From: Stictocephala bisonia
Taxonomy: Eukaryota; Arthropoda; Insecta; Hemiptera; Membracidae
NCBI GenBank assembly: GCA_035578905.1
Contig: JAQJVL010000001.1
Location: 7,574,570-7,638,569, forward strand
Length of the DNA stretch: 64,000 bases
Direction of reading: 5' to 3'
In this document: positions 1 to 64,000 of the stretch, piece by piece
Layout of the letters: every line of letters starts with the position of its first letter
How positions within the stretch are numbered: the stretch's first letter is position 1
Position numbers and translations under genes: made by a program
Notes under the pieces: generated by a model
The model's input: the letters and a program-made list of their open reading frames with translations, nothing else
Told to the model about the DNA's origin: nothing
The model's database searches: none

Positions 1-1490
1 ACGAGTACATCTAATTGTACTACATGTAGTTTGTTACACAGTGCTGACTGTTCATAGTCATATTATAACGTCATTTATCTGACGAATACATTCACTATGT
101 TACTGCTGCAGTAATGTAGTACGAGTACATCTAATTGTACTACATGTAGATTGTTACATAGTGCTGACTGTTCATAGTCATATTATAACGTCATTTATCT
201 GACGAATACATTCACTATGTTACTGCTGCAGTAATGTAGTACGAGTACATCTAATTGTACTACATGTAGATTGTTACATAGTGCTGACTGTTCATAGTCA
301 TATTATAACGTCATTTATCTGACGAATACATTCACTATGTTACTGCTGCAGTAATGTAGTACGAGTACATCTAATTGTACTACATGTAGTTTGTTACACA
401 GTGCTGACTGTTCATAGTCATATTATAACGTCATTTATCTGACGAATACATTCACTATGTTACTGCTGCAGTAATGTAGTACGAGTACATCTAATTGTAC
501 TACATGTAGATTGTTACATAGTGCTGACTGTTCATAGTCATATTATAACGTCATTTATCTGACGAATACATTCACTATGTTACTGCTGCAGTAATGTAGT
601 ACGAGTACATCTAATTGTACTACATGTAGTTTGTTACACAGTGCTGACTGTTCATAGTCATATTATAACGTCATTTATCTGACGAATACATTCACTATGT
701 TACTGCTGCAGTAATGTAGTACGAGTACATCTAATTGTACTACATGTAGTTTGTTACACAGTGCTGACTGTTCATAGTCATATTATAACGTCATTTATCT
801 GACGAATACATTCACTATGTTACTGCTGCAGTAATGTAGTACGAGTACATCTAATTGTACTACATGTAGTTTGTTACACAGTGCTGACTGTTCATAGTCA
901 TATTATAACGTCATTTATCTGACGAATACATTCACTATGTTACTGCTGCAGTAATGTAGTACGAGTACATCTAATTGTACTACATGTAGTTTGTTACACA
1001 GTGCTGACTGTTCATAGTCATATTATAACGTCATTTATCTGACGAATACATTCACTATGTTACTGCTGCAGTAATGTAGTACGAGTACATCTAATTGTAC
1101 TACATGTAGTTTGTTACATAGTGCTGACTGTTCATAGTCATATTATAACGTCATTTATCTGACGAATACATTCACTATGTTACTGCTGCAGTAATGTAGT
1201 ACGAGTACATCTAATTGTACTACATGTAGTTTGTTACACAGTGCTGACTGTTCATAGTCATATTATAACGTCATTTATCTGACGAATACATTCACTATGT
1301 TACTGCTGCAGTAATGTAGTACGAGTACATCTAATTGTACTACATGTAGTTTGTTACATAGTGCTGACTGTTCATAGTCATATTATAACGTCATTTATCT
1401 GACGAATACATTCACTATGTTACTGCTGCAGTAATGTAGTACGAGTACATCTAATTGTACTACATGTAGATTGTTGCACAGTGCTGACTG
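1..1490. repeat. 120-bp satellite array, cut by the left window edge
   Basis: Twelve complete 120-bp units lie head to tail from base 1 to 1440, then a 50-base partial unit after which the sequence changes abruptly. The units are almost identical. Variation is seen mainly at unit position 30 (A or T) and position 39 (C or T). Each unit carries the palindrome CTACATGTAG, and an inverted pair ATGTAGTAC/GTACTACAT spans the unit junction, so a small hairpin can form at every junction. There is no sustained open frame. The array probably continues left of the window. Such homogeneity implies recent amplification or gene conversion. Confidence 0.97.
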
Positions 1491-1824
1491 CGAACATTAC
1501 GGATACTTAAGTAAATCTTTGCTTTGGAGTACGCCACAGAATTACAGTACGAGAACCACGTACCATTCTAAGTAGGGCACATAAACACACTTGAGTGAAC
1601 TCAATAGAGGGTCGATTGACGACTGCGCTTCCCTCTATATTCATCTCAACCCCTAAACAATAAAAAATACGCTAAACAAGCATTTTTCTTACCTGTTGTT
1701 TTTTACATTTGTTTCTTGTTTAATCCTGTCGATAATTCAAATGACTATCACTTATGATACATTTTAATAGAACGTAATGTGCTGTAAATAAATTTACTCA
1801 ATGCAATTATGTAATGTTAGGCCT
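1491..1824. other. Non-repetitive AT-rich spacer
   Basis: This stretch lies between the 120-bp satellite and the first degenerate units of the 39-bp array. I see no open frame of note, no RNA gene and no transposon end. Confidence 0.5.
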
Positions 1825-4800
1825 ATTTTGCACCCCGCAGCATTGTTAACTCTCTCTCCACAGCATTGTTTGCGAATCATTTTGTACCCCTCTCCCCACA
1901 GCATTGTCAGCAAATAATTTTGCACCCCTCTCTCCAAGCATTATGTTTAGCGTAACATTTTATTACCCTATATCCCATCATTATGTTAGCGTAACATTTT
2001 ACACCCCTCTCCCACCAGCTTCATGTTAGCGTAACATTTTACACCCCTCTCTCCCAGAAGTATGTTAGCGTAACATTTTACACTCCTCTCCCACCAGCTT
2101 CATGTTAGCGTAACATTTTACACCCCTCTTCCCCAGCAGTATGTTAGCGTAACATTTTACTCCCCTCTCTCCCAGAAGTATGTTAGCGTAACATTTTACA
2201 CCCCTCTCCCCCAGCATTATGTTAGCGTAACATTTTACTCCCCTCTCCCCCAGCAGTATGTTAGCGTAACATTTTACACCCCTCTTCCCCAGAAGTATGT
2301 TAGCGTAACATTTAACACCCCTCTCCCCCAGAAGTATGTTAGCGTAACATTTTACTCCCCTCTTCCCCAGCAGTATGTTAGCCTAACATTTTACTCCCCT
2401 CTTCCCCAGCAGTATGTTAGCGTAACATTTTACACCCCTCTCCCCCAGAAGTGTGTTAGCGTAACATTTTACTCCCCTCTTCCCCAGCAGTATGTTAGCG
2501 TAACATTTTACACCCCTCTCCCCCAGAAGTATGTTAGCGTAACATTTTACACCCCTCTCCCCCAGAAGTATGTTAGCGTAACATTTTACTCCCCTCTCCC
2601 CCAGCAGTATGTTAGCGTAACATTTTACTCTCCTCTCCCGCAGAAGTATGTTAGCGAAACATTTTACTCCCCTCTCCCCCAGCAGTATGTTAGCGTAACA
2701 TTTTACTCCCCTCTCCCCCAGCAGTATGTTAGCGTAACATTTTACTCCCCTCTCCCCCAGCAGTATGTTAGAGTAACATTTTACTCTCCTCTCCCGCAGA
2801 AGTATGTTAGCGTAACATTTTACTCTCCTCTCCCGCAGAAGTATGTTAGCGAAACATTTTACTGCCCTCTCCCCCAGCAGTATGTTAGCGTAACATTTTA
2901 CTCCCCTCTCCCCCAGCAGTATGTTAGCGTAACATTTTACACCCCTCTCCCCCAGCAGTATGTTAGCGTAACATTTTACACCCCTCTCCCCCAGAAGTAT
3001 GATAGCGTAACATTTTACTCCCCTCTCCCCCAGAAGTATGTTAGCGTAACATTTTACTCCCCTCTCCCCCAGCAGTATGTTAGTGAAACATTTTCCTCTC
3101 CCCCAGCAGTATGTTAGCGTAATATTTTACACCCCTCTCCCCCAGAAGTATGTTAGCGTAACATTTTACTCCCCTCTCCCCCAGAAGTATGTTAGCGTAA
3201 CATTTTACTCCCCTCTCCCCCAGCAGTATGTTAGTGAAACATTTTACTCCCCTCTCCCCCAGCAGTATGTTAGCGTAACATTTTACACCCCTCTCCCCCA
3301 GAAGTATATTAGCGTAATATTATACACCCCTCTCCCACAGAAGTATATTATTGAGATATTTTACTCCCCTCTCCCCCAGCAGTATGTTAGCGTAACATTT
3401 TACACCCCTCTCCCCCAGAAGTATGTTAGTGAAACATTTTACTCCCCTCTTCCCCAGCAGTATGTTAGCGTAACATTTTACACCCCTCTCCCCCAACAGT
3501 ATATTAGCGTAACATTTTACTCCCCTCTCCCCCAGAAGTATGTTAGCGTAACATTTTACACCCCTCTCCCCCAGAAGTATGTTAGTGAAACATTTTACAC
3601 CCCTCTCCCCCAGAAGTATGTTAGCGTAACATTTTACTCCCCTCTCCCCCAGCAGTATGTTAGCGTAACATTTTACACCCCTCTCCCCCAGAAGTATGTT
3701 AGCGTAACATTTTACTCCCCTCTCCCCCAGCAGTATGTTAGCGTAACATTTTACTCTCCTCTCCCCCAAAAGTATTTTAGCGTAACATTTTACACCCCTT
3801 TCCCCCAGAAGTATGTTAGCGTAACATTTTACTCCCCTCTCCCCCAGTAGTATGTTAGCGTAACATTTTACACCCCTCTCCCCCAGAAGTATGTTAGCGT
3901 AACATTTTACACCCCTCTCCCCCCGAAGTATGTTAGCGTAACATTTTACTCCCCTCTCCCCCAGAAGTATGTTAGCGTAACATTTTACTCCCCCAGACGT
4001 ATGTTAGCGTAACATTTTACTCCCCTCTCCCCCAGCAGTATGTTAGCGTAACATTTTACTCTCCTCTCCCGCAGAAGTATGTTAGCGTAACATTTTACAC
4101 CCCTCTCCCCCAGCAGTATGTTAGCGTAACATTTTACTCTCCTCTCCCGCAGAAGTATGTTAGCGTAACATTTTACTCTCCTCTCCCGCAGAAGTATGTT
4201 AGCGAAACATTTAACTCCCCTCTCCCCCAGCAGTATGTTAGCGTAACATTTTACTCCCCTCTCCCCCAGCAGTATGTTAGCGTAACATTTTACACCCCTC
4301 TCCCCCAGCAGTATGTTAGGGTAACATTTTACACCCCTCTCCCCCAGAAGTATGATAGCGTAACATTTTACTCCCCTCTCCCCCAGAAGTATGTTAGCGT
4401 AACATTTTACTCCCCTCTCCCCCAGCAGTATGTTAGTGAAACATTTTCCTCTCCCCCAGCAGTATGTTAGCGTAACATTTTACACCCCTCTCCCCCAGAA
4501 GTATGTTAGCGTAACATTTTACTCCCCTCTCCCCCAGCAGTATGTTAGCGTAACATTTTACACCCCTCTCCCCCAGAAGTATGTTAGCGTAACATTTTAC
4601 ACCCCTCTCCCCCCAAAGTATGTTAGCGTAACATTTTACTCCCCTCTCCCCCAGAAGTATGTTAGCGTAACATTTTACTCCCCTCTCCCCCAGACGTATG
4701 TTAGCGTAACATTTTACTCCCCTCTCCCCCAGCAGTATGTTAGCGTAACATTTTACTCTCCTCTCCCGCAGAAGTATGTTAGCGTAACATTTTACACCCC

Positions 4801-7800
4801 TCTCCCCCAGCAGTATGTTAGCGTAACATTTTACTCTCCTCTCCCGCAGAAGTATGTTAGCGTAACATTTTACTCTCCTCTCCCGCAGAAGTATGTTAGC
4901 GAAACATTTTACTCCCCTCTCCCCCAGCAGTATGTTAGCGTAACATTTTACTCCCCTCTCCCCCAGTAGTATGTTAGCGTAACATTTTACATCCCTCTCC
5001 CCCAGCAGTATGTTAGCGTAACATTTTACACCCCTCTCCCCCAGAAGTATGATAGAGTAACATTTTACTCCCCTCTCCCCCAGAAGTATGTTAGCGTAAC
5101 ATTTTACGCCCCTCTCCCCCAGCAGTATGTTAGTGAAACATTTTCCTCTCCCCCAGCAGTATGTTAGCGTAACATTTTACACCCCTCTCCCCCAGAAGTA
5201 TGTTAGCGTAACATTTTACACCCCTCTCCCCCAGAAGTATGTTAGCGTAATATTTTACACCCCTCTCCCCCAGAAGTATATTATTGAGATATTTTACTCC
5301 CCTCTCCCCCAGCAGTATGTTAGCGTAACATTTTACACCCCTCTCCCCCAGAAGTATGTTAGTGAAACATTTTCCTCTCCCCCAGCAGTATGTTAGCGTA
5401 ACATTTTACACCCCTCTCCCCCAGAAGTATGTTAGCGTAACATTTTACTCCCCTCTCCCCCAGAAGTATGTTAGCGTAACATTTTACTCCCCTCTCCCCC
5501 AGCAGTATGTTAGTGAAACATTTTACTCCCCTCTCCCCCAGCAGTATGTTAGCGTAACATTTTACACCCCTCTCCCCCAGAAGTATGTTAGCGTAATATT
5601 TTACACCCCTCTCCCCCAGAAGTATATTATTGAGATATTTTACTCCCCTCTCCCCCAGCAGTATGTTAGCGTAACATTTTACACCCCTCTCCCCCAGAAG
5701 TATGTTAGTGAAACATTTTACTCCCCTCTCCCCCAGCAGTATGTTAGCGTAACATTTTACACCCCTCTCCCCCAGCAGTATATTAGCGTAACATTTTACA
5801 CCCCTCTCCCCCAGAAGTATGTTAGCGTAACATTTTACACCCCTCTCCCCCAGAAGTATGTTAGTGAAACATTTTACACCCCTCTCCCCCAGAAGTATGT
5901 TAGCGTAACATTTTACTCCCCTCTCCCCCAGCAGTATGTTAGCGTAACATTTTACACCCCTCTCCCCCAGAAGTATGTTAGCGTAACATTTTACTCCCCT
6001 CTCCCCCAGCAGTATGTTAGCGTAACATTTTACTCTCCTCTCCCCCAGAAGTATGTTAGCGTAACATTTTACACCCCTCTCCCCCAGAAGTATGTTAGCG
6101 TAACATTTTACTCCCCTCTCCCCCAGCAGTATGTTAGCGTAACATTTTACACCCCTCTCCCCCAGAAGTATGTTAGCGTAACATTTTACACCCCTCTCCC
6201 CCCGAAGTATGTTAGCGTAACATTTTACTCCCCTCTCCCCCAGAAGTATGTTAGCGTAACATTTTACTCCCCTCTCCCCCAGACGTATGTTAGCGTAACA
6301 TTTTACTCCCCTCTCCCCCAGCAGTATGTTAGCGTAACATTTTACTCTCCTCTCCCGCAGAATTATGTTAGCGTAACATTTTACACCCCTCTCCTCTAGC
6401 AGTATGTTAGCGTAACATTTTACTCTCCTCTCCCGCAGAAGTATGTTAGCGTAACATTTTACTCTCCTCTCCCGCAGAAGTATGTTAGCGAAACATTTTA
6501 CTCCCCTCTCCCCCAGCAGTATGTTAGCGTAACATTTTACTCCCCTCTCCCCCAGCAGTATGTTAGCGTAACATTTTACACCCCTCTCCCCCAGCAGTAT
6601 GTTAGCGTAACATTTTACACCCCTCTCCCCCAGCAGTATGTTAGTGAAACATTTTCCTCTCCCCCAACAGTATGTTAGCGTAACATTTTACACCCCTCTC
6701 CCCCAGAAGTATGTTAGCGTAACATTTTACTCCCCTCTCCCCCAGCAGTATGTTAGCGTAACATTTTACACCCCTCTCCCCCAGAAGTATGTTAGCGTAA
6801 CATTTTACACCCCTCTCCCCCCCAAGTATGTTAGCGTAACATTTTACTCCCCTCTCCCCCAGAAGTATGTTAGCGTAACATTTTACTCCCCTCTCCCCCA
6901 GACGTATGTTAGCGTAACATTTTACTCTCCTCTCCCGCAGAAGTATGTTAGCGTAACATTTTACTCTCCTCTCCCGCAGAAGTATGTTAGCGAAACATTT
7001 TACTCCCCTCTCCCCCAGCAGTATGTTAGCGTAACATTTTACTCCCCTCTCCCCCAGCAGTATGTTAGCGTAACATTTTACACCCCTCTCCCCCAGCAGT
7101 ATGTTAGCGTAACATTTTACACCCCTCTCCCCCAGAAGTATGATAGCGTAACATTTTACTCCCCTCTCCCCCAGAAGTATGTTAGCGTAACATTTTACTC
7201 CCCTCTCCCCCAGCAGTATGTTAGTGAAACATTTTCCTCTCCCCCAGCAGTATGTTAGCGTAACATTTTACACCCCTCTCCCCCAGAAGTATGTTAGCGT
7301 AACATTTTACTCCCCTCTCCCCCAGAAGTATGTTAGCGTAACATTTTACTCCCCTCTCCCCCAGCAGTATGTTAGTGAAACATTTTACTCCCCTCTCCCC
7401 CAGCAGTATGTTAGCGTAACATTTTACACCCCTCTCCCCCAGAAGTATGTTAGCGTAATATTTTACACCCCTCTCCCCCAGAAGTATATTATTGAGATAT
7501 TTTACTCCCCTCTCCCCCAGCAGTATGTTAGCGTAACATTTTACACCCCTCTCCCCCAGAAGTATGTTAGTGAAACATTTTACTCCCCTCTCCCCCAGCA
7601 GTATGTTAGCGTAACATTTTACACCCCTCTCCCCCAGCAGTATATTAGCGTAACATTTTACACCCCTCTCCCCCAGAAGTATGTTAGCGTAACATTTTAC
7701 ACCCCTCTCCCCCAGAAGTATGTTAGTGAAACATTTTACACCCCTCTCCCCCAGAAGTATGTTAGCGTAACATTTTACTCCCCTCTCCCCCAGCAGTATG

Positions 7801-8335
7801 TTAGCGTAACATTTTACACCCCTCTCCCCCAGAAGTATGTTAGCGTAACATTTTACTCCCCTCTCCCCCAGCAGTATGTTAGCGTAACATTTTACTCTCC
7901 TCTCCCTCAGCAGTATGTTAGCGTAACATTTTACACCCCTCTCCCCCAGCAGTATGTTAGCGTAACATTTTACTCCCCTCTCCCCCAGCAGTATGTTAGC
8001 GTAACATTTTACACCCCTCTCCCCCAGAAGTATGTTAGCGTAACATTTTACACCCCTCTCCCCCCGAAGTATGTTAGCGTAACATTTTACTCCCCTCTCC
8101 CCCAGAAGTATGTTAGCGTAACATTTTACTCCCCTCTCCCCCAGACGTATGTTAGCGTAACATTTTACTCCCCTCTCCCCCAGCAGTATGTTAGCGTAAC
8201 ATTTTACTCTCCTCTCCCGCAGAAGTATGTTAGCGTAACATTTTACACCCTTCTCCCACCAGCTTTATGTTAGCGAAACATTGTACACCCCTCTCCCCCA
8301 GCAGTATGTTAGCGTTATGTTAGTGGGATGTTTTC
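1825..8335. repeat. 39-bp C/T-rich minisatellite, about 160 units, with splice-acceptor-like units
   Basis: The core unit is GTATGTTAGCGTAACATTTT followed by ACTCCCCTCTCCCCCAGAA (39 bp). Units before about 1980 and after 8240 are degenerate and the middle is homogeneous, as expected for an expanding array. Variants alternate ACTCCCC with ACACCCC and CAGAAG with CAGCAG. Six units (around 3077, 4430, 5127, 5356, 6638 and 7218) have lost 5 bp. Blocks of variant order recur, so kilobase segments have been duplicated inside the array. Because 39 is divisible by 3, both strands show long repeat-peptide frames (YVSVTFYSPLPQK on plus). These start only in the 34-bp units and are not called genes. Every unit also reads as TAAC, pyrimidine tract, CAG. 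Confidence 0.96.
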
Positions 8336-8857
8336 ACCCCTCTTCAATGGTAAAACCTGTTGATATATGCATAGGTTTTGTGAAGATGTTAGTAGGACAA
8401 ATGTAAACCTATTACTTTACGAAGATGTTAGGACTAATGTAATATCATAATCATTTCATTATTCATTGAATTTTTATTTCAATAAAATACAAGAGAAGCA
8501 CACATGCTGAGGGGATGGCAATGCGTACAGTATAGCTGTCCCATGTTTACCCCCCACAGAGACACCCTGCGGTCGACGCCGCGACCTCCCCAGACAAACA
8601 GAATAAATTTATTCCACTTGTTTTGCATGTGCTACTTAAAATTCAAAAAGCGTTTTATAATAATTATATCTCATTTAGACCATTATAATGATTTAATTTA
8701 TTTTGAGAGGATATTTTTATCTATTATGAACGAATCAATACCTCTCTGATTCCATACATAATCAAAAACGCACCGAAGTTTATTGCACAACATTTTATCA
8801 GATACAATTTTATAGAAGAAAACGTAATTATAATAACCAATATAGTTGCATCCAACC
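8336..8857. other. AT-rich unique sequence
   Basis: Spacer between the 39-bp array and the piggyBac-like element. An 81-codon frame at 8504-8749 has no recognisable domain and no splice or promoter context, so I leave it uncalled. Confidence 0.45.
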
Positions 8858-8861
8858 TTAA

Positions 8862-9923
8862 CCCTCGATCCGGCAGTCATTTTTGCCCAAAATGGCGGGT
8901 CATTTTTGGTGATTTTGCAGTGATGTTTTATAAAATTCGTAAAAAATATTATATTACAATAAAAGTACAATTGTGTGGTATCAAACTGTTCACAAGAATG
9001 TGGGCTATCATATAATACATAATTCATAACCTATAGTTTTTTTTTTATGCTATGAAATAGTTGTAAATTTTTTTAAAAATCGCGGAAAATAGGGGGGGAC
9101 CACCCCCTATGATCAATGTTGTGATGATAAAAAAAGAAATGTGAGATAGCCAAAATGTTGTAAATTTTATCTAGTTTCAGAAAATATATAGTTTATGTAG
9201 GTTTGTAAGTAAAAATTATTTTTTATAAATTTTTAAATGGAACGTATACAAAAACCTGAAAATTAGTAACCACGGTTACTATAACATTCAAAAATATGAT
9301 ACAAATTTTCTATAAACACTACAGAGTTCTATTATATACTAAAATGTTAAATAGATTATCAGACATCTATATAAAATAAAAACACTGTCACTAACCTATT
9401 TATAACTATACAATATATGAAGTATAGTTGTAAATAAATAAATATTACACTACACAATAGGGCTAGGAAGGCCTAAACTAAATCTCTGAATTTACAATAA
9501 TTTTGTAAATTTGAAACAATAAATAACACTTCACAACACTAAAACAACACTCTAATACAATATAATACACTTCTAAACACACTAGAAGTGATAATTACAC
9601 TGTAAACGATAATTATTTACCGATAATTATAGTTGAAATCAGGCCCGGCAGACTATACAACAACAACAATGGCGAGACTGTTCCATCTTCAACTTTCACT
9701 ACGTTTTAAAATAAAGCCGATAAAGTGCAGTGTGCGATGTTGCATACCACTGGAATCGTCTGTTCACGCTGAGTACATAGAGTATAAAAACATCGAAGTA
9801 GCTTGATTTTTGCGCATTATAAATATGGTAAATCTCCGACGCTGCAATTATACGAAAATTCGTCAAATGCCAGTTTCATGACGAAAAAATTGTACGAAAT
9901 TTTGTAAAATGCCGGATCTAGGG
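8862..9923. mobile_element. Non-autonomous piggyBac-like element with TTAA flanks
   Basis: A 1,062-bp AT-rich element is bounded by TTAA at 8858-8861 and TTAA at 9924-9927. The left end reads CCCTCGATCCGGCA and the right end reads TGCCGGATCTAGGG, which are inverted repeats of each other with one mismatch. The TTAA target and CCCTAG-type termini are the signature of the piggyBac superfamily. No transposase can be read inside, so this is a MITE-like derivative that would need a transposase in trans. Subterminal sequence also contains inverted TTTACAAAATT/AATTTTGTAAA-like motifs. Confidence 0.8.
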
Positions 9924-9927
9924 TTAA

Positions 9928-10195
9928 GCAAATAAATATACAATTATGGTTTAAATAATCAGAAATAAATACATAGGTACAAAAAACTAGTTCGTTGTTT
10001 TATTTTGAAAATAAAAGAACACGATTATTTTGTTTCATGTGTAAACTAATATAAACATAAGACGTTTACATCTACCGAATGTAGCTACCGAACCAATAAC
10101 AAAATTAAAAATAATAGTAATAAATAATATCTAAATAAAATGAAGTCTTCAGTAAAAAGTAGTTGTGTTTTAGTGTCTAAATATTGTTCTAACGT
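9928..10195. other. AT-rich spacer
   Basis: No gene, repeat or RNA signal seen between the piggyBac-like element and the 51-bp array. Confidence 0.4.
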
Positions 10196-11010
10196 CATCA
10201 ACTCAACTATGTGCTTGGTAGCATCTCAACAGGTACTTGCCTAATTAGTTGTATCAATTAACTATGTACTTGGTAACACCTCATCGAGTACTTGCCTAAT
10301 TAGTTGCATCAACTATGTGCTTGGTAGCATCTCAACAGGTGCTTGTCTAATTAGTTGCATCAACTATGTGCTTGGTAGCATCTCAACAGGTACTTGCCTA
10401 ATTAGTTGTATCAATTAACTATGTACTTGGTAACACCTCATCGAGTACTTGCCTAATTAGTTGCATCAACTATGTGCTTAGTAGCATCTCAACAGGTACT
10501 TAATTAGGTGCATCAAGTATGTGCTTAGTAGCATCTCAACAGGTACTTAATTAGGTGCATTAACTATGTGCTTAGTAGCATCTCAGCAGGTACTTGCCTA
10601 ATTGGTTATATCAACTATGTCCACATCAACTAACTAAAAATCACATACAGACACACAGAGAGAAAGCCATTCGAGATATGACTTGCCTATTCAGTTGCTT
10701 CAACTATGTGCGTGGTAGCATCTCAACAGGTACTTGCCTATTCAGTTACATCAACTATGTGCTTAGTAACATCTCAACAGGTACTTGTCTAATTAGTTGC
10801 ATCAACTATGTGCTTGTTAGCATCTCAACAGGTACTTGCCTAATTAGTTGCATCAACTATGTGCTTGTTAGCATCTCAACAGGTACTTGCCTAATTAGTT
10901 GCATCAACTATGTGCTTGTTAGCATCTCAACAGGTACTTAATTAGGTGTATTAACTATGTGCTTGGTAGCATCTCAACAGGTACTTGCCTTTCCTGTTGT
11001 ATCAACTAAC
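10196..11010. repeat. 51-bp minisatellite, about 15 units
   Basis: The unit contains GCATCAACTATGTGCTTGGT, AGCATCTCAACAGGTACTTG and CCTAATTAGTT. Some units lose about 10 bp (TACTTAATTAGG type) and others gain an ATTAACT insertion. A foreign segment with ATCACATACAGACACACAGA and CATTCGAGATATGAC interrupts the array near 10640 and recurs just after it near 11035, which marks a duplicated block. The period is divisible by three, giving a 115-codon repetitive frame with a 17-residue period. I treat this as an artefact. Confidence 0.92.
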
Positions 11011-11863
11011 TATGTTCACATCAACTAACTAAAAATCACACACAGAAAGCCATTCGAGATATGACATATGTTATACTGTATTGTTTGCCTTATTGACCTG
11101 CTGAACGACACGGCACAGTTTGCTCAAATGGTTGCAGGAATATAATTGGTGAATGGTGTTAAATGGTAAAAGTATTAAATGAGATGGTGACTTTTATATA
11201 GTATGGTGGGTTAGAGGGAGCGATCGGGAATGGAACCAGCTAAACCGTTCTCCCTGGGGAACTAGATACGCCGCCCCCCATCTGTTTATCCTCAACAAGT
11301 CCATCGTAACCATGTTATTTGGACCATATGGGATCGTGTTACTGCGTAAATCATTGTTGTTCAAAAATCCCTTAATTAAACACTCGTGCATTCACTACTC
11401 GTTCCTCAATAACACACAATTTCTATAAGACAGAAAGGAAATTGTTATAAAGTTGTCTATTGTCGTTGCAGAAATTATTTGTACCCGAGTTTGATGGTTG
11501 TTAACTAAGAAACTTGGGAGGTCCTATGGAATATTCAATCACACCGTTGTTTTCCTATTTATTTGTACGCTACGATATAGGAATTTTTGAATTTTATCAT
11601 AAGTTTTAATTTTTATTCTATTTAGAAGAAAAAAGTACTGGAATTAGCTAGTTTTCAACTTAACTCTTTTTATTACTATAAAATCCATCAATGTATTGCA
11701 TTCATATTCATACCTGATTCACAGGTAGATATCTGTAGATTTTATAAATTTCAGATTTTAATTTTTCAAGAAAATAGTTGTTATCAATTTCCTGAAATGA
11801 CGTATTCTGGCTTCTATCAGTCGTAAAACTTCTATCACGTCATAATCCTTATGGAATGCTTAG
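11011..11863. other. Unique sequence with a dispersed-repeat fragment
   Basis: Around 11203-11290 a stretch beginning GGTGGGTTAGAGGGAGC resembles the dispersed repeat seen near 41.1 and 47.2 kb. The rest is AT-rich without a convincing exon. Confidence 0.4.
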
Positions 11864-11959
11864 TTACGTTATGTTACTTTCATATGCGTAAGTAAATGTA
11901 GTGCCTTTCAATTTGAAATTACTGCATTTACTTACGCATAAGAAAGTAATGTATCGTAA
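11864..11959. other. 96-nt near-perfect hairpin
   Basis: The left arm, from TTACGTTATGTTACTTTC through ATGCGTAAGTAAATGTAGT, pairs with a right arm that contains ACTGCATTTACTTACGCAT and AGAAAGTAATGTATCGTAA. By eye this is roughly 39-40 base pairs with about five or six mismatches, around a short loop that can itself pair (TTTCA/TGAAA). The total length is in the range of an animal pre-miRNA, but a short fold-back transposon would look the same. No protein frame crosses it. Confidence 0.6.
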
Positions 11960-12382
11960 TTATAGATTACGACTTGACCGAGTAATTAATTTTACGATCT
12001 CTAGAAGTCAAGAGAAAACGTTGTTTCAGGAAATTCACGAGAACTTTTTTTAATGTTAAATTTCTGAAATTCATGGAACTTTTAGGAAACATTCCTATCA
12101 ACCACGTATTAAATTTAAAATGTGTTACATTAACGGGTTAAAAGTGTAAATTTGATGTACAGTGAAAACTAGTTATGATCCCGGTACTTTTTTTGTTTCT
12201 ACTAGGATAAAACCATTAAAGCTTATAATTAATTTTTTTTTAATTTCTAAATGTCAGCACGTACAATTAAAAACAAGTAAAACAATGGTGTGATTTGAGT
12301 TTTCGTAGGCCTCTTAGTTTCTTAGTAAACAACCTTCAAACTCGAGTGCACATAATTTCTACGACGACAGTAGTACATATTA
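11960..12382. other. AT-rich spacer
   Basis: No supported feature seen. The bases following GTTGTTTCAG near 12030 resemble an acceptor but lead into no usable exon. Confidence 0.4.
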
Positions 12383-12825
12383 GCTAGGAACTACCAAGTA
12401 GGACTGCTTCGGGACCACAAAGAAGGACTGCCTCGGGACCACCAAGTAGGACTGCCTCGGGACCACCAAGTAAGACTGCCTTGGGTTCACCAAGTAGGAT
12501 TGCCTCGGGTCAACCAAGTAGGACTGCCTCGGGACCACCAAGTAGGACTGCCTCGGGACCACCAAGTAGGACTGCCTCGGGACCACAAAGTAGGACTGCC
12601 TCGGGACCACCAAGTAGGACTGGCTCGGGACCACAAAGTAGGACTGCTTCTGGTCCACAAAGTAGGACTGCCTCGGGACCACCAAGTAGGACTGCCTCGG
12701 GTCCACCAAGTAGGACTGCCTCGGGACCACCAAGTAAGACTGCCTTGTGTTCACCAAGTAGGATTACCTCGGGTCCACCAAGTAGGACTACCTCGCGACC
12801 ACCAAGTAGGACCGCCTCAGGTTAA
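12383..12825. repeat. 24-bp minisatellite, about 18 units
   Basis: The unit is AAGTAGGACTGCCTCGGGACCACC with CCACAA and TCCACC variants. The GC content is well above the flanks. As 24 is divisible by 3, open frames of 110-125 codons exist on both strands. On plus, one reads as an 8-residue period SGPPSRTA. The frame is on the same strand as the candidate gene downstream, so a coding origin is not excluded, but no start context or splice sites support it. Confidence 0.93.
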
Positions 12826-13050
12826 ATCACTGGGTTTCTCATTAGCAACAGTCATTGTGATTAATCGGTAGAGAGGACGAAATAGTCCTAACTTCCCTAT
12901 ATTAATAAAGGATTTTTTACTTAATTTCAAAAAACGTTATATGAAATAAACGTCTTGTATCAGTCTGCTACCCATTTAAAGCTGTAAACTTTTGAAATTA
13001 ATTTTCTGGAACCTCAACTATGGCAGCTTTTGTATATACATAAACATTTA

Positions 13051-13499
13051 TACAAAGGTGGAAAGAAAATATAGAAACGCTTTCACAACTGTTGTATGAC
13101 TTCACTTGTAAAAGTGAAATCGTGTACATCATCATGGTTATAAAGAACACAATTGACGCCATTAGCAACATTTCAACTTTTCAGGGGGGACGGCTCACGA
13201 GGAGTTGAATGAAATCTTCGACGTGAGCCTAAGTCGAGTTTGGTATAAAATAAAAGGTATATTCAAGAGAAATTAATTGCCGCAAACCGGACTTCGAAAG
13301 GTCCAGAGTAGCGGTCATTTAAATTTCAAAGTAACTAATTTAAACAATATTATTTTCCGATATTTAACGGTTTCAAGTAAATTATTCTGATAAAAAATTA
13401 TGCTTTTTGGAACACATTATTACAAAAAATGAAATTATCAAATTATCTAGGAAAAATAACGTTGTTGTGAAAGCGTTTCCATATTTTTTCCACCCTGTA
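13051..13499. mobile_element. Short TIR DNA element (MITE), copy 1
   Basis: The left end TACAAAGGTGGAAAGAAAAT continues to GAAACGCTTTCACAAC. The right end GTGAAAGCGTTTCCATATT continues to TTTCCACCCTGTA. These form inverted repeats of about 35 bp with TA at both outer edges, as in Tc1/mariner-like MITEs. A second copy lies at 37387-37846 in the same orientation. Both copies share internal TTTCAACTTTTCAGGGGG-like and CGAGGAGTTGAA segments. No transposase remains. Confidence 0.82.
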
Positions 13500-13551
13500 T
13501 ATTATTCCTCTTTCTCATATTATGAAGTGTGTATTATACTAAAATTTAAAT

Positions 13552-13578
13552 GATATATATATATATATATATATATAT
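13552..13578. repeat. (AT)n microsatellite
   Basis: An uninterrupted AT dinucleotide run of about 26 bases. Confidence 0.95.
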
Positions 13579-14596
13579 GCAGTCAAATTATATTTACGGT
13601 AATAAATAATATGAATTTGGTTTTAAAATAGATTTTTAAATTAAAATATGATGACATATCGTACAATAAGAGATTCTTGTATGCGACTGTTAATTTAATC
13701 AGCGATTCTTTGTCCCAACTATTCTTATCAACTATTATTATTCAAAACGAGAGGGGGTGTTTTCACTGTAAAAAATTAGTATTATTATTCAGTTCCGAAG
13801 AAAATAGTGCCATTAAAAACTAGCTTTCCATTTCAAATGTGTAAAATTTTACTTTTTTGATTCCCTCAACATTTTAACGTTGGGAATTATTGTATTGACA
13901 CTCATTTTGCAAGATCAAAATACATTTTAAAACTAGCAAATAAGTTTAAATCTTATCTGGGGCACATATTTCGGATCTTTTCCGTTAATTCACTACCTTA
14001 ACCAAAACTTAGGTTAACCTAACATAACATAACGTAACTAAACCTAACATAACCTAAACAAACGTAACAACCTAACCTAAGTGGTGGTAGTGAATAACGG
14101 AATAGGTAACATTATAGTAATTTTTAAACGCTAACAAACAATAAATTTCGTTAACTATACAGTAGATTTAATTGAAAAATGCAATTGCATGCATCAGTAT
14201 AGTAGTGGGGTTCTGAGGCGCTCCTAGTATGAGTTTTCACCCTATGTACGAGCAGCGTACGTGCATGGTTTTCGGTACCCTCCAAGGAACACCCGCTAAA
14301 CTTTAAAGGCCCGCCCGCCCACCAATTATCATCATCCCATCCCCACTCCTAGAAGTGGAAGGTTGTGATTGGTATTTTATTTTACTATCGTGGTTATCAT
14401 TTTACTATTTATGAGCGTCGTGTGCCTCACCCAAGCATAGGTTTTGTCAAACCTCCTAAGAGGATTATGTTCAGTGAGTTTAAATCCAATATATATATAT
14501 ATTGGAATCACTCTCAAAATGTTGTGTGACACCACAGAGAAGAAAGAAACAGAGGTCTCTCTCTTATGACCTCAGCAAACGTCTCAGTGGCTGTTA
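13579..14596. other. Unique/intergenic sequence with small low-complexity patches
   Basis: 13990-14085 is a degenerate AACCTAACATAACG-type low-complexity stretch. 14485-14506 is a perfect 22-bp palindrome, TCCAA on the left and TTGGA on the right of an AT run. A locally GC-rich stretch lies at 14210-14360. No exon is supported. Confidence 0.45.
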
Positions 14597-15650
14597 TACA
14601 GGATGTCCCAAAAGTAAAGTGCCAAACTTCAGGAAATGGCTATATAGGTCAAAATAGAAAATCTATAATCATTTTTTCCCCACAAAAAACGCTTCATTTA
14701 CGAGATATCCGCCATTTCGTTTTTTTCACAAAAGAATTGTTATTTCCGAGTTGGCTCAATCGATCTTTATGAAACTCGCTATGCCTATTAATATAATAGA
14801 GACCAATTATAGAAAAAAAATCAACATGATCCAATACAATATTTCAAAATGGCGGCCATGTTAAATTTTTAAACGGAAATTGTGGGAAAACGGCAAAAAA
14901 TGCAAAAAAAAATACTAAGTACATGTTTTTGAAAGATAATTTTATTGCCAATTTGTCAGTATTAAAAAAGTTAGAATCGGACAAAAAATAACCGTGACAT
15001 ATTGACATTTGTGTTGAGAGGCAGCAAAAAAGCATCTTGTATCAATACAATATGTCTTGGTTATTGTTTTCCGATTCTAACTTTTTTTAATACTAGTAGA
15101 TTGGTGATAAAATTATCACCGAAAAAAAGAAAAAAAACATGTACTTAGTACTTTTTTTGTATTTTGCCGTGTTCCCGCAATTACCGTTTAAACATTTAAA
15201 ATTGTGGTATTTTAAATTGGATCAAATAGATTTTTTCTATAATAGTTCTCTATTATCTTAACATACATAATGAGTTTCATAAAGATCAGTTGAGCCAACT
15301 CGGGAATAAAAATTCTTTTATGAAAAAAACGAAATAGCGGATATCTGGGAGACCAGATGACTGACAACCGGCGCCGGAAGTGGGAATTAGGCATGAATGA
15401 ATGTGTGACTGAAAATTATGTATGTTTGAATGAGGTTTCAATGTGGTATGAATGTACTAATTTGAATATTTGTAATATGACGATTGCTATACATTTTATA
15501 ATGTCTTGGCAAAATAAACTTGATTTGATTTGATCTGAGATCAAATCAAATTCGAAGCGTTTTTTGGAAAACAATTATTCTAGATTTTCTCTTTATTTTG
15601 ACCTATATAACCGTTTCCCGAAGTTTGGCACTTTACTTTTGGGACACTAT
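14597..15650. mobile_element. Fold-back TIR element interrupted by a LINE tail
   Basis: The left end TACAGGATGTCCCAAAAGTA mirrors the right end TACTTTTGGGACACTATA. The arms continue for several hundred bases: the left CGCCATTTCGTTTTTTTCA and GAGTTGGCTCAATCGATC are mirrored at about 15280-15345. Much of the element can therefore fold into one long hairpin. The right arm is broken by an unrelated insert at about 15346-15552. The GG-TGTCCCAAAAGT terminus is shared with the element at 22893-24920. No transposase frame is recognised. Confidence 0.82.
15346..15552 (+). mobile_element. LINE 3' end nested in the fold-back element
   Basis: This insert interrupts the right arm of the fold-back element. 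It ends with AAATAAACTTGATTTGATTT, a short tandem TTGAT tail of the kind found at the 3' ends of insect I/Jockey-type non-LTR elements. Upstream are repeated ATGAATGAATG and TGAATG-like stretches and no coding sequence, so only the 3' untranslated end inserted, as in 5'-truncated copies. Confidence 0.55.
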
Positions 15651-15961
15651 ATGTAGATTGCACCTAATGTACATATTTACACATCTATAGTAATAATTAC
15701 TTCGTCTATCTTTCAGGATTTAGGGGTACAAATGAGGGGGGTGGGTGGTTGACAAGATGCTGGCTCTACCATCGCTTGGCAATCTGTTCAAATAATAATT
15801 CGAAACTCTTACTCAACACTAATTTAGTCGATGTGACCTCTGTTTCTTTCTTAAATTGTTGAGACTGGACCTCGTTTATTTTTTATTTTTATTTGTTGTA
15901 ATTGATACACCGATTAATGATTATTTGTGAGTTTAATGGATTTGTTGTTTATCTGTTACAG
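15651..15961. other. Sequence upstream of the first candidate exon
   Basis: An 18-bp GACCTCTGTTTCTTTCTT at 15835-15852 is the exact inverse of AAGAAAGAAACAGAGGTC at 14540-14557. The last 30 bases are pyrimidine-rich and end in the acceptor TCTGTTACAG. Confidence 0.5.
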
Positions 15962-16013
15962 TCCACCACAGAAACCGTCTGCTCAGCCGACACCACGGTC
16001 AGCAGCCCAACTG
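15962..16013 (+). CDS. Candidate internal exon A of an unrecognised Pro/Gln-rich protein gene
   Basis: The 52-nt exon is preceded by TTGTTTATCTGTTACAG and followed by the strong donor CTG|GTGAGT. One frame reads PPQKPSAQPTPRSAAQL after one base that completes an upstream codon. It ends in phase 0, which is exactly the phase needed by exon B (26606). The composition is Pro/Gln/Ala-rich, typical of a disordered linker. A second frame, joining straight to exon C, is also open (STTETVCSADTTVSSPT). The product family is not recognised. Upstream exons are not found in the window. The call rests on splice sites and phase agreement only, without any homology. Confidence 0.5.
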
Positions 16014-16221
16014 GTGAGTTTTTGCACTGTTGGATTCCTTAATTATAGTTTTGTATTAATTGGGAATAGACAAATTTAAATATCGTATGGTGTTTAGTAG
16101 GGAGAGATGCTTAATTACGACTCTGTTCCTCCCGCCTGCTTAGACGAGCTCATTTTTGTTTTGTACGCTCTTTGGATCAACGGCTTAACATTACTTCCGA
16201 ACGACAATAGCGACACAAGGG

Positions 16222-16995
16222 TACGGATGGCAACGATATATCGGAATGATCGATAAATATGTGTCGATATATCGATATATTAGTATCGATGTTTTCTTTC
16301 GATAATATAGGACATATCGATAAGTTGGTCCGATGTATCATATCACTATACAATGACGTTATTCTCTCTCCTCAAAATCATAGATTCGAAAAAAACAAAT
16401 TTAAATTGCCTCTTTTGGGTACTAAACATGCATTTAAATTATAAAGTAACTTTATTTAGTTTTTTTTTTTTTTTTTTTTTTCGTGAGGTTAACGCACTAA
16501 AGTGTAATTTATTGTAGATCAGTGGGTGGAACAGTTAAATGAAGTTGTGTGTGAGTTGACAAAGCTGACTCTAAGATGCCTAATTTAAATGCTTAGTTAA
16601 TTAATTTGTAGTGTTTATAAGAAGCCTAAAGGCATTTTTAAATGTGAAAATCAAAAATAACAATCTTATCACATTTTTATTTTATAATTAACATAATAAG
16701 GTATAGTTATTCTTATTTTGAATTTTTTAAATTCAGTATCACAGACCACAATTTATTTCGTGTCGAGAATTAATTGTATTTACTTTTTTCATTCACTATG
16801 CTATTCTAAATAGTGACATCAAAACATGAGCATTTTTGCTCATGCCATGAGTGAATTCATAATTTTAAACAAATAAATCATTTACAATTCAATATATAGG
16901 TTACCCGATATATCGATATTTTTCTTTCGATATCATCGTTAGATCGATATTTGGTTTGCGATATATCGTTAATTTGAAAATATTTGCCATCCCTA
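16222..16995. mobile_element. hAT-like MITE with 8-bp target duplication
   Basis: The left end TACGGATGGCAACGATATAT mirrors the right end GCCATCCCTA, whose inverse is TAGGGATGGC. Flanking 8-mers CACAAGGG (16214-16221) and TACAAGGG (16996-17003) match at 7 of 8 bases. An 8-bp duplication and TAGGGATGGCAA-type ends are characteristic of the hAT superfamily. The subterminal regions are full of CGATATATCG motifs, probably transposase binding repeats. The interior holds a poly-T run of about 22 bases at 16460 and no transposase. Confidence 0.78.
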
Positions 16996-17009
16996 TACAA
17001 GGGTAAAAT

Positions 17010-17095
17010 TTGTTATAGCCACACCGGGAATCGATCCCGAACCATCTGCTAAGCAATCTACCGCCTTAGCCCCTTATCTACGGCCACTCCAATTG
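17010..17095 (-). mobile_element. tRNA-like SINE head fragment
   Basis: Read on minus, GATAAGGGGCTAAGGCGGTA resembles an A box and GGATCGATTCCCGG a B box, ending in GTGTGGCT. It abuts the target duplication of the hAT-like MITE. No intact cloverleaf is seen, so I call a SINE relic and not a tRNA gene. Confidence 0.4.
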
Positions 17096-18474
17096 GAATG
17101 CCCATTCATTTAAAAACTCATTTAACATGAAAACTAAAGCTCATTCTTACATTCACTTATCATTTACATGAAGTAGTGAAAAAACCCCACTTAATTTATA
17201 AAAAGGTGTAAAAATGAATAACTAGTAATAACTAGGAAGTAATATTTTATTACCCCTTTTTGTATTAATTCTCATTTTATCGTAATTTTAGTATGAATAT
17301 TGGGTTTAGGGGCGAATAAATCAGTGTTTGTACACTCATTTCAATACATTGTACCAAAGTGTTTCAACCGCCTGCCAATTAATATTAAGGCAGTCAGACT
17401 TCAGAAAGACCGTACTGGTAGCTTAAGTACCTATATTTTAAGATTGGTAATAGATAGGGTAATTTTTCTTTTAATTAATTTTTTTTTTTTTTTTTTTTTT
17501 TTGCTCCTAAACTAGTTCCGTACATGAGTTTTTTTTTTTATTTTTTTTAACTATGCTTAACTGAACAACTACACATTTTTTTAAATTGTATTTTTTACTA
17601 ATTTGACAAAATTTTTACTCGTACTTAAGAGATATTCATAAATCCCCACATAAGGAACTAGATAATACTGTATAAAATATTGGGTAAAAATTAACCAATT
17701 AAAAAGCATAACCAAAGATTATAGATATATTAGAATTACCAAATTATAAACTCTATTTCTATAATCCTTGGCACTAGTAATGGGGGTGGTGAAGACGCAA
17801 CGGTGCCGGGCAGGTCACTTACGGCTGTGTAGAACTGGAACATGCGTTCTAATGAGCGCGCGCACGACGGAGCCTGGCTGGTAGCAGTGAGCTAAGCTCA
17901 AAGCGAGAGGAATTGCCAGGTCGATTGTTACATAGCAGTAAGCGGAGATGGTTCAACGCGCGCATGCGCATTTCGTTAGTTTATTACAGTCACTCAGTGG
18001 ATCCTTTTCAACACGTTTTCGTTGGGACTATCAATCCGTCCGAAGACCGTGATCTACCCATCAAATGACAATGAGGGATTCCATTGTGACGAGAAGTACA
18101 CACATTACAATTTGATAACTTTTAATTAAAGAGGGTTTTATGATACAATTTGAAAACAATTTCAAGTAACATTTATTAAAGTTTCTATAATTTTTTTGTA
18201 ATAAAGTGAATATTGCAATGAATAGAATTACAATAGAAGTTACATTTATGCTATATGTTACAATGCTCAGAGACTGATAGGCCTAACGTTAAGATTGAAA
18301 AAAAGTATACAATTTTTCTTTTATTGCAAAAGCAGACATTAAATAAAAATATTTTAAATTATTCTTACTTTGCCGAATATATTCTGTTATTACAAATAAA
18401 TACAAAAACTTTATGTTTTATATGACAGTAAAAAACAAAGAATATATTTTTAATGTATGTCAAATACACATTGT
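17096..18474. other. Intronic sequence with a possible LINE tail and a GC-rich patch
   Basis: At 17300-17465 (plus) a frame containing PKCFNRLPINIKAVRLQKDR resembles the extreme C-terminus of non-LTR polyproteins, which often carry a phrase like FFN-LP--I, followed by a poly-T run. This is weak. 17790-18060 is much more GC-rich than its surroundings (GAGCGCGCGCACGACGG, ACGCGCGCATGCGCAT) and could be a retroelement 5' end or a regulatory patch. The remainder is AT-rich intron if exons A and B are real. Confidence 0.35.
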
Positions 18475-18802
18475 AAATTTGGAACACATACTGATTCATA
18501 CATAGTGATGTACTAAATTTGGAACACATACTGATCTATACATAGTGATGTACTAAATTTGGAACACATACTGATCTATACATAGTGATGTACTAAATTT
18601 GGAACACATACTGATTCATACATAGTGATGTACTAAATTTGGAACACATACTGATTCATATATAGTGATGTACTAAATTTGGAACACATACTGATTCATA
18701 CATAGTGATGTTCTAAATTTGGAACACATACTGATCTATACATAGTGATGTACTAAATTTGGAACACATACTGATTCATACATAGTGATGTACTAAATTT
18801 GG
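18475..18802. repeat. 40-bp minisatellite, 8 units
   Basis: The unit is TGATGTACTAAATTTGGAAC followed by ACATACTGATTCATACATAG, with a TTCATA/TCTATA variant. The array joins directly to the broken 3' end of the PIF/Harbinger pseudogene at about 18803, sharing TACTAAATTTGGAA at the junction. Confidence 0.95.
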
Positions 18803-19255
18803 AATATAAAATGCCGAATGCACATTTAATTGATTTTCTTGTTCTTGAGTGACGTTCATTATACATTTCTTCATTAGGAAAGATATTGAAAGAGTCCTTG
18901 TCAGTAGGAACTGTCATGTGGAGCGGTTGTAAAATATCCCACAACACTTCGACTGTTTCCTTTATAATTTTACCTCCTGTCGACGCTCCCGATCTGAAAG
19001 CAAAGAAAAGTGATGCACCAGTTGCTAAATATCGGAGCGCAAGTACTATCCTATCTGCTTGCGTTATTGGATCTTTGTGCCAATTTATCGTAATTTTTTT
19101 TAGAGCGTACAGGGGACTTAGGTTAGGTTGGGATAGAATCCTTTTGCTGTCTAGGAGAAACTAGTTTTTTAATGTAGCCGAATTTATTTTCGTTCGTTCT
19201 GACGTACTGAAAAAAAACTGACAGCAGAGTTTTCTAAAAGAAAAGACTCTTCATC
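18803..19255 (-). pseudogene. PIF/Harbinger transposase relic, internally deleted
   Basis: On minus, from about 19090 downward, the translation reads TQADRIVLALRYLATGAS and FRSGASTGGKIIKETVEV, then LWDILQPLHMTVPT. This closely resembles the helix-turn-helix region before the DDE nuclease of PIF/Harbinger (HARBI1-like) transposases, where RYLATG and the GAST-G-I-KET-E-W pattern are typical. It then jumps to MYNERHSRTRKSIKCAFGIL, the motif near the C-terminus of the same family. The catalytic DDE core between them is missing. About four residues after GAS and part of the N-terminal region are also lost or disrupted. It cannot encode an active transposase. It lies antisense within the putative intron A-B. 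Confidence 0.75.
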
Positions 19256-19339
19256 AATGGAACACGTCATCAAGATGACAAGGGCGACAGGTGACTGACT
19301 GAGCGTTGTTGTATAAGTCCAACTTCCCACCAGGTAACC

Positions 19340-19575
19340 CGCTAGGCTACCAGCGGGTATGCGAGTAGGCTGCGTCGTTTTTACCCTAAACCCCAGGACT
19401 CTATGACTGGGATATAGCTAGCGCCGGTTCGATTCCAGTCTTAACAGTTAGTTTTTATCAGTAATATTCACCTTGTATTGTACTGGTTTTCCTCCTTGCT
19501 CTGTCTGATGTTCCCCGCACAGATCAATAGTCTAGAAAGGGTAGAGTAAGATCGGTCTCTCCTTAAAAAAACGTT
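19340..19575 (+). mobile_element. SINE with tRNA-like promoter, copy 1
   Basis: The B box reads CGGTTCGATTCCAGTC. The downstream body (TTATCAGTAATATTCACCTT, TGTACTGGTTTTCC, TGCTCTGTCTGATGTTCCCC, AGATCAATAGTCTAGAAA, GGGTAGAGTAAG) is shared with copies at 38828 and 42322. The A-box half is more diverged here than in the other two copies. Confidence 0.7.
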
Positions 19576-19905
19576 TGTTTAATATTATTTGCAACAAAAC
19601 ATTTACTTGGCTTTCAACTCAACAGGATATTAATTATTTAAATTATATTATCGTATGAATCAGAATAATTGAGGAAAAAAGTTTTATTTTGATTTTTACT
19701 TTTAAAATAATGTATAATATAATGACAATATTTGATTAATTATTTGAACAATGTATTCTTCCCATTCATTCTTCATCTTCTTACAAGTTTTAATTTGTGA
19801 TGTTGGACTCACTTTAGTTAACTTTGTTAAAGCCAATAGCAAGCATTGGTGTTTATAATCATTTATATTTTGTAATCTTAGTTTTATTGCGTGATGTTTA
19901 GTCGT
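19576..19905. other. AT-rich intronic spacer
   Basis: Nothing recognisable between the SINE and the next minisatellite. Confidence 0.4.
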
Positions 19906-20200
19906 AATGTAGCTTTGTAGACGCTGCAGGTGACGAACTGTTATTTTCTTTTGATGTAGACGCTGCAGGTGACGGAACTGTTATTTTGTTTTCATGTAAA
20001 CGCTGCAGGTGACGAACCGTAATTTTGTTTTCATGTAGACGCTGTATGTGCCAAATTGTAATTTTGTTTTCATGTAGACGCTGCATGTGACGAACTGTTA
20101 TTCTGTTTTCATGTAGACGCTGCAGGTGACGAACTGTTATTTTGTTTTCATATAGACACTGCAGGTGACGAACAGTTATTTTGTTTTCATGTAGATTCTA
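19906..20200. repeat. About 39-40-bp minisatellite, 7 units
   Basis: The unit is TAGACGCTGCAGGTGACGAA followed by CTGTTATTTTGTTTTCATG. It contains the PstI-type palindrome CTGCAG. Single-base length changes alter the period between units, so open frames (13-residue period on minus) are interrupted. Confidence 0.92.
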
Positions 20201-21384
20201 GACTCTTTGTTTATTGTAACTGGCCACAACACTTGATATGTTGCCTGTAAATGTCTAACAATTATTAATGTTACAGCATTATCATAGGAAATAACATTAA
20301 TTTATTCATTGTTGTTAGCTTATTTAACTCTCATTATAATTATTAACCTCTGAATTTGATAACATTTTAATGAGAAGACCTTCAGAGTGCAAAATCTATC
20401 GCTGCTTAGGGATGCATAGAGATCTATATGTACAAGTAACGCCTAAACCAGGGAGTATAGAGAAAAACCAGAGATCCAATGGCAATATTTTTGGCGCTAG
20501 TTCAATCACATTTGTGTATTCCTTTAAATTTGAGTATTTTTATAAATTTTACTGTTAAATATGTGAAACTTTAATTGCGACTTTTTACAATTAAACTTGA
20601 AAAACTCTTTAATTGAAAGGACCTTTAATAATTGTACAGCGTTCATTATAGCTCATTATGACAATTAACACAAAATAAAGTTTAAATATAAAAGTCCAGG
20701 AAGACGTGGCAACAGCGCGAACAGTGACCTGGCCGGCCACGGGCTTCAGTTATGCTTCAGCGCACATTGATGTCTGTTTATTTATCAGGTGATATAAAAT
20801 CACAGGATATTATTATAATAGCCCAAAATATATTTCGCTATTTATAAGCAATATTGAAATGTTGTGTGATTAGCCTTCTGAGATTGCAAGGGTTTAAAAT
20901 AATAACAAGAAATGTTTTCGAAAGTAACATTTCAGGAACTACCCGTACGGTAAAAAGCTTTATGCTTAGAATGTTGAAATAGTCGAAATTGCAACAATCT
21001 AAGCTTAACAGTTTTTTGTACAACATTTTAAAGTGGAACCTTGTTTCAAAATTTCTAAAACTAAGTGTTTTTCTTTTTCACAAAACCACATTAAAAATTA
21101 TTTTTGGTTAAAATAAAAAAGTGCTACTTATATGAAATGAAATTTAAATTGTCTTTATCAGTGGTGAAGTTAGGACCCAAGTGGAAGTAGAGTTTTATGT
21201 GGTGAGACGCAGAATCAAACGAGCTAAAATTAGGATTTAATTTTTAGAAATTAAATTAATATTAGATTTATACCGAAGTTCAAACCCTAATAAATTGCAT
21301 TTTGAAACTGACAGTAGATCCTACGGGTGCTGCTATCGAGGTGTTGAGAAGTTGGCCCAGCCGGCTGACTCAGCCATCACCAAT
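20201..21384. other. AT-rich intronic sequence
   Basis: No supported exon, RNA or transposon end. A slightly GC-rich patch (GTGACCTGGCCGGCCACGGG) lies near 20725. Confidence 0.4.
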
Positions 21385-21985
21385 CTCACACGCCAGTTAC
21401 TGACACGCCAATTACTCACACGCCAGTAATTCGCTCACCAGTTACTACTCACACACTAGTTACTCGAACGCCAGTCTGTGATACATCAGTTACCCACACG
21501 CCAGTAATTCGCACACCAGTTACTCACATGCCAGTCACTAAAACACCAGTTACCTACATGCCTGTGATTTTCTCACCATTTACTCACACGCCAGTCACTA
21601 AGACACCAGCTACCCACACGAATGTAATTTGCTCACCAGGTACTACTCGCACACCAGTTACTCAAACGCCAGTCTCTTACACACCAGTTTCCTACACGCC
21701 TGTAATTCGCTCACCAGGTATTCGCAAACCAATTACTCACACGCCAGTCATTGACACACCAGTTACTACCCACATGCCTGTGATTCGCTCACCAGTTACT
21801 CGCACACCAGTTACTCACACGCCAGTCACTATAACACCAGTTACCCACGCCTGTAATTCACTCACCAGTTACTCACACGCCAATTACTCATACGCCTGTA
21901 ATTCGCTCACCAGTTACTCGCACACTAGTTACCCACACGCCTGTAATTCGCTCACCAGTTACTCACACGCCTGTAATTCACAGGC
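21385..21985. repeat. 15/30-bp degenerate minisatellite (CACACGCCAGTTACT)
   Basis: A short core ACTCACACGCCAGTTACTCA alternates with TGTAATTCGCTCACCAGTT. The period is irregular, about 15 bp organised in larger 30-60 bp groups. On plus it reads as repeated TPVTHTPV peptides over 161 codons, which I treat as repeat-derived. Confidence 0.88.
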
Positions 21986-22892
21986 CATTCACTCTATTGA
22001 CGCTCTCTATTGAGAATGCATTGAAACTGCACTCATAAAAACTTGTGTTTAATTCATCGTGCTCCTTTAGCGGATTAGGTGAAAGTTTTAGTGAAACATA
22101 TCGTAGAATCAAAGATGCATGTCTGATGAATATTATTTTATATTTAAAACAGAATGACATTTTTGTTTAGTTTGCTTATCTGTGTTTTTCGCTGAGCACA
22201 ATGGTTTACAAGACTCCAACTGAGACTTGTAATAAACTTTGCAACTTTGTAATATACTTCGTGCTAGGTGTTTGAAGTTTAAGGATGTTTAGATTCTCGA
22301 AGCAAAACCATCAAGAGTGGGTTGTTGGGTTTTTATAATTTAATAATTATAGCATTAAACTTCCGGTAATTATTAAGTTATAGATAAGTAATATTTGATA
22401 TTTAACGTAATTTTATATTTTTTTACAGTTCTGTCTGTTTTTATCTTTTACCTACAAATGGTAAAATAGTAATCCAGAACTAAGTGATTTGAAGTTCTGG
22501 CTTTTTATGACTTACATTACTCTAAACAACGTCATTCAATCAGCCAATCGTTTAAAACAAATTAGTCTTAATATTATTATTTTGTCTGCTTTCTATATCC
22601 TCCATGTTTTTACACTAACGTGAATCTTTAACATAAAAGAAAACCCTAAATGATTACTGAAGTAAAACCAATCTAACAATGTTAATGAAACTCCCTAAAT
22701 TCTACAATGAAATAAATCACACTTTACAGATATTTTTTAAAAGATACCACGTTTGTTCATGTAGATTCTAAAATGTTTGAAATAATACGGACAAGAAATT
22801 TCCAAACAGGAAGTTGCACAACTATTTACAAATCTTAAGTTCAATTCAAATAGTTAAACCCCTCGTTCCGAAAGATAATACTTTGGGTTTTA
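21986..22892. other. AT-rich intronic sequence
   Basis: No supported gene or repeat seen. Confidence 0.4.
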
Positions 22893-24920
22893 TACCGGGT
22901 GTCCCAAAAGTCTTAGAACTTCGTTTTAATTTGTTATTAGTTATAGAACTATAAAGCTTTAGAGTTTCGTCATTGGTATTGTTTCCTACGTTATGACACA
23001 TTTTTCAGTAATTTTGCCTTACTGGGGAACGTCCCATGGAGGAAGTCGTTACAATTTCAAATGTAAGCCAAGTTTAGAATTTAGAGTTCGGCATGATGTA
23101 AAGAAATATAAGCATCCTTTAGATTTTTTCAGCCATACGTTAGATAGTTTGACAATTTAAACTTCACTAAATCTTTTAATGTTAGGAGAAATATTGAAGA
23201 CGACGTGACTATCTTAAGAAGAGTTTGGCTCGGTACTACTTTAATACCAATGTACTCCAGTTGCATGTATATATAAGTACTATAAGTGAAGAGTATTAGA
23301 ATCCACTCACCTACTTATACACGTACAATGGAACTAACCCACCCGCCCACCCATACACGTACAGTGGAACTGCATTGTAATACAATACAATACAATACAA
23401 ATCTGCGTGTATGGGTGGGAGGGTGGGTCTATACCAATGTGCGTGTATGGGTGGGAGGGTGGGTCAATACCAATGTGCTTGTATGGGTGGGAGTGTGGGT
23501 TAATACCAATGTGCGTGTTTGGGTGGGAGGGTAAGTCATTACCAATGTGCGTGTATGGGTGGGAGGGTGGGTAAATACTAATGTGCGTGAATGGGTGGGA
23601 GGGTGGGTCAATACCAATGTGCGTGTATGGGTGAGAGGGTGGGTCAATAACAATGTGCGTGTATGGGTGGGAGGGTGGGTCAATACCAATGTATGTGTAT
23701 GGGTGGGAGGGTGGGTCAATACCAATGTGCGTGTATGGGTGGGAGGGTGGGTCAATACCAATGTATGTGTATGGGTGGGAGGGTGGGTCAATACCAATGT
23801 GCGTGTATGGGTGAGAGGGTGGGTCAATAACAATGTGCGTGTATGGGTGGGAGGGTGGGTCAGTACCAATGTATGTGTATGGGTGGGAGGGTGGGTCAAT
23901 ACCAATGTGTGTGTATGGGTGAGAGGGTGGGTCAATACCAATGTGCGTGTATGGGTGGAAGGGTGGGTCATTACCAATGTACGTGTATGGGTGCGAGGGT
24001 GGGTCAATCCTACTGTACGTGTAGGGGTGGGAGGGTGGGTCAGTATCACTGTACGTGTAGGGGTGGGAGGGTTATAAATGTCATAAAACGTAGCACCTAA
24101 TTTTAAAGTTATTTGGTTTTTAAAATACAATGCCGCAAATGTGACTTCAAGAGGTTCACTTATTCAAAAATGGCAGCCCTTTAAAGTTTTGCTTGATGAA
24201 AGCCAAACATTAGGATTATAACGTTATTAGTAAATGTAGAACTATGACATTTTAGCGTTTCGTCATTGGTATTGTTTCCTACGTTATGACACATTTTTCA
24301 TTTATTTCGCCTAATGGGGGACGTCTCGTGGAGGATGTCGTGGCAATTTCAAATGTAAGCCTAGGTCGAGTAGCACTTCATTTTAAAGATTTTTGTTTTA
24401 AAATACAATGCCGTAGATTCGACTTCAAAAAGTTCACTCAGTCAAAAATGTTTTTAAGTTTTTTTAATTTTACTAACGGTTTTACTTGGGATAATTCTGC
24501 GCGTCACAGTAAGTGTCTAAAAACCATCCTACTAATTGAACAAATAAACACTTTTTAGGACTTCTGCATGTTCATTTTATTCCTTGAAAAAAAATACACG
24601 TTATAGCCTTAATGTGTAGCTTTCATAAAACACAACTTGAAAGGGCTGTCATTTTTGAATAAGTGAGCCTTTTGCAGTCGCATTTGCGGAATTATATTTT
24701 AAAACCAAATACCTTTAAAATGAGGTGCTACTCGGCCTTGGCTTACATTTGAAATTGCCACGACTTCCTCCACGGGACGTTCCCCCTGTTAGCGAAATAA
24801 CTGAAAAGTGTGTCGTAACGTAGCAAAAAATTCCAATGACGAAAAGCTAAAATTTCATAGTTATAAATTTACTAATAAAGAAATTATTACGAAGTTCTAA
24901 GACTTTTGGGACACCCGGTA
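22893..24920. mobile_element. 2-kb fold-back TIR element carrying a minisatellite
   Basis: The left end TACCGGGTGTCCCAAAAGTC and the right end GACTTTTGGGACACCCGGTA are exact 20-bp inverted repeats. Pairing continues inward (GACACATTTTTCAGTAATTT on the left; AACTGAAAAGTGTGTCGTAA on the right) for about 250-300 bp. A third, direct copy of the arm sequence lies at 24235-24470. The centre is occupied by a 36-bp G-rich minisatellite at 23290-24075. No transposase frame is recognised. The terminus is related to that of the element at 14597. Confidence 0.85.
23290..24075. repeat. 36-bp G-rich minisatellite with internal orientation switch
   Basis: About two C-rich units (ACCCACCCGCCCACCCATAC) come first, then an (ATACA)n microsatellite near 23376-23400. 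About 19 units of the opposite orientation follow (GTGCGTGTATGGGTGGGAGG, GTGGGTCAATACCAAT). Each G-rich unit contains GGGTGGGAGGGTGGG, four G-triplets with single-base loops. The frame length comes from the period of 36, and the apparent peptides are artefacts. Confidence 0.94.
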
Positions 24921-24994
24921 CTGAATGTAATTCATGTTTTTCGGTTACTTATATTAATTTGTAAAGTGTTATTCAATAGCATACATTTAGTCGG

Positions 24995-25400
24995 CACTAG
25001 CGGTGCAGTGCTGTAACCCAGCTACTTGTGGACAGTGTTACGGAGATTGTAGGCGATAGGTTCTATACCCGGTCCTCTTAATACTGTCACAGCGTCCGCT
25101 CAATGGGTTTCCTTCAACGTGGATACGACTACAGTCTGGGTTGTCCGAGTTGGGTTGTAATAATTGTACTTATCTTGCGTAAAGCAGATAACTGACCATC
25201 AGGCCTGTCAATTAACTGAAAAATCAGACTAATAATACGTGGTTCAGATCCCACGTAAAGCTGTAGGTCCTTAGTGTAGGCCTTAATTGCCCTGGCTATT
25301 GGGATATTAATAAATGGATCTTTTTGAGGAACAATCAACCTTAGCAAGTAACAATGACCTTACTCATTAATTTACACTCATTCACATCTCATTTATCTCA
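24995..25400. mobile_element. tRNA-like SINE and dispersed-repeat composite
   Basis: GTGCAGTGCTGTAACC followed by TAGGTTCTATACCCGGTC resembles A and B boxes of a tRNA-derived SINE (24995-25090). Downstream, 25200-25400 (CAGACTAATAATACGTGG, TTCAGATCCCACG, GGCTATTGGGATATTAA) is repeated in inverse orientation at 32640-32860 and again at 53735-54150, so it belongs to a dispersed family. Confidence 0.5.
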
Positions 25401-26605
25401 CCATGTTTCTACGATCACTGTCTTAAAAATGAATAATGAATATTGCCCTCCCGTTCAAGTCTAATTGAAACAATGTTAGAAATATTCAAAATGAATTAAG
25501 TTTTAATATTTTATAGATTTATCCGTATGAGTGTGTTACTACAAAAACCACGCAATAGCAAATATGGCAGCTGTCATAATTTAACCAACTGAAATCAGTG
25601 GATACCTTTTATTAATGTCTATTAATAATGTAACTTTTATTATGGTTTGCAGTATACAAACTTCTTCAACGTATTTGAATTTAAGAATTTTTGGAACTAT
25701 GGAATTGTTAGTTTCTTTTTCTAATAATTCTTTGCAGATCTTTAATAAATGTTCGATTTATAAGATCGTTAATTTTAATTTAAATGCTAAAGAATAGTCT
25801 ATGCACTTTCTGCAGGTCCACTAGGTAATTCTTTCTTTCTTTTTTTTTTTTTATTTCAATAAAAACATTAAAAAGTTTCTTTTTTACTCAATTTTCGAAT
25901 GAAACTTAAAACACATTGTCATACATAAATATATATTACTTTAATAAAATTAATTATACTCAGTAATTTTCAATCATGAAACTCTTAAAATAGTTTGTTC
26001 TTTGTACATATTTTTATTATTTTAAGAGTTAATGCAATAAAGCAATAGAACTGTGCTGTATTTATCTAAAACATATTTATTAATCGATGGTTCTCTAATT
26101 TTATTAGTCATATGTTTTTATTGCTATTACAATTTTTATTAAAAGAACGATGTCTAGTAATTTATCAGATGAATTGAACTTTGATTGCATTGTTATTATT
26201 TGTGACCTAGTTATTGTTATAAAATATTGTATAATCAAAATTCCTCATAGTACATTAATATTATTAACAACAAACACTTAAAAATTCGTTATAAAATGGA
26301 TTTAAAACTTGTTGGTAGTGATTGATTGGTTTTTATTAAGGTTGACTTTTATGGATTAATTACAACATCAGTTAAAGTTTATAAACGTAATAAAATATTT
26401 ATAACTTCATAATGTTGGGTTTTTATAAAATAATGGTGGGATTTTATCTATCAGTAAAATTGTAATGGGGAAAATCAAACATTCATGTTGGTACTCCTGC
26501 ATCCGGTAGCTCAAACAGTTTTGTTTACAGTCATTAAAAACTGTGTAAATTGCTCTGCTAATTGTTAACCTTTATTTTTTCATACGTTAACAATTACAAT
26601 TACAG
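25401..26605. other. Very AT-rich intron
   Basis: Nothing supported apart from the final acceptor stretch TTTATTTTTTCATACG, GTTAAC and ATTACAATTACAG, which contains a branch-point-like TTAAC and leads into exon B. Confidence 0.4.
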
Positions 26606-26657
26606 GTTGTGTTTTCATTACAAACCATGTTTTCTGATGAAGAAACAATTATTGTTG
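26606..26657 (+). CDS. Candidate internal exon B
   Basis: The 52-nt exon lies between the acceptor CAATTACAG and the near-consensus donor TTG|GTAAGTG. Entered in phase 0 from exon A it reads VVFSLQTMFSDEETIIV and leaves one base (G). That base completes a Gly codon with the first two bases of exon C. Both other frames were checked: the one required for a direct A-C joint hits TGA, so phase agreement is informative but not conclusive. The protein family is not recognised. Confidence 0.45.
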
Positions 26658-27034
26658 GTAAGTGAACAAAATTCATAGATTTAAGTAAAGTGTCTTGTAA
26701 GTATCCAGCCAAACTTCTGGCGGCCAAACTTCCTTGGGTTAAAACAAACAAAAAATGTCATGTGTACAAATCGTCTATCGCGCATTGTTATCCATCTGAC
26801 TATGTATGTAATTTTTACAAAAATGTTAATATGTCTGAAGTTATTGGAAATGAAATCATGAAAATTGGAATGTCAGTTGTAGTGTTAATGTACTGTATAA
26901 ATTTCATTTTAGTGCAATGATTCTTTTCAATTTGGCTGCCATTTTAAATATTTGGTAATTGTGCACTTTCATGCCACCTCTGTAGATACGATTTCTTGTT
27001 TTAAAAAAGTAGTAAAATATGACTTTATATCTCC
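26658..27034. other. Intronic spacer
   Basis: A 76-codon frame (26690-26920) starts just after the donor but has no recognisable domain and no typical coding composition. It is left uncalled. Confidence 0.35.
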
Positions 27035-27330
27035 TGAGGAGGGTGATTTCAACCGCGGAAAACTCGTTTTTTACCGAAAATTCGAAAAACTAGTTTTTTT
27101 TTCTGAAAGTGAAAAACAATTTTTTTTAAATCGTTATTTTTCACACGAAAATATAATTGGTTTTCCAGTAAAAATACTTTTTCAGCCTGAAAAATGCATT
27201 TTTATAGACCTAACCAAACATAACCTAACTGGTTACTAATTGTCTATTTACTCAACAAGAATATGTAATTTCTGTTAAATTCCGGTGCTTGGCCTCCTTG
27301 ACGGCCTGCCGGCCGTCACTCAAGCGGGAA
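27035..27330. repeat. Dispersed repeat family, copy 1
   Basis: It shares GGAAAACTCGTTTTTTACC-type, AAACATAACCTAACT and TTACTCAACAAGAATATG-like segments, in the same order, with 52325-52610. Near its end CGGCCTGCCGGCCG forms a 7-bp hairpin. The superfamily is unknown. Confidence 0.6.
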
Positions 27331-27699
27331 TGTAGGTGAATTAGGTTTTTGTGATTAATAGTTGTTGTAAAATAATCCCGTAATGGCCGCTAATCGCGAT
27401 TCACCGCGAAAGTAGTTTAACGTTATATATCGCAAAATAATTGTAATAGACCAAAATAGTTTTCAAATTCTTATTCAGCACAGAAAACGCATCAAAATAA
27501 AAAAGGTGATTAAAATACCAGTTATTAACGAAAATATGTCATAAATACTAGAAATTATGACATTGGTTTTTTTCAAATTTTTCTGTAAAATACGTTATTT
27601 CCGCGGAATAAAAAGCATATCTCGTGAAAATACAGCCAATTCTAAACTCATTTCAAATAACATTTTCAAATTTTGTTAGGTGGCAAGAAACTGCAACAA

Positions 27700-28035
27700 T
27701 ACAAATTTTTTTAAATTTAAGTATCTTAAAAACCTTAAATTAAAAACCTATCACTTACAAAAATGTTGAAGAATTTATTTCTACAAATAATGGTGTAAAC
27801 CTTTTAATGTGAAATTAACTGAGAAATTGAAATTTTTAAAAGAACAAATAGATCTCTTTTCCAATGAATTCGGTTATTATTAAATAAAAATTCCAATTTC
27901 ACTGTAATATTTGTTTGATTTTAAAACGTTTCACAGCAAAGTTTGTAGAAATAAATTCTTCATTTTTTTGTAACTAACAAGCTTTTGTTAAAATTTAAGT
28001 TTATTAAGATATTTAGCTTTAATTTTGTACAAATC
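27700..28035. mobile_element. Fold-back element of about 340 bp
   Basis: The left arm around AAATGTTGAAGAATTTATTT and CTACAAA is mirrored by TTTGTAGAAATAAATTCTTC at 27940-27962. Nearer the centre, GAGAAATTGAAATTTTTA mirrors AAAAATTCCAATTTCACTG. The centre of symmetry is near 27865. No coding content is seen. It is probably a MITE, but terminal ends and target duplication could not be fixed by eye. Confidence 0.55.
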
Positions 28036-28794
28036 AAATACAGGCAGACCAACGGATAACGGTGTGAGATAGATTTTTGTACGCATGACATTTTTAGTTT
28101 GTTTAAACTTAAGGGGTACGTCTGAGCTTTTTCAAAATATACTTTTTACCTCTAATTTGAATGCTTGTATTTTTCTATATTTCCTATGTATAGTGGTAGT
28201 TTAGAATGCAAATATTTCCAATATATGAAGGTATTTTTATGTATAAATTTGTTGTTCTTGCATTATAAACATGTGTAGTTTCTTTTTGAAAAATTTCGTT
28301 TGGATATGAGAATAGATTCAAATATGAACAATCCATAAACTGTCAGTATATACATAATTCTGTAAGATTATTTTTGCACAATACTGATAGTTATGATTTT
28401 TGTCTGAAAGTTAAATAGTTATGTTTATATCATTATGTTATGTTAGAAACTTATATTTTATATCATTATAGATATTTTAGTTTTTTTTTTTTTTTCTACT
28501 TTTGTTGCGAATGTTAGTACATAACATTAGTCATGGTGAGTATTTTATTTATGAGGTCAGTTAGGTGAATTGATAGAAGTGGTGGGTTATAATGCATTAA
28601 ATTAAACGCTAATTCGTGGTAGAATATTTTAACATTACTTGAAGTTTACAACGAAAATTGAAGTAAATAAAAATAGTTTTTTTGTTATAATAAGATACTG
28701 TCTTGTTGTTTTGTCACTTTTGTATGAATATTATTTGATTATGTGTACATTTATTATCGTATACTATCTGGCTTGTAGGTTTCGCCACGTACGT
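28036..28794. other. AT-rich intron
   Basis: Nothing supported; one poly-T run of about 15 bases lies near 28481. Confidence 0.4.
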
Positions 28795-29190
28795 ACCACT
28801 GTACGTGTATAGGTGGGCGGGTGGGTCAATACCACTGTACGTGTATAGGTGGGCGGGTGGGTCAATACCACTGTACGTGTATAGGTGGGCGGGTGGGTCA
28901 ATACCACTGTACGTGTATGGGTGGGCGGGTGGGTCAATACCACTGTACGTGTATGGGGGGCCGGGTGGGTCAATACCACTGTATGTGTATATGTGGGTGG
29001 GTGGGTCAATACCACTGTACGTGTATAGGTGGGCGGGTGGGTCAATACCACTGTACGTGTATGGGGAGGGGGGCGGGTGGGTCAATACCACTGTATGTGT
29101 ATGGGTGGACGGGTGGGTCAACACCACTGTACGTGTATAGGTGGGTGGGTGGGTCAATACCACTGTACGTATATAGGTGGGCGAGTGGGT
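28795..29190. repeat. 36-bp G-rich minisatellite, 11 units
   Basis: The unit is CACTGTACGTGTATAGGTGG followed by GCGGGTGGGTCAATAC. Where the fourth triplet is intact it reads GGGTGGGCGGGTGGG, a four-triplet run with one-base loops. The plus strand is G-rich, so pre-mRNA of the candidate gene would carry the G-rich repeat. Apparent Cys/His-rich or Tyr-rich peptides of 90-180 residues are period artefacts. Confidence 0.95.
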
Positions 29191-30184
29191 CATGATAGTA
29201 AAACTGAATGATTTAAAATTTGATGAAATAATACTTGGTTTCAAGATGTAGAGGTTCTTCAAATATACTAACTTTTGTTTGCTATAGTGATTAATAATTG
29301 TATTTAAAAACTAATTTTACTTCGATAATTACTTAGACATATTACTTTACCTAATCCTTGTTGAAAGATTTTGATAAAGCGTTATGTATAAAATTATTCA
29401 TACATGACTGTTAAGAAATAGTATTGTGGTCAATATAGTAAGGTTAAGAAGGAGGTCGGCCTCTCCTTAGTAATGAAAAAAAATACAGTTTCTGTGTTTA
29501 TTAAATAATAATAACTTAAGTCAAACAGTAATTGTATAATGTTGATTTGTACTCATACAAAATACTATGAAACCCCGTGGCATTGTTTGTTGATACTAGT
29601 AGTGGTTTTAATACCATATATTCTTTTTATAATTTTCAGTTTTTTTAAAGATTATTTTATGTTACCATAGATCGTTGATTTCGTTACATAGATAGTAATA
29701 AATAAACATTATCTGCTGTAGCACAGCTACTACTAGACTGAACGACTGTTGACTAATGAAAAGTAATTATATATGATAAAAGTAAGCTTTAAAATGCAAG
29801 TCTATGTCTGGAGACAGACAGGTTCGACCACGTTCCTTGGGATAGGCAGGACCATGCAGGACTGTAGTTAGTGCGTGCGACTGATAACTGATTTGACAAC
29901 ACGATGTCCCTCTGAGGCCAAACATAGATGGATTTCCCCTGTAATAAGGACTCACGAGTGTTGCTCGTTTCCCTTATCCCGCTGACTCTCTGGTTTATAA
30001 ATACCTAAACATAATAATAAGCTATTATTATTTATTATATAAGTTAATAACAATTACAAAAACATTTTTTACACTCCAACAGCGAATAGCAACAATATAC
30101 AGGGTTCTAATGTTCTTAAGTTTTCTTCATCATTTATGTAAAGGGAATTTCAATCTTATAAATCCTTATGCATGTATAAACATC
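29191..30184. other. AT-rich intron
   Basis: No supported exon. 29800-29990 on minus has a GGTCGAACCTG B-box-like motif and could be a decayed SINE, but no A box is clear. Confidence 0.35.
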
Positions 30185-32520
30185 GTATTTTGTGATGTTC
30201 ACAACGTTTGGGAGTCATGTGAGGTCCAAGATGTGGAAGTAAATTTGTAAATTATCAATAAGAAGCTGATCACGAGACATATCGTTTAATATTGTCTATT
30301 TTGTGATGTTCACAACGTTTGGGAGTCATGTGAGGTCCAAGATGTGTAAGTAAACTTCGAAATTATCAATAAGAAGCTGATCACGCGACATATCGTTTAA
30401 TATTGTCTATTTTGTGATGTCCACAACGTTTGGGAGTCATGTGAGGTCCAAGACGTGGAAGTAAACTTCTAAATTATCAATAAGAAGCTGATCACGCGAC
30501 ATATCATTTAATATTGTCTATTTTGTGATGTTCACAACGTTTGGGAGTCATGTGAGGTCCAAGATGTGGAAGTAAACTTCTAAATTATCAATAAGAAGCT
30601 GATCACGCGACATATCGTTTAATATTGTCTATTTTGTGATGTTCACAACGTTTGGGAGTCATGTGAGGTCCAAGATGTGGAAGTAAACTTCTAAATTATC
30701 AATAAGAAGCTGATCACGCGACATATCGTTTAATATTGTCTATTTTATGATGTTCACAACGTTTGGGAGTCATGTGAGGTCCAAGATGTGGAAGTAAACT
30801 TTTAAATTATCAATAAGAAGCTGATCACGCGACATATCGTTTAATATTGTCTATTTTCTGATGTTCACAACGTTTGGGAGTCATGTGAGGTCCAAGATGT
30901 GGAAGTAAACTTCTAAATTATCAATAAGAAGCTGATCACGCGACATATCATTTAATTTTGTCTATTTTGTGATGTTCACAACGTTTGGGAGTCATGTGAG
31001 GTCCAAGATGTGGAAGTAAACTTCTAAATTATCAATAAGAAGCTGATCACGCAACATATCGTTTAATATTGTCTATTTTCTGATGTTCACAACGTTTGGG
31101 AGTCATGTGAGGTCCAAGATGTGGAAGTAAACTTCTAAATTATCAATAAAAAGCTCAACACGCGACATATCGTTTAATATTGTCTATTTTCTGATGTTCA
31201 CAACGTTTGGGAGTCATGTGAGGTCCAAGACGTGGAAGTAAACTTCTAAATTATCAATAAGAAGCTGATCACGCGACATATCATTTAATATTGTCTATTT
31301 TGTGATGTTCACACCGTTTGGGAGTCATGTGAGGTCCAAGATGTGGAAGTAAACTTCTAAATTATCAATAAAAAGCTCAACACGCGACATATCGTTTAAT
31401 ATTGTCTATTTTGTGATGTTCACAACGTTTGGGAGTCATGTGAGGTCCAAGACGTGGAAGTAAACTTCTAAATTATCAATAAGAAGCTGATCACGCGACA
31501 TCATTTAATATTGTCTATTTTGTGATGTTCACAACGTTTGGGAGTCATGTGAGGTCCAAGATGTGGAAGTAAACTTCTAAATTATTAATAAGAAGCTGAT
31601 CACGCGACATATCGTTTAATATTGTCTATTTTGTGATGTTCACAACGTTTGGGAGTCATGTGAGGTCCAAGATGTGGAAGTAAACTTCTAAATTATCAAT
31701 AAGAAGCTGATCACGCGACATATCGTTTAATATTGTCTATTTTGTGATGTTCACAACGTTTGGGGGTCATGTGAGGTCCAAGATGTGGAAGTAAACTTCT
31801 AAATTATCAATAAGAAGCTGATCACGCGACATATCGTTTAATATTGTCTATTTTGTAATGTTCACAACGTTTGGGAGTCATGTGAGGTCCAAGATGTGGA
31901 AGTAAATTTGTAAATTATCAATAAGAAGCTGATCACGAGACATATCGTTTAATATTGTCTATTTTGTGATGTTCACAACGTTTGGGAGTCATGTGAGGTC
32001 CAAGATGTGTAAGTAAACTTCGAAATTATCAATAAGAAGCTGATCACGCAACATATCGTTTAATATTGTCTATTTTGTGATGTTCACAACGTTTGGGAGT
32101 CATGTGAGGTCCAAGACGTGGAAGTAAACTTCTAAATTATCAATAAGAAGCTGATCACGCGACATATCATTTAATATTGTCTATTTTGTGATGTTCACAC
32201 CGTTTGGGAGTCATGTGAGGTCCAAGATGTGGAAGTAAACTTCTAAATTATTAATAAGAAGCTTATCACGCGACATATCGTTTAATATTGTCTATTTTGT
32301 GATGTTCACAACGTTTGGGAGTCATGTGAGGTCCAAGATGTGGAAGTAAACTTCTAAATTATCAATAAGAAGCTGATCACGCGACATATCGTTTAATATT
32401 GTCTATTTTGTGATGTTCACAACGTTTGGAAGTCATGTGAGGTCCAAGATGTGGAAGTAAACTTCTAAATTATCAATAAGAAGCTGATCACGCGACATAT
32501 CGTTTAATATTGTCTATTTT
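30185..32520. repeat. 111-bp satellite-like array, 21 units
   Basis: The unit starts GTGATGTTCACAACGTTTGG and contains GAGTCATGTGAGGTCCAAGA, TTATCAATAAGAAGCTGATC and ACGCGACATATCGTTTAATA. Measured spacing is 111 bp. Variant units with AAATTTGTAAATTATC followed by GATGTGTAAG recur 1,663 bp apart (30241 and 31904), which fits fifteen units less a 2-bp deletion seen near 31500. A block has therefore been duplicated. No sustained frame exists. Confidence 0.97.
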
Positions 32521-33325
32521 TCCTGAAAAGAATAGCGCAATTAAAACTAAAAAAGGGTTGTTCAGTTTTTGAGAAATTCTCAGTTGTAATATTTTAGAAG
32601 CCAACTCGTATATTATTCATAATCCACTTGTTAGACGCCGATCGTAGAGATGTGGGAATAATGAGGGGCGAATGAGTGTGATGATTGTAGACGAACGAGT
32701 GCAGTCATTGTTACTAACCAAGTCGGATGTTCCTCAGAATGAGCTATTTATTACTAGCCCAATAGCCAGGGCAACTAAGGGACCTGCATGTTTACGTTGA
32801 ATCCGAACCACGTAGTATTAGTCTGATTTTCACCTGACCGACAATCCTTACACTCAGTTCTCTACCATACTCAACATCTGAACCTTGACTACATGGAGAC
32901 CCCAGACTTCTCTAGTAGTGTCCACATCGATGGCAACCATTAAGAGGACTCTCCACAACAGGATTGTATAAAACTTGTCATCCAAATGCATTTCAGTTTT
33001 AATTAGTGCGATGAATACGTGATACATTTTATGTTTTTTTCATCAATTTTTTTGTCAGAAAAATACAATATTAAATTATACGTCACATGATCGGCTTCTT
33101 TTCATAACCTTAAATTTGCCTCATATGTCTTAAACCATCGAGTTTCTCGAAAACGGAACAACCTTTTTTGTTTTAATCGCTTGGTTGTTTTTAGGGAAAA
33201 AGACCATATTAAATAATATGTCACTTGACCAGCTTCTCATTAAGAATTTTGAATTTGACCTTCACATCTTGGACGTCAAATGACTCCCAACAGTTTTGAA
33301 CGTCACAAAAGATAAATTTTTATAC
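32521..33325. mobile_element. Fold-back element whose arm seeded the 111-bp array
   Basis: Just after the array, AAAAAGGGTTGTTCAGTTTT and GAGAAATTCTCAG are mirrored at 33135-33170 (TCGAGTTTCTCGAAAACGGA, ACAACCTTTTTTG). At 33175-33320 the inverse of one diverged 111-bp unit is readable (ACCAGCTTCTCATTAAGAAT, ACATCTTGGACGTC, ATGACTCCCAAC). Another partial inverse copy lies at 33080-33125. Between the arms, 32640-32860 is a copy of the dispersed repeat at 25200-25400 in inverse orientation. Confidence 0.68.
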
Positions 33326-33915
33326 GTGTAAAATGATTGGTGTGGTTAAATTAATAAATATTACAAGTTGAGCAATATTTTTAATAAAGTACCCTTTATT
33401 AATTGTTGTATAACAAATCACTAATCAGTTTCGGCCTCAGGCCATCCATCTTCAAAATGTATAAATATAACCTAGTTGAAAGAAATTATTAATTACAAAA
33501 TTAAAATAAAAAAAAACATCTTTAAATAACATACGATTAATTAATATGATTTTAATTGTCTTATTTTTCATAAAAGGGTTTTTTTGTGTTGGTTTATGTA
33601 ATTAATATTTTCTGTGATTCATTTGTAACTCTTTATGTATTATCTTTTGAATTCATTTTTTTCTCCTTTCTTTTCAAAATGTAAAATGGACACATTTTCA
33701 TTAATATTTTTATTGCTGTCATTGGAGAGTATGTATATTAGTAGCCCTAACTTACGGACCGAAATATAAATTTAATAATGAATATTCGAGTTTAAGTGAT
33801 AAAATATGGGAGTGTGGATTTTGACTGTGTAATAACTGAACAATTTTTATTTCATGTTTCATTTCACCAAACCAAACTTTCACTTTACATTCAACTATTG
33901 TTTTGTGTCTTTCAG
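33326..33915. other. Intronic sequence with a transposon-end fragment
   Basis: 33420-33460 carries CAGTTTCGGCCTCAGGCCAT, a phrase that resembles dispersed transposon ends. The last 25 bases form the exon C acceptor (CTATTGTTTTGTGTCTTTCAG). Confidence 0.4.
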
Positions 33916-34031
33916 GAAACCCACTGAGGAACATTTCGGAGTTGTTGGGCCTCAACATGCCTCGTGGGCCCACCCTGGGACAGAGCTCTCAGAGTCAGTG
34001 GTCTCCTCCTGCGCAACCTACTGAAAATAAG
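33916..34031 (+). CDS. Candidate exon C of the same gene
   Basis: The 116-nt exon has the strong acceptor TTTTGTGTCTTTCAG and the donor AATAAG|GTAAAC. With the G left by exon B it forms Gly and then 38 codons: NPLRNISELLGLNMPRG at the start and SQSQWSPPAQPTENK at the end, leaving in phase 0. The other two frames contain stops. Its GC content is clearly above the AT-rich flanks, and the Gln/Ser/Pro-rich end matches exon A in style. I do not recognise the family. The donor is continued by a 40-bp array that copies it (34032-35745). This is the best-supported exon in the window. Confidence 0.62.
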
Positions 34032-35745
34032 GTAAACACTACTTCTTTCCACGTGATCACTATACAATAAGGTAAACACTAGTACTTTCCACGTGATCAC
34101 TATACAATAAGGTAAACACTAGTTCTTTCCACGTGATCACTATTCAATAAGGTAAACACTACTTCATTCCACTGATCACTATACAATAAGGTAAACACTA
34201 GTACTTTCCACGTGATCACTATTCAATAAGGTAAACACTACTTCATTCCACGTGATCACTATACAATAAGGTAAACACTAGTACTTTCCACGTGATCACT
34301 ATTCAATAAGGTAAACACTACTTCATTCCACGTGATCACTATACAATAAGGTAAACACTACTTCTTTCCACGTGATCACTATTCAATAAGGTAAACACTA
34401 CTTCATTCCACGTGATCACTATACAATAAGGTAAACACTACTTCGTTCCACGTGATCACTATTCAATAAGGTAAACACTACTTCATTCCACGTGATCACT
34501 ATTCAATAAGGTAAACACTAGTTCTTTCCACGTGATCACTATTCAATAAGGTAAACACTACTTCTTTTCACGTGATTACTATACAATAAGGTAAACACTA
34601 CTTCTTTTCACGTGATCACTATACAATAAGGTAAACACTACTTCTTTTCACGTGATTACTATACAATAAGGTAAACAACACTACTTCTTTCCACGTGATC
34701 ACTATACAATAAGGTAAACACTACTTCTTTTCACGTAATCACTATACAATAAGGTAAACACTACTTCTTTTCACGTGATTACTATACAATAAGGTAAACA
34801 CTACTTCTTTTCACATGATTACTATACAATAAGGTAAAGATAACTTCTTTTCACGTGATCACTATACAATAAGGTAAACACTACTTCTTTCCACGTGATC
34901 ACTATACAATAAGGTAAACACTACTTCTTTTCACGTGATCACTATACAATAAGGTAAACACTACTTCTTTTCACGTGATTACTATACAATAAGGTAAACA
35001 CTACTTTTTTCACGTCATTACTATACAATAAGGTAAACAGTAGGCCTACTTCTTTTCACGTGATCACTATACAATAAGGTAAACACTACTTCTTTTCACG
35101 TGATCACTATACAATAAGGTAAACACTACTTTTTTCACGTCATTACTATACAATAAGGTAAACAGTACTTCTTTTCACGTGATCACTATACAATAAGGTA
35201 AACACTACTTCTTTTCACGTGATCACTATACAATAAGGTAAACACTACTTCTTTTCACGTGATCACTATACAATAAGGTAAACACTACTTCTTTTCACGT
35301 GATCACTATACAATAAGGTAAAGACAACATCTTTTCACGTGATCACTATACAATAAGGTAATCACTACTTCTTTTCACGTGATTACTATACAATAAGGTA
35401 AACACTACTTCTTTTCACATGATTACTATACAATAAGGTAAAGACAACATATTTTCACGTGATCACTATACAATAAGGTAATCACTACTTCTTTTCACGT
35501 GATTACTATACAATAAGGTAAACACTACTTCTTTTCACATGATTACTATACAATAAGGTAAAGACAACATCTTTTCACGTGATTACTATACAATAAGGTA
35601 AAGACAACATCTTTTCACGTGATCACTATACAATAAGGTAAACACTACTTCTTTTCACGTGATCACTATACAATAAGGTAAACACTACTTCTTTTCACGT
35701 GATTACTATACAATAAGGTAAACACTACTTCTTTTCACGTGATCA
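34032..35745. repeat. 40-bp minisatellite repeating the exon C splice donor, about 43 units
   Basis: The unit is GTAAACACTACTTCTTTTCA followed by CGTGATCACTATACAATAAG. The first unit begins exactly at the exon C donor. The end of each unit (CAATAAG) imitates the end of the exon (AAATAAG), so nearly every unit recreates AATAAG|GTAAAC. Most units also hold CACGTG, and most later ones the 8-bp palindrome TCACGTGA, next to GTGATCAC. Reading on from exon C in phase 0 meets TAA after 12 codons, at 34068. Confidence 0.95.
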
Positions 35746-36365
35746 CTACAAAATACAACACCATGAATGTGTTTCATAAATACGTTCATGTGATGATCCA
35801 TTCTAATTGTTACAAAACTAGGGGACACCTCTGCACGCTTCAAATGCCAACCTCGTGTCTCAGATCGTGACACCTTGGCATTCGGCCTCGGCCTCGGCAT
35901 GTGACTTTTGACTGTATAAGTGATTAAACTGTATTAAGTAAAATCATAGTATGTAAATTTATTTACAGAAACTCGCTCAGTATATTTTAAAAACTGACTA
36001 TTTAATTTAACAGTTGGTGATAAATTAAATGAATGAAAAATCTCTATTAGATTACCATTTGAACTTAAATGGCCAGTGGGGCAAGTGTGACTATAAAAGT
36101 GTGATTTATAACTTTCTCTGGAAAAATAAATAACTTCCCCAAAATGTCATGACGATCGGATAAATGGTGTAGCAGTGTATAACTAAAAACGAGACTAGTT
36201 AAAATAATTATGAAAATTGGGTGGAACGCTTGTATACCATAATTACCATCTGGTTTGTTCAAGTATAACAAACAATATACAGTCGTTTATATCTGAGTCC
36301 CAAACTCATGAACGTACGTGGCTCTAGTTACCAAAGGACCTGAAAGTTTTCCTTACTAAGATTAT
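35746..36365. other. Unique sequence
   Basis: 35870-35900 contains GGCATTCGGCCTCGGCCTCG, a short GC-rich repeat. No exon is supported. Confidence 0.4.
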
Positions 36366-36504
36366 TTTTACTAATTCATTTTTAACTTTATTTAAACATT
36401 AGAAGCAGGCTCGATGAGATTTTTTCAGTCTGCTTGATTACTTCTCAAATTAATGACGCCTCATCCTGAAGACGCCCATTGCAACGTAGATGAAACGGTT
36501 GGCA
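36366..36504 (+). repeat. Dispersed repeat, copy 1 of a direct pair
   Basis: CTCGATGAGATTTTTTCAGT, CTGCTTGATTACTTCTCAAA and CCTCATCCTGAAGACGCC through GATGAAACGGTTGGCAC recur in direct orientation at 37226-37369. By eye identity is roughly 85-90 percent. The second copy ends close to the TIR element at 37387. Confidence 0.7.
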
Positions 36505-37225
36505 CCTTAAGTTTAAGGAGGCCGTTCCCCAAACCGCCAAGTCACCACTGGGAAGTCGGCAGGCCTATAGTAGCCATGCAATATCACAGTCAGTCGGTTT
36601 CAACTATATACATATACATACATATATACATATACAATACAATTCAACTATATACATATACAAATATACATGCTGTTATATTTTAACGTGTTTAGTATTA
36701 TAATTAGTTATAATAAAAACAGTATAATTATCAGAGGTACAGTCTAGTGGACAAAAAATTTACATGACATGTTTAACTTAAAATAGTCAGGAATGATATT
36801 CAAAGTTTCGCATGTAATATAAAATAAATAAATTTTTTTTTAATCAAGACTATACAAAAATTATTTCATGGTCCACTAGGACACTTCACCTTCAAATGCC
36901 ACTTCAAGTGTTACAATACGATCATTATTACGGACCGAATCCTTGAAATAGAAATCGCCATATTTTGGGCGTTTTTAGGAGCGAAACGGTCCCCTAAAGC
37001 AGGCGCAGCGTGGAGCCCAGAAGTTTTGTTGTAATTCATTTTTATCTTAGAAAAAATATAAACAGATCGAGTTTGAATGTTGCCGATACGATTTTCTCCT
37101 GAAGGAAATAAAATACCGATGTGAGCCTGTTTTAAAATAGCTATGTACTATATTTTTGTAACGATAGTTAAAGTTAAAATATTAAATATAGGCAATTTAA
37201 TAAACGTTATAATTGATTTTCTACC
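36505..37225. other. AT-rich sequence with a TA-rich microsatellite
   Basis: 36598-36672 is an imperfect (CATATA)n/(TACATA)n microsatellite. 36940-37040 is mildly GC-rich with no exon supported. Confidence 0.45.
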
Positions 37226-37369
37226 ATTTCTTTTACTAATTAATTTTTAACTTTATTTAAACTTTAAAAACAGACTCGATGAGATTTTTTTAGTCTGCTT
37301 GATTGCTTCTCAAATGAATGACTCCTCATCCTGAAGACGCCATTGCAACGTAGATGAAACGGTTGGCAC
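37226..37369 (+). repeat. Dispersed repeat, copy 2 of a direct pair
   Basis: See copy 1 at 36366. Direct orientation and the roughly 860-bp spacing suggest a duplicated transposon end, possibly flanks of one decayed element. Confidence 0.7.
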
Positions 37370-37386
37370 GGACACCGTAATATACA

Positions 37387-37846
37387 TACAGGGTGGAAAA
37401 AATACGGAAACGCTTCCACCACTTTGGTATGAATTCACTTGTAAAAGTGAAATATTGTACGTGATCATGGTTACAAAGAACATACTTTTTGACGCCAATA
37501 GTGACATTTCATCTTTTCAGGGGGACGGCCCACGAGGAGTTGAAAGAAATTTTTCAACGTAAGTCTAGGTCGAGTTTGGTATCAAATAAAAGGTCTATTC
37601 AAGAGAAATTAATTGCCACAAACCGGACTTCGAAAGATTTATTCATTTCAGAGAAGCGGTCATTTGAATTTCATGATGAATAATTTGAACAGTATCTTTT
37701 CTCCGCTTTTTAACGGTTTTAAGTAAATTATTTCTCATCAAAATTATACTTTATGGAATACAATTATTTTAAAAAAATTATCAAATTATCTATGTAAAAA
37801 AATAACGTTGTTGTGAAAGCGTTTCCATATTTTGTTTCAACCTGTA
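37387..37846. mobile_element. Short TIR DNA element (MITE), copy 2
   Basis: The left end TACAGGGTGGAAAAAATACG continues to GAAACGCTTCCACCAC. The right end is GTGAAAGCGTTTCCATATTT ending AACCTGTA. It is the same family as 13051-13499 and better preserved at the left terminus. TA lies at both edges. Internal GGGGGACGGCCCACGAGGAG matches GGGGGACGGCTCACGAGGAG in copy 1. Confidence 0.82.
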
Positions 37847-37904
37847 TAAATTGGTTATACAATAATACTTTTAGTTAAAATAGGCTTTCCGATCCTGGAA
37901 AATA

Positions 37905-38235
37905 TGTAACCTATTATCTGTTCCTTGGCTTAGTTGGAAAGCTCACACTAACTCACTTAGCTCTCGTCTGTCAAGGGTTACATTTTGTCTAAAGACATTA
38001 AGGTTGTGTGTTAGTCTTAATGTACTCATTAAGGCATACTTTGGATTGTTTCACTCTCGTATTTCTTATGGCACAATTACGTGGGGCAACTCAGTTGAAA
38101 CTATACAAGTCCCAAAAGAAAGATATACGTAGTATTGTGGGAATCTGGTTCACAAATTCATGCAAGCCACATTAAAAAAAAGACTAAAAAGTCTTGGAAT
38201 ACTCACACTTCCCTGTTTTTTTATTTTATGATTGT
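37905..38235 (+). pseudogene. LINE reverse transcriptase C-terminal relic
   Basis: The translation, with frame breaks, reads WKAHTNSLSSRLSRVTFCLK, then LNVLIKAYFGLFHSRISYGT and ITWGNSVETI, and later KKRLKSLGILTLPCFF. This is the thumb/connection region after the reverse-transcriptase palm in Jockey/CR1-type non-LTR elements, where YYA-FHS-L-YG---WG is typical. No palm or endonuclease remains. It is a 5'-truncated, decayed copy. Confidence 0.65.
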
Positions 38236-38827
38236 TAGTATTTGTAAAATAAACCCAATAATTTTGTTTATTTATTTCATACATATTACATTATAGGTTC
38301 TGCTAAGTTTTAAAACTTGTCAGCAGAGTCCATTTATTCAAAATTATTTAGATTTAATTAGAGTAATATATTGTTTTTAATTAATAAGTTTTATGTCAAA
38401 ATTGTCTGTATACTGTTAATTCATATTTTAATTACCTCAATTTCGTAGTTGTTTTTACCGTTTATAATAATTTACAGCATTTTTATATGGCACTGGATGG
38501 GCTAATTGTTGCATGATAATATTTTGGCTATCTTAATAATATTAAAAACAGAATAAAACTATGAAAATATAACAATAACACCAACTGTAACAAATATCTG
38601 ACTAAAAAATATATAACAATAAAAAAGTAGTCAGCTATATTTAAGAAGTTTAATTTAACAAGTCAGACATATCCACACAATACCAGGTTTCAGGACAACG
38701 CAGATTTAAGGAATGTTAGACTATGTAAAACACAACAAACATATTTATAAAGGTGTGCAACTGTTCAATAAGTTACTTGCCACAAGTAGAACAGCAAGAA
38801 TATCACATTTTGAACGCAAATTTTGAA
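38236..38827. other. AT-rich spacer
   Basis: No supported feature. Confidence 0.4.
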
Positions 38828-39050
38828 TTAGGCGATCCAGTGGCCGAGCGGTCTAAGGCGTCAGGACTTCGAGCTTGGGTTAGTGATAGCGCTGGTTCGA
38901 ATCCGGTCTAGACTGAAAGATGTATCAGTAATATTCACATTGCACTGTACTGGTTTGCCCCCTTTACTCTGTCTGAATAGTTCCCCTCACACATATCAAT
39001 AGTCTATATGAAATGGGTAGAGGAAGGCTAAGAAAGTTTTTACTAAATGG
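38828..39050 (+). mobile_element. SINE with tRNA-Leu/Ser-like head, copy 2
   Basis: The A box TGGCCGAGCGGTCTAAGGCG is of class II tRNA (Leu/Ser) type, and the B box is GGTTCGAATCC. The acceptor-side context (TCCAGTGGCC ... GGTCTAGACTG) and an extra arm are tRNA-like. The tRNA-unrelated body (TGTATCAGTAATATTCAC, GTACTGGTTTGCCCCC, ACTCTGTCTGAATAG, ATCAATAGTC) matches the copies at 19340 and 42322. The box order makes plus the transcribed strand. Confidence 0.85.
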
Positions 39051-39942
39051 TTACAAAGAAAATCATTTTATTCCTTGGATGAAATTTACTTACAGGACCT
39101 TAGGGATTTAGTTTTTAATGAAGTAATTTTTTTTTAATATACGAGTTTAAATTATGTACAGTGAAATTGTTACTGTATGTACAATTTACATGACGAGGTA
39201 GATACAGGTGTGATTCAATGATTTATTGAATATAACATTGTCAAAAATCATTTCAGGGCTTATGTTAACAGGAACTTTTTTATTTTGATTGAATAAACCA
39301 TTTTATTAAGTTTGGGAACTAATTATGTAAGCACCTTACCATATAAAGTTATGTTGAAACATATGTTAGTACAATAAAAAAGAGTATTAAAAAATAATGT
39401 TTAAAAATATATGCAAATCATATTCCTGTTTAAAACCTAGCACAAAATCTCATTTCATAGCAGTAATTTTACTAAAATAATTGCATATTTTACTAAAGAC
39501 TCGTGTCTTTGTGTCCGTGGGAAAAATAGTGTGGCGCAGGGGTTTTTGTTTTTTTGTTTGTACTGAAATGGTTAAACAAGAGTCCCATTCAACCGAGAGT
39601 TTATCTTGTAATAAAAAACAAAAGAGATGGTTTCGTTTGTTGCCAAAGCTGCCATTCTTAAGGAATGAGGGCTGCAGCTTGTCGTAGCCTGTTTACAACA
39701 AATTAAGTAATTTTACGGAAGATTTTTAAAATTTAATTCAAAAAAATCTTACAACATTTGGCCGTGTTACGTTTCAAAAAATTATCAAGAGGAGCCATTT
39801 TAAAATACATTATACAATTCAAACAAATATATAATTTACGATACATTTGCCTCGGAACGGCCAATATTTTAAATAAATATAAAAATTACTTTTGTTTTAA
39901 ATAATATTTCCCCACTTCACACTAAATGCTTACTTATTCTAG
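39051..39942. other. AT-rich sequence
   Basis: A 68-codon frame at 39481-39687 shows no recognisable motif. The final bases ATGCTTACTTATTCTAG could be an acceptor. Confidence 0.4.
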
Positions 39943-40067
39943 GACCACCATCATATACTGGACAGGCTAAAGATTTCTTGAATGTAAATGTGTTGGCTAA
40001 CCTGAGTGACATTCAACAAAAAAGGAAAAGAATTCCATCACTTGACTATTTTGTACTCATTCCATAA
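39943..40067 (+). CDS. Possible terminal exon of the candidate gene
   Basis: After TGCTTACTTATTCTAG, a frame entered with one carried base reads PPSYTGQAKDFLNVNVLAN and SDIQQKRKRIPSLDYFVLIP and ends at TAA (40065-40067). The opening PPSYTGQ suits a Pro-rich protein. However, exon C leaves in phase 0, and in phase 0 this exon meets TGA early. It can belong to the same gene only if at least one unseen exon lies between. It could also be chance or part of a retroelement. Confidence is low. Confidence 0.28.
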
Positions 40068-40228
40068 ACCAAATCTATAAAAACTATCGTTATTTTATGT
40101 TTGTGTCTCCTTTGCAGTCTAGTTCCTACACCTATTTACGTAGAAAGAAAAGTTGAAAATATATTTAAAAACACATTAAACTCTTTAAAACCCAAAAATG
40201 AATAAAAACTTATCTCACCATATAATTT

Positions 40229-40398
40229 GCCGGCGTGGTGGCTCAGTGGATAAGAGTTCGGACTGTGGAGGTAGGGCCAAGGTTCGAATCCCCACTGAGC
40301 CCACAGTCGGTACTTCACTCGTTGATTAAAGTTAACGCACAGGCCTGTAGGCCCATGTCAACTGGTGAGTGAAGTAAAAAAAAAAAAAAAAAAAAAAA
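40229..40398 (+). mobile_element. tRNA-derived SINE with poly-A tail
   Basis: GTGGTGGCTCAGTGGATAAG (A box) and AAGGTTCGAATCCCCACTGA (B box) are spaced as in a tRNA. They are followed by a short body and an A-run of about 22 bases at 40377-40398. It is a different family from the tRNA-Leu/Ser-like SINE. The head is more tRNA-like than most relics, but the anticodon arm is irregular and the downstream body argues against a tRNA gene. Confidence 0.82.
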
Positions 40399-40994
40399 CG
40401 GCCAAATAATCATCTCCCCTGTCTTTTATGTAAATTGTTTACTGACTACTTATAAATTAATTGTAAAGTTCTTTCTCAAAAATAACTAACCTAAGTTGTT
40501 AGTGGTTTTTCTTTTTGTACACTAATAAAACCTTTTAAAGATTGCTCAATCTGAGATTTTTGTCATATTTTCCACTTATTTGTATGTCGCCAACCTCTAT
40601 GGAATTTATAAACAGGTATGTGTATAATATATTAACACCATTTTCAAAATACACTTTAACTTAACGCATATTTAGGCTCTTTCATTTCACTTACGTATAA
40701 ATATCTTATAGAAAATATAAATTCAATACCAAACAATTTAATAGCTAAAAATCTTCCAGATAACAACATTTAACAATAGCAACGTAACAATGGGCATACC
40801 AATAATATTCTAACTAACAACAGGAGAAACGTAATTAAAATTAGGTCTACTATAATAAATTCAACAGGAAAATGAAAAATTAATCAACATTAATATATAT
40901 TGTAACCAACAATACCAATAAAATTTGACTTCTAGCAACAATAACAATACTACCTTTATTCAAATATGAAATAAAACAACGTTAATATCTTCTG
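40399..40994. other. AT-rich spacer
   Basis: No supported feature. Confidence 0.4.
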
Positions 40995-41195
40995 ACTCTG
41001 ACATGATTGCACTAGTTTGCAACCCCCTACTAAAGTATACTTATGGGGTTTTGTAGACTATAAAACTTTGTTGCCTAGAGAATGGCAGCAGGCTGATCTT
41101 TAATACTGATGTGATGGTTTAGAGAGAACCACGGAGTGAAGAGAGAGCCCCCCCCCCGCAGCGAAGCAAGGGCCTTCGGCTAGGCTCTAATTATG
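40995..41195. repeat. Dispersed repeat family (TCTGACATGAT ... GATGTGATGG)
   Basis: TGACTCTGACATGATTGCAC, GACTATAAAACTTTGTTGCC and CTGATGTGATGGTTTAGAGA occur here in order and again at 46865-47315, where about 250 bp of other sequence separates the two halves. The first half recurs more weakly at 46500-46580, and the GGTTAGAGGGAGC part at 11203. It includes a run of nine C residues. Confidence 0.65.
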
Positions 41196-42074
41196 ATGGA
41201 TTATAAGTATAGAATATAATAAAATTTATATTTAGATTGTAAATTTCTGAATTTGTCCGTGGTGACTGTAAAGTTCATAATTGACCATGCAGAATTGTTA
41301 TGGTATTTGATATTAAGACTTAAAATCAATAAATTTCTTTAAACAAAACATGCCTAAAAGAATAACATGGTAACTTTGTAGAATTTGGGATGGAACCCAA
41401 ACGAAAGTTTCAAAGATTCAAACTCCTTATAGTCTCCTCAAACATTTCTACATTAAATCGGGGGTTTTTCGTGGGTGTTACCAAATAGATACAGGATACA
41501 GACTGTCCATTACTGAGAATTTCCTGTAGACGACGTCTCTGCTGATATCTATTGGTGATTTGTTTAAAATAAGGTCTTGAAACACTGTTTGGCGTATTGT
41601 TAGCTCAACTACTAGTTACTTTAGGGTGTGCTGTAGAGAGACACAGTGTGGCTAAGAGATAGACTGGCGCTACCTGTGAGGACCGAACATGAACTACTTT
41701 CAACATAAAACAAATCCTACTTCACAGGACTCATATAAGTGGACAGTTTCTTGTTCCCTTAATTTTTACCGTTTTACCGACTAACAGACACTGACATTAT
41801 GCTATCTAGGATTCTTTAGTGTGCAAAACGTGAATAAATGCAACATTTACACAATTTTAACAAATATGCAGACATAAACTATTATTTCATATCATCCTAA
41901 AGGTACTCTTGTTTTCCCTTGAAATGTTAACAGTACAAGTGTAACCAAAGGCAGTTTGACAAAAATGTAGATAAGCCTGGTTTAAGATGTTCTTGTATAT
42001 GAAATCTGAATATATGAAAAATGTACAACATTCTAAGTAAAATACAGACAAAAATCTTACTATTTTAAATATAT
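41196..42074. other. Unique sequence
   Basis: No exon, RNA gene or transposon terminus is supported. Confidence 0.4.
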
Positions 42075-42190
42075 CATATAAAACAGTACCACTGTAAGTG
42101 TATGGGTGGGTGAGTGGGTCAATACTACTTTACGTGAATGAGTAGTTGGGTGGTAATATTCACCCACCCACCCACCCCTATACGTACGGT
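42075..42190. repeat. Inverted pair of 36-bp G-rich minisatellite units
   Basis: CCACTGTAAGTGTATGGGTG and GTGAGTGGGTCAATAC are followed, after a degenerate unit, by the opposite orientation CACCCACCCACCCACCCCTA and TACGTACGGTGG. This small head-to-head locus looks like an unexpanded form of the large arrays. Confidence 0.85.
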
Positions 42191-42321
42191 GGAAAAAATA
42201 CTTAAATTTTCACCAAAAAGCTCATTTGCTCACAACGTAAAATAGTTTTTGTATTAGCACTAAAGAGTCACTTTTATCATACTTCGTTAATATAAGAATT
42301 CATATTATAACTGTTTTAAAT

Positions 42322-42530
42322 TGATGCACCAGTGACCGAGCAGTCTAAGGCGTTAACTTTGTAATGGAGTTTCGCGGGTTCGAATCCGCCCTAGACTGGA
42401 AGTATTTATCAGTAATGTGCACTTTGTACTGTACTGGTTCTCCCCCTTACTCTGTCGTAATGCCCCTTGCAGAGATCAATGGTCTTGGGAAATGGGCAGA
42501 GTAGGGTTAAAAATTAGAGATGTCTCTTCT
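42322..42530 (+). mobile_element. SINE with tRNA-Leu/Ser-like head, copy 3
   Basis: The A box is TGACCGAGCAGTCTAAGGCG and the B box GCGGGTTCGAATCCGCCCTA, with TAGACTGG closing the head. The body shares TTTATCAGTAATGTGCAC, GTACTGTACTGGTTCTCC, ACTCTGTC and AGATCAATGGTC with the other copies. Confidence 0.85.
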
Positions 42531-43070
42531 AAAAAACAAAACAAAAATAATAATAAAATAGTATAACCGAAACCGATAGAGCTCTGTCAACTTCACAATT
42601 TCCACAGTCTAATCACACTGATTGTATCTTTATATCTTTGGAACATTGACTTTGACTTTCTATGGCTGGCCTAACCACAAGTCGATAACGGTATAGAGGT
42701 CTGTTATTGGCAGACATATCAGTAATCGACATATTCTGCCTCAGATAAACCCCTCTGATTGCATTTGCATCTTTGTTATCGTGTCTGAGAATCAATGGAA
42801 TTTCTTTTGAAATTGGCTTCTACACTTGCCAATAAATAAACCCCGTCACTGTCTTACCATTATACATGCTCCGCTTGGTTTTGTCGATGCACAGGAAAGA
42901 CACTGATTTCTTCTGTAAAAAACAATTTACAATATTACATTCACGTTACAAAGAAAAAATCGCTAATTGGCCACAATAACAGTTGTACTTTGCTTTGATA
43001 ACATTATCAACTTTCATAAAGTTGTAACAAACCCTTAAATAGTAAAATAATCTACAAGAACCAAATTACA
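42531..43070. other. Unique sequence
   Basis: No supported feature. Confidence 0.4.
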
Positions 43071-43675
43071 TTGTCCAAATAGTGTTTTGTTTCAATGTAA
43101 CTTACTTGATACGACTACCAATGTTGAACTAATTGGTATTACATTGTTCAAGTAGTGTTTTGTTTCAATGTAACTTACTTGATACGACTACCAATGTTGA
43201 ACTACTTGGTATTACATTGTTCAAGTAGTGTTTTGTCTCAATGTAACTTGCTTGATAAGACTACCAATGTTGAACTACTTGGTATTATATTGTTCAAGTA
43301 GTGTTTTGTCTCAATGTAACTTACTTGATAAGACTACCAATGTTGAACTACTTGGTATTACATTGTTCAAGTAGTGTTTTGTTTCAATGTAACTTACTTG
43401 ATAAGACTACCAATGTTGAACTACTTGGTATTACATTGTTCAAGTAGTGTTTTGTTTCAATGTAACTTACTTGATAAGACTACCAATGTTGAACTACTTG
43501 GTATTACATTGTTCAATTAGTGTTTTGTCTCAATGTAACTTACTTGATAAGACTACCAATGTTGAACTACTTGGTATTACATTGTTCAAGTAGTGTTTTG
43601 TCTCAATGTAACTTACTTGATAAGACTACCAATGTTGAACTACTTGGTATTACATTGTTCAAATAGTGTTCATAT
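43071..43675. repeat. 73-bp minisatellite, 8 units
   Basis: The unit begins TTGTTCAAGTAGTGTTTTGT and contains TTCAATGTAACTTACTTGAT, AAGACTACCAATGTTGAACT and ACTTGGTATTACA. Spacing was measured as 73 bp. ACTACTTG and CAAGTAGT are inverted 8-mers at each unit boundary. Variants TTTC/TCTC and ATACG/ATAAG mark units. Confidence 0.96.
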
Positions 43676-44589
43676 TTATGTAATTTGAACCACCGTCTCC
43701 AATTTGTACTGGTAATTGATACTATCTCTTAACCCCAGACCAACCTCAACACTCAGCAGAATTTAGAACTCTTTATTGATTTACAGCAACGTAATACTGT
43801 ATAGTAGGGTCATATACACTATCGTAAAATAAAAACTATTTATAAGAACTCACAAATGAAAGGAACCTTTAATACTTATTAAAATTTCACAAAATAGTCT
43901 GAAAGTGTAAAGAGACAACTAAAAACACAACGGTACTATCAAAAAACCCCCAACGTCGTAATAACACCGTTCAAGCAGGAGCTTTTCGACTTCCCTTCAA
44001 AGGCCTCGAGTCGAGTCTAGTCTCATCTTTCAAATACACCGCAGTGCATTATAGAGCACGAAAGTCCACTAACATTTTAATGAGTTTCAACAAAGTGGGT
44101 TTTATGTTTTGGAGCGATACGTGTAATCTCGAGGTTACAATGATGTGAGTTTGAGCAGTGTCAACACTGTTATAAGTTATAGACAAATTAAACCGTTCGA
44201 AAATGTATATGGATGGAAATGTTTATGATGGAAAAGAGAAATTCATACGAATACATCTTTATACGTCTTTTCAAATATCACTCGAATTGCAGGTTTTAGT
44301 CATTTAAATACTGCATGACCTTTGATCTCACTCATTCATCTCCCCGTATTTCAACAGCAAAAGTTAAATATGCATAAATCACTACATAGTATGATTCCAT
44401 AGGTGAATTAAAAAAATATATTCCCTGATCTTTTTGAAAATGTAACTATATGCTTACTAAAATTAATACTTTCAATTTTATCCCAAGGGATTTTGTAAAA
44501 TGGCAAGGTGGAGGTGAGGAATAGGCCCGAGGACCGAAGCCTTTGAAACTCCTTTCAAACGTCCAGAGGAAGATGATTGTGCTAGTTAG
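43676..44589. other. Unique sequence
   Basis: No supported feature. Confidence 0.4.
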
Positions 44590-45030
44590 AAACATTATCC
44601 ATCAGTAAAAGGAATTTTAACTAAATGACTTTTGTCTATAAGATATCTGGCCACCTGTATGTGAGAAACGCCTTTAACACAAAGACGGTACAACTTCTGA
44701 AGAAGCATATTATGGTATATCCTGTCAAAATCCTTAGTAAAGTTGAGGAACAGTCCAACTGTAGGAAGGCCTGAATACAATATTGTACTATTGATGATAT
44801 AGGCCTAATATAAATGAGTAAACTGCATCAGTTGACTGGACTAACAAAATCTCGTTGTGATCCATAAACAAAAGCAACCTTAAAAGGAAAAGTCGTTCAA
44901 AAGTTTTTGACAAGGTTGACGTTATTGTAATAGGCCTGTAGTTGTCGCAAATGCAAACCGTAGCTCGCGAAGAACCGTCTCTTCGTTGTATCAAGGGGAA
45001 CAAAATAGTCAAATTCATATGAATTAAAAA
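44590..45030 (-). pseudogene. LINE reverse transcriptase palm relic
   Basis: On minus, CDNYRPITITSTLSKTFERL (45018 downward) is the reverse-transcriptase entry motif NYRPI----SK--E of non-LTR elements. It is followed, in a shifted frame, by GLFLNFTKDFDRIYHNMLLQ and KLYRLCVKGVSHIQVARYL, matching the F-D-KAFD--H--LL--L---G motif. A gap or frameshift near 44780-44800 separates the two halves. The catalytic YADD part is absent. It is a non-functional fragment of a Jockey/CR1-like element. Confidence 0.75.
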
Positions 45031-46305
45031 TAAGAAATGTCATTATTACTTTGTAATTAGATCAATAGTTACGACTACCATACATTTGAACAAACCTATT
45101 ATAATAACATTGATATTTCGAAGGTTTACCAGAAAAGAGCTCGAGCAAGCGACTAGTCCGATCAGAACGGTTGTGGATATTGTTCGTTCCTGCCTTAATG
45201 GCCACAGTCACTTTTTTTTAAGTATCTAAATTTCTTTGCTGCTTTCAATACGTGTTCTATAAAACCACTGGGTCACTAAATTTTTTACTCCTTTCTTGAA
45301 AGTAGACTAAGTTTTCACACTATATGAACTAATTAATCCGACACAATATCAAGCGGAGTTTTCATGGTAAAATGTCGATAGAAGTACATTCACATCACAA
45401 AAACAGAACTGTTTGGTACTCTACAGTACGTGAAATCAGATCAACAATTCAATTCATACAATGAAAACGATAACACATTTTACTTATTTTAAACTCCCTA
45501 TTCAGTGTAGTCTATGTAACTCTGCAGTCTGTATTATGTATTATAGTGGCATTGGGAAACCAATCAAATTGCCATTATAATTTAATCTCATAAAAATGAA
45601 TGACACAGACTTTATATGTACATTTTTTGACATAAGACAAACTACCCACTTTAAATAGAACAATAGTTGTTGGTAACAACAATAGTTGTTCTATTGTTGG
45701 TAACAATAGAACAAAAAAATATAGAATGTTTTATTCATTTGCTTGGCCCAATACTAAAATGAGCAGGGGGCAAGATAACTAGGCTACTCGTTACCTTTGT
45801 CATTACGTTTTGGCTTAGGCCTACTGCTAATTTACTTTTGTGTTTGGCTTGAGATTCGAAAATTGACCTGCTTTCATATAACAATGATCGTAATCATTCT
45901 CCCTCTTTCTCTCTCTTTTTTCTGCAGGCCTATTGTAATTAAGTCCAAATATTATCCACCAACTCCAAATAAAATATATAGCTAAACTTTCAGATCTACG
46001 AACATAACAAGAAATTGTTTGGAAACATTTATATTATACATTATAAAAGAAATAATATACATAAAATCCCAATTGTACTGACCCATTCATCACTGAATCG
46101 AAAAAAATCGAAACCTCTGAGGTTGAAATTTTGTACCATGGTTGGTTATGTAAAATATTTTGAAAAATTCTTCGTAGTTCCGAAACGGCAGCCGTCTGTA
46201 ATGACGAAATTGTAAAATTTCAAAAACAGCGTTTCCTATTGAAAAATTACTATTATTTTCAGCGAAAGATTTGTGACATTGTACACAATTTTTCCTACAA
46301 TTTGC
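45031..46305. other. Unique sequence with a small cruciform
   Basis: Around 45686-45714, TTGTTCTATTGTT/AACAATAGAACAA are 13-bp inverted arms around GGT. A strong pyrimidine-rich acceptor-like stretch (CTCTCTCTTTTTTCTGCAG) lies near 45925 but leads to a short frame only. Confidence 0.4.
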
Positions 46306-46455
46306 CCTAGCTCACCTCCTTCTTCATTAAGTATGGTATGATTTTCGATTTTTGTATGTGTGTGTGTGTTACTCTAGCTCACCTCCTTCTTCATTAAGTA
46401 TGGTGTGATTGTTGTGTGTATGCGCGCGCGCAAGTGCGTGCGTGCGTGTGTGTGC
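46306..46455. repeat. Direct 40-bp duplication with (TG)n/(CG)n microsatellites
   Basis: CTAGCTCACCTCCTTCTTCA and TTAAGTATGGT occur twice, about 62 bp apart. Each is followed by TG-rich tracts, the second passing through GCGCGCGCGCAAGTGCGTGC. The alternating purine-pyrimidine stretch could adopt Z-DNA. Confidence 0.8.
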
Positions 46456-46479
46456 CTCAAAATGGTCAACATGGCGAGG

Positions 46480-47320
46480 AACCACTGAATCAGGTGCAAT
46501 TCCGCAGCTTCGCACCCTTTAAAAGTAGACTCAGACTCACAGATTTTTCTAGACTACCAAACTTTGTTACTTAGGATTCAATAAAAAAATGTCAAAATTA
46601 AATTGAATACAAAGATCATTAATCCTACGAGCCATGGGGCCTTCTCATAGGTATGGCAAAACCTGTGTAAAAACCTGCCTTTATGACTTACTTCTTTACT
46701 GTTTGATCACTTTATTTAGAGAGTCTATGACGCTGACATTTGGTATACGTTCGCTGTATTGGATCTCCTTATGGTGAATATGTGCAATAAAGTTTTGGAA
46801 ATACAAATTATCCATTAAGACTATTTAGAGGCTTTCATTGTGAAATGTTGAATATCATTCCCACTGACTCTGACATGATCGCGCTGCTTGCAAATTCAAT
46901 TTGCAACCCTCCTAAAGTAGACTTAGAGGGTTTGCAGGACTATAAAACTTTGTCCTATAGCAGAACAACCTGATTTAAATGAGAAACTAGTAATATTTTC
47001 AAGAATACAGTAATAGCCCTGTCATAAGGCATCGTCGAATACCGTGAAATAAGCTTCTTTAAGACTGTTTTTCTGCGAGTTTGATCACTTAGTTTCTGCC
47101 AGTTGAGATTATTAGAAATCAGAAACTTAACACAAAAGCACGGATACTGTGAAGTATTGATAAATGGTGATACTACAGGCCAAGCGTTTTACTCATAAAG
47201 TGACGACGCTGCAAGACGAGCTTTTATATTGATGTGATGGGTTAGAGGGAGCCAGGGGAAGAATATAACCAAGCGTAGAGAAACACCCCGGAGCGAAACA
47301 AGGGCAGTAGGCTAGTTTAC
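46480..47320. repeat. Dispersed repeat family, further copies
   Basis: 46865-46965 and 47222-47315 match the two halves of the repeat at 40995-41195. 46500-46580 (AAAGTAGACTCAGACTCACA) is a weaker match to its first half. The segment separating the halves at 46975-47220 has no recognised identity. Confidence 0.5.
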
Positions 47321-47834
47321 AATAAAAGCCTGGTGTGTTTGTTTGAAGAGGCCTCTTTGTTCTGATTCAACGAAGCACGGAAACGTATTAGACAATCCTG
47401 GCCTAGTTGTGGTGCCTTCCTTGTGATGAAAAAATAGTTTACAGTTATATTATCATTAGTATATAGAGAATAGTGAGGTTACTCTATTAGGAAAATATAA
47501 AAGATATGAATTCAGAATACAACATCGATTTGATCAACAGTTCAGACACAAATATACGTGAACTGAGCCCAAGCGTAAATTACAGTCTCTTATATACTAT
47601 ATAATTAGCAAAAAAATACAAGAATGTTTGATTTCAGGGTACAGAGAGGGATGAAAACATTCCCCCAATGTGAAACTGAACATTTCTTAGTTTGGGGTAA
47701 GATTATATTTACACGGGCAGTAAAATCTAGGGCAGAATTTCAATCTGAAAATGATTTGAAGATCTAGGAAACTAGATTTTACTTAGATTGATTTAAAAAA
47801 AATTCAACAACTTTTCTCAATAAGAAAAGGCTAA
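47321..47834. other. AT-rich sequence
   Basis: GTTTGATTTCAG near 47637 followed by TTGGGGTAAG near 47695 is an acceptor-donor pair around a 55-60 base open stretch, but the pyrimidine tract is poor. I do not call an exon. Confidence 0.35.
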
Positions 47835-49365
47835 ATGTTGAAACCGAACAAATTTCTTATCTTCTGCTATACAAATATATGCAACAACACAATTCATTCT
47901 AAAACGACATTTTTAGAGAACTTGCACGTATTTCTTGAGATCATTGATCTCTCGGTGGTTGAAATGTTTTACCGATTTAACTGTTGTGTTTTGGATCTCT
48001 ACAACCAGACATGCCCCACTACCTACTAAAGAGAATATCTAAAAAAGATCCTCACTCTGGATTAAGAATGAAATCAGATTCTAGGTGGCTCGAGGGAATA
48101 TTATAAACTAAAAATAAAGAAAATCAAGAGATTCAGTCGACATCAACGTAATGTAGTCAAGCAACAAGTTGGAGGTTCTAATAGCTATATTCTAAATTAC
48201 TATATTTGCAATATATTTCTAGATCAAGGTTACTCTTCAACCAATATGATGAGAAACGGAAAGTCTTGCTTGTGCGAAACTACAAAACCTCAATAGCGAT
48301 TGATATTCCTGTAGACTATTTAAATGATTTGTTCGTCAACACCTCTGTACCAAACGACCAAGATTCAATCATACAAACCTTATCCATCATTTACCATTGA
48401 AACATTCTGTTTTAGGCACATATTTCAAATTGATACTTATGCCTATACGTAAAATCAGCGGTAATGCTACTTGGAGTGGATGGCATCTCAATTAAAATGA
48501 TCAACAGCATAATTGTTACTGTCGTTCCCGTCAATGCAGCTATATTCAGTTAGTCATTTAAAACAAACACTTTTCCCAGTGAGTGGACATTTTTCTGCTC
48601 TTTTTCTCGCATTAAACAAATTCCAGCACCATCAAAATCCAAACAATTCATTGAACTAAACATTTTGTTCGCTCTTTTCAAACGTTTTATAAAAACCTCG
48701 GTTCTCAAATGAATTAAAAATGTCTTAGACAGAATAATATTTATAATCCATGTCAGTTAGGATTTTAATCTAATCATAGCACAGAAATGACTCTTCTCGG
48801 TGTCACAGAAGACATTCGTAGAACCGTGGATTTGAGGAAATGCACAATCTTAACTTTATTCGACTTTTCAAATGCTTACTTGTGTCATTACACCCCTTGT
48901 TAAACTCGATAACATTGTTTTTTTTTTTCAGTCATAGGTTTTATGTTTATGTAAAATATCACCTTCATATCTAACGACAGTGTGTGCGCGTGGATGATAG
49001 AGTATCGAGCTTTAAATCTTTATCATCTGGCGTACCTCAAAGGTCAATATTGGACACTTGTTTTTCCTTTCATACATTGATGGCCTTCACTAATCATCAC
49101 ATGTACGCTCAAGAATTTCATTGTTGTGCCTATTTAGTGTAAAATGTTTAGAAAATCCAGATCAACATAGATATTACAAATATAGTCAAATAATTATCTC
49201 TGACAAATTTCAATTCGGCTTAAAAGTTGGTGCTAAGGACACACGCTCAATCTCGTCAAAACTACGATTATCTATCAACAGAACATCAATTTATACAAAT
49301 TATTTCATACTAACAGCCGATAAACCGTGGAATAAACTCTTGCATTTAAAATCCTGGAATAATGG
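47835..49365 (+). pseudogene. LINE ORF2 relic, multiply frameshifted, with a large internal deletion
   Basis: Reading in changing frames, plus gives, in order: FNCCVLDLYNQTCPTTY (post-endonuclease linker); IDIPVDYLNDLFVNTSVP (48300); ISGNATWSG and FPSEWTFFCS (48450-48600); then SKLFERFIKTSVLK-like (48680), DIRRTVDLRKCTILTLFDFS (48810, palm motif), SSGVPQRSILDTCFSF (49025, motif G-PQGS-L) and NHHMYAQEFH (49095). The last is where the catalytic YADD should be, here changed to YAQE. The text then jumps to LRLSINRTSIYTNYFILTAD and KPWNKL (49260-49340), the usual extreme C-terminus, so the thumb is deleted. Stops and frameshifts make it inactive. It is a Jockey/CR1-like element. Confidence 0.8.
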
Positions 49366-49551
49366 AGCTCGGGGCATGGCGTCAATGAAATCATTTTTAC
49401 TGGAGCAGATGGTGCCGGTGGGTGGCTGGGGACTGGAGTCTGGGATTGAGGTTGAAGGAGTAAATGCTTGAGAAAATTGATATTTCAGACTATATAAAAG
49501 TGTTATATTTTATTTAAACTGAGCAATCATACAAGTAAATTAAATAATACT

Positions 49552-49870
49552 ACCACATATGGATGAGTAGGTGGGTAGACACTATGTACGGGTATGGGTG
49601 GGCTTGTAGGTCAATATCACGTGAAAAGGAAGACGGGTGGGTATGGGTGAGCGGGTAGTTCAATACCTCCATATTCGTATGGGTGAGCGGGTGGGTTAAT
49701 ACCACCATAAGTGTATGGGCGAGTGAGTGGGTCAATACCACCATAAGTGTATGGGTGAGAGGGTGGGCCAACACCACCATATGTGTATGGGTGAGAGGGT
49801 GGGTCAATACCACCATATGTGTATGAAAGGATGGGTGGATCAATACCACGTCACGTGTATCGGTAGACGG
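49552..49870. repeat. 36-bp G-rich minisatellite, diverged, 8-9 units
   Basis: Units such as CACCATATGTGTATGGGTGA and GAGGGTGGGTCAATAC belong to the same family as 28795 and 23400 but are more diverged (GTGAGAGGGTGGG), so most lack the perfect four-triplet run. Confidence 0.9.
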
Positions 49871-51064
49871 GTATGTTAGTATTAAAACAGTAATTAAATG
49901 TATTTAGTGTGTTTTATTTTTTTTTTTTTAATTGATAGTCTTGATTTATTTTCAACTCTTTAATATGAGGCTTTGTCGATAGAGGAAAATATTAGTCCTG
50001 TGTTAGCCTGTTGAACCATAATTGTATAATAAAGTGATTATTATTAAACTATTAATTAGTTTAACGTAGCCACGTCGAATAAAATCCTATCTTCCATTAT
50101 TATGTCCGTATTTATTCGTAAAGTCTGTAAGAAACCATGATCACGTGATAACGACCATCTGATATGAGACGAGAAGCTGGGAGTAGTTTTGGACAGTTGT
50201 TTTGCTGCCAACTCGTCCCCACACCCACCCCAGCCTTGATGAACGGAGTACTACTACTGGTCACAATTCACCCGATGCTGTCCCAGACAGAACTGCGTCT
50301 CCTTATACACGATCCCTCTTCACTACTCCTTAACTCTTCTAAGTGAATGGATCAAAATTAGGTATTAATGCACTCTCTAGACGTTTATGAAAATACGATT
50401 TCTTGGTGAAAAAGAGGTAAAAAGTTAGTTTATATTAAATAATAATAACTCTTTACTTACCGAAATATTACAATTGACATTGTTGTTGATTTACGTACAC
50501 AAATCGGTAAATAATAGGTACCCCCTATTCGTAAACTAAAATAGTAGGTACCAACTGTGTAATAAATAAATTCATTAAAATTATAATATTAGATTAAAAA
50601 GAGATAATTTTTGCTAGAGTAGGGCTACATGTACAAAAAAATAAATAAATAAAATAAAAGTAAAAACTAAAATACACAACCAACCAAAAATACTTACATA
50701 CATACACTATTGCATGTCAACACAATATCAAATTAAGTTACAAAACAAAAAATCATGTTCACAATAATATTATAACGTAGTTAGTAGAATTTTAAAATAA
50801 ACACAGTACCAATTAAAACGAACGATATTTTAAATATATTCTTGAAATTCCATAAACAAAATTTATCCAAATAAAGCTTCAACATCATCAATGTTTAAAA
50901 GAAGCTTTTTTTAATTTACCCAAATATCCCGTGGTATCACTGTCCTGAAAAATAATAGTTACTGTCTTATTGAGTAGTTTACAGTAGGTGCAGTGTAGCT
51001 GTAAAAAAGTTTGAGTTGTGTTAAAAACGGTCTGGGAATTGGCGTAGAAAGATTATTTCGTAAA
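49871..51064. other. AT-rich spacer
   Basis: No supported feature. Confidence 0.4.
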
Positions 51065-51172
51065 CTATAATGACCCACCCGCTCTCTCACGATAATAGGT
51101 TTACCTACCCGCCGTCCCATTAACGTACAGTGATAATGACCCACCCGCGCCCACACACACGTACTTAAGTAA
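51065..51172. repeat. C-rich units of the 36-bp minisatellite family
   Basis: AATGACCCACCCGCTCTCTC, TACCTACCCGCCGTCCCATT with ACGTACAGTG, and GACCCACCCGCGCCCACACA are three diverged units in the C-rich orientation. Confidence 0.8.
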
Positions 51173-51338
51173 ACTATGCCACTTCGATTTGCAACACATC
51201 TAATAAAACATAATGTTAAAACTTTAAATATATACAAATTTCAAAAAGGAAATATATTTAACTGAATGAATATTGGTCTACAATATTCCATAATCCGTCT
51301 TCTGGTTATAATTCTGATTATACATTTTTGTAATGTAA

Positions 51339-52330
51339 TTATTGATTAAGCACTGAGATATACGTGCCACCCCAAAAGGATAGAGCACATCCCAATCCAG
51401 ACTCCACTAGTGCATGGTATAAAGACACTAGGATTTTTCGTGGACACAGATCTCTCAAAAAATAGAACTTTCGTCTCAAAAAATCTATTATAAGACCTAA
51501 ATATTTAATTCCACTGACCTTCTCAATGTCCATACAATCAATGCAATTTTTCTTATTAAAACAAAGAGGTGTGTGACATTTTAGTTTATTTTCAACATTT
51601 TGTTGTTTCGACAAAATAAAAATCATAGATTTAGTTTTATCGCTCAAGGTGAGAATATGTTTTTAAACCATAATTGTAGAAGCTCAAGATCACTTTCCAT
51701 ACTTTCCTGCGAATTTTCAAGATTTTGGACACAGTAACTTAAAGCTGTATCATCGGCAAAGGCCGAGATTTTACGATTTAATTGTGCATTACAAAGATCG
51801 TTTACATATATTAAAAATATAATTGGCCCTAATACTGAACCTTATGCCTGACGAAACCCGGTTCACTTACATTATTTGAAAGTTTCACCTTTTGCGTTCT
51901 ACCCTTTCAATAACTTGAAAACCAATCATAAGCCAATGCTCTGGTTCCTGCCCACCGTAATTTTTCAAGTAAAACTTCGTTTATCAACAGTATCGAACGC
52001 TTTGGTTATGTCAAAATATATTGCTCCACACAAAACTCCATTATTTATACCTTCATGAATATGTTCAAGAAAATTTAGCAAAGCATCCGCTGTAGATAAT
52101 TTTTCGGTAAACCCATATTGATTTTTACTGAAGTGTTTATTAGATACTAAAAAAACTATTGATTGTCATTTGATAATTTTTTTAAATATTTTTTTAAATA
52201 TAGAAAGCAATGAAATTGGTCTGTAATTAGATAAACAATTTATATCACCCTTTTGGTACAAGGTATTACAATTGCAGATTTTAAACAATGTGGCAATTCG
52301 CCTTGTGCCATTCAACCTGCCTCAATTTAT
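51339..52330 (-). pseudogene. LINE reverse transcriptase relic with intact FADD
   Basis: On minus from 52325 downward, ELPHCLKSAIVIPCTK leads, through several frameshifts and stops, to a motif GPIIFLIYVNDLCNAQLNRK and then ISAFADDTALSYCVQNLENS (about 51840-51700). FADD is the catalytic variant seen in many Jockey/CR1-type enzymes. In another frame VENKLKCHTPLCFNKKN, SGIKYLGLIID and KILVSLYHALVESGLGC follow (51640-51345), the post-palm thumb region. The order matches one decayed element. Stops make it non-functional as a whole. Confidence 0.82.
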
Positions 52331-52610
52331 AACCATTGAAAACTCGTTTTTTACCAAAAAATCAAATACTTGTTTTTATCTGACAGTGAAAAAACGTTTT
52401 TTAAAACATTTCTTATAACAATAGTTTGTCTAGTTCACATGTTTTTTGTGCTGAAGAAGACTTTATAATTTGTTTTGCAATATTTTCGGTCCGAAAATAC
52501 ATTTTTTACTTACTTAAGCAAACATAACCTGACTTATCCTAATTGTAATTAACTCAACAAAACTTCTTAATTTGTGTTAAAATCCGATATCTGGCGGTAG
52601 GACGTTCGTC
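52331..52610. repeat. Dispersed repeat family, copy 2
   Basis: It shares GAAAACTCGTTTTTTACC, GACAGTGAAAAA-type, CAAACATAACCTGACTTA and TAACTCAACAAAACTTCTTA segments with 27035-27330 in the same order. It starts where the LINE relic ends, so one may have inserted beside the other. Confidence 0.6.
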
Positions 52611-52854
52611 CTACGAATTTCAACCTACATACCGAGTACAGAGGAAATTTAACTTATATTACTTTTACCAACGGCTTAAAATAAACTTAATTTATGAGTA
52701 ATAATAACTTTCAATAATATGTAAGTATATTGTATGGATTACTATTGCTACCGTCTCTCACACTATCTACAATTAGTAAACTTATGAAAGGAAAAGTTCA
52801 CACGTTTATTAAATATTGAAAAGCATTTCACCATCATAAAGTTTTCGAGTGGCT

Positions 52855-53060
52855 TTGACTGGAGGGTTCCGATGCTATTGCAAGATCAAGCGTGGCTGTT
52901 CCTTAGATGGGTGACCGGTAAGCGATCCTGTCCTCACACGCAGTCCGCCTGCCTGGTCACCGACATGGGTAACCATGTTAATTGTTACGTAAATCCCTGC
53001 ACGTGGCCCTGTACGTTGGGTGGATGTGATAATTAAGATGTGTTGGCTACTTCCATTTTA
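52855..53060 (+). mobile_element. 5S rRNA-related SINE fragment (tentative)
   Basis: CTTAGATGGGTGACCGGTAA resembles the C-box region of 5S rRNA (TTGGATGGGTGACCGCC), preceded by AAGATCAAGCGTGGCTG where the A box/intermediate element would lie. The following GC-rich body and lack of a complete 5S fold suggest a SINE3-like element and not a 5S gene. The identification is inference from one conserved block. Confidence 0.4.
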
Positions 53061-53734
53061 CTGAAAGGGAGTTACGAATATTTCCATTTATTATACGACA
53101 GGGGGCTGAGGAGGGGGTTTATTATGAAGTGGTTGCCATAATGTTGTTTGGAAAGCCATTTTCCTTTATTCCGGTAAAACTATTTTTCATGAGGTGTAAG
53201 TGGTTTTTCAAACTATTAAATTAATGGAAATTAGATTTCCCCGGACCTTTTACGCTTTATTTCACAGCTATAAATCAGCGTACTGAATCAAAATACAAAA
53301 TCAAAATTTACTTTACAATAATTTAAAAATAGCTAAGTGATTCAATTTAAGCTAGAAGTGTATTGTATCCCTATGTTAAATAAAGTAGATGGTTAAGGTT
53401 CTTTATTCAAAAGTAATTTCGAATGTACCCACATTTTTGCCATTGAAAAACACATTCTTAGTAACATATTTCTTGAGGAAATGGAGTGGATGATGGGAAA
53501 GAATGACCCATCCTACTCCTGGCAAGGCAAGTCGAAGCATGACAATGAAAGCCACCTTCAGTCGATATCAAACTGCGAAGTCGCGACGAGTTGACTGGCA
53601 TTCCACCCTTCCCAAGTTCTTTTCAAAAGGCTTACGGTCATAATGAACTGCGAAAGGCATGTTGGTATGTTAATCTTCAGTTGGCAAGCATATTTTAGTG
53701 TACTATATTGTAGGAATTGTTCTTATTAATTAGC
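53061..53734. other. Unique sequence
   Basis: No supported feature. Confidence 0.4.
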
Positions 53735-54150
53735 AAGACGCTGATCGTTGAGATAAGGGTGAATAATAGGGACGAATGAGTGTAGTAATTGTTACTAAGG
53801 TCAACTGTTCCTCATAAAGAACTATTCATTAATAGCCCAATAGCCCGGGCTATTAATGAATAGTTGGGGTGTCCATGTAGGATAGTAGTCGACGTTCAGA
53901 TGTTGTGTAGGGAAAGGGAACTGAGTGTCAGGCTTAGAATAGAATAGAAATTTCTTTATTTTGAAAATTAATTATACAATTAATTTACAAAAAAGGCGAA
54001 GTTAGGGCCACATGGCCCTTTCTTACACTTAACCTTAAGGTAACAAGCTAGGCTTGTCAGCTAGCTGAAAATCAGAATAAAACTAAGTGGTTCGGATTCC
54101 ACGTAAAGCTGTAGGTCCCTTAGTTACCATGGCTATTGGGCTACATGGTA
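53735..54150. mobile_element. Dispersed-repeat copies in head-to-head arrangement
   Basis: 53735-53850 matches 32640-32760, and 54055-54150 (TTCGGATTCCACGTAAAGCT, TAGGTCCCTTAG, GGCTATTGGGC) matches 25225-25290 in the opposite sense. The turning point is a perfect 17-bp inverted repeat, CTATTCATTAATAGCCC at 53822-53838 and its inverse at 53847-53863, with an 8-base loop. A LINE tail is inserted at 53936-54045. Confidence 0.6.
53936..54045 (-). mobile_element. LINE 3' tail insertion
   Basis: On minus it reads GGGCCATGTGGCCCTAACTT, TTCAAAATAAAGAAATTTC and TATTCTATTCTA. This is a 3' untranslated end with AATAAA and a short TATTC tandem tail, analogous to the insert at 15346-15552. No coding part is present. 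Confidence 0.55.
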
Positions 54151-54555
54151 ATGACCCACCCGCCCACCCATACACGTACGGTGATACTGACGTGTCACCA
54201 TTACCACTGTACGTGTTTGGGTGGGTGGGTGGTCAATGCCACTGAACGTGTATGAGTGGGCGGGTACACCACTGTACGTGTGTGGGTGTGCGGATGGATC
54301 AACACCACAGTATGTGTGTGGGTGTGCGAGTGGGTCATTACCACTGTACGTGTATTGGTGGGCGGGTGGGTCAATACCACTGCACGTGTATGGGTGGGCG
54401 GGTGGGTCAATACCATTTTACATGTAAGGGTGGGCGGTTGGGTCAATACCACTGTACGTGTATGGGGGGTGAGAGGGTTAATACCACTGTACATGTATGG
54501 GTGGGCGAGAGGGTCAATACCACTGTACGTGTATGGGTGGGCGGGTGGGTACCGT
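54150..54555. repeat. 36-bp G-rich minisatellite with an inverted leading unit
   Basis: One C-rich unit (GACCCACCCGCCCACCCATA, CACGTACGGTGA) comes first. After a 10-15 base turn, about 10 G-rich units follow (CCACTGTACGTGTATGGGTG, GGCGGGTGGGTCAATA). Several units hold GGGTGGGCGGGTGGG. It has the same head-to-head start as at 23290 and 42075. Confidence 0.93.
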
Positions 54556-55284
54556 TTCAAGAAACCCTTGAAGCAATATTGGATATTGTTTCAAGGGTCT
54601 CTTATGTAACTAGAATTAAGAAAACTTAATTTAAATTGACCAACCCTTTTAGAGAAACTAATAAACGTTTCGCTGCTTGTTGCTGAGGCTTAATTATGAT
54701 GACCAAGTTGTGGAATGAGGAAAAAGCATAAACTGTTACTGGAAGATGTACATCAAGCTTTAGATACAGATCAATGTTGTAAACTAGTGTTTTATTATTT
54801 AATTGTAACCACACATGCATGGTTATAATCATTCTTAGACATTTTTCTGTTTTATTTTTTCTGTAGAAACATATTTGTGAAGGAATTCACCTTTTTTTAC
54901 AGGAATCTACGAAGTTATTGTGAAAATCGCCTTATTTTTTAAGAAGTGGTAGCTTATCATTTAAATTTTCTTCTTCAACTAATTTGTCTGTTGGTATAGT
55001 TTCATTCGGATTTATTAAAGTTGCAAGAATCAATAAAGCTTCGTGTCAAACTACCAACCCTTATAAAGAAACTAATAAATTTGTCACTGCTTCTTGCTAT
55101 AGTATAGATTGGTCGCCTAGAAAGTTACCTACTTAACGCACCTGTGCGAGAGAGGTGGACTGAGCTATGGAAGTGAGAGAGACTACTCTTCCATCACTAT
55201 GTTATTCCATTTATTGTTGTCATGGCAACTGAGAGGATGGTAGGCTGGCAGTGCAGTAACAATCTCCGGCCACTAGTCATTAGC
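54556..55284. other. AT-rich spacer
   Basis: No supported feature. Acceptor-like TTTTTTTACAG near 54891 leads to no clear exon. Confidence 0.4.
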
Positions 55285-55545
55285 AGTAGTGACCAGTGGT
55301 CGGTAACGTAGTTGGTTAAAGCCCAGCGTCACAAGACTAGGTTGTCAGTTCGATCCCAATCAGAGTCAGACAAAATGTTGAAAGGGATAACCATCGGCTG
55401 TTCATTTGTCATTGGGCTATTAATTTAATGATACTGTCTAAGGAGTAGTCGGCCTTAGTTTTGAACAATGACTACATTCGCTCATTTAGACTAATTCGAA
55501 ATCCATATTCGCCAATATATGGGCGTCTTAAAAATAAATAAATAA
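55285..55545 (+). mobile_element. tRNA-derived SINE
   Basis: GGTAACGTAGTTGGTTAAAG (A box) and TGTCAGTTCGATCCCAATCA (B box) are spaced as in a tRNA head. A body of about 170 bases ends in (AAATA)n at 55528-55545, a typical short-repeat SINE tail. Confidence 0.72.
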
Positions 55546-56284
55546 ATTTAAATTAATCAATTCAAGCTTTATTACATGAACCCATTATTTTGTATTAAAA
55601 TGAAAATTAATAGTAAAATAACACATAAATAATAATGTAAACAATAGATAGCAACTAAACAAACTTGTACAGTTCATTAGAGCTTTTTTCAAGTAAATAC
55701 TGTTGTGGAAGTGACACTTGAAGGTTGGCGTTAGTCACGTCCATGACAGACGGCAGCTGAGTGGTGGAACGATTCCCCTCCACTGATGAAACCACTGTAT
55801 GTGCTAAATATAACACACAGGTAACTTTCTGTCCAGCCTAGTTATAAGACAGTTATTGCTCCATCGTCTTGACTGAGTTATTTAACAATGAAAGAGACAT
55901 TATATACACCAATGGTACGAAGTAATACAGGTATAAATGTTGGTAACGTTTATTTTGTGTATGCTGTTGCAAGCAGGACTGTGTTAAGAACGCAGTCAGA
56001 AGATCATATCTGTTCCTCAATGTTGTTTATCTAAAAGTGAGAAACAGCAAATAAAATATTCGCAGAGTAGACATTCTTTACTGTTTTCATCCCTCTAAGA
56101 TTTCATTGGTCACGAACAAGTTTGCTTCATGGATAAAGATGGTATCAACCAAACCACTCTATCTACTTTACCACAAAAATCGTACCAATCATTGTAAATT
56201 ATTTAAACTACACTGTCACCTCTAAATATAATGGTTTTTAATAAAATGCCTAATTTTTCAAAGCAAATAACTATTAATAAACAG
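55546..56284. other. AT-rich spacer
   Basis: No supported feature. Confidence 0.4.
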
Positions 56285-57430
56285 TAACTGTGAGGTTGGT
56301 AGTATTGGTATTTCACGCGTTTGGTGTTATCAACATTCATATTATCTTTGGGAGTAAATATGCTTTAAAGTCTACATATGACCCTACAAAAACTGTAAGG
56401 TTGGTAGTACTGATATATCACACGTTTGATGTTAATGAACTTTCGTATTATTGTTGGGATTAAATATGCTGTAAAGTCTACATATGACACTACAGGAACT
56501 GTTAAGTTGGTAGTACTGATATATCACACGTTTGGTGTTAATCAACATTCGTATTATTGTTGGGAGTAAATATGCTTTAAAGTCTACATATGACACTACA
56601 GGAACTGTTAAGTTGGTAGTACTGATATATCACACGTTTGGTGTTAATGAACTTTCATATTATTGTTGGGATTAAATATGCTTTAAAGTCTACATATGAC
56701 ACTACAGGAACTGTTAAGTTGGTAGTACTGATATATCACACGTTTGGTGTTAATCAACATTCGTATTATTGTTGGGAGTAAATATGCTTTAAAGTCTACA
56801 TATGACACTACAGGAACTGTTAAGTTGGTAGTACTGATATATCACACGTTTGGTGTTAATGAACTTTCATATTATTGTTGGGAGTAAATATGCTTTGAAG
56901 TCTACATATGACACTACAGGAACTGTTAAGTTGGTAGTACTGATATATCACACGTTTGGTGTTAATCAACTTTCGTATTATTGTTGGGATTAAATATGCT
57001 TTAAAATCTACATATGACACTACAGGAACTGTTAAGTTGGTAGTACTGATATATCACACGTTTGGTGTTAATCAACTTTCGTATTATTGTTGGGATTAAA
57101 TATGCTTTAAAGTCTACATATGACACTACAGGAACTGTTAAGTTGGTAGTACTGATATATCACACGTTTGGTGTTAATCAACATTCGTATTATTGTTGGG
57201 AGTAAATATGCTTTAAAGTCTACATATGACACTACAGGAACTGTTAAGTTGGTAGTACTGATATATCACACGTTTGGTGTTAATCAACATTCGTATTATT
57301 GTTGGGAGTAAATATTCTTTAAAGTCTACATATGACACTACAGGAACTATGAGGTTGGTAGTACTGATATATCACACATTCGGGTGTAAATATGCTTTAG
57401 AGTTTACAATAAAGTCTACAGGGAACACGG
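56285..57430. repeat. 106-bp array, 11 units
   Basis: The unit begins ACTGTTAAGTTGGTAGTACT and contains GATATATCACACGTTTGGTG, TTCGTATTATTGTTGGGA and TTTAAAGTCTACATATGACA. Measured spacing is 106 bp. The first units and the last partial unit are diverged. A two-unit alternation is visible (AATCAACATTCG...GGGAGT versus AATGAACTTTC...GGGATT). Confidence 0.96.
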
Positions 57431-57599
57431 TACCTCATGAAGATATCATTTCTTACTCAATGATTGTGAGTCATGCAAACATTTCTTATCATCTGGAAAA
57501 GTTATCATAACAAGTTATATGTACCTTTTTCTATGTTCTAAGTAAATTATTAATTGATAATGGGTTTTGAAAAGAAGTTTAAAACGTTTGTAGTTTTTT

Positions 57600-58725
57600 G
57601 TTGAACTTACAGTGGCTTATGACTTAGTATGGAACAAAGATTTTTTTATTAAAACCTCCTTCCTTGTATATTTATTTTGCGACTTTTTGAGTCAAAAGTA
57701 AGTGCCAGGCAAATAAAAGTTTATTTTGTTCGTGATAAAAGCTCTTTTAAAAGCTGAACTATGGTCTGCCACAGGGGTTTGTACTTGCTCCAATTTTGTT
57801 CTAGATATATACCGCTGACATTCTAACCAAAAAAGTATACAGTATATGCAAATAATGATACTTAAGCTTACCAACACAAGGACTCCATAGGTACTGAGGA
57901 AACACCCAAAAGTGACCTTGCAGCCATCAAAGAATTTTTTTTAAACCTGGCAACTAAATCCTAACCTATCCAAAACCGAAGTGGCTTGCTTCCATTTAAG
58001 TAACCGACTAGCTGAATTCGAAAATGTATCATCCTTTTAAATTGTGTAAAACTCCCATCACAATGATCACCCACAGTACCTTGGAGTAATAATAGATCGA
58101 TCGCTGAAGTTTAAGATCCATCTTCAAAAACAGGGTAAATAAATGTACTACATCGTATTGCCGGATCAACTTGGGGACCCAATGCACACGTCCTAAAACT
58201 GCTTTGTCACTGGCTTATTCAGTTCCTGAATACAGTGATCTTGTATGATTCATGAGAGCTGTTAGTGGCATTCTCATGGCAACTCCACTTCCTTGGCTCC
58301 CAGGGCTGTGCAATGTGACTCCTACAGAGGTAGGACGTCAGAATACACTGCTTAAGAACTCAATAAGGATCTCCTACGTCAGAACGGTCGCTTAATATCA
58401 TAAAACCGACACATACGTACTGCTTTTCAGTTGAACAGATCGAATTTCTCGCCCAATACCAGCTGGGCCGTAGTGTGGAACAGTTTTGATGAACGAAATA
58501 AGTTCCTTATTATCGATCCGTCAATATCTGTAGGTGGGATGAACCTCCTTTGTAGGCAATGGATATTGTTGAATCAGTTCTGAACTGGCGTGGGTAGATT
58601 TAACTAAGTTACTTAAAATATAAATGGAGAGATTAGATCAATCAAGTGATTGCGGAGAGTCTGTACAAACAGTGCATCTCATAATTACAGAGTCCCCCCC
58701 ACGCTGTTTTATGGAGAGCACTTTG
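57600..58725 (+). pseudogene. LINE ORF2 relic, reverse transcriptase to C-terminal zinc knuckle
   Basis: In shifting frames plus gives TVAYDLVWNKDFFIKTSF (57610, palm K-A-YD-VW motif of Jockey-type elements), TGVCTCSNFVLDIYTADIL near the PQGSVL-P-LF-IYT-D position, KTPITMITHSTL and IDRSLKFKIHLQ (58050-58120, the C-TPI---H--YLGV--D motif), and SISVGGMNL followed by CRQWILLNQF (58525, R--W--LN--R-G). It ends with LDQSSDCGESVQTVHLI (58635), the terminal CxCGE-type knuckle. The element is nearly complete over the C-terminal half but riddled with stops. It belongs to a different lineage from the relics at 47.8 and 51.3 kb. Confidence 0.8.
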
Positions 58726-58862
58726 TATTTTTACTAATATAACGTGACTTTTGAAGTTTTTCCAAATATATTACAGCTTATTTATTTATTTTTTTTAATT
58801 AATAAATTGTAGCTGACATCAAACCATACACGATGTATATACATAGTATATTACTACTAATA

Positions 58863-59020
58863 TTTTTGTACGTGTATGGGTGGGTGGGTCAATATCACTG
58901 TACGTGTATGGGTGGGTGGGTCAATACTACTGTAGGTATGGGTGTATGGATGAGTCAATACCACTGTACTGTATATGTGAGCGAGTGGGTTGATACCACT
59001 GTACGTGTATGGGTGGGTAG
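58863..59020. repeat. 36-bp minisatellite family, G-rich units
   Basis: Four diverged units such as GTACGTGTATGGGTGGGTGG and GTCAATATCACT. Confidence 0.85.
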
Positions 59021-59111
59021 GCCTCTTACTTCAATTACGTTTTGATGTCCCTCCCATTTACTTTAAAAAATTATTTCAATTTACATCAAGCTTTCATAAC
59101 ATGATATATTC

Positions 59112-59280
59112 TACCACCCACCCACCCATACACGTATTATGGGTAATTATTGACCATCCACCCACTCATTCACGTATGGGTCAATATTATTGTTGACCCA
59201 CACCCCCAAACACGTTCGATGGTATTGACCCACCCACCCTCCCAGTGCGGTAATATTGACCCACCCATACAAGTACAGTT
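59112..59280. repeat. 36-bp minisatellite family, C-rich units
   Basis: Opposite orientation to the array 100 bp upstream: CACCCACCCACCCATACACG and later GTATTGACCCACCCACCCTC. Together they form another inverted pair. Confidence 0.85.
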
Positions 59281-59399
59281 AGGTGTAACAGAGAAATTTT
59301 AATCCTAACCTAACCAATCGTTACAAAAGTTTTCAATAAAGTCATCATTTATTTAATTCGTTTCAATAGTTTAATTTGTATTCTTAATTTCATTTAGGA

Positions 59400-59905
59400 A
59401 TATTGGCCCGCCCACCCATACGTGTACAGTAATGTTGACCCACCCACCGTCAAATACGCGTACAGTAATATTTACCAACCTACCCATATTTGTACAGTAA
59501 TGTTGACCCACCCACCCTCAAATACGCGTACAGTAATATTTACCAACCCACCTGTACGTGTACAGTAATTCTGACCCACGCACACTCAAATACGCGTACA
59601 GTAATGTTGATCCACCTACCCTCAAATACGCGTACAGTAATATTCACCAACCCACCCATACGTGTACAGTAATGTTGACCCACCCACTCTCAAATACGCG
59701 TACAGTAATATTTACCAACCCACTCATACGTGTACAGTAATGTTAACCCACCCACCCTCAAATACGCGTACAGAAATATTTACCAACCCACCCATACGCG
59801 TACAGTAATATTGACCCACCAACCTGTACACGTAGGGTAATACTGACCCACTCATCAACCCATACACGTACAGAAATATTGGCCCATAAACTCACCCTTA
59901 CACGA
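59400..59905. repeat. C-rich derivative array with alternating units
   Basis: About 14 units alternate between GACCCACCCACCCTCAAATA with CGCGTACAGTAATATT, and TACCAACCCACCCATACGTG with TACAGTAATGTT. The two-unit (about 72-bp) period makes a higher-order array of the 36-bp family. Frames of 60 codons are artefacts. Confidence 0.9.
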
Positions 59906-61497
59906 ACAGAGGTGTTGATTTAATAAGGTGACACACATCATTAAACTCAACAAAAGCTGTACTGTGAATTGTTGCAAAAGGAATAATGATCCACAAGCTA
60001 CTTATTTCCACCTCTATTTAATTCTTAGTTAACAAGACCAAAACATCTTTTGCATCCAGTTATAGCACATGCCTTGTTTGTTAGAAAGTAATTGATTGAT
60101 CAGATGTTTAAAATATTTTATATAAACACATTGTTATTTCAAACCAACCAATGAAACATAGCCATCTATAAAAACAATCTTGGTTAAAACTAGGATTATA
60201 AATAATTTTAATTGTAATTCATAATTAGACTTTTTATTTCAAACTATCATAATATATTTTGCATTAAATATGTCTTCCTACATATAAATATAAACTATCC
60301 CTCTTTTCCAAAAAAGGTTTTGTGTCATATCTCCTGTAAAAACCCAGTTCAATATAACAAAGACTTGTGTATTCACGTCATATAACTCCAATGTAACCTA
60401 ATTTTGATATAATATATTTTAAAGTTTTTTTTTATTTACAAAATAAATATAAAATAAATAAATAGAAAGCAGTCCTAGTAAGATGGTGTTTAGACGGATT
60501 GCGCTAAAATAAATATAACATTTGGAAGCAAATCAATGAAAATGTTATGTGATCGAAGTTCGATTTTAATTTTTCCTCAAAAAAGGCAGCGTTGCTTTAA
60601 ATATCGGTACAAGAACTTACCAACAAATCTACTTAATATTTCAACGTCAACTATTGTAAAACCTCAAGTGAAGTTAGCAGAAACAGTCAAAGCAATAATC
60701 ATCACCGCATAGCTAAGGCTCAGTGCGAAATGTCACCTATTTTCAATAACAATAAAGTTGTATGTTCTCTAATTCCTTGTTTAACGATCTGAAATGGACA
60801 AATGTTTTTGTATTGATCTATTCCGAAAACATCTCCTGACACTCCACGGCTAGCTAGTTCAAAAATGTTCACATCAGCAAGAGGAAGGGTATGTCACACG
60901 TTCAATTTGTACTTATATGTCAATTGATCGTGATTTTTAATTATTTTTTCGTATTAATTTTGTTTGGTATTTTCTTGTAAGTATTTGGACAGCTTTGCGT
61001 ATCTATAAGACTGATTATCTTAATTTTGAACATTACTATAAGATTTTTTAAACTTTTGGTAAGCTCAATGTAAGAGCTACCTCGATCCCCTACTCCATGT
61101 TTGTGAACCATAACACTTAATTTTACAATAGGCTAGATTCAGAACCACGTCCCTCATGTTCTTTAATTTACATAAAAATTCTTCAAAACTGTTTTCAATA
61201 TTAGGAAGCAAATGTTAAGTTACCAAAAGTTGACTAGGCTTGTTGGTCGAGTTCCATTTTGCAAACTGCTGAATACTGTGTCCAAAACAAAGCAAAACTT
61301 TCAAAAATTCAATCTCATATGCAAACAATGTTGCCAAGATGAGTCATATTAGTAACGAGTGTTAGGTGTTTACGTCAAGGTAGCTTGTGAACAAATGGTT
61401 ACTTTTATATGCATGGCCTATTTATGCTAATGAATCGTACATAAATCAATAGTTTGTTTATACTTCGTCAATAATTATTATACTGTTGTAATATATA
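59906..61497. other. AT-rich unique sequence
   Basis: No exon, RNA gene or transposon end is supported. It lies between the minisatellite cluster and the terminal satellite. Confidence 0.4.
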
Positions 61498-64000
61498 TCT
61501 GTTTGGATATTCGTGTGTTAAATATTACAATGGGGCACAGATTTTTACAGTCATGGAAGTAAGCTGACCGACGACGCCTTCAATGTTTTGACGTGATTTA
61601 TGTAATGTTAGCAAGAGGTATCGATCAGTTTGAAGGCGTTCCGCAATACTGTTCATGAACATCAGACTAACTGTACAACATATTACAGTGAGGCAGAGAT
61701 TTTTACAGTCCAAGGAAGTAAGCTGACTGACGACGCCTTCAATGTTTTGACGTGATTTAGGTACTGTTAGAGAGTGGTATCGACCGGTTGAAGGCGTGCC
61801 ACAATACTGTTCATGAACATTAGACTACCTATACAACTGTTTAAATATTCATGTGTTGTGATATTACAGTGAGGAACACATTTTTACAGTCAATGGAAGT
61901 AAGCTGACCAACGACGCCTTCAATGCTTTGACGTGATTTAGGTACTAGTAGCGAGTGGTATCGACCGGTTGAAGGCGTTCCGCAATACTGTTCATGAACA
62001 TCAGACTAACTGTACAACATATTACAGTGAGGCACAGATTTTTACAGTCCAAGGAAGTAAGCTGACCGACGACGCCTTCAATGTTTTGACGTGATTTAGG
62101 TACTGTTAGTGAGTGGTATCGACCGGTTGAAGGCGTGCCACAATACTGTTCATGAACATTAGACTACCTATACAACTGTTTAAATATTCATGTGTTGTGA
62201 TATTACAGTGAGGAACGCATTTTTACAGTCAATGGAAGTAAGCTGACCGACGACGCCTTCAATGCTTTGACGTGATTTAGGTACTGTTAGCGAGTGGTAT
62301 CGACCGGTTGAATGCGTTCCACAATACTGTTCATGAACATCAAACTAACTGTACAACATATTACAGTGAGGCAGAGATTTTTACAGTCCAAGGAAGTAAG
62401 CTGACTGACGACGCCTTCAATGTTTTGACGTGATTTAGGTACTGTTAGTGAGTGGTATCGACCGGTTGAAGGCGTTCCGCAATACTGTTCATGAACATTA
62501 GACTACCTATACAACTGTTTAAATATTCATGTGTTGTGATATTACAGTGAGGAATACATTTTTACAGTCAATGGAAGTAAGCTGACCGACGACGCCTTCA
62601 ATGTTTTGACGTGATTTAGGTATTGTTAGTGAGTGGTATCGACCGGTTGAAGGCGTGCCACAATACTGTTCATGAACATTAGACTACCTATACAACTGTT
62701 TAAATATTCATGTGTTGTGATATTACAGTGAGGAATACATTTTTACAGTCAATGGAAGTAAGCTGACCGACGACGCCTTCAATGTTTTGACGTGATTTAG
62801 GTATTGTTAGTGAGTGGTATCGACCGGTTGAAGGCGTTCCGCAATACTGTTCATGAACATTAGACTACCTATACAACTGTTTAAATATTCATGTGTTGTG
62901 ATATTACAGTGAGGAATACATTTTTACAGTCAATGGAAGTAAGCTGACTGACGACGCCTTCAATGTTTTGACGTGATTTAGGTATTGTTAGTGAGTGGTA
63001 TCGACCGGTTGAAGGCGTTCCGCAATACTGTTCATGAACATTAGACTACCTATACAACTGTTTAAATATTCATGTGTTGTGATATTACAGTGAGGAACGC
63101 ATTTTTACAGTCAATGGAAGTAAGCTGACCGACGACGCCTTCAATGTTTTGACGTGATTTAGGTACTGTTAGTGAGTGGTATCGACCGGTTGAAGGCGTG
63201 CCACAATACTGTTCATGAACATTAGACTACCTATACAACTGTTTAAATATTCATGTGTTGTGATATTACAGTGAGGAACACATTTTTACAGTCAATGGAA
63301 GTAAGCTGACCGACGACGCCTTCAATGCTGTGACATGATTTAGGTACTGTTAGCGAGTGGTATCGACCGGTTGAAGGCGTTCCGCAATACTGTTCATGAA
63401 CATCAAACTAACTGTACAACATATTACAGTGAGGCAGAGATTTTTACAGTCCAAGGAAGTAAGCTGACTGACGACGCCTTCAATGTTTTGACGTGATTTA
63501 GGTACTGTTAGCGAGTGGTATCGACCGGTTGAAGGCGTTCCGCAATACTGTTCATGAACATCAGACTAACTGTACAACATATTACAGTGAGGCACAGATT
63601 TTTACAGTCCAAGGAAGTAAGCTGACCGACGACGCCTTCAATGTTTTGACGTGATTTAGGTACTGTTAGTGAGTGGTATCGACCGGTTGAAGGCGTGCCA
63701 CAATACTGTTCATGAACATTAGACTACCTATACAACTGTTTAAATATTCATGTGTTGTGATATTACAGTGAGGAACACATTTTTACAGTCAATGGAAGTA
63801 AGCTGACCGACGACGCCTTCAATGCTTTGACGTGATTTAGGTACTGTTAGCGAGTGGTATCGACCGGTTGAAGGCGTTCCGCAATACTGTTCATGAACAT
63901 CAGACTAACTGTACAACATATTACAGTGAGGCACAGATTTTTACAGTCAATGGAAGTAAGCTGACCGACGACGCCTTCAATGCTGTGACGTGATTTAGGT
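61498..64000. repeat. Satellite array with two monomer lengths (158 and 181 bp), cut by the right edge
   Basis: The shared body runs from AAGCTGACCGACGACGCCTT through GTGATTTAGGTACTGTTAG, GAGTGGTATCGACCGGTTGA and AATACTGTTCATGAACAT. Two linkers follow. The long one contains CCTATACAACTGTTTAAATA and TTCATGTGTTGTGATATTAC. The short one contains AACTGTACAACATATTAC. Distances between successive AAGCTGAC starts are 159, 181, 158, 181, 158, 181, 181, 181, 181, 181, 158, 158, 181 and 158. GACGCCTTCAA and TTGAAGGCG are inverted arms, and TGTTCATGAACA is a perfect palindrome in every unit. The array runs off the window. Confidence 0.97.

Follow-up and report, generated by a model that had tools for sequence, protein, structure and literature searches.

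How does a minisatellite come to start at a 5' splice site and to repeat that site in every one of its units, and how is the true site then told from its copies? The question is raised by a 40-bp repeat that adjoins an exon, hereafter exon C, located in a window of 64,000 nucleotides (the whole stretch of DNA analysed here, positions 7574570-7638569 of contig C1). The reading that we favour, and to which we assign a probability of roughly 0.6, is that the array is an ordinary, locally born minisatellite, seeded by happenstance across the junction of exon C and its intron in a functional-looking CPEB1/orb gene, with units that copy a weak donor and evolve nearly neutrally. The array and its donor-like sites are located as follows.

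34026..35755, plus strand: 40-bp minisatellite of 43 units, the 42 complete ones being of 22 types
34026..34037, plus strand: true donor AATAAG/GTAAAC, that is, the last six exon and the first six intron bases (PWM score 2.8; U1 duplex -6.8 kcal/mol)
34066..35721, plus strand: 42 further donor-like sites AATAAG/GTAA, the first at 34066-34075 and the last at 35712-35721

TRF, applied to the 64-kb window, reports positions 34026-35755 as a minisatellite with a period of 40, 43.1 copies, 92% matches and 1% indels. When the array is split at its junction motif, all 43 junctions read AATAAG/GTAA (AATAAGGTAA), no unit being omitted between them, and the spacing from junction to junction is 40 nt with the exceptions of 39, 43, 39, 46 and 39. 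Counting exon C's own donor, the 9-mer around the GT is AAGGTAAAC (AAG/GTAAAC) at 36 of the 43 sites, AAGGTAAAG at five and AAGGTAATC at two; the seven variants depart from the true donor solely at +5 or +6, and G is absent from +5 at all 43 sites, A or T being present instead. The preliminary description of this DNA, which had proposed a minisatellite of about 43 units copying an exon's 5' splice site and remaking it in nearly every unit, is thus borne out on both counts. Its statement that the array starts at the exon C donor is right in that the array adjoins this donor, and has to be amended in that the start, at 34026, lies six bases within exon C and not at the donor GT itself (34032). 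Exon end and unit are identical over exactly six bases before the GT, and upstream of these six bases no similarity between the two was detected (P = 0.43), so that the unit cannot be regarded as exon C sequence that has diverged.

Homology and phase support the view that exon C and its donor are real, and from the same two lines of evidence we infer that this donor ('donor 1') is the one used. The exons on which the argument draws are:

15962..16013, plus strand: probable exon B (CPEB1/orb), 52 nt, STTETVCSADTTVSSPT plus G, with donor CTG/GTGAGT (from donor, phase and a short match to homologue P0001)
33916..34031, plus strand: exon C (CPEB1/orb), 116 nt, encoding NPLRNISELLGLNMPRGPTLGQSSQSQWSPPAQPTENK (from homology, by tblastn and alignment, and from phase)
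81361-81542, plus strand: exon D (from the phase-matched chain; numbers above 64000 continue the window downstream)
83327-83429, plus strand: exon E (from the phase-matched chain, in the same continued numbering)
86445-86682, plus strand: exon F (from the phase-matched chain, and followed by the RRM exons, in the same continued numbering)

The chain was obtained from a scan with laxer cut-offs of the window and 200 kb downstream of it (264 kb). A generic exon scan with strict cut-offs ranked exon C first in the window; in the laxer scan it came 17th in the list for 264 kb, outscored by repeat frames, two of which sit within arrays of the window, and by candidate exons of other genes. Scanning alone would be insufficient proof of exon C, and it is homology that provides this proof. 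With tblastn, seven of ten homologues match exon C at 54.5-73% identity, and the ten homologues combined place the exons from C through the ZZ domain in order and without a stop, so that this part of the gene looks intact; the stop-free reading covers exon C onward. Exon B, for which the ten homologues gave no tblastn match above 24 bits, has a good donor (PWM score 7.1), a phase out that fits the phase in of exon C, and an SPTG/N resembling that of P0001. The exon C block ISELLGLNMPRG is clear in nine of 11 aligned homologues, much altered in P0015 and missing from P0005. The C/D junction TENK/RMRPP aligns with LRNQ/SMRPP of P0001, and exon C joins exon D in phase across an intron of, by coordinates, 47,329 nt.

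The gene could be identified as CPEB1/orb only after the downstream sequence had been read: exon C alone, searched with a widened length window, yielded five candidates and no match, Pfam, run initially on ten open frames from the window, gave nothing for exon C, and the N-terminal chain of 230 residues matched no Pfam family. The assembled RRM part (in a chain without one exon between the RRM parts) matches CPEB1 in the PDB at 1.2e-67 and CPEB4 at 2.7e-37, tandem CPEB-type RRMs are present (Pfam RRM_7, 5.4e-18), and an exon for the C-terminal zinc-binding ZZ domain was found with tblastn. A protein search returned 1066 matches at E <= 1e-10 among 4135 candidates; the best nine of the 120 matches listed include Graphocephala, Homalodisca (two), Clastoptera, Lycorma and treeshrew CPEB1, with P0001 as top match, and suggest that the DNA probably belongs to an auchenorrhynchan bug allied to the leafhoppers. 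Taken together, the sequence argues for a CPEB1/orb gene that looks functional. Exon C was located at one place only in the assembly. An intronless open frame of 461 codons (from a TTG) was observed separately on the minus strand at L032:685-2070 (G000 contig C109 near 502120-502554); it comprises both RRMs and the ZZ region of CPEB1, shares 46% identity with the intron-bearing gene along 162 residues and 97% with P0007 (from another source), and looks like an old retrocopy that stayed open. In a 13-row protein tree two of ten inner branches are starred, the parent row lacking exons that were found afterwards, and no conclusion is based on this tree.

As to the origin of the array, a duplication across the exon-intron junction, which had been suspected from the outset, is probably the seed and the likeliest origin. 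It involves two partners:

34018..34029, plus strand: end of exon C, CTACTGAAAATA, proposed as the left partner in the seeding microhomology
35746..35755, plus strand: right end of the array CTACAAAATA, without a donor, proposed right partner of the seeding microhomology

Apart from the six-nt identity described above, this origin is suggested by (i) the restriction of the repeat to this locus, all 18 matches in the 1.68-Gb assembly lying within this array (a search that scores best candidates only and skips very common words, and hence is no proof of rarity), and (ii) the microhomology at the far end, where the right end of the array matches the exon end at ten of ten bases with one 2-nt gap, a fit attained by 1.25% of the 62,081 window 20-mers outside the array (P = 0.0125). 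Slippage, or an event at microhomology, would have fused the end of exon C (..AAAATAAG) with similar sequence lying some 40 nt inside the intron; the product would have been a unit of about 40 bp with an end like the exon and a start like the intron, from which subsequent duplications and homogenisation would have generated 43 copies. It counts against this explanation that the seeding microhomology would require two further changes to give the present unit end. Growth itself would fit multi-unit duplication followed by change: among units 1-13, units two apart differ by a mean edit distance of 1.27 and adjacent units by one of 2.83, and units 36-38 are a near repetition of units 33-35. Exact repeats of at least 120 bp were not found inside the array, so that these duplications are not very recent, and the nearly repeated groups of units imply that array length is probably variable.

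The end of exon C (34018-34031) was itself possibly altered together with the array. Its last codon is AAG (Lys); six of the seven closest aligned rows have Gln at this position (P0001, P0002, P0003, P0006, P0009 and P0015) and P0005 has Arg. The change may have preceded the seed, or may have been copied from the array.

An alternative is that an unrelated array drifted beside exon C and that the six common bases are coincidental. Abutment of an array and an exon is, taken alone, unremarkable, because arrays cover 22% of the region (54 arrays, 57,815 bases, in 264 kb): when the arrays are placed at random, 16% of trials (P = 0.16) bring some array end to within 7 bp of one of 28 exon ends, these being the ends of 14 exons, nine of CPEB1/orb (some ends approximate) and five unverified candidates of other genes, in a list that omits two CPEB1/orb exons found later. 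Extrapolated roughly from this density (54 arrays in 264 kb), chance could bring many exon ends into contact with arrays across the genome. Donor-like GTs are, moreover, commonly held by other arrays. GTs that pair U1 as well as the true donor does number 0.96 per unit here and, among 11 other arrays, 1.91, 1.71 and 1.72 in three and 0.7 in a fourth; outside the array, 4.0% of GTs pair U1 that well. Carrying a donor-like GT in every unit does not set this array apart. The tandem repetition as such certainly exceeds chance. The distinguishing features here are the identity of unit 1 with the very beginning of the intron and the identity of the copies with the true donor. A mere neighbour would have to account for six identical bases along with an identical intron start, which make unit 1 the intron's own first 40 bases, and for a repeat that the assembly search found nowhere else, and we consider such a juxtaposition very improbable.

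Further repeats were observed in the region. At 1917-8315 of the window, upstream of exon B, there are about 165 copies of a 39-bp unit with a pyrimidine-rich run ending in CAG (ACTCCCCTCTCCCCCAG), so that on the plus strand every copy looks like a 3' splice site. Six separate arrays belong to one family of G-rich minisatellites with a unit of about 36 bp (GTATGGGTGGG..GGGTGGGTCAATACCAC), a distribution that would suit a unit able to spread by itself; in the 200 kb downstream there are likewise arrays of 36-bp period, and three of the G-rich arrays hold 1.7 to 1.9 donor-like GTs per unit.

23393-24072, 28794-29192, 49641-49873, 54202-54552, 58859-59018 and 59399-59886, in both orientations: arrays of the G-rich unit of about 36 bp

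Positions 21369-22010 are occupied by an array of a 15-bp repeat (61% matches) that is open over 214 codons and Thr-Pro-rich (HTPVT), and positions 38833-38916 by a tRNA-like stretch (Rfam tRNA score 29.1 versus a threshold of 29) that has an unusual anticodon and may be a SINE derived from a tRNA. Phage and viral-contig look-ups gave no match.

Is the copied donor, once repeated, maintained? Variation affects 14 of the 40 columns of the unit and spares all ten donor columns. For columns named beforehand, a core unchanged in 43 of 43 units exceeds the neutral prediction (P = 0.006), yet P is 0.065 if so long a run is allowed anywhere, and both values are lenient in that changes within a unit are not independent. 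The constancy of the core counts to this extent against neutrality. Column clustering compared over 12 arrays gave P = 0.013 for the first array, 0.065 for the exon C array and 0.24 to 1.0 for the other ten, a comparison which makes the unchanged core weak evidence for selection; there is thus a hint in the sequence that the donor core may be kept by selection.

The preliminary description had suggested scoring the units with a splice-site model. Donor 1 and most copies are identical, and they are weak (PWM score 2.8; model U1 energy -6.8 kcal/mol), with model duplex energies of -6.6 to -6.8 kcal/mol for the array copies and -6.6 for the AAGGTAATC form. The corresponding energies for other donors of the gene are -9.2 (exon B), -11.1 (D), -8.0 (E), -6.9 (F), -12.3 (RRM2) and -10.6 kcal/mol (I), exon F's own donor being as weak as the array copies. 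The earlier proposal that the array absorbs U1 is not supported by these values, since in a simple duplex model the Boltzmann weights of all 43 sites sum to 4% of that of the exon D donor, 9% of exon I and 86% of exon B. The same numbers bear on the idea of a U1 sponge, or telescripting element, whose many U1 sites would retain U1 on the long intron. On the sense strand 41 GTs at or below -6.8 kcal/mol are packed into 1.7 kb, with none of that strength on the opposite strand, and their summed weight is nearly that of the exon B donor; measured against exons D and I, however, the sum is small, and other arrays of the window carry more such sites per unit, so that a sponge appears highly improbable.

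A strong RNA-folding shield over the copies was also considered and set aside: exon C with five units folds no better than shuffled sequences (z = -0.18), and the true donor is only slightly more open than the copies (0.061 versus a mean of 0.039, rank 3 of 43). Given that most 9-mers are identical, donor strength cannot separate the true site from its copies, and from these models we infer that exon definition and distance would be left as discriminators.

The consequences of choosing wrongly can be read from the frame.

34068..34070, plus strand: in-frame TAA, 12 codons past exon C, reached via a later donor or a kept intron

When exon C is read into the array, VNTTSFHVITIQ is followed by TAA after 12 codons, as had been predicted for later donors; the first four of these, which are the ones tested, yield the same stop, so that their use would bring the early stop expected of a poison exon. 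Skipping of exon C (116 nt) likewise breaks the frame, and accurate use of donor 1 hence matters for the protein. Under our favoured reading, exon definition, helped by the shortness and GC richness of exon C and by its good acceptor, would together with proximity favour donor 1, the nearest copies would leak at a low rate that is largely independent of copy number and thereby give a stop after 12 extra codons, and the leaked transcripts would be removed by nonsense-mediated decay. We expect from the sequence that the first donor would be dominant, with a low, decay-bound leakage to nearby copies, which is likely though small; control of splicing by copy number is conceivable.

These expectations can be set beside a close precedent, the intron-18 VNTR of human ABCA7, which is a 25-bp minisatellite of about 12 to 427 units whose first GT is the exon-18 donor (PMC5954066). 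In that report an isoform that retains one unit (25 nt) through use of the next GT, with an early stop, is put at 2 +/- 1% independently of VNTR length, whereas skipping of exon 19 depends on VNTR length and total expression falls with it (PMC5954066). The exon C array is alike in beginning at the exon's donor and in having a donor in every unit (43 of 43); it differs from the VNTR so described in lying in another gene, in its 40-bp unit and in belonging to an insect, and it is known from the genome alone.

The later donors might instead be put to use, yielding early-stop transcripts in set tissues or stages, lowering CPEB1 and letting array length set the dose. The shared in-frame TAA of the four donors tested and the donor columns unchanged in all units (P = 0.006) would suit such a regulated array of poison donors, the open intronless CPEB1-like copy could buffer losses, and total ABCA7 expression drops as the VNTR lengthens (PMC5954066). 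The copies are weak and without G at +5, however, one-unit retention in ABCA7 is constant across VNTR lengths (PMC5954066), and the run of unchanged columns reaches only P = 0.065 when not named beforehand; we therefore hold regulation of this kind to be quite unlikely. More unlikely still, in our judgement, would be a mutable form of dose control, with array length setting the share of CPEB1 pre-mRNA that goes to dead-end donors, selection keeping the donor core of 43 units, and the intronless CPEB1-like gene permitting it.

Array length might also act on the next exon or on intron removal and not on donor choice; a longer array would then cause exon D to be skipped, or the 47-kb intron to be retained, more often. 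The VNTR of ABCA7, at the same position relative to its exon, is described as raising skipping of the following exon with length (PMC5954066), and the nearly repeated groups of units make a variable length probable here. The unit sequence, however, differs from that of ABCA7, whose authors point to splice-factor motifs (PMC5954066), and exon C lies at one place only in the assembly; a length effect of this type we regard as tentative and, on balance, unlikely. Finally, AAG/GTAA places AG against GT in every unit, and the units could be imagined as recursive-splicing sites (zero-length exons) that help to remove the long intron of 47,329 nt. The AG, however, is preceded by A at -3 and has no adjoining pyrimidine tract, and the four unit acceptors tested score -2.7 to -1.8, whereas eight acceptors inferred for this gene score 1.7 to 5.2; a pyrimidine-rich acceptor directly before the GT was not found in any of the four units scored. 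Recursive splicing is therefore extremely improbable.

Other systems are related more loosely. In human segmental duplications, internal tandem repeats at exon-intron boundaries change splicing (PMC2812944); they consist of four 30-bp units on average and are located in exons or at boundaries, with some forming new introns, whereas the exon C array has 43 units and lies inside the intron. In the model of Rogers, introns are gained by tandem duplication of an AGGT segment (PMC4974935). Each unit of the exon C array likewise duplicates AGGT; unlike in that model, the array implies no new intron, and four unit acceptors scored poorly. CeRep25B of C. elegans is an intronic minisatellite linked to splicing (PMC4039745), a named repeat with short motifs near many alternative exons, for which the abstract describes no copied donor. 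Among the literature matches listed, none is an account of the present locus. With ABCA7, VNTRs seeded at a donor are a known kind already, of which the exon C array would be a further example, recognized from DNA, in an insect.

The locus amounts to a natural competition test, in which one true donor of a conserved gene faces 42 copies further downstream, of which 35 have exactly its 9-mer. As donor strength is constant, the right site can be picked out only by its position or by its exon context. Together with ABCA7, the exon C array suggests that the growth of tandem repeats across donors may recur as a type of mutation in array-rich genomes.
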